Origin: a virus
IMG/VR virus record: IMGVR_UViG_3300035698_022552
Coordinates: 1-22,610 of that record
DNA: 22,610 bases
Direction: 5' to 3' (one strand)
Below, in pieces: positions 1 to 22,610 of the stretch (position 1 is the stretch's first letter; every line of letters begins with the position of its first letter). A program made the translations under genes and the position numbers. Below the pieces are notes generated by a model. The model worked only from the letters and a program-made list of their open reading frames with translations, was not told where the DNA came from and searched no databases.

Positions 1-203
1 CTCCACAGTGTCTTCTCACTTCGTCCAGATGTACGCGATGAGAAAATATTCTTGGCTGCACCATACGCCGTCTGCCCCTCATCTAAAATTAGATGATAAA
101 TTTCTCGGTAGTCAAGGTCTAAGTGAATATCATCTATCCATCGATCGATTTGCTCTAATTGCTCTTCAGTCGCATCCCCTATCAAATGCTGCATTATCCT
201 CAT
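1..203 (-). CDS. Partial orphan gene running off the left edge
   Basis: The complement is open from an ATG at 203 to the window edge (67 codons, no stop). The start MRIMQHLIGD has a well-placed GAGGAG (complement of 210-215) six bases upstream and lies just downstream of a promoter-like element at 232-260. The visible protein is acidic in its first half (ATEEQLEQIDRWIDDIH) and becomes basic near the cut (SSRTSGRSEK). I do not recognise a family. It is transcribed divergently from the replication operon, a place where phage regulators often sit, but no helix-turn-helix is evident. The plus-strand frame over the same bases has no ribosome binding site, so I take the minus strand as coding. Confidence 0.6.
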   Translation of the reverse strand, partial: MRIMQHLIGDATEEQLEQIDRWIDDIHLDLDYREIYHLILDEGQTAYGAAKNIFSSRTSGRSEKTLW

Positions 204-231
204 TTGAATCTCCTCGCTTTGATTTTCCTTG

Positions 232-260
232 ACTCTATCCCAGCTAGTGTCATGCGTCAA
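232..260 (-). promoter_or_regulatory. Sigma70-like promoter for the leftward gene
   Basis: Read on the minus strand there is a -35-like TTGACG (260-255), a 17-base spacer and a -10-like TAGAGT (237-232). Initiation would fall near 225, about 20 bases before the ATG at 203. The match is 5/6 and 4/6 to the bacterial consensus with ideal spacing. This presumes a bacterial-type host polymerase. Confidence 0.45.
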
Positions 261-261
261 T

Positions 262-287
262 ACACTTGCGTTGGATCAACGAAGTGT
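262..287. promoter_or_regulatory. Imperfect inverted repeat, possible operator
   Basis: ACACTT-G-CGTTG-GAT-CAACG-AAGTGT: eleven base pairs of dyad symmetry with one unpaired G and a 3-base centre. It lies in the divergent intergenic region (204-337) directly beside the minus-strand -35 element at 255-260, where a dimeric repressor could control both directions. It could equally form an RNA hairpin in the rightward leader. No U-run follows, so it does not look like a terminator. Confidence 0.4.
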
Positions 288-337
288 GTTTACTAATTGA
301 CGGATTTTGTGATATTGATTCCCTTAGAGGTGAAGAG

Positions 338-703
338 ATGCAAATTATTGGAGTCGATCCAGGGAAAACTACTGGATTGTGCATATTCAAAGACGATGAG
401 TTCATTGGCGGGTCTGAAGCAGTGGATGCTGAAGGAGTTGTTGCGTACATTGAAGGAAATTCACCTGACTTGGTTATTATAGAGGATTTTTTAATTGGAA
501 GGAGGCCATCCAATGCTAAAGATCCAATCAAAGTTATTGGTGTCACTGAGTACGCATGCAGGAGGAGGGAAATCCCAGTCATACTACAATCTCCATCTGT
601 ATTGACTTTGATGCTGTCTAAGGTTAAGGGAATTCACAGAAGCCCTCACGTCCGCTCAGCCTCTGCTCATGTATTGTACCATATCTTAAGCAAGAAAAAA
701 TGA
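338..703 (+). CDS. RuvC-like Holliday junction resolvase family protein
   Basis: A 121-residue RNase H-fold protein of the phage RuvC-like group, expected to cleave branched DNA during recombination or packaging. Visible motifs are the first-strand acidic motif IGVDPGKTTG (Asp7), a second acid in VIIEDF, and a C-terminal HVRSASAH helix. In related proteins the last motif usually carries HxxD; here the Asp position is Ser, so the metal site may be incomplete or rearranged. I chose the ATG at 338 because AGAGG (326-330) precedes it by seven bases and the catalytic strand begins at once; an upstream TTG in the same frame has no support. The stop overlaps the next start (ATGA), so the two are probably translationally coupled. 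Confidence 0.75.
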   Translation: MQIIGVDPGKTTGLCIFKDDEFIGGSEAVDAEGVVAYIEGNSPDLVIIEDFLIGRRPSNAKDPIKVIGVTEYACRRREIPVILQSPSVLTLMLSKVKGIHRSPHVRSASAHVLYHILSKKK

Positions 704-2157
704 AACTTATCCTCAACAAAAAAAGAATGAAGTTGATTCCTCGTATATATCCAGAATCATTGCAAGGATGCGGAAAATCTCTTCCTGTTTGTGGGAGTAT
801 AGTCCGCAGGCTGATCAAAGCATACCCTGAGATGAAAATCGGGGAATCATTGCGAGAGGAGCTGAAGAGTGTCGCTTTGAGTCAGAAAGAGGTCTTAGAG
901 TTGTCCACGAGGTTAGACGAGGCTGGACGATCAGGCTTAAGGGCATACCAGAGGGTAGGGTCAATTTGGCTGCGGAAAGTCAGGCGGGGTATACTTGCTG
1001 ATGCTCCTGGCCTTGGGAAGACGGTCATGTCAATTGATGCCGCTTTTCACATTCAACCTTCTAGACCCCTGGTCATTTGTCATAAATCGAAGATCAGAGA
1101 CTGGGAAGAGCACATCACCCAGTGGCACGGGGATCTCAAAAAGTGGACCGTCATCAATTATGCTCAGGTTCCACTCAGGGACTTATCTCCAGATCTGGTA
1201 ATTGTCGATGAAGCTCACGAGATACGTAATCGCAAAACTGCTGCATTTAAACAACTTCGGAAAGTGACCAAAGGGGCTAGGCATGTATTTATGCTGACAG
1301 GTTCGCCAACAGTGAATGAGGCATCAGATATATGGACCCTCTTGAGTATCTGCGACCCTGCTCGATTCGGATCGTACTGGAATTTCGCTTTTATGTTCCT
1401 TGATGTTAGGCACGGATTCATGGGGATGGAAGTGAGGGGGGTCAAAGAAACTGAGAAGGAGGACCTCAAGGATGTCATCTCTCCTTATTTGCTGCGACGT
1501 GAAGGAGTCTTGAAGTTGTCCAGGCCGACGTGGAGAAAGATCGATTTCCATCTGAATGGCGCGCAAGAAGACTTGTATAACCAGATGGTTGATACTGAAT
1601 CAGCGTCTTACCAAGATAAGGAGATGACTGCGTTAACTCCCCTGTCTTTAATAACTAGGCTGCGGCAGCTGTCTTTGCACCCTGGTCTGATATTCGATGG
1701 TTATGCAGGCCCGTCTAAGCTTGATGCACTTAATCCATTGCTTGGAGAACGCCCTGGTCAGGCAGTCATTTTCTCGCAGTATTCTACTCTGGTCGAGCTC
1801 ACTGCGGAGCATCTTGGAGATCAATGCGTGGCATATACGGGGAAATTGTCCAAGACTGATAGAGATGAAGCAATCACTGCTTTTAAAAATGGCGAGTATA
1901 AATATATCGCTTTGACTTATGGAGTAGGAGGGGAGAGCCTCGACCTTCAGGAGGCTGACCGAGTGATAATGCTGGAGTACCCGTGGCACGTCGCTGGGAT
2001 CGAACAAGCAACGGGTAGAGTCTGGAGATATGGGCAAAAGAGTGATAAGGTGGAATTCACTATTATTCATGCAATCAACACAGTAGATGACCTCATCCGA
2101 GAGATTGTACGATCAAAGAAGAGAGTGACCATCAAAAGAATACTTCAGAAGATGTGA
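700..2157 (+). CDS. SNF2-family DNA-dependent ATPase/helicase
   Basis: A 485-residue superfamily 2 motor of the SNF2/Rad54 type, which translocates on duplex DNA and remodels protein-DNA complexes. Ordered motifs: Walker A DAPGLGKT (about 101-108), motif II DEAH (170-173), motif III LTGSP (199-203), then the second RecA fold with FSQYS, GVGGESLDLQ and motif VI QATGRVWRYGQ. The Q-A-x-G-R-x-x-R-x-G-Q signature is typical of SNF2 proteins. It is compact, lacking accessory chromatin-type domains, as is common in phages. Translation starts inside the stop of the RuvC-like gene with only a weak Shine-Dalgarno, suggesting coupling. The pairing with a branched-DNA nuclease suggests a role in replication-fork or recombination processing. 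Confidence 0.9.
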   Translation: MKLILNKKRMKLIPRIYPESLQGCGKSLPVCGSIVRRLIKAYPEMKIGESLREELKSVALSQKEVLELSTRLDEAGRSGLRAYQRVGSIWLRKVRRGILADAPGLGKTVMSIDAAFHIQPSRPLVICHKSKIRDWEEHITQWHGDLKKWTVINYAQVPLRDLSPDLVIVDEAHEIRNRKTAAFKQLRKVTKGARHVFMLTGSPTVNEASDIWTLLSICDPARFGSYWNFAFMFLDVRHGFMGMEVRGVKETEKEDLKDVISPYLLRREGVLKLSRPTWRKIDFHLNGAQEDLYNQMVDTESASYQDKEMTALTPLSLITRLRQLSLHPGLIFDGYAGPSKLDALNPLLGERPGQAVIFSQYSTLVELTAEHLGDQCVAYTGKLSKTDRDEAITAFKNGEYKYIALTYGVGGESLDLQEADRVIMLEYPWHVAGIEQATGRVWRYGQKSDKVEFTIIHAINTVDDLIREIVRSKKRVTIKRILQKM

Positions 2158-2190
2158 ATCAGGTGTATTTCATTATGCATCAGCATGCGC

Positions 2191-2196
2191 TATATT
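2191..2196 (+). promoter_or_regulatory. Weak -10-like element upstream of the small basic gene
   Basis: TATATT matches the -10 consensus 5/6 within the 96-base gap after the SNF2 gene, but the -35 position (about 2168-2173, TTTCAT) is poor. It would serve the gene at 2254. A speculative call only. Confidence 0.18.
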
Positions 2197-2253
2197 CATG
2201 CCTATTCAATGCGAGCGTCGCGATTAAAATAATGAAGAGAGGAGGTGATGAAA

Positions 2254-2466
2254 ATGACGGATGAAGAAAAGCTTGAACGGAAGCGTTTAAAAGCAAGAGA
2301 ATCGGCGAAGAGATGGAGAAGTAATAATCCAGAAAAAGTAGCTGCATATTCTGCGAAGTGGTACGAGAATAATAAAGAAAAGGCGAATGAATATTCAAAG
2401 CGAAGCCGTGACAAAAAGAATGCCAGGGTAAAAGCAGAAAAAGAAGCAGCTGAGGCCACGGCCTGA
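2254..2466 (+). CDS. Small basic protein with NxEK repeat arms
   Basis: A 70-residue, highly charged, probably helical protein. GGAGG at 2241-2245 sits eight bases before the ATG at 2254, which is a better start than the GTG and ATG at 2245 and 2248. Two copies of a motif resembling RWRSNNPEKVAAYSAKWY and WYENNKEKANEYSKRSR are visible. Such W-Y-x-x-N-x-E-K repeats are familiar from the DNA-binding arms of phage HNH-type endonucleases, but no HNH catalytic core follows here. It may therefore be a stand-alone DNA-binding arm or a remnant of such a nuclease. It is flanked by a short leader and an intrinsic terminator, so it may be a separately expressed unit. Confidence 0.65.
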   Translation: MTDEEKLERKRLKARESAKRWRSNNPEKVAAYSAKWYENNKEKANEYSKRSRDKKNARVKAEKEAAEATA

Positions 2467-2499
2467 TGCCGATACTCATGTACTCCGAACTTATTTACC

Positions 2500-2534
2500 A
2501 GGCCCACTCTGTAGCAGAGTGGACCTGAATTTTT
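2500..2534 (+). terminator. Rho-independent terminator-like hairpin
   Basis: A perfect 8-bp stem CCACTCTG/CAGAGTGG with a TAG loop (2504-2522), extended by AGG/CCT across one C-A mismatch, is followed three bases later by TTTTT (2530-2534). It lies between the small basic gene and the next ribosome binding site, so it may attenuate transcription from upstream. Confidence 0.65.
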
Positions 2535-2546
2535 CAGGAGGGAGAG

Positions 2547-2819
2547 ATGCAGACTAAGTATGAAATTTGGGATGACGAGGAAGTTGATGCAGTATCTGAG
2601 GCTTTCACAGTAGCGCTGAGAACGTGGGAAGAGGCAAGGGACTTCGCATCAAACAGAGGAGTCAGCGTTGATAAATTGAAATTAGTACTTAGATATGAAG
2701 AGTCTCACACAGTGATGGTAGATGTTCCGAGGACAGAAGAATTCTATCTAAAATCTGAGGCATTCGATGAAATGAAGCTTATCGTGCTTCCAGAGGTGAA
2801 TTTATGTCAAGATATGTAG
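2547..2819 (+). CDS. Orphan acidic small protein
   Basis: A 90-residue protein with a strong GGAGGG ribosome binding site (2537-2542) just upstream of its ATG. It is acidic (WDDEEVDAVSEAF near the N-terminus) and likely mixed alpha/beta, with no membrane segment, signal peptide or metal-binding cluster. I do not recognise a family. It follows the terminator-like hairpin directly and overlaps the next gene by 16 bases, so the two are probably made together. Early phage regions commonly carry such small host-takeover or accessory proteins, but nothing in the sequence assigns this one. Confidence 0.6.
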   Translation: MQTKYEIWDDEEVDAVSEAFTVALRTWEEARDFASNRGVSVDKLKLVLRYEESHTVMVDVPRTEEFYLKSEAFDEMKLIVLPEVNLCQDM

Positions 2820-3034
2820 TGCGAGACGGTCTGCATGAGGGAAGAATCAAGTATTCAAGTATTGTGTATGGGTATAACGCACCTACCAGCGAATATTTTA
2901 TGGAGGGAATTGGATCAGACGGAGTAAGAGTAAGTTTCACTAGAAGAGCAGATATCCTTGAGTACATCCAAGACAACTCTCTTAAAGTCCCTTCGGACCA
3001 CATAACCTCGATGGTTCTGGATATCCCGTTCTGA
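2804..3034 (+). CDS. Orphan small protein
   Basis: A 76-residue protein starting inside the end of the preceding gene, with GAGGTG (about 2793-2798) at good distance from ATG 2804. The sequence (MSRYVVRDGLHEGRIKYSS at the start, MVLDIPF at the end) is soluble, with predicted beta strands and a short helix near ADILEYIQDN. No recognised domain. Overlap with the upstream gene argues for a two-gene unit. A competing minus-strand frame over the same bases lacks a convincing ribosome binding site. Confidence 0.55.
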   Translation: MSRYVVRDGLHEGRIKYSSIVYGYNAPTSEYFMEGIGSDGVRVSFTRRADILEYIQDNSLKVPSDHITSMVLDIPF

Positions 3035-3052
3035 GGCAAGGGTTATTTCGTC

Positions 3053-3081
3053 TTGAGCCACTGTATGCTAATCTGTACATA
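3053..3081 (+). promoter_or_regulatory. Weak promoter candidate before the nuclease operon
   Basis: TTGAGC, a 17-base spacer and TACATA in the 79-base gap before the Cas4-like gene. Spacing is good but the -10 is poor (3/6). Included because this is one of the few gaps where a new transcript could start. Confidence 0.2.
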
Positions 3082-3113
3082 AATCTGAAAACTACTAAAA
3101 CAAGGGAGGGAAT

Positions 3114-3932
3114 ATGGGGAGACGGGTCACAATTTCGCCGTCCCAAATTCGGTCGATGGGGTGCCGTCAGCAGTGGGCATGGTCGTACCGGGACGGATAC
3201 AGGCCTAAGCTGCACAGCGACGCCTTGGAACTAGGCTCTGGGATTCATGAGGCGCTGGAGATTTATTACAAGGATAAGCTTGATCCGGTGGGCTTCTTCG
3301 TGAAGTGGATGGAGAACCGAGGTATCGAGTCTGAGAAGATGGTCGGACTTGGTTCAAGAATGCTGGAGGGGTATGTCGAGCATTGGGATGGAAAAGATGA
3401 ATTTGATGTTCTAGGAACTGAGCGGACCTTATGGAGAAATTTGCCTGTCCCAGATACTGGTGGGAAGTCGAGGTGTAGCATGGTAGTCCGCTTGGACATG
3501 CTCGTCCGGTGTCATCGTACTAACAAGCTATTCAGCCTGGACCATAAGACGTTTACCAGATTTATGCCAAAAGATATCGAGACGGATCTTCAGTTTACTG
3601 CTCAAATGTGGGTAGGGCAGAAACTTGCAGATGAGGAGCCTATTGTAGGGGTCATCTGGAATGGGTTGAGGAAACAAGCCCCAGGCCCCAGAGTGAAAGT
3701 TCCTCTGTTCCAGCGAGTAAAGACGTTTCGCAATGCAGCTCAAATGGATGCACTGGCTACTGGGGCATATTACATGTATCGGGATGCTCGGAAGTGGAAG
3801 ATATTCGCCCAGCCATCGCCTCGGTTATGTGGGATGTGCGATTTTAAAGAGCCATGCATAGAGAAGCAGAGGGGAGGGGACTACAAATACCTTTTGGAGA
3901 ATTTATACACCAAGCGAAGGAGTGAGAAATGA
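3114..3932 (+). CDS. Cas4/RecB-like PD-(D/E)XK nuclease with Fe-S cysteines
   Basis: A 272-residue single-strand/end-processing nuclease of the PD-(D/E)XK superfamily. The ATG at 3114 follows GGGAGG. Visible active-site elements are GIHEAL (His45), Asp128 in VVRLDML and the LDHKT motif (Asp143, Lys145). Four cysteines, Cys17 near the N-terminus and Cys239, Cys242 and Cys248 in a C-x2-C-x5-C cluster, match the [4Fe-4S] arrangement of Cas4 and AddB nucleases, where the cluster staples the two ends of the fold. Length fits phage Cas4-like proteins. The stop overlaps the start of the Sak4-like ATPase (ATGA). The pair probably resects and anneals DNA in phage recombination. No CRISPR genes are present, so a role in spacer acquisition is not indicated. 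Confidence 0.85.
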   Translation: MGRRVTISPSQIRSMGCRQQWAWSYRDGYRPKLHSDALELGSGIHEALEIYYKDKLDPVGFFVKWMENRGIESEKMVGLGSRMLEGYVEHWDGKDEFDVLGTERTLWRNLPVPDTGGKSRCSMVVRLDMLVRCHRTNKLFSLDHKTFTRFMPKDIETDLQFTAQMWVGQKLADEEPIVGVIWNGLRKQAPGPRVKVPLFQRVKTFRNAAQMDALATGAYYMYRDARKWKIFAQPSPRLCGMCDFKEPCIEKQRGGDYKYLLENLYTKRRSEK

Positions 3933-4687
3933 CAGACATTCTAATTGAGAAACCAGATGAATCAGAGCATATAACCATGTTCATCTATGGGGATTCAGGC
4001 GTAGGGAAAACCCTCCTGATGTCTACTGCAAACACATGCGACGAAGCCTCCCCTGCGTTGTTCATTGATTTCGAGCGAGGGACAAAAACATTAGCTGGAA
4101 CAGACATTGATATCACTCGGCCAAGAAATTGGAAGGATATTCAGGACATCTATGAGTTCTTGCGTTTCGAAAATACCAAATACAAATCGGTTATCCTCGA
4201 CTCTGCGACAGAGATCCAAAAGAAATTTAGCATGGAGTCGATCCTGGGGGAATTAGATGATGATGCTCTAGATCTTACAGCAGCCGTGGCTCCGGCGAGG
4301 AAGGACTGGATGCGTACAGGCAACCAGATGAGAAAACTCATCAGGGCATTCAGGGACTTAGCTCACATAAAAGAGAAGGACAGGAGGATGCATGTGTTCA
4401 TCTCTGCTCTGGAGAGGATGAATGAGAAACGCGGGATCGCCTGCCCTCAGCTCTCAGGTACACTTGGGGAAGAATGCGGGGCTATGGTCGATTTCTTGAC
4501 CAGGCTGTCCCGCGTCAATACCGAAGATGGGACGCAAGGAAGGAGGTATTTGCTGACTGACGATTACATCAATGAGGATGGCATCAAGTTCTTAGGCAAA
4601 AATCGTGGATCTAGGCTCCCAACAGGGATGTGGGATCCAACTATTTCTAAAATCATGGCAGCACTGAAAGGAGGAGTAGATGAATAA
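3929..4687 (+). CDS. Sak4-like RecA-fold ATPase (phage recombination)
   Basis: A 252-residue P-loop protein of the phage Sak4/AAA_24 type, a minimal RecA-like core linked to single-strand annealing and recombination. Walker A is GDSGVGKT (residues 21-28). LFIDFERG follows as the second strand and SVILDSAT as Walker B. The C-terminal half (LGKNRGSRLPTG) resembles the substrate loops of this family. It lacks the N- and C-terminal domains of cellular RecA. It sits between a resection-type nuclease and, two genes on, an SSB-like protein, the usual partners of Sak4. Its stop overlaps the start of the FAD oxidoreductase by eight bases. Confidence 0.8.
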   Translation: MTDILIEKPDESEHITMFIYGDSGVGKTLLMSTANTCDEASPALFIDFERGTKTLAGTDIDITRPRNWKDIQDIYEFLRFENTKYKSVILDSATEIQKKFSMESILGELDDDALDLTAAVAPARKDWMRTGNQMRKLIRAFRDLAHIKEKDRRMHVFISALERMNEKRGIACPQLSGTLGEECGAMVDFLTRLSRVNTEDGTQGRRYLLTDDYINEDGIKFLGKNRGSRLPTGMWDPTISKIMAALKGGVDE

Positions 4688-6020
4688 TGTCCTTATAATT
4701 GGAGCGGGTCCAGCAGGCCTATTTGCTGCTGACGCGCTGTCTGATGCAGGGATCAATTGCACTATCTTAGAGATGGGCAAGGAGCTAGTGAAGAGGAATT
4801 GCCCTCAGTCGCCGGATTGCGATTGCAAACAATGCGATATACTTGAGGGAATCGGAGGAGCAGGAGGATTTTCCGATGGTAAAAACACATACTCACTGTC
4901 CAGAGGGACTCAGACAGAGGAGATCTTTCAACCGTCAGAGGCTAACCTCCTTGGTCACATTGATCAGATCATGTTACAGCACGGAAACACTGGGTTGGAG
5001 TTCAACGAATTACCAACAACACCCCCGCTGTTCAAGTGCCTTGAACTTGATTTCCAGAGTTACTGGTTGAGGCACGTCGGGACTGATGGTATACAGCAGT
5101 TCATTGGTAGGTATGCCGAGCATCTCAGATCCAAGGGAGTGCATATCCGTAGCGAATGCGAAGTCAAAGATATCCGCAGAGGCTTTCCTGAGAAGGGCAG
5201 CACAGAGGGATTTTCTGCAAGTATAGCCGGGGAGGATGTTTTCTTCAGGGCTGAGCAGATCATCCTGGCGACAGGCCTTCAGGGGTCACCCTGGCTAGAG
5301 GGGCAGGCTGAGTCCTTAGGCATTCCCCTATTTGGTGGGCCAGCAGGGTTTGGCATTCGCGTGGAGGCTCCTAAGGCGGTGCTCGATCCTATGTTTAATA
5401 TCTTCTATGATTTCAAACTCTCATTAGACAACTGCCGAAGCTTTTGCTGCAATCGAGGTGGATACGTCATCAATGAGAATCACAAGACATTGGGGGTTAT
5501 CAATGTCAACGGTCACTCCTATCTCGATAAGGGGAACAAGAGTGAGTTCTCGAATTTCGCGCTCATATCCAAGACTGACTGGGAAGGTGATTCCCAAGCG
5601 AAGGTCAGAGAGATAGCGAAGGAGATAAATGAATCCTCTGACGGGTCAACTGTTGTTCAGAGGATGACGGATTTTTTAGAAGGTAACCCTTCTGAATCAG
5701 CAGAGGAACATACAAACCCACAGGCGAGATCAGGAATTGATATCGGGAGATTCTTACCCAGTAGCCTGTTTAATCGGTTTAAGAACTTTATAGTGGAATT
5801 AGCGTATATCGCTCCGATGATTATCCATCCATCAGTTTCAGTGTACGCTCCTGAAATTAAGTATTATGGAAAGAAATTCCCTGTAGATTTCAAAACGTGG
5901 GAAGTTGAGCCAGGGCTTTACGTTGTCGGTAATGCCTCCGGTTATTTGGACAGCTTCGTGTCAGCTGCTCTAACCGGACTAATCGCAGCAAGGCACATAA
6001 CTGAGAAGAAAGGAAAGTAA
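4680..6020 (+). CDS. COG2509-like FAD-dependent oxidoreductase
   Basis: A 446-residue flavoprotein. The N-terminus has the Rossmann dinucleotide motif GAGPAG (residues 8-13) followed by TILEMGK, ending in the acid that binds the ribose of FAD. A cysteine cluster at 41, 47, 49 and 52 leads into GIGGAGGFSDGK, a signature I associate with the uncharacterised FAD-dependent dehydrogenases of COG2509. The C-terminal LYVVGNASGYLDSFVSAALTG closes the FAD site. Length is normal and no truncation is seen. The substrate is unknown. A flavoenzyme in the middle of a recombination operon, coupled by overlap to the Sak4-like gene, is unusual and may point to a base- or nucleotide-modification role, but nothing in the sequence proves that. 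Confidence 0.8.
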   Translation: MNNVLIIGAGPAGLFAADALSDAGINCTILEMGKELVKRNCPQSPDCDCKQCDILEGIGGAGGFSDGKNTYSLSRGTQTEEIFQPSEANLLGHIDQIMLQHGNTGLEFNELPTTPPLFKCLELDFQSYWLRHVGTDGIQQFIGRYAEHLRSKGVHIRSECEVKDIRRGFPEKGSTEGFSASIAGEDVFFRAEQIILATGLQGSPWLEGQAESLGIPLFGGPAGFGIRVEAPKAVLDPMFNIFYDFKLSLDNCRSFCCNRGGYVINENHKTLGVINVNGHSYLDKGNKSEFSNFALISKTDWEGDSQAKVREIAKEINESSDGSTVVQRMTDFLEGNPSESAEEHTNPQARSGIDIGRFLPSSLFNRFKNFIVELAYIAPMIIHPSVSVYAPEIKYYGKKFPVDFKTWEVEPGLYVVGNASGYLDSFVSAALTGLIAARHITEKKGK

Positions 6021-6022
6021 TT

Positions 6023-6490
6023 ATGGGTACAGCAGCAGAAGTAGGATTTGATGAAGCAGTGAGTGGATTCGCAGCAATCCCAAAGGGAGTTTATCTGTCA
6101 CGCTTGGAGTCTGTAACTGAAGAAGTCAGCGAATCGTCTGGCAACCCGATGCTCGTTTGGGATTGGTCCATCATCGGCGGAGACTATCACGGTAAAGAGC
6201 TCAGAAGTTGGACATCATTGCAGCCACAAGCCATCGGCATGGGGTGCAAGCCTCACTTTCAGGCGTTCGGGGGTAGTTGGAAGGCAGGGGATGTCCTGGT
6301 TAACTTAGCCAGGAAATTCATGGGGAGACGAGCATCTCTTGACATCACAGTCGCATCAAGGATTGATCGGGAGTCCGGTGAAGAGAGAAAGAGCAACAAG
6401 ATTTCAGCAGTTTACCCAGCTAAGCAGGAGCAAACGAAAGCCGCTGCGCCTGCTGCTGCAAGCATCCCAGATGAAGATATCCCGTTCTAG
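6023..6490 (+). CDS. Single-stranded DNA-binding protein, DUF669-like
   Basis: A 155-residue protein with a beta-rich core and an Ala-rich linker ending in the acidic tip PDEDIPF, which closely resembles the C-terminal peptide by which bacterial SSB recruits partner proteins. Core features (GVYLSRLE, LVWDWSIIGGDYHGK, LARKFMGRRASLDI) match the phage DUF669/SSB-like family. The start is two bases after the previous stop with AAAGGAAAG upstream. Placement among Sak4-like ATPase, primase-polymerase and helicase fits coating of single strands during replication and recombination. The family assignment rests on pattern and tail rather than on a catalytic motif. Confidence 0.72.
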   Translation: MGTAAEVGFDEAVSGFAAIPKGVYLSRLESVTEEVSESSGNPMLVWDWSIIGGDYHGKELRSWTSLQPQAIGMGCKPHFQAFGGSWKAGDVLVNLARKFMGRRASLDITVASRIDRESGEERKSNKISAVYPAKQEQTKAAAPAAASIPDEDIPF

Positions 6491-6495
6491 CTGAG

Positions 6496-7860
6496 ATGCT
6501 GGGACAGGCCCTATACTACGCCAGCATAGGGCTTTCAGTGATACCAGTCCACGGAATCACCGATGGGATCTGCACGTGCGGTAAAGCAGCATGCAGTAAA
6601 CCAGGAAAGCATCCGAGGATTAAGTGGAGGGTCATGCACAATAAGGCCCTCACTGAGAGTGAACTGAAAGCCCTATGGAAAAGGCTTCCAGGGAGCAACG
6701 TAGGAGTTGTGACTGGCGAAGTCTCTGGAATTGCAGTAATCGACATCGATGGAGAGGAGGGAGTCAAGTCCCTCAAGGACATTGGTCTAGAAATTCCAGA
6801 GATGCCAGTAACTCCAACGACAATGACCGGTGGAGGTGGGTATCATCTGATATACAAGATGCCAAAGGACTCCACCCTCAAAAATGCTGTTGGGCTGCTC
6901 AAGAATGTCGACATCAGGGCAGATGGGGGAATGGTGATTTTCCCTCCGTCGTTACATGTATCAGGGGTTAATTACGCTTGGGTAGATGGCAGGAGTTTCA
7001 AGGATATCTCCCCAGTTGATTTCGACTTCTCCATATTAACTAAGAGTAAAACAAAAGAGAAAGAAGAAAAAAAGAAAGTCAAGCACAATTGGTTCGAAGA
7101 ATATCTCAATGGAGTGAGTGACGGTGAACGAAATGCAGTCGCGACGAGGCTCGCAGGTAGGTACTTTGCACTGGGTATGTCTGAAGCGGAAGTCGCATTC
7201 GTCATCTCATCATGGAACGCTAACAATAACCCTCCAATTCCAAGCCAAGAAGTAAAGACTATTGTAGAGTCCATTCGAGACAGAGAGACTTTCAGTGAAC
7301 CAGACGCAGTCAGTCTAGTCTCAAGCATCATGCGGATGGACATGATTTCAGTCAAACGAATCACTGGCGATGAACCTCAATATATCCTTCAATTCACTGA
7401 GGGGACCTGTGCAATGGGTATCTCCCAGTTGCTAAGCCCTCAACTATTCCAACAGTCCGTCGCGGAAGCGACAAAGAAAATCATCAAGAAATTATCTGCG
7501 AAAACTACTCCAACTCATGATGCTCTGATACAGCTGATCATGGATTGCGCAGTTGACCAAGATGCAGGTGAGGAGGCGACCGATGCAGGTGAAATGTCTA
7601 CACTCCTCGGAGATTTTATGAAACGGCTTGATGGGATTTCAAACCTGGATAATGGGGACGAAATGCCTGTAGAGGGAGCATTCATTTCAAGGGGGATAAC
7701 CTGGATACCACTTAACGATCTGGTCTACAGAGGAGGAATAAAATTTGGAATGAGACTAACAGTTAAAGCAGCTGCTCAGAGGCTAAAAGCGATCGGTGCT
7801 GAGCGAGAGAAATTCGGGAACAGAGTAATGTGGGGTGTGAGGAGCAATTGTTATGATTAA
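6496..7860 (+). CDS. Bifunctional primase-polymerase (AEP/PrimPol family)
   Basis: A 454-residue archaeo-eukaryotic primase. The N-terminal PrimPol domain (about 1-170) shows ALYYASIGLSVIPV, a zinc-type CTCGKAAC...H segment (Cys26, Cys28, Cys33, His39), the catalytic VIDID (Asp83, Asp85), the GGGGYHLIY motif (His117) and VDIRADGG. A basic linker (KSKTKEKEEKKKVK) leads to a PriCT-like helical domain around YLNGVSDGERNAVATRLAGR. The last 180 residues are not recognised and may be winged-helix. No helicase domain is fused; the separate SF1 helicase gene overlaps its end by eight bases. The start at 6496 has little Shine-Dalgarno, so coupling to the SSB gene is likely. It would prime and perhaps extend DNA for the family A polymerase further on. 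Confidence 0.88.
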   Translation: MLGQALYYASIGLSVIPVHGITDGICTCGKAACSKPGKHPRIKWRVMHNKALTESELKALWKRLPGSNVGVVTGEVSGIAVIDIDGEEGVKSLKDIGLEIPEMPVTPTTMTGGGGYHLIYKMPKDSTLKNAVGLLKNVDIRADGGMVIFPPSLHVSGVNYAWVDGRSFKDISPVDFDFSILTKSKTKEKEEKKKVKHNWFEEYLNGVSDGERNAVATRLAGRYFALGMSEAEVAFVISSWNANNNPPIPSQEVKTIVESIRDRETFSEPDAVSLVSSIMRMDMISVKRITGDEPQYILQFTEGTCAMGISQLLSPQLFQQSVAEATKKIIKKLSAKTTPTHDALIQLIMDCAVDQDAGEEATDAGEMSTLLGDFMKRLDGISNLDNGDEMPVEGAFISRGITWIPLNDLVYRGGIKFGMRLTVKAAAQRLKAIGAEREKFGNRVMWGVRSNCYD

Positions 7861-9349
7861 GGAATATCTCGTCCACGGTGCTCCAGGAACTGGAAAGACT
7901 TCCTGGATAGAAAAGACGGCAGGGATGTGCGCTGACAAATTTATGGGGGACCAGGTGTCAATCTGCTCCCTGACCAATGCAGCAGTCAAGGAGATAGCAA
8001 GTAGAGGAATAGACATACCAAATGAGAACCTGACGACACTGCACGCAAAGTGCAAGCGGGCGTTACTGGCAGGGTCTCCTGCGGAGTCCCATTCAAAGGA
8101 ATTCACAGAGACTCACAAGAAGTGGAAGATTGGATTCGGAGGAGAAGGTTACAGCAGTGAGCTGAGTCTGTACGAACGGTCTCAGATCTTGAGACAGCAG
8201 ATGATCCCCAGAAGCAGTTGGTCCAAGCCAGTACTGGAGTTTTCAAAGGCGTGGGAGGGATGGTGCGATGACACTGGCAGGATGGATTTTACTGGCTGGT
8301 TAGAAACATCATTGAAGGTCCGGCCATTACCTGCGCAGCAAGTGGTCTTTATCGATGAATGTCAAGATCACACCCCATTACAGCTTGCGGTTATTCGTGC
8401 GTGGGAGGCTAAGAACCTCGTCTTGGTTGGTGACGCTGATCAGAGTATTTATGAATGGTCTGGAGTCATACCAGATGCATTTGCAGATGGGGAGTCAGAA
8501 GAGAAGATATTAGAACAGTCATACCGTGTACCGAGGGCAGTACATGAAGTTGCTACCAAAATGATACGAAAAATCAAGGGGAGGAAAGAACGTGCATACC
8601 ACCCCAGGAATGCAGATGGGTCAGTTATCTATACTGGGTATAGCCTGGATGACACTAAGTTTTCTGACCAATTGCCTCCTGATCTACTTAAGAATGAGGA
8701 TGAGTCATATATGATCATCACCTCATGTGCTTACATGCTAGATTCATTAATTGACATACTAATTGAGAAGCGAATCCCATTTCACAATCCTTATCGTAGT
8801 GGGAATAAGAAATGGAACCCTTTGACTGCACCAACTAGATGCATGAACTCATATCTGGCCGAGGATCGCATGTGGACAGGAGATGAGGCAGCGGTGTGGG
8901 CGGATCTTATAGGAGCAAAATCAGGGTTTAAGAGCAAGCGGAAAGCCAGGTTCTTAAAGATCTGCAAGGAACTTGGCCCAATGCCTGTCAAGCCAGAGGA
9001 TATCAGTAACCATTTTTCAGATGAGTACGCTGCGAGGATCATGAAACGTGATCCTCAGATCGTCAGGGGGTTGTCCAAGACAAGAGCTTGGGAGTATGCG
9101 CTGGACGTGTATACCAAAGAAGCGAAGGACCCAAAGCTGACAGTCGGGACGATCCACAGTGTAAAGGGAGGGGAGAGCGACAACGTTATTCTATTCCCTG
9201 ACCTCAGTTCAGCAGGGACGCGAGAGTATTTAGGGGCTGGTTCTGACAGTATCCATCGACTCTTTTATGTCGGGATGACCAGGACCAGGAAGAACTTATA
9301 TCTATGCTCCAGAAGTAGATCTTCAGGGGCGATTTCTTGGGGAGGATAA
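7853..9349 (+). CDS. SF1 (UvrD/Dda-like) DNA helicase
   Basis: A 498-residue superfamily 1 helicase. Motifs in order: Walker A GAPGTGKT (9-16), motif II FIDECQD (Asp168, Glu169), motif III LVGDADQSIYEWSG (191-204), motif IV EQSYRVPRAV, motif V VGTIHSVKGGESDNV and motif VI RLFYVGMTRTRKNL. It is shorter than UvrD or Rep (about 700 residues) and close in size to phage Dda-type helicases, so it probably lacks large 1B/2B insertions. GAGGAG precedes the ATG at 7853. Lying directly after the primase-polymerase, it is the best candidate for the replicative or fork-restart helicase; no DnaB-type helicase is present in the window. Confidence 0.9.
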   Translation: MIKEYLVHGAPGTGKTSWIEKTAGMCADKFMGDQVSICSLTNAAVKEIASRGIDIPNENLTTLHAKCKRALLAGSPAESHSKEFTETHKKWKIGFGGEGYSSELSLYERSQILRQQMIPRSSWSKPVLEFSKAWEGWCDDTGRMDFTGWLETSLKVRPLPAQQVVFIDECQDHTPLQLAVIRAWEAKNLVLVGDADQSIYEWSGVIPDAFADGESEEKILEQSYRVPRAVHEVATKMIRKIKGRKERAYHPRNADGSVIYTGYSLDDTKFSDQLPPDLLKNEDESYMIITSCAYMLDSLIDILIEKRIPFHNPYRSGNKKWNPLTAPTRCMNSYLAEDRMWTGDEAAVWADLIGAKSGFKSKRKARFLKICKELGPMPVKPEDISNHFSDEYAARIMKRDPQIVRGLSKTRAWEYALDVYTKEAKDPKLTVGTIHSVKGGESDNVILFPDLSSAGTREYLGAGSDSIHRLFYVGMTRTRKNLYLCSRSRSSGAISWGG

Positions 9350-9350
9350 T

Positions 9351-9539
9351 TTGGAACAGATCATGTATACAGTAAGTGAAGTCGGGGAGGCACTCAAATT
9401 CAGTAAGTTCACAATATACCGACTGATCAAAAGCGGAGATTTAAAGGCAATTCAGCCAGGAGGAAGGCAGTACAGAATCCTCAAGCAGGACTTAGACAAT
9501 TTTATGAAAGGAGATACAAATGAAGATAACGGTAACTAA
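9351..9539 (+). CDS. Excisionase/MerR-like HTH DNA-binding protein
   Basis: A 62-residue single-domain DNA-binding protein. The pattern YTVSEVGEALKFSKFTIYRL followed by GDLKAIQPGGRQYRI and a final DLDNFM is the HTH_17/excisionase fold: helix-turn-helix, then a short wing. The start is taken as TTG 9351 because GGAGG (9341-9345) is five bases upstream; the in-frame ATG at 9363 would leave 17 bases. It overlaps queD by 20 bases and so opens the 7-deazaguanine cluster, where it may act as a local regulator. No integrase is in the window, so an excision role is not supported. Confidence 0.78.
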   Translation: MEQIMYTVSEVGEALKFSKFTIYRLIKSGDLKAIQPGGRQYRILKQDLDNFMKGDTNEDNGN

Positions 9540-9876
9540 AATCTTTGAATTCGAGGCTGCGCATTTCTTGACTGATTATAACGGGGCCTGTAGCAATACT
9601 CATGGGCATAGTTATAAGTTAGAGGTGACCGTCGGGGGTCCGCTGGCGGACGATATGGTTATGGATTTCAAGGACCTGAAGGCCATCGTCAAGAGGAGGG
9701 TCATCGATGAACTCGATCACAAGATGCTGAATGATATCCTCCCTTTCAAGACAACTGCTGAGAACATGGTCAATTGGATAGCTGGAGTTATCTGGGAGGA
9801 TCTGCCGGAGAAGGCACAACTGAAGAGGATACGCCTCTGGGAGACCTCTAACTCATATGCGGAGGCGAAGCTATGA
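9520..9876 (+). CDS. queD: 6-carboxytetrahydropterin synthase (QueD)
   Basis: A 118-residue T-fold enzyme converting dihydroneopterin triphosphate to 6-carboxy-tetrahydropterin, second step to 7-deazaguanines. All key residues are visible: zinc ligands His15 (AAHFL), His28 and His30 (THGHSY), nucleophile Cys24, the Asp66-His67 pair in ELDHKMLN and Glu108 in RLWETSNSYAE that anchors the pterin. Length equals bacterial QueD. GGAG lies seven bases before ATG 9520. Its stop overlaps the queE start (ATGA). Distinct from the divergent QueD-like domain in the fusion gene at 11941, which lacks the cysteine. Confidence 0.93.
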   Translation: MKITVTKIFEFEAAHFLTDYNGACSNTHGHSYKLEVTVGGPLADDMVMDFKDLKAIVKRRVIDELDHKMLNDILPFKTTAENMVNWIAGVIWEDLPEKAQLKRIRLWETSNSYAEAKL

Positions 9877-10511
9877 GCAAGACTTTCCCAATCAATGAGA
9901 TCTTTACGTCAGTCCAGGGGGAAGGATTATACTCTGGTTGCAGGACCCAATTCATCCGGTTCGCAGGGTGTGATCTCAGATGTGCGTGGTGCGACACTAA
10001 GTATGCCTGGGAGACGGGGCATGCATTCCAAGTGACAGAGGACAATATTCTCGATGAGCTCGGTGAGTACCAGGCACCGATCATTACCTTGACAGGTGGG
10101 AACCCTCTGCTCTACGACCTTGGTAATCTGGTTGAGCGACTCCTGCTCCAGTTCCATGCTGTCCACGTTGAGACGCAGGCCACAATCTGGAAAGATTGGA
10201 TAAATGACGTATCGTTTATCTCTATCTCACCTAAGAAGGACAATTTCAATTTGAGTGTCTTATCCAAGATGGTGAGACCTAGCAGCAGTCAGATTAAGGT
10301 CGTTGTGTTTGATGAGTCTGATTACGTGTTTGCGAAAATGGTGCATAAACGATTCCCGCATGTACCATTCATTTTCCAGGTTGGATTCCCTTCGAAAGAC
10401 GATGGTCGTTGGCTGGCTGATAGAGTATCAGCAGATACGGAGCTTGGGAAGAATGCAAGAGTGATGCCACAAACGCACCGTTTATTCTGGGGTTCGGAGA
10501 CGGGGGTGTGA
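9873..10511 (+). CDS. queE: 7-carboxy-7-deazaguanine synthase (QueE)
   Basis: A 212-residue radical SAM enzyme that contracts 6-carboxy-tetrahydropterin to 7-carboxy-7-deazaguanine (CDG). Visible: INEIFTSVQGEG (QueE signature, 8-18), the [4Fe-4S] motif Cys33-x3-Cys37-x2-Cys40 in AGCDLRCAWCDT, and the SAM-binding LTGGNPLLY. The cluster spacing is the standard CX3CX2C. The start overlaps the queD stop and the stop overlaps the HNH gene start by one base. With queD, folE and dpdA in the same operon it supplies a deazaguanine base for nucleic-acid modification. Confidence 0.94.
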   Translation: MSKTFPINEIFTSVQGEGLYSGCRTQFIRFAGCDLRCAWCDTKYAWETGHAFQVTEDNILDELGEYQAPIITLTGGNPLLYDLGNLVERLLLQFHAVHVETQATIWKDWINDVSFISISPKKDNFNLSVLSKMVRPSSSQIKVVVFDESDYVFAKMVHKRFPHVPFIFQVGFPSKDDGRWLADRVSADTELGKNARVMPQTHRLFWGSETGV

Positions 10512-11371
10512 TGAAAGTTGATGGTAGAGTTTGCACTCAATGTAATACCTGGAAAGAGAAAGCTGACATGGTCCTAGACAATCGCAGGAAGAACGGTATG
10601 GGATCCTGGTGCAGAGATTGCTCAAATAAGTGGTCTAAAGAGCATCGCTTGTCTGACATAGCAGCTGCGAGAGCTAAGGACAAACTCTTTCGTAAGAAAC
10701 AGCGGAATAAAGGACTCTGCATCCAATGCAACGAACCCAGTCTCACTGGTAAGATATACTGCTACAGGCATTCTCGCATGGGTCGCGCTTATACTGCGAA
10801 GTTGCATGGCAGACGCTCTGCCGCAGGAAATTGCATTTTTTGTGATACTCCTCATATGCCGAACAGAGTGTATTGTCAGGAGCATCTCGATCTAATCAAT
10901 GCATCTAGTTCCAAAAGAAGAGCTAGACTCTCAAAAGATGGCATTTGTCATAAATGCGGAGTAACGAAGGAAGATTTTGAAAAAGGAGTATACTGCTCGA
11001 AATGCGAGATAATAACTAATCTGAGCCGGAATCTCCGTTATGCCCTGTCATTCAAAGGTGAGTCTAAAGATGGACGTGCATGGGAGTCGTTAGTGAGTTT
11101 TACTAAGCGACAGTTACTTGATCACGTTGATCATTGGCGGAAGGCGCAAGGCCTTTCGAAAGGAGAGAAAACAGATCTGCATCACATAATTTTCCAAAGC
11201 GAACTTAATTGGGATAGAGTAGAGGATGCAAACTGGAATCGCGTCTGGAGCCTCAGCAATCTCATTCCATTGTCAATAAAAGCACATAAAGCATTGCACA
11301 GCGGGGACACAAGCCTGCTGCACCCCGCAGCTAAAACTTACATTGAAGAGAGAAGAGGAGAATCACAATGA
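10511..11371 (+). CDS. HNH endonuclease with tandem zinc knuckles (copy 1)
   Basis: A 286-residue protein, probably a homing-type nuclease lodged between queE and folE. I chose ATG 10511 (overlapping the queE stop, TGATG) over the GTG one codon earlier. Order: N-terminal zinc ribbon CTQC...CRDC; two CxxC...YCxxH knuckles (CIQC...YCYRH, CIFC...YCQEH); one CHKC...YCSKC; then a C-terminal HNH core with adjacent His224-His225 (DLHHIIF), the LSNLIPL asparagine and KAHKALH. It has a longer paralogue at 19526 with four knuckles. It interrupts an otherwise metabolic cluster, as homing endonucleases do, without disrupting either neighbour. Confidence 0.85.
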   Translation: MKVDGRVCTQCNTWKEKADMVLDNRRKNGMGSWCRDCSNKWSKEHRLSDIAAARAKDKLFRKKQRNKGLCIQCNEPSLTGKIYCYRHSRMGRAYTAKLHGRRSAAGNCIFCDTPHMPNRVYCQEHLDLINASSSKRRARLSKDGICHKCGVTKEDFEKGVYCSKCEIITNLSRNLRYALSFKGESKDGRAWESLVSFTKRQLLDHVDHWRKAQGLSKGEKTDLHHIIFQSELNWDRVEDANWNRVWSLSNLIPLSIKAHKALHSGDTSLLHPAAKTYIEERRGESQ

Positions 11372-11940
11372 TGGTCAAAGAAGAGCATATCCAGGAAATG
11401 CTAGAAGATATTGATGGCGGGAAAGGGATACTTGATCCAGAGGTTCTGGCCAATACTGCCGAGCGAGTCTCAAGGATGTATAATACTGAGCTACTCTCAG
11501 GATACGGCGTCGACCCTGCTGATTTTCTGTCTGTGACATTTGAATCAGAGTGTCAAGAGATGGTCCTGGTGAACAATATTTCTTTCAGTAGCTTATGTGA
11601 GCATCACATAGTCCCGTTCATAGGAACTATCAGTATTGGATATGTGCCTAATAAGAAAATCCTTGGAATCAGCAAATTTGTTCGGTTGGTAGACTGCATG
11701 GCGCATAGACTGCAACTGCAAGAGCGCTTAACATCTGACATTGCAGATACAATCATGGAGTATGTTGAACCATTAGGCGTTGGGGTCATTTGCGATGCCA
11801 GTCATCTGTGTACTGCAATCAGAGGGGTCAAGCGTCCTGGCTCCAGGACAGTCACATCAGCATTACGAGGCCTAATGGCGGATGACGCCAGAGCGAGGGA
11901 AGAATTCATTAGCTTGGTCAAATTAAAGGGAGGAGACTAG
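11368..11940 (+). CDS. folE: GTP cyclohydrolase I (FolE)
   Basis: A 190-residue type I GTP cyclohydrolase, which opens GTP to dihydroneopterin triphosphate, the entry point to deazaguanine synthesis. Zinc ligands Cys77, His80 (SSLCEHHIVPF) and Cys148 (ASHLCTAIRGV) align with the E. coli set. IGYVPNKKILGISKFVRLVDC is the usual core, and the RGVKRPGSRTVTSALRG segment closes the active site. Length is slightly below the E. coli enzyme (222) through a short N-terminus. GAGGAG lies seven bases before ATG 11368, which overlaps the HNH gene stop. It probably feeds QueD rather than folate synthesis, judging by neighbours. Confidence 0.94.
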   Translation: MMVKEEHIQEMLEDIDGGKGILDPEVLANTAERVSRMYNTELLSGYGVDPADFLSVTFESECQEMVLVNNISFSSLCEHHIVPFIGTISIGYVPNKKILGISKFVRLVDCMAHRLQLQERLTSDIADTIMEYVEPLGVGVICDASHLCTAIRGVKRPGSRTVTSALRGLMADDARAREEFISLVKLKGGD

Positions 11941-12888
11941 ATGAAAGAGATAACATTGAAGGTCACTAAGGAAGTAGCAGGGACACATAACTGGCCAGAG
12001 GCTCCGCCTCACAGGAGTTACCTGGCCAGCAGGCACAGGCACATGTTCATTATCTCTGTCTACGCTAAGGTAGAGAAAATGGATAGACAGATAGAATTCC
12101 ACGACCTGATGGACCAGATCGAAAATGCGATAGCTCCTCCATGGATCCGCAGGGCAGGGCTAGACCTACGGGATTTCGGGGGAAGGTCCTGTGAGATGAT
12201 AGCCGATCATATCCTTAAGGAAATCCCCGATGCCTTTCGAGTGACGGTTTCAGAAGACGGAGAGTGCGAGTCATCCGTTGAAGAAAGAGGCTATGAGCCA
12301 CTCACCTTGACAGTCTGCGGGTCTACCAAGTTTAAGAAAGAGTCCGAAGCTGCATTGCTCATGTTGGAGCAGCGTGGAATTGCCGTGTTCTCTGTCGGTG
12401 GGTATTCCCATGCCGATGACCTGAAACCGTCCTGTGACATGAAGAAGGCATACGACAGGCTGCACAAGCAGAAGATAGACATGAGCGACGGTATATATGT
12501 AGTCAACCCTGGTGGTTACCTAGGCGATAGCACTCTAAGTGAAATCTCCCATACGGTCGGGAGCGGGAAACCAGTGTATGCCTCTGAGCCGTGCCACATT
12601 GAACTCGACGACAAGCTGGTAGGTATGATGCCCATCGATCAAGCTCAACCAGTAAGGCCGGAGCTGATCAAGTTCTCTCAGAAGATGGAGGTGAAACTCC
12701 GGAAGAACGATTTTAAAGGAGGCTGGGAAGGAGTCAAACGCCAGCATATCGTCTCCTGGTTGAATGAGGAGTTCCAGGAGCTGCACAAGGCGATTGCCAC
12801 TAATGACGCAGATGGCATCAGAGAAGAGGCAGTTGACCTCGCTAACGTCGCAATGATGGTCTACGAGAGGGCTGATGCATGGAGATAA
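11941..12888 (+). CDS. QueD-like / deoxyribosyltransferase-like / DUF550 fusion
   Basis: A 315-residue protein with three parts. Residues 1-115 resemble the QueD T-fold: the zinc-type histidines (His16, His32, His34 in RHRHMF) and a FHDL strand remain, but the catalytic Cys is absent. Residues 120-217 resemble the nucleoside 2-deoxyribosyltransferase-like fold (DUF4406 type): LTVCGSTKF and DGIYVVNPGGYLGDSTLSEI with candidate nucleophile Glu201. Residues 241-315 are a MazG-superfamily DUF550 domain, with KNDFKGGW, EEFQE (276-280) and EEAVD (295-299), the metal-binding pattern of dATP/dGTP pyrophosphohydrolases. It starts one base after folE and overlaps the reductase gene by ten. The domains suggest deoxynucleotide-pool or modified-base handling; the actual reactions are inferred. 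Confidence 0.8.
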   Translation: MKEITLKVTKEVAGTHNWPEAPPHRSYLASRHRHMFIISVYAKVEKMDRQIEFHDLMDQIENAIAPPWIRRAGLDLRDFGGRSCEMIADHILKEIPDAFRVTVSEDGECESSVEERGYEPLTLTVCGSTKFKKESEAALLMLEQRGIAVFSVGGYSHADDLKPSCDMKKAYDRLHKQKIDMSDGIYVVNPGGYLGDSTLSEISHTVGSGKPVYASEPCHIELDDKLVGMMPIDQAQPVRPELIKFSQKMEVKLRKNDFKGGWEGVKRQHIVSWLNEEFQELHKAIATNDADGIREEAVDLANVAMMVYERADAWR

Positions 12889-14576
12889 TACCTTGGAATG
12901 AACAACGGGAGCGAGTGTTCCTTGACAGGTATGCCCTTAAGGATCTCGATGGCAATCTGCTGGAACACACTCCTTCCGAGATGTGGGACAGGATAGCTAA
13001 CCAGATAGGGAAAGACCCTGCTGAGGTTGAGCTGTTCCAAGAGGCTCTCGACGACTGGAAATTCGTGCCCAGCGGGAGGATACTGGCTGGGGGCAAGACT
13101 CTATATAACTGCTTCGTCATAGGACTTGAGGCAGATAGCCGAGCAGGCATTATGGCTACGATCTCTAACCTTATTGAAATTACTTCGAGGGGTGGTGGAG
13201 TTGGCCTCAACTGGTCGGTCCTCCGACCGAGAGGTGCGCATATCCGTGGAGTGAACGGAAAGAGCTCAGGTGCCGTCGCCTGGATGCGCGGAGCAGATTC
13301 CTTAGCCGACGCTATACGCCAAGGAGGATCGAGGACGGCTGCCCTAATGTTCATCCTAGACGACTGGCACCCTGATATGATCGAACTTATTAGATCTGGC
13401 AATAGATTCAGCCGAGCGAACTTCTCAATCAATGTGTCTAAGAAATTCATGACAGCAGTCGAGGAGGATGATTACTGGAACTTAGTGTTTCCGGACACGA
13501 CTCATGAAATGTACGAATTCAAATGGAACGGGGATATCCAGCAGTGGAGGAAGGATGGATACCCAGTAATAACCCACAAGACGGTCAAGGCTAAGGATCT
13601 CTGGAAGGCAATGACTGAGTCGGCTCACGCTACTGGCTCACCGGGGATGGCTTTCTTAGAGAGGTGTAATGAGTGGTCTAACACACGCTACATTGAAAGA
13701 ATAGTGTCACTGAACCCCTGTGGGGAGATGCCATTGCCTCCAAACGGTTCCTGCAACTTAGGCTCGATCAACCTCTCTGCCTTGATTAGAGAGGATGAGA
13801 CAGACATTAAGTGGGCGGAGCTAAAGTCAACTGTCGAGACTGCTGTACGATTCCTGGACAGGGTAATTGATGTTAGTGAGCCAATCAACAGGGACATCCA
13901 AGATATCCAACTTCGGACCAGGAGGATAGGCCTGGGTACAATGGGGCTGGCGGACTTGCTCATCATCCTCAAGCTGCGCTACGGATCAGATGAGGCATGC
14001 GACTTCATTAGCTACCTTTTCGAGTTCATTAGAGACACTGCATATGAGGCAAGTGCTAATTTGGCAGTTAAACTTGGGGCAGCACCAGGGTACAACTCTG
14101 GTGAATACCTTAGCGGGAAATTCATCCAGACGCTACCAGAGAGTGTCAGGGAGACGATCTATGAATCGGGCATGCGGAACCTGGCGGTCCTGACGCAGGC
14201 TCCTACTGGAACAACTTGTATACTTGCTGGTGCGTCAAGCGGGATCGAGCCTCTGTTCAGCAAGGACTTCATCAGGGAGGACGCGACGGGTACGTCTCGC
14301 ATGCAGCACCCCCTGTTCCAGCACGGGGAGGCTGATTACCTGGTGACCGCGTCTGACGTTTCTGTTGAAGAGCACATCAAAGTTCAGGCGGAGGTACAGA
14401 AGTATGTCGATTCGTCGATTTCGAAGACGATCAACATGCCTCACTCCTGTACTCCAATGAATATTTCTGACGCTTACACGATGGCGTATGCTTCGGGTTG
14501 CAAGGGCATCACTATTTATAGAGCAGGCTCACTAGATGACGTTTTGAAGCCATACTGTGAATCCTGTGAATCTTAA
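12879..14576 (+). CDS. nrdJ: Class II (B12-dependent) ribonucleotide reductase
   Basis: A 565-residue reductase making deoxyribonucleotides. The active-site NPCGE motif gives Asn279, Cys281 and Glu283; the redox pair is Cys78 (YNCFV) and Cys292 (NGSCNLGS); QAPTGTTCILAGASSGIEPLF forms the phosphate site. A C-terminal CESCES tail offers the shuttle cysteines that re-reduce the active site. No separate radical-generating subunit gene adjoins, and the sequence resembles adenosylcobalamin enzymes, so class II is favoured over class I. The N-terminal ATP-cone found in many homologues is missing, so allosteric dATP inhibition may be weak. It overlaps the DUF550 fusion gene, in keeping with joint control of dNTP pools. 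Confidence 0.88.
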   Translation: MEIIPWNEQRERVFLDRYALKDLDGNLLEHTPSEMWDRIANQIGKDPAEVELFQEALDDWKFVPSGRILAGGKTLYNCFVIGLEADSRAGIMATISNLIEITSRGGGVGLNWSVLRPRGAHIRGVNGKSSGAVAWMRGADSLADAIRQGGSRTAALMFILDDWHPDMIELIRSGNRFSRANFSINVSKKFMTAVEEDDYWNLVFPDTTHEMYEFKWNGDIQQWRKDGYPVITHKTVKAKDLWKAMTESAHATGSPGMAFLERCNEWSNTRYIERIVSLNPCGEMPLPPNGSCNLGSINLSALIREDETDIKWAELKSTVETAVRFLDRVIDVSEPINRDIQDIQLRTRRIGLGTMGLADLLIILKLRYGSDEACDFISYLFEFIRDTAYEASANLAVKLGAAPGYNSGEYLSGKFIQTLPESVRETIYESGMRNLAVLTQAPTGTTCILAGASSGIEPLFSKDFIREDATGTSRMQHPLFQHGEADYLVTASDVSVEEHIKVQAEVQKYVDSSISKTINMPHSCTPMNISDAYTMAYASGCKGITIYRAGSLDDVLKPYCESCES

Positions 14577-14587
14577 GGGAGGAGAAT

Positions 14588-15322
14588 ATGGAGATTGCTA
14601 CAATTTTACAAACGAACTACCTGAAGCACGCGGAGAAGGACGACTACCACCTGTGCCTCGCCCACTTACTCTATGACCCTGATTACAAGGCATTTTTTAA
14701 GAGAAAGTCAAGAGAGGGTCTAATCGTAATCATGGACAACGGGGTTGTAGAAACAGGCCTGCCAATGGAAATGAATGTGCTCATGGAACTGGCTGCTGAA
14801 ATCGAGGCGACGGAGTTGATCCTGCCAGACTGCCTGAATGATCCTAGAGAGACACTCCGGCTTGGGGCAGACGCCATTGGTCAATGGTACGGAGAACCTG
14901 GGTTAATCGCTGTACCTCAAGGGGAGACTTTCAAGGAGTGGCATGAGTGCTTGAAGGAAATGCTCCTATGGCCTGTAACAACTATCGGCATATCAAAATT
15001 CACTGCCAGATTCACTGGGTCCAGGCTCAGTGTCCTAATGCAATCTCCTGAACTGATCGATAGCCAGTTCGACATCCACTTACTGGGATGCCTCAGCATT
15101 GGGAATGAAATACAGGAGATTGAGGCAAATTTCCCTGGTAGAGTCCGAGGAGTGGATAGCGGGATAGCTGCCATAGCTACTCAAGAGGATACCAAGATTA
15201 GCGACATCGCAGACGGGGACCGGATCGACGTACCGCTGGACTTTTTCAGCACCGATCTGGATGAGGTATTGCTGGTAACTAATATCGCCGAGTGGAAGGC
15301 GATGTGTAAGGGGTGGATTTAA
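14588..15322 (+). CDS. dpdA: DpdA-like DNA 7-deazaguanine transglycosylase
   Basis: A 244-residue TIM-barrel protein related to tRNA-guanine transglycosylase, of the compact type found in phages with deazaguanine DNA (DpdA). Matching elements: IMDNGVVETG (Asp50), LILPDCLND (Asp81), AVPQGET (110-114), TTIGISKF, DIHLLGC and RGVDSGIAA (Asp190). Two of the Asp residues are candidates for the general acid and the nucleophile. It lacks the C-terminal zinc site of bacterial Tgt, as expected for phage DpdA. GGGAGGAG precedes the ATG. With queD, queE and folE in the same operon, insertion of a deazaguanine into phage DNA is the simplest reading; tRNA as substrate is the main alternative. Confidence 0.8.
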   Translation: MEIATILQTNYLKHAEKDDYHLCLAHLLYDPDYKAFFKRKSREGLIVIMDNGVVETGLPMEMNVLMELAAEIEATELILPDCLNDPRETLRLGADAIGQWYGEPGLIAVPQGETFKEWHECLKEMLLWPVTTIGISKFTARFTGSRLSVLMQSPELIDSQFDIHLLGCLSIGNEIQEIEANFPGRVRGVDSGIAAIATQEDTKISDIADGDRIDVPLDFFSTDLDEVLLVTNIAEWKAMCKGWI

Positions 15323-15843
15323 TGAAGAATAAAAAGATGAAATTGGGGTATACATGCGGACCGCACTCAAATGGGAAGACTGGAATGCAAACATCACTCA
15401 AATTAGAGAAAAGCTTCGCGGATTCATTGCCCGCGAAACTTGGATCAGATAGATTTGAATATGTCAGGAATGGAAGATATGGAGAGATTAGGCCAAGCAA
15501 TGACAGGCATGGAAAACTCTCAACAAAAGGGGAGGCAAAAGGCATAGCTGCACTGTGGGTGCGAGGGGAAGACGCATACACTTTTCCTAGAACTACTGGA
15601 GAAGAGACCGGCGGCCCTGTAGAATTACATGTTACAAGCGTAGATGAATATAGAGTCAGGTTCGAATTCCCAGGGGAAGAATGGTCAGCTCGATCGCCGA
15701 GTGTGCAACAGTCATTTACAGCAGACACTACACTCAATGAGTGCATTCGTGTGACTTGTAGATTTCATTCCAGGGATAGCCTCCAGTGTACATTTAAAGA
15801 AATTTCGATTGGCAAAAACGGTAAATGCAGCAAGGAGGAGTAA
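15322..15843 (+). CDS. Orphan protein between dpdA and the PurA/PurZ gene
   Basis: A 173-residue protein. ATG 15322 overlaps the dpdA stop (TAATG) and is preferred over a GTG nine bases upstream. No family recognised. The N-terminus is basic and Gly/Lys-rich (MKNKKMKLGYTCGPHSNGK). The remainder appears beta-rich, with ELHVTSVDEYRVRFEFPGEEW and TCRFHSRDSLQCTFKEISIG. Four cysteines occur but no clear zinc motif. There is no signal peptide or membrane segment. Its position inside the modification block suggests a role there, such as acting on the inserted base or assisting the transglycosylase, but that is context only. Confidence 0.6.
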   Translation: MKNKKMKLGYTCGPHSNGKTGMQTSLKLEKSFADSLPAKLGSDRFEYVRNGRYGEIRPSNDRHGKLSTKGEAKGIAALWVRGEDAYTFPRTTGEETGGPVELHVTSVDEYRVRFEFPGEEWSARSPSVQQSFTADTTLNECIRVTCRFHSRDSLQCTFKEISIGKNGKCSKEE

Positions 15844-17034
15844 ATGGGAGAAACAGTAGCAGTAATTGATGCACTATGGGGAGATAGTGGGAAGGGTAAG
15901 ATAGTCGATTACCTGGTCAATAACCAGACGTTCGACTACACTGTGAGATTCAACGGGGGGTCCAATGCTGGGCATAGCGTCGAGACCGACGACGGAACAA
16001 GGCACAAGGTTCACATCCTCCCTGCTGCCGTATTCACACCGGGGGTAAGGTGCTGCCTAGGTGCTGGGATGGTAGTTGATCCTGTTAAGCTAATTCAGGA
16101 GATAGAAAAGGTTGACAGAGCAGTCAACCTAATGATCGATCTCAGGTGCCACGTAGTCACTCAATTTCATGTGGTCAAAGACCAGGAGAATGAAGCGACA
16201 TTAGGCAAGTCCAAGATCGGGACAACACTCACAGGAAATGGTCCTGCGTACGCTGACAAGGCATTTCGGTCAGGCATCCGAATGGGAGATCTGCTGCTGC
16301 CTGGTTACGTGCTTGAGCATGCGCTTAGGAAATCATTAGGGTATTTCGACGGCACAGACTTGCACAATGTGCTGAGCCGTTGCGGTGAGATACTTGAGAA
16401 ATACTTCACGGATGTGGCAATTGAACTTAACACTGCGATTGACCAGGGAGATTCAGTTCTCTTCGCGGGGGCTCATGGTACTCTACTTGACATAGACTAC
16501 GGTGAGTACCCTAATGTCACTTCTTCCTCTTGCACAGCCAGTGGCATTGGAACAGGGGCTGGAGTAAGTTTGAGAAAAGTCAAAGAGGTAATTGGGGTGG
16601 TCAAGGCTTACGTGACCAGGGTGGGGGCTGGCATGATGCCTTCAGAGATGAACTTCCGTGAGGCAGATATAGTTAGGGAGGCGGGTAAGGAGTTCGGGAC
16701 AACAACTGGTCGACCGAGGAGAATAGGGTGGCTAGACATCCCTCAGGTCAGTTATGCCGCGATGCTCAACGGGTTCGACTACTTGGCTATCACATTGCTA
16801 GACGTCCTGTCCGGCCTTGATGCCCTCCAGATCTGCACCAGGTATCGCAACAACGGGACTGCGGAGTATACAGTAATGAAGCCGTGGAAGGAGGACCTCC
16901 AGGCATGCAGGAGCCTGCTCGACTTACCTAAGGAGGCTAGGAGATATGTAGATTACATCGAAGAGGTCGTCGGCGTACCGGTGAAGATGATTTCCGTGGG
17001 TCCAAGGCGTAACCAAATGATAGATATGAGGTAA
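15844..17034 (+). CDS. purA/purZ: Adenylosuccinate synthetase family protein (PurA/PurZ)
   Basis: A 396-residue enzyme that joins aspartate to a purine nucleotide. Ordinary PurA acts on IMP; phage PurZ acts on dGMP to start 2-aminoadenine synthesis. Landmarks: WGDSGKGK P-loop (12-19), GGSNAGHS (His44), IGTTLTGNGPAYADK, GAHGTLLDIDYGEYP, TRVGAGMMPSEM, EFGTTTGRPRRIGWLD and VGPRRNQM. Against E. coli PurA the P-loop Glu is Ser15 while the general-base Asp (Asp14) is kept, and the guanine-binding TKLD motif reads TLLD, keeping Asp. Length lies between archaeal (about 340) and bacterial (about 430) PurA. Adjacency to a DNA polymerase gene and to a DUF550 domain favours a PurZ or PurZ0-like role; host-like PurA activity is not excluded. 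Confidence 0.88.
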   Translation: MGETVAVIDALWGDSGKGKIVDYLVNNQTFDYTVRFNGGSNAGHSVETDDGTRHKVHILPAAVFTPGVRCCLGAGMVVDPVKLIQEIEKVDRAVNLMIDLRCHVVTQFHVVKDQENEATLGKSKIGTTLTGNGPAYADKAFRSGIRMGDLLLPGYVLEHALRKSLGYFDGTDLHNVLSRCGEILEKYFTDVAIELNTAIDQGDSVLFAGAHGTLLDIDYGEYPNVTSSSCTASGIGTGAGVSLRKVKEVIGVVKAYVTRVGAGMMPSEMNFREADIVREAGKEFGTTTGRPRRIGWLDIPQVSYAAMLNGFDYLAITLLDVLSGLDALQICTRYRNNGTAEYTVMKPWKEDLQACRSLLDLPKEARRYVDYIEEVVGVPVKMISVGPRRNQMIDMR

Positions 17035-17038
17035 GTAG

Positions 17039-19516
17039 ATGGATTCAAGTTACCAAAAGAGCCAATGCTCAATCTGCAAAATGAACCTGGCTGAGAGAAT
17101 CCCGACCCAGTTTAGTGACCGTCAAACCCTGGTGGCTTTTGTCAAGCATAAGCCATCAGGGGATGACGAGGCTGCATTCTCTGGAGCGTATGGGAAGGTA
17201 CTGAGGGAGATATTAGCGAAATCTCCTATCAATTTCGAAGACATAATGTTTACTTACGCACTATCTTGTAAGGGCAGCAAACCAAAAATAGGCGAGATTC
17301 GTGCGTGCAATCTGCGATTAATGAGTGAATTGAAAAAGGGAAATCCAGCAGTTATCGTCGCCCTTGGTAAGGATGCGCTGCATGCGTTGGACAACCGCTT
17401 GGTGATGAAGAATGTCCGAGGGCGATGCATTACAATCCAGGGTTACCGAGTTGTCCCAACGGCTGACCCTGAAGCACTGCTAGCGCTGCCGGACGGGTTC
17501 AGGCAATTCAAACGTGAGGTCCTCTTCGCAGTCGACGTCGCTATGGGCCTTGAGGAGCCAGTTATTGACCCTCCTTTGGTCAACTATCGATTCGCAGACA
17601 CCCAGGAGAAGTTCGATAAGCTAATGGTTTATTTGGAAAAGGTCAAGCCTGAGTACACAGCAGTAGACATTGAGACCACCGGCCTGGACCCTTCCAAGGA
17701 AGACATCATTAGTGTCTCGCTAACTACCCGGCGTGAGAGCGCCTTTATCGTAGACTGGGTAAATCTCATAGACAACAACACAGACAATTTTGAAAGGCTC
17801 AACCGGTTCCTGGGAAATACCGAGGTCATCTACCATAATGGCATGTTTGATGACCTGTTCCTCCAGGCTAAGGGGATGACCCCAAACTTCGTTCATGACA
17901 CCATGCTATCATCATATACATTATGCGAGGATCAGGGCTCACATGGCTTGAAGCCACTGTCCTCTGACTACTACAATGCTCCTGATTACGATGTGCAGAT
18001 GAAGAATTTTGTGAGAGGTCGCAGGCTATTCCAACCTGATATTGGCGTGCCTCCATTCACGTTAACCGACTGGAAAGACCCCCTGGTGAGAAAGAAGATA
18101 GCCGAGTATAATGGAGCAGATAGCGATTACACGTTCAGGTTACATGAAGACCTTATTGAAGAGATGAAGATGGATAAGGTAGACCACCTACCAAGAAACT
18201 TGCTCATCCCTGCCGCTAAACATTTTATCAGACTTAAGCAAGACGGGATGCTCGTCGACCAGAAGTATCATGATGCATTAGGCAATAGATGGTCAGACGA
18301 GATTAAGGAATTAGAGATCAAAATGAGGTCCTTTTCAGGCGCTGAATATATCAACTTGGGGAGTACTCAGCAGATAGCCAAGTATCTCTTCGACACTCTC
18401 AAGCTCAAGCCTATGAAAGGGCGTGTCGGAGAGACTATAGACCAAGACTCCTTGCTCGAAGAGATAGGAATGGTTTTGGACCCAGAAGCCCAAGGATATT
18501 TCAAAGAGGCATCCTCGGCGGTCTTTAGCAACATGACTCCTAGGAGCACAGGCATATATATGCTGTACCTCCTGGCTGATCAACATCCATTCCCGCGTCT
18601 CCTGGTAAATCACCGGCTGACGATGAAGAAGTACGGGACATACTATGAGGGCATCAAGAAACTGATAGATGACAAGGGAAGGATCAGGCCGGACTTTAAA
18701 TTGCACGGTACGAGGACAGGCAGACTATCTTCTACTCGACCTAACGTGCATGGCATCCCTAAGCTAAAAGAGATTCGTCGGTGCTTCAAAGCTGACGACG
18801 GGTACACGATAGTCGGGGCTGATTATTCGCAAGCTGAAATTAGAATGCTGGCGCATCTAGCTGATGATGATAGACTTATTCAGGCACTGGACGCACAGGA
18901 CATTCATTATGAGATAGGCAAAGAGTTGTTCGGAATGACTGACGCAGAAATGGATGCCCTCTCAGTTGACGAACGGAAGACCAAGAGACGTGCCAGTAAG
19001 ACCATAGCCTTCGGTCTCATATATGGCAGGGGAGTCAAGAGCCTCGCGACGCAAATGGGAGTAGCTATAGAAGAAGCTGAGGAATTCATCGAAAGGTTCT
19101 TCTTAATGATGCCACGAGTAAGGTCCTGGATAAAACGTCAGGAGGCAACAGTCATGCGCGATCGTGAGGTCGTTTCTATATATGGTCGTAAACGACGCTT
19201 CCCATTTACGCCGACCAAAAACTCAATATCAAAGATTAAGCGCCAAGCTGTGAATATGCCTATACAGAGCAGCGTCAGTGACATGACTCTGCTGGCTAAT
19301 ATAGATATCTTGCGGATTCTTAAAGAGCGTGAGATACCCGCCCTAGCAGGTCCTCACATACATGACGGGTTTTTGATAACTGTAAAAAACGAGTATTTAG
19401 ATGAAGCGGTGGATGTGGTAAAAAGGAGGATGAGCGATGTCGGGTTTGATACAAGAGTTAATTTTGCGAGTGAAACTGAGGTAGGTCCTACGTGGGGTGA
19501 CCTGAAGGTGATATAG
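17039..19516 (+). CDS. Family A DNA polymerase with UDG-like N-domain and 3'-5' exonuclease
   Basis: An 825-residue replicative polymerase. Residues 1-165 resemble a family 4 uracil-DNA glycosylase: four Fe-S-type cysteines (10, 13, 77, 90) and PAVIVALGKDAL survive, but the GEAPG and HPS catalytic motifs are replaced (KHKPSG, TADPEALL), so it is probably inactive. A DEDDy exonuclease follows: VDIETTGLD (Asp210, Glu212), HNGMFDD and EYNGADSDY. The polymerase part has motif A DYSQAEIR (Asp595), motif B RRASKTIAFGLIYG (Lys654, Phe658, Tyr662) and motif C HIHDGF (Asp776). Motif C reads HDG rather than the usual HDE. It lies four bases after the PurA/PurZ gene, an arrangement like the PurZ-linked DpoZ polymerases; DpoZ membership is inferred. 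Confidence 0.9.
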   Translation: MDSSYQKSQCSICKMNLAERIPTQFSDRQTLVAFVKHKPSGDDEAAFSGAYGKVLREILAKSPINFEDIMFTYALSCKGSKPKIGEIRACNLRLMSELKKGNPAVIVALGKDALHALDNRLVMKNVRGRCITIQGYRVVPTADPEALLALPDGFRQFKREVLFAVDVAMGLEEPVIDPPLVNYRFADTQEKFDKLMVYLEKVKPEYTAVDIETTGLDPSKEDIISVSLTTRRESAFIVDWVNLIDNNTDNFERLNRFLGNTEVIYHNGMFDDLFLQAKGMTPNFVHDTMLSSYTLCEDQGSHGLKPLSSDYYNAPDYDVQMKNFVRGRRLFQPDIGVPPFTLTDWKDPLVRKKIAEYNGADSDYTFRLHEDLIEEMKMDKVDHLPRNLLIPAAKHFIRLKQDGMLVDQKYHDALGNRWSDEIKELEIKMRSFSGAEYINLGSTQQIAKYLFDTLKLKPMKGRVGETIDQDSLLEEIGMVLDPEAQGYFKEASSAVFSNMTPRSTGIYMLYLLADQHPFPRLLVNHRLTMKKYGTYYEGIKKLIDDKGRIRPDFKLHGTRTGRLSSTRPNVHGIPKLKEIRRCFKADDGYTIVGADYSQAEIRMLAHLADDDRLIQALDAQDIHYEIGKELFGMTDAEMDALSVDERKTKRRASKTIAFGLIYGRGVKSLATQMGVAIEEAEEFIERFFLMMPRVRSWIKRQEATVMRDREVVSIYGRKRRFPFTPTKNSISKIKRQAVNMPIQSSVSDMTLLANIDILRILKEREIPALAGPHIHDGFLITVKNEYLDEAVDVVKRRMSDVGFDTRVNFASETEVGPTWGDLKVI

Positions 19517-19525
19517 GGGAGCCTA

Positions 19526-20677
19526 ATGGAAGAAGATGCTAGAATCTGTTCCAAGTGCGGCATTTGGAAACCTTACACTGAAATGGTCAAAAACAAGAAT
19601 AATAAAGACGGTATGCATCATTGGTGCAAAAAATGTAGTGCGATAAAAAGTAAACTCAGACGCGATTTGCACAAAAAGAAAGGCCTTTGCAAGGAATGCA
19701 GCGAGTCTCACCTGCCAGAAAGTATCTATTGCCAAAAGCATCTCGATAAGTGTAATGCTGAGAGTGCGGTCAGAAGAAAGCGGCGTAAAGAGGTCGGCCT
19801 CTGCACATATTGTGACAAACCCCACTTGCCAGAAAGTATCTATTGCCAAAAGCATCTTGATAAGCACAATGCACACAATACAGCCAGAAGGAAGCGGCAT
19901 AGAGAAAATGGTCTATGTATGGACTGCGACAGACCCCACTTGCCAGGAGGTACTTATTGCCAAAAGCATCTTGATGAGCACAATGTGTCCGCTACAGCCT
20001 GGAACAAGCGGCACAAAGAGGCTGGACTTTGCCAGGACTGCAAGAAATCTCACTTACCTAACAGTGCCTATTGCCAGGAGCATCTTGATAGGAGTCATGC
20101 CCGTAGTGCAGTCAGGAGAAAGCGGCTCACTGAGAATTGCATCTGTCATCTATGCGGTAATTCGACAGGAGGAGGAGCCTACTGCGCAAAATGCAGCATC
20201 GCAGGTAATCTCAGCAAAGGGATCCTTGACGATCTATCGTCAAACAATCAGTCAAAGGGAGGTCGGCATTGGGAGACCTTGGTCGCCTTTACTAAAGCAG
20301 ACTTACTGACACACGTAGCCTATTGGCGCAAGGTGCAGGGTATCCCAGGTCAAGATAAAGTAGACATTCATCATATAATTTTCAAAAGTGAGCTACGCTG
20401 GGAAATCGTAGGCGATAGAAATTGGAATATCGTCTGGGACCTAAGCAACCTCATACCAATATCCAAGAAGTCCCACCAGGCGTTACACGGAGGAGACTTG
20501 AGCCAGCTGCATCCGAAGGTCAGGGAGTACATAGAAGAAAAAAGAGAAAACCTCCAAGGGCCAGTTAAGGCCCTTAGAGGCTTAAAGTTTAATTCCGATC
20601 AGGAGGCGTTAGGACCTTTCGCAACGACCTCCTGGCTTCCTCCCGGTCAGGCAATCGCTCCTCCTCCTGCCTCATAG
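19526..20677 (+). CDS. HNH endonuclease with expanded zinc-knuckle repeats (copy 2)
   Basis: A 383-residue paralogue of the HNH protein at 10511. Order: N-terminal zinc ribbon CSKC...CKKC; four 38-residue knuckles of the form GLCxxC...HLPxSxYCQKHLD; a final CHLC...YCAKC; then the HNH core with DIHHIIF (His282, His283), LSNLIPI and KSHQALH. The HNH cores are clearly similar, so the copies share an origin within this virus lineage. Past the point where copy 1 ends (EYIEEKRE), about 45 extra residues of low complexity follow and are encoded across a terminator-like hairpin and antisense to the convergent gene, so stop-codon loss is likely. GGGGAG precedes the ATG. It probably acts as a homing nuclease next to the polymerase gene. 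Confidence 0.82.
   Translation: MEEDARICSKCGIWKPYTEMVKNKNNKDGMHHWCKKCSAIKSKLRRDLHKKKGLCKECSESHLPESIYCQKHLDKCNAESAVRRKRRKEVGLCTYCDKPHLPESIYCQKHLDKHNAHNTARRKRHRENGLCMDCDRPHLPGGTYCQKHLDEHNVSATAWNKRHKEAGLCQDCKKSHLPNSAYCQEHLDRSHARSAVRRKRLTENCICHLCGNSTGGGAYCAKCSIAGNLSKGILDDLSSNNQSKGGRHWETLVAFTKADLLTHVAYWRKVQGIPGQDKVDIHHIIFKSELRWEIVGDRNWNIVWDLSNLIPISKKSHQALHGGDLSQLHPKVREYIEEKRENLQGPVKALRGLKFNSDQEALGPFATTSWLPPGQAIAPPPAS
19682..20137 (+). repeat. Four 114-bp tandem repeats inside the HNH gene
   Basis: In-frame units start at 19682, 19796, 19910 and 20024, each encoding 38 residues with C-x2-C, HLP and YCQKHLD or YCQEHLD. Nucleotide identity is highest between the first two units, for example the shared AGTATCTATTGCCAAAAGCA, implying recent duplication. 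A degenerate fifth knuckle follows from 20138. Confidence 0.85.
20551..20580 (-). terminator. Terminator hairpin between convergent operons
   Basis: CCTC-C-AAGGGCC-AGTTAA-GGCCCTT-A-GAGG: eleven pairs with one mismatch and a 6-base loop. On the minus strand it is followed by TTTTCTCTTTTTT (complement of 20538-20550), a strong intrinsic terminator for the leftward operon, whose last stop is at 20589. On the plus strand the downstream tract (CTTAAAGTTT) is weaker, so it may be only partly bidirectional. Confidence 0.7.
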
Positions 20678-20789
20678 ATGCGACAACCAACCGGGCCGCA
20701 ATGCCAGAGTAATCTGGACTCTTATCATCAAGCATATCAATAAGCTCGTGGATTACCCCTCGTATGAACTTATAGTCCTTTGCTTTCAT
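20589..20789 (-). CDS. Small charged orphan protein, last gene of the leftward operon
   Basis: A 66-residue protein (MKAKDYKFIRGVIHELIDML at the start) that looks entirely helical and is rich in Arg, Glu and Asp. Its ATG overlaps the stop of the upstream gene (ATGA), indicating coupling, and its own Shine-Dalgarno is weak. It ends nine bases before the terminator hairpin. Its 3' part lies antisense to the C-terminal extension of the HNH gene. No family recognised. Confidence 0.6.
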   Translation of the reverse strand: MKAKDYKFIRGVIHELIDMLDDKSPDYSGIAARLVVASMRQEEERLPDREEARRSLRKVLTPPDRN

Positions 20790-20980
20790 CGCACGCCCAG
20801 AGAGTCATCTTCGGTCATTTTGGCAATGCTCATAGCTGCTCCCAGCAGGCCTTTCTTGGCCAGTTGGTCGGATGCATCTGTTACCTGGTCGGTGCCTCTT
20901 TTTATCCTAGTCCCTTTGACTGCCTTATAGATGCACAGGACTGCCAGTATCGGTAATATGACTGCTGCAATCTCTAACAT
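20786..20980 (-). CDS. Small single-pass membrane protein
   Basis: A 64-residue protein starting at ATG 20980, chosen because AAGGAAGGGAG lies just upstream; a longer frame back to 21037 would overlap the previous gene without a ribosome binding site. The N-terminus MLEIAAVILPILAVLCIY is one hydrophobic segment, followed by a basic stretch (KAVKGTRIKRG) and a soluble tail of about 40 residues. Topology is probably N-out with the tail in the cytoplasm. Size would allow a spanin- or holin-like part, but no lysis gene is adjacent, so the role is unknown. Confidence 0.65.
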   Translation of the reverse strand: MLEIAAVILPILAVLCIYKAVKGTRIKRGTDQVTDASDQLAKKGLLGAAMSIAKMTEDDSLGVR

Positions 20981-21000
20981 TTTATCTCCCTTCCTTATAG

Positions 21001-21225
21001 TTAAGGACTCGTAGCGGCTGCTTCCCAGCATCGCCATGATCTGTCCTTTATCCGTTTAGCGTGGTCGGCGACGATCTGGTCCTTGCTCAAGCGCATGAAC
21101 TCCGTCTGAAAAATGACGTTCCATTGATCCTCACCGGGTCGATACATCTCCTCCGCAAGGTCAGCTGCTTGATCAAGCAGCCGGTCCCTCACATCTATGT
21201 CTTTCTGGTTGATAAACAAGTTCAC
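21001..21225 (-). CDS. Orphan small protein with GTG start
   Basis: A 74-residue helical protein. AAGGAGG lies five bases before the GTG at 21225, which also overlaps the stop of the preceding gene (GTGA). The middle part (QAADLAEEMYRPGEDQWNVIFQTEFMRL) is similar in pattern to the next gene upstream, where RFADEV and EEWAKDWSGVFHDEMERL occur: an acidic helix, a W-x-x-x-F segment, then an E-F/M-x-R-L motif. The two may be diverged tandem duplicates. Function unknown. Confidence 0.65.
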   Translation of the reverse strand: MNLFINQKDIDVRDRLLDQAADLAEEMYRPGEDQWNVIFQTEFMRLSKDQIVADHAKRIKDRSWRCWEAAATSP

Positions 21226-21425
21226 TTTGGCCTCCTTGTCAGCTTCATCTCAATGCACAGGCGCTCCATTTCGTCGTGGAATACTCCGCTCCAGTCTTTT
21301 GCCCATTCTTCTCGACCAGCTTGAGGCTCCTGCCCACACACCTCGTCTGCAAAGCGGGAGGCGTGAGGGATCAGAGCTTTCCTCTGCTTAATGTGCTCTT
21401 CATTCACCGGCGGGGGTTCCATCAT
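21222..21425 (-). CDS. Orphan small protein, possible paralogue of its neighbour
   Basis: A 67-residue protein whose ATG (21425) overlaps the stop of the Myb-like gene (ATGA), with AAGGAG ten bases upstream. A Pro-rich start (MMEPPPVNEE) is followed by two predicted helices containing EEWAKDWSGVFHDEMERL. The spacing of Trp, Phe and the E-x-x-R-L-like end resembles the next gene downstream, suggesting duplication. No known domain, and no membrane or zinc motif. Confidence 0.62.
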   Translation of the reverse strand: MMEPPPVNEEHIKQRKALIPHASRFADEVCGQEPQAGREEWAKDWSGVFHDEMERLCIEMKLTRRPK

Positions 21426-22333
21426 GATCTGTCAGCTCCTTTATTCATTTTTTGGTACCACTGGAATTCGATACTCCTCATGCTGCGGTTGGTGGTAAGG
21501 GAGAACTCCCGGAAGGCAATGTACGGTTTCTCACTGGCTTTGACCATGGCCTTAAGGGTGTCTCGTTCATCGTTCGTCCACCTGGTGGATGCCCTCGGCG
21601 CCTCTTTTGATCTCTCGCATCTCGAACTTGGGCAGGTCACGTACTCTTTTCGGTCCAGGACGTCCCGGCTGATGAAGGGGTGGCCCTTACGTCGGAGCGT
21701 ACCAGTTATATCGATCATCCCCTCTGTCCGAATGAATTTCCCGACAGCGTACATCCGGTTCGGGTCATCCATGATCTGGCCGTCCCGACGCTTCGGCGGT
21801 TCCTCATCTTCGATCCTGCCTCTTTTCATTTCCGGTGTGCAGTACCCCAGGACTACCCCACACCCTGCGATTCCCTCGTCGTGAGCAAAGATAAACCGGC
21901 TCGTTCCTTCCCTGAAGCCTTTCGGCGCTTTCCGGAAGCCTCGGAGAATCCCGTGCAGTTCGACCTCGTCGATGAAGGAGTCAACCGTTGGATATGCAGT
22001 GTACCCGACCCAGATCATGAAGTCCTCCCCTTTCTTGAGGTACTCGATTTCGGTCGATTCAGGCTCCTCTGCTGCCACCTGGGGCTCCTCCTGCTCGGCA
22101 GGTATGTCCTGGTCTGCCTCCTCCTCCTGCTGTCCTCCCTGGTACACGCTCCGCAAGCATCCTTCTTCCATGTCGAAGGAAATCTCCCGTTTGCCAATCA
22201 TGATCGGGAAGTCGTCGCGGATGTCGAGCATTTTATCGAACTCCAGTTTCATGAGCGAATACTCTTTGGTCTCTTCGTCGAAATCCCCTCGTATCTTCGC
22301 TTCTTTCATGATGTGCTTGATCATTTTCTCCAT
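21422..22333 (-). CDS. Unknown protein with acidic linker and Myb/SANT-like C-terminus
   Basis: A 303-residue protein; ATG 22333 is chosen because GGGAG precedes it by seven bases. Layout: a helical N-terminal region (1-60); a Glu/Gln-rich linker (68-95); a central domain from FMIWVGYTAYP to about VLDRKEYVTC, with RFIFAHDEG and VVLGYC strands that vaguely recall PUA/ASCH-type beta barrels; and a C-terminal segment STRWTNDERDTLKAMV...SIEFQWYQKM with the spaced tryptophans (Trp252, Trp292) of Myb/SANT DNA-binding repeats. I do not recognise the whole. The Myb-like tail suggests DNA contact, perhaps regulation or DNA processing. It is the largest gene of the leftward operon. Confidence 0.68.
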   Translation of the reverse strand: MEKMIKHIMKEAKIRGDFDEETKEYSLMKLEFDKMLDIRDDFPIMIGKREISFDMEEGCLRSVYQGGQQEEEADQDIPAEQEEPQVAAEEPESTEIEYLKKGEDFMIWVGYTAYPTVDSFIDEVELHGILRGFRKAPKGFREGTSRFIFAHDEGIAGCGVVLGYCTPEMKRGRIEDEEPPKRRDGQIMDDPNRMYAVGKFIRTEGMIDITGTLRRKGHPFISRDVLDRKEYVTCPSSRCERSKEAPRASTRWTNDERDTLKAMVKASEKPYIAFREFSLTTNRSMRSIEFQWYQKMNKGADRS

Positions 22334-22355
22334 TTTTGTTCTCCCTTGTATAGAA

Positions 22356-22610
22356 CTACATTTTAGCGGCACATTTTGGGCCAAAGCCCGTCTCAATGCT
22401 TTCCGGCACGGTCAGCTTCTTGCCACACTTTCCGCATCGGCCTTCGTGGTACACTTTCACTTGGTCAGGTATGCTCCCCATGTATACATGATTCCAGAGC
22501 CATGTAAATGCCTTGTAGCAAGAGGACTCTGTGGACACCTTGCTTTTAGCCGTCCGCTTGAATTTACCGTGTGAGATGACTCCAATGTACTTATAATCCG
22601 CTGTGTTATC
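22356..22610 (-). CDS. DUF6011-like zinc protein, cut by the right edge
   Basis: The frame is open from the window edge (22610) to the stop at 22356, giving 84 visible residues without a start, so this is the C-terminal part of a longer leftward gene. Near the end, HEGRCGKCGKKLTVPESI followed by TGFGPKCAAKM matches the DUF6011 treble-clef pattern (H-x-G-x-C-x2-CG-x-x-LT-x-P-x-S-I-x-x-G-x-GP-x-C), common in phage and mobile-element proteins, often at the end of replication- or nuclease-related chains. Upstream residues (YIGVISHGKF and AFTWLWNHV) look like the small beta-domain that usually precedes it. A short version starting at GTG 22538 is possible but has no clear ribosome binding site. 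Confidence 0.7.
   Translation of the reverse strand, partial: DNTADYKYIGVISHGKFKRTAKSKVSTESSCYKAFTWLWNHVYMGSIPDQVKVYHEGRCGKCGKKLTVPESIETGFGPKCAAKM

Follow-up and report, generated by a model that had tools for sequence, protein, structure and literature searches.

A candidate multifunctional enzyme of QueC-less 7-deazaguanine DNA modification in a lineage of diverged viral contigs

What could a single viral polypeptide accomplish that joins a QueD-like domain to two domains typical of deoxynucleotide metabolism? Such a protein is encoded in the 22,610-nucleotide stretch of viral DNA analyzed here (IMG/VR record IMGVR_UViG_3300035698_022552; hereinafter, the window), amid genes for the synthesis of 7-carboxy-7-deazaguanine (CDG) (Table 1). 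Base exchange in finished DNA accounts for the 7-deazaguanine DNA modification known so far; room has explicitly been left for undetected 2'-deoxyribosyltransferases and a modified dGTP (Hutinet et al., 2019; PMC6884629), and the fusion protein offers a conserved, concrete candidate for a nucleotide-level route of this kind. We propose that it is a multifunctional enzyme of QueC-less 7-deazaguanine DNA modification in which CDG processing is joined to a deoxynucleotide-level module, a core claim to which we assign an even chance; the base-exchange step, taken by itself, is a more doubtful matter and is considered separately below.

Table 1. Features of the fusion gene, its product and the conserved gene block (positions in the window)
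Feature	Position	Strand	Evidence
QueD (6-carboxytetrahydropterin synthase)	9520..9876	+	TIGR03367 over cut-off; catalytic Cys and D-H pair
QueE (7-carboxy-7-deazaguanine synthase)	9873..10511	+	TIGR03365 E 5.3e-48, below its cut-off; phrog_2076
FolE (GTP cyclohydrolase I)	11368..11940	+	PF01227 208 bits; TIGR00063 over cut-off
Shine-Dalgarno sequence GGGAGGAG of fusion gene	11928..11935	+	read directly; strong; 5 nt before ATG
Three-domain fusion gene	11941..12888	+	ORF, ATG start, 315 aa, complete
Domain 1, QueD-like T-fold, residues 2-116	11944..12288	+	phrog_17812 E 2.4e-20; hhalign QueD E 3.5e-6; Foldseek 4ntn E 5.3e-6; VIA Z 11.2
Domain 2, DNPH1 / nucleoside 2-deoxyribosyltransferase fold, residues 119-237	12295..12651	+	VIA 1t1j Z 11.9, DNPH1 Z 11.0, NDT Z 11.0
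Domain 3, MazG-like pyrophosphohydrolase, residues 236-314	12646..12882	+	PF03819 22.7 bits; phrog_18269 E 5e-7; VIA AF_0060 (2p06) Z 9.9
Ribonucleotide reductase (RNR) large subunit	12879..14576	+	PF02867 394 bits
Minimal TGT/DpdA-like transglycosylase, 244 aa, invariant D50, D190	14588..15322	+	structure model and conserved columns
PurA (adenylosuccinate synthetase)	15844..17034	+	TIGR00184 398 bits, over cut-off; PurZ model 112 of 300
Family A DNA polymerase (PolA), last gene of conserved block	17039..19516	+	PF00476 265 bits; synteny in relatives

Domain architecture of the fusion protein

The preliminary description of this DNA had read the gene as a fusion of three domains, and the structure prediction that it proposed as a check bears out this reading. 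The AlphaFold model, computed from an alignment of 71 viral sequences (A4, with a small flaw, namely two misplaced MazG-only fragments), has a mean pLDDT of 90.5, and comparison of the model using VIA-align assigns folds to all three domains, with structural Z of about 10-12. The predicted architecture of a QueD-like T-fold, a DNPH1/deoxyribosyltransferase (DRT) fold and a MazG-like fold is thus confirmed at the level of the model. In the whole chain, Pfam models detect only MazG (PF03819, 20 bits) and PRA-PH, and the PHROG families that match the first part (phrog_17812) and the last part (phrog_18269 and phrog_5164) carry no function. The FolE stop codon abuts the fusion gene, and the start of the RNR gene overlaps its 3' end.

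The relationship of the first domain to QueD is apparent from the profile-profile comparison (hhalign) of the T-fold family with viral QueD (E 3.5e-6) and from the VIA-align match of residues 2-116 to QueD/PTPS (Z about 11); in a sequence search of the PDB with the T-fold profile, the best match had an E of only 0.075. The characteristic residues are H16, H32, H34, S83-C84-E85 and E105-D106, and among 45 aligned sequences, no variation is seen at H16, H32, H34, R49, E52, S83, E85, E105 or D106, and hardly any at C84. Domain 1 shares with QueD/6-pyruvoyltetrahydropterin synthase (PF01242) the T-fold, the three zinc histidines and two pocket glutamates, which align between the two families. In contrast to QueD, the catalytic cysteine (C-x3-HGH) and the Asp-His pair are absent from domain 1 in the alignments of these 45 sequences, in which an almost invariant Ser-Cys-Glu is gained; the earlier claim that the zinc histidines are kept and the QueD cysteine is absent therefore holds. 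A separate QueD, with the catalytic C24 and D66-H67 (alignment A6), is encoded in the same block.

The middle domain was identified by fold and motif only: it matched no model of Pfam, PHROG or NCBIfam, and a sequence search of the PDB with the DRT profile matched nothing. It shares a fold with DNPH1 (RCL), NDT and 1t1j, and its invariant residues across 36 sequences are C-G-S (the C126-G127-S128 loop), H157, D172, H175, K178, Y193, S197 and E201, the last of which is the candidate nucleophile, equivalent to DNPH1 Glu104 according to a motif alignment made by hand. In DNPH1, the main-chain amides of residues 29-31 bind the 5'-phosphate, and Glu104 attacks with the assistance of Asp80 and Tyr24 (PMC10483697). 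The motif alignment places the glutamate at the nucleophile position and the C-G-S phosphate loop in common between the two proteins, whereas the position of the general acid Asp80 is occupied in the middle domain by the invariant H175 and that of Tyr24 by T124. NDT, too, has its catalytic Asp where this histidine lies, and the two substitutions speak against the proposal made above. In DNPH1, the C26-G27-S28 motif directly precedes the phosphate-binding residues 29-31. The motifs suggest that the substrate of the middle domain may be a nucleotide 5'-monophosphate.

Taken alone, the last domain scores 22.7 bits against Pfam MazG, which is at the threshold, and no dATP/dGTP-hydrolase or DUF550 model is among its listed matches with an E of 1 or less; in this detail, the result departs from the earlier label of a MazG-type, DUF550 dATP/dGTP hydrolase. 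The E-x2-E and E-x2-D metal site is intact (E277, E280, E296, D299), is kept in the related contigs L097, L098, L099 and L100, and aligns, in a motif alignment made by hand, with the metal-binding acids of MazZ of cyanophage S-2L. In the latter enzyme, residues I56 and D60 read guanine and are held to confer the guanine specificity of MazZ-1 (PMC8342488). Judging by the motif spacing, these residues are not kept in the fusion protein, which has N302 and M306 instead, so that a guanine specificity of the MazZ type is unsupported. The preliminary description had made its reading of this domain depend on functional acidic residues; those of the metal site are indeed kept in the sequence, but the two guanine-reading residues of MazZ-1 are not, and therefore the substrate, dATP or dGTP, is not nameable from the sequence. 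The activity class suggested by the fold and the metal site is that of MazG, and the substrate is most plausibly dGTP, which is a guess.

Conservation of the fusion and of its gene block

When viral contigs were searched with the fusion protein as a single query, no relative was detected; domain alignments were needed, and it was the middle domain, used as the query, that retrieved the true relatives. In unchanged order, the three parts recur in five other distinct viral contigs, with about 42% identity over the protein, and together with the window these make up a lineage of six (the window, L097, L098, L099, L100 and L101/L102, the latter pair representing nearly the same virus); a second viral scan yielded no further fusion contigs. 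The full fusion is present in four contigs (the window, L097, L098 and L100). In L099, the T-fold is encoded by one gene and DRT-MazG by the next, and in L101/L102, a T-DRT gene is followed by a separate MazG gene. The fusion is no chance joining, given that five further contigs carry the same parts, and a functional link between the three parts is indicated by the persistence of the trio across this divergence and by the gene splits that leave the parts adjacent.

The order FAD oxidoreductase, SSB-like, prim-pol, helicase, QueD, QueE, FolE, fusion, RNR, TGT-like, PurA and PolA is common to the lineage over about 15 kb ("SSB-like", for a small protein, and "helicase" are names read from the ORFs), with identity mostly of 37-56% and of 29% for QueE of L101; L101 covers only the later part of the block, and all lineage contigs are fragments. 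The FAD-dependent oxidoreductase (4680-6020 in the window) contains a cysteine cluster and was retained wherever a lineage contig extends to that end of the block. The family A polymerase includes a domain of the uracil-DNA-glycosylase superfamily (residues 29-159). Two related Cys-rich, HNH-like ORFs are located at 10508-11371 and 19526-20677; the former, between QueE and FolE, looks like an inserted mobile gene because it has no counterpart in the block of the relatives.

The product of 14588-15322 is predicted to be a TGT barrel with two invariant aspartates that are the catalytic candidates. It matched no Pfam model, those of DpdA and TGT included, and a sequence search of the PDB with its profile gave chance matches only; its structure model (AF2 pLDDT 94.5) matched arcTGT (1iq8, E 6.5e-6) and DpdA (7ui4, E 1.4e-5) in Foldseek, with a VIA Z of 16.9. 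All six contigs of the lineage have the gene, and both candidate aspartates are found in those that were aligned. This small family is also represented in Cellulophaga phage phiST, beside the phiST T-fold.

The last domain of the fusion protein had been expected to yield dGMP for a PurZ-type enzyme. The product of the neighboring gene at 15844-17034, however, scores only 112 bits against the PurZ model (cut-off 300; the control, VP2 PurZ, scores 396) and keeps two residues diagnostic of PurA (PMC8342488), the aspartate of WGD, which is Ser in S-2L PurZ, and the arginine that contacts the ribose 2'-OH (TTGRPRR). The identity with PurZ is accordingly rejected, the protein being PurA by both model score and residues, and the feed claim falls with it. 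The motif reads WGDSGKG, a single unusual change from the usual WGDEGKG seen in L097 and L101.

The T-fold family and the absence of QueC

Relatives of the T-fold domain are encoded in more than 540 viral stretches, and in the best 80 of these loci, FolE was recognized in at least 51, QueE in at least 49, QueD in at least 45 and a TGT-type enzyme in at least 52, all of which are lower bounds given that many loci are contig ends (one TGT class was named from motifs only). Of 38 T-fold records from outside the lineage, only one includes a DRT domain; DRT-MazG was added to the T-fold within this lineage. A genome scan yielded only two T-fold loci, from a Streptomyces and from a Clostridia MAG, with no DRT or MazG matches there. 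In the former (Streptomyces sp. LS1784, L191 7605-8327), the T-fold is encoded beside QueD, QueE and FolE in a bacterial contig, perhaps within a prophage.

None of the 38 T-fold records from outside the lineage, which include nine complete phage records, encodes a QueC that exceeds the Pfam cut-off, and neither does any of the six lineage records, which are fragments so that QueC could lie outside them; matches to QueF in the lineage come from the FolE genes and fall below the cut-off. Conversely, all ten control phages with QueE and without the T-fold encode QueC (T-fold in none of the ten), so that QueC is found in 0/9 T-fold phages compared to 10/10 control phages (Fisher p 1.1e-5); these samples were hand-picked, are related to some degree, and the controls were chosen partly after their annotations had been seen. 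Mycobacterium phage Bipper, which according to the literature lacks QueC, was absent from the first control set and was added afterwards, which brings the count of QueC carriers to 10 of 11 among QueE phages that have no T-fold. On testing, Bipper (L220) has neither QueC nor the T-fold and encodes FolE, QueD, QueE and TGT; thus, QueC can be lost without the T-fold being present. Between the TGT and QueD genes, Bipper encodes a 141-amino-acid protein of unknown family (L220 2047-2472).

Because carriers of the T-fold are without QueC while 10 of the 11 QueE phages without the T-fold have it, CDG is the most likely substrate of this domain, and the simplest reading of these gene contents is that the T-fold might replace QueC as the taker of CDG, the QueE product. 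Cui et al. reportedly proposed in 2023 that DpdL is a CDG decarboxylase. The T-fold occurs with FolE, QueD and QueE in place of QueC, as expected of DpdL, and DpdL would be expected to act on CDG without QueC, a pathway position that fits the genomic evidence; from this context, the T-fold is probably the DpdL decarboxylase. We know of no fusion of DpdL to DRT or MazG domains. Phages 9g, CAjan and Rosebush, which employ the DpdA pathway, have FolE, QueD, QueE and a TGT/DpdA-type enzyme in common with the window but carry QueC, whereas here none was found and the T-fold takes its place (PMC6884629). The link of the fusion protein to deazaguanine metabolism that was drawn from the sequence at the outset is supported by this pattern, and the mutual exclusion of the T-fold and QueC provides a testable function for a family of unknown function in PHROGs.

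A possible nucleotide-level route and its rivals

The chemical steps that we infer for the fusion protein would proceed as follows. FolE, QueD and QueE, encoded just upstream, would make CDG, which the T-fold would take in the old QueD pocket, with zinc held by H16/H32/H34 and the heterocycle by E85/E105; in the absence of the QueD cysteine, the domain would remove or alter the carboxyl group, the most likely product being 7-deazaguanine. The MazG domain would convert a dNTP (dGTP being the most plausible one) to the corresponding dNMP, from which the middle domain could form a deoxyribosyl-5-phosphate intermediate on E201. Passing this intermediate to the 7-deazaguanine base would yield 7-deaza-dGMP and guanine. 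Host kinases would complete the 7-deaza triphosphate (no dedicated dNMP kinase was recognized in the window), and the TGT/DpdA-like enzyme, encoded downstream, might act on the replicated DNA, either inserting the base or completing it. The notion that one polypeptide converts CDG and dGTP to 7-deaza-dGMP is tentative, and we consider it rather unlikely to be correct in full; if true, it would represent a pre-replicative route to 7-deazaguanine DNA, as opposed to the known exchange in finished DNA. The idea that a modified deoxynucleotide is built before polymerisation, raised in the preliminary description, is retained at this strength, and the TGT/DpdA-like gene in the block keeps base exchange in DNA viable.

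Indeed, the nucleotide route is not needed given that the TGT/DpdA-like enzyme is encoded in all six lineage contigs, and this is the main argument against it. Insertion could take place only after replication, through this enzyme, with the T-fold making 7-deazaguanine and DRT-MazG serving as a pool module in which MazG would convert dNTPs to dNMPs and the middle domain would hydrolyze or recycle dNMPs or salvage the guanine released by base exchange. We regard this scenario as quite possible, without expecting it to be the right one. Phosphoribosyltransferases are the usual enzymes of purine salvage, and their genes in other T-fold clusters (L021, L078 and BUCT-ZZ01) point to guanine salvage; furthermore, one of the best fold matches of the middle domain is the dNMP enzyme DNPH1, which is a hydrolase (PMC10483697). 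What post-replicative insertion leaves unexplained, however, is why four contigs should encode pool enzymes in one chain with a base-tailoring domain, and why these parts remain adjacent in the others. We lean toward the nucleotide-level role, that is, conversion of dGTP to dGMP followed by base exchange, because it alone explains the fusion; it is narrowly favored, the two readings being about equally probable.

The three parts could also have independent functions, with a lineage-specific nucleotide module fused by chance to a deazaguanine T-fold and no channeled chemistry. Stand-alone relatives of the middle domain are found in many viruses without recognized deazaguanine genes nearby, and therefore this domain need not act on deazaguanine; its rarity in other T-fold records points in the same direction. 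Nevertheless, such independence is improbable, considering that across six diverged contigs all three parts lie next to one another, and do so in L099 and L101/L102 as well, in which they are divided between two genes. Far less credible still is the production of dGMP by MazG for a PurZ-type enzyme, with adenine replaced by 2-aminoadenine. As in the Z-cluster of S-2L, where MazZ supplies the PurZ substrate (PMC8342488), a MazG-type enzyme is encoded in a base-modification cluster beside a homolog of adenylosuccinate synthetase, and the latter gene is conserved in the block; unlike in S-2L, the synthetase is PurA by model score and residues, and the guanine-binding residues of MazZ-1 are not kept.

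The nucleotide-level reading nonetheless has a likeness in other phages. In T4, a normal dNTP is hydrolyzed and a modified one is built. The reading favored here resembles the same logic in S-2L (PMC8342488), and in these terms the locus suggests that some viruses may have a modified guanine ready in nucleotide form by the time their DNA is copied. In keeping with this reading, genes for MazG and for a P-loop kinase adjoin the T-fold in phiST, phi13:1 and L037, and in L078 the kinase is fused to the T-fold. In Cellulophaga phages phiST and phi13:1, QueD, QueE, FolE, MazG, the T-fold, the kinase and the TGT-like protein are encoded side by side, and the T-fold and the small TGT-like family are common to these phages and the window; unlike in the window, their genes are separate, the DRT domain is absent and the P-loop kinase is present instead.

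Several further features of T-fold loci are worth recording. The P-loop kinase (AAA_18-like, phrog_19196) directly follows the T-fold in the L021, L022, L023, L028, L037, L065, phiST and MA9V-3 loci, and its fusion to the T-fold (L078 6983-7951) suggests a nucleotide-phosphorylation step in T-fold pathways. Phosphoribosyltransferase genes of the PF00156 family are located at L021 4978-5502, L078 5910-6443 and L010 1456-1917 and are possibly involved in the salvage of guanine released by base exchange; the L021 cluster also holds a dCTP-deaminase-like gene. In L101 (1012-1857), L041 (6082-6990) and L087 (6044-6955), FolE has an N-terminal extension of about 110-125 amino acids that reads like a phosphoribosyltransferase fragment and matched no Pfam model (the extension alone was tried for L101 only). 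Finally, among the loci L017-L096, a glycosyltransferase-like family of about 380 amino acids (e.g., L017 3371-4510) adjoins the T-fold in 44 of the 80 loci, which hints at sugar-decorated DNA.
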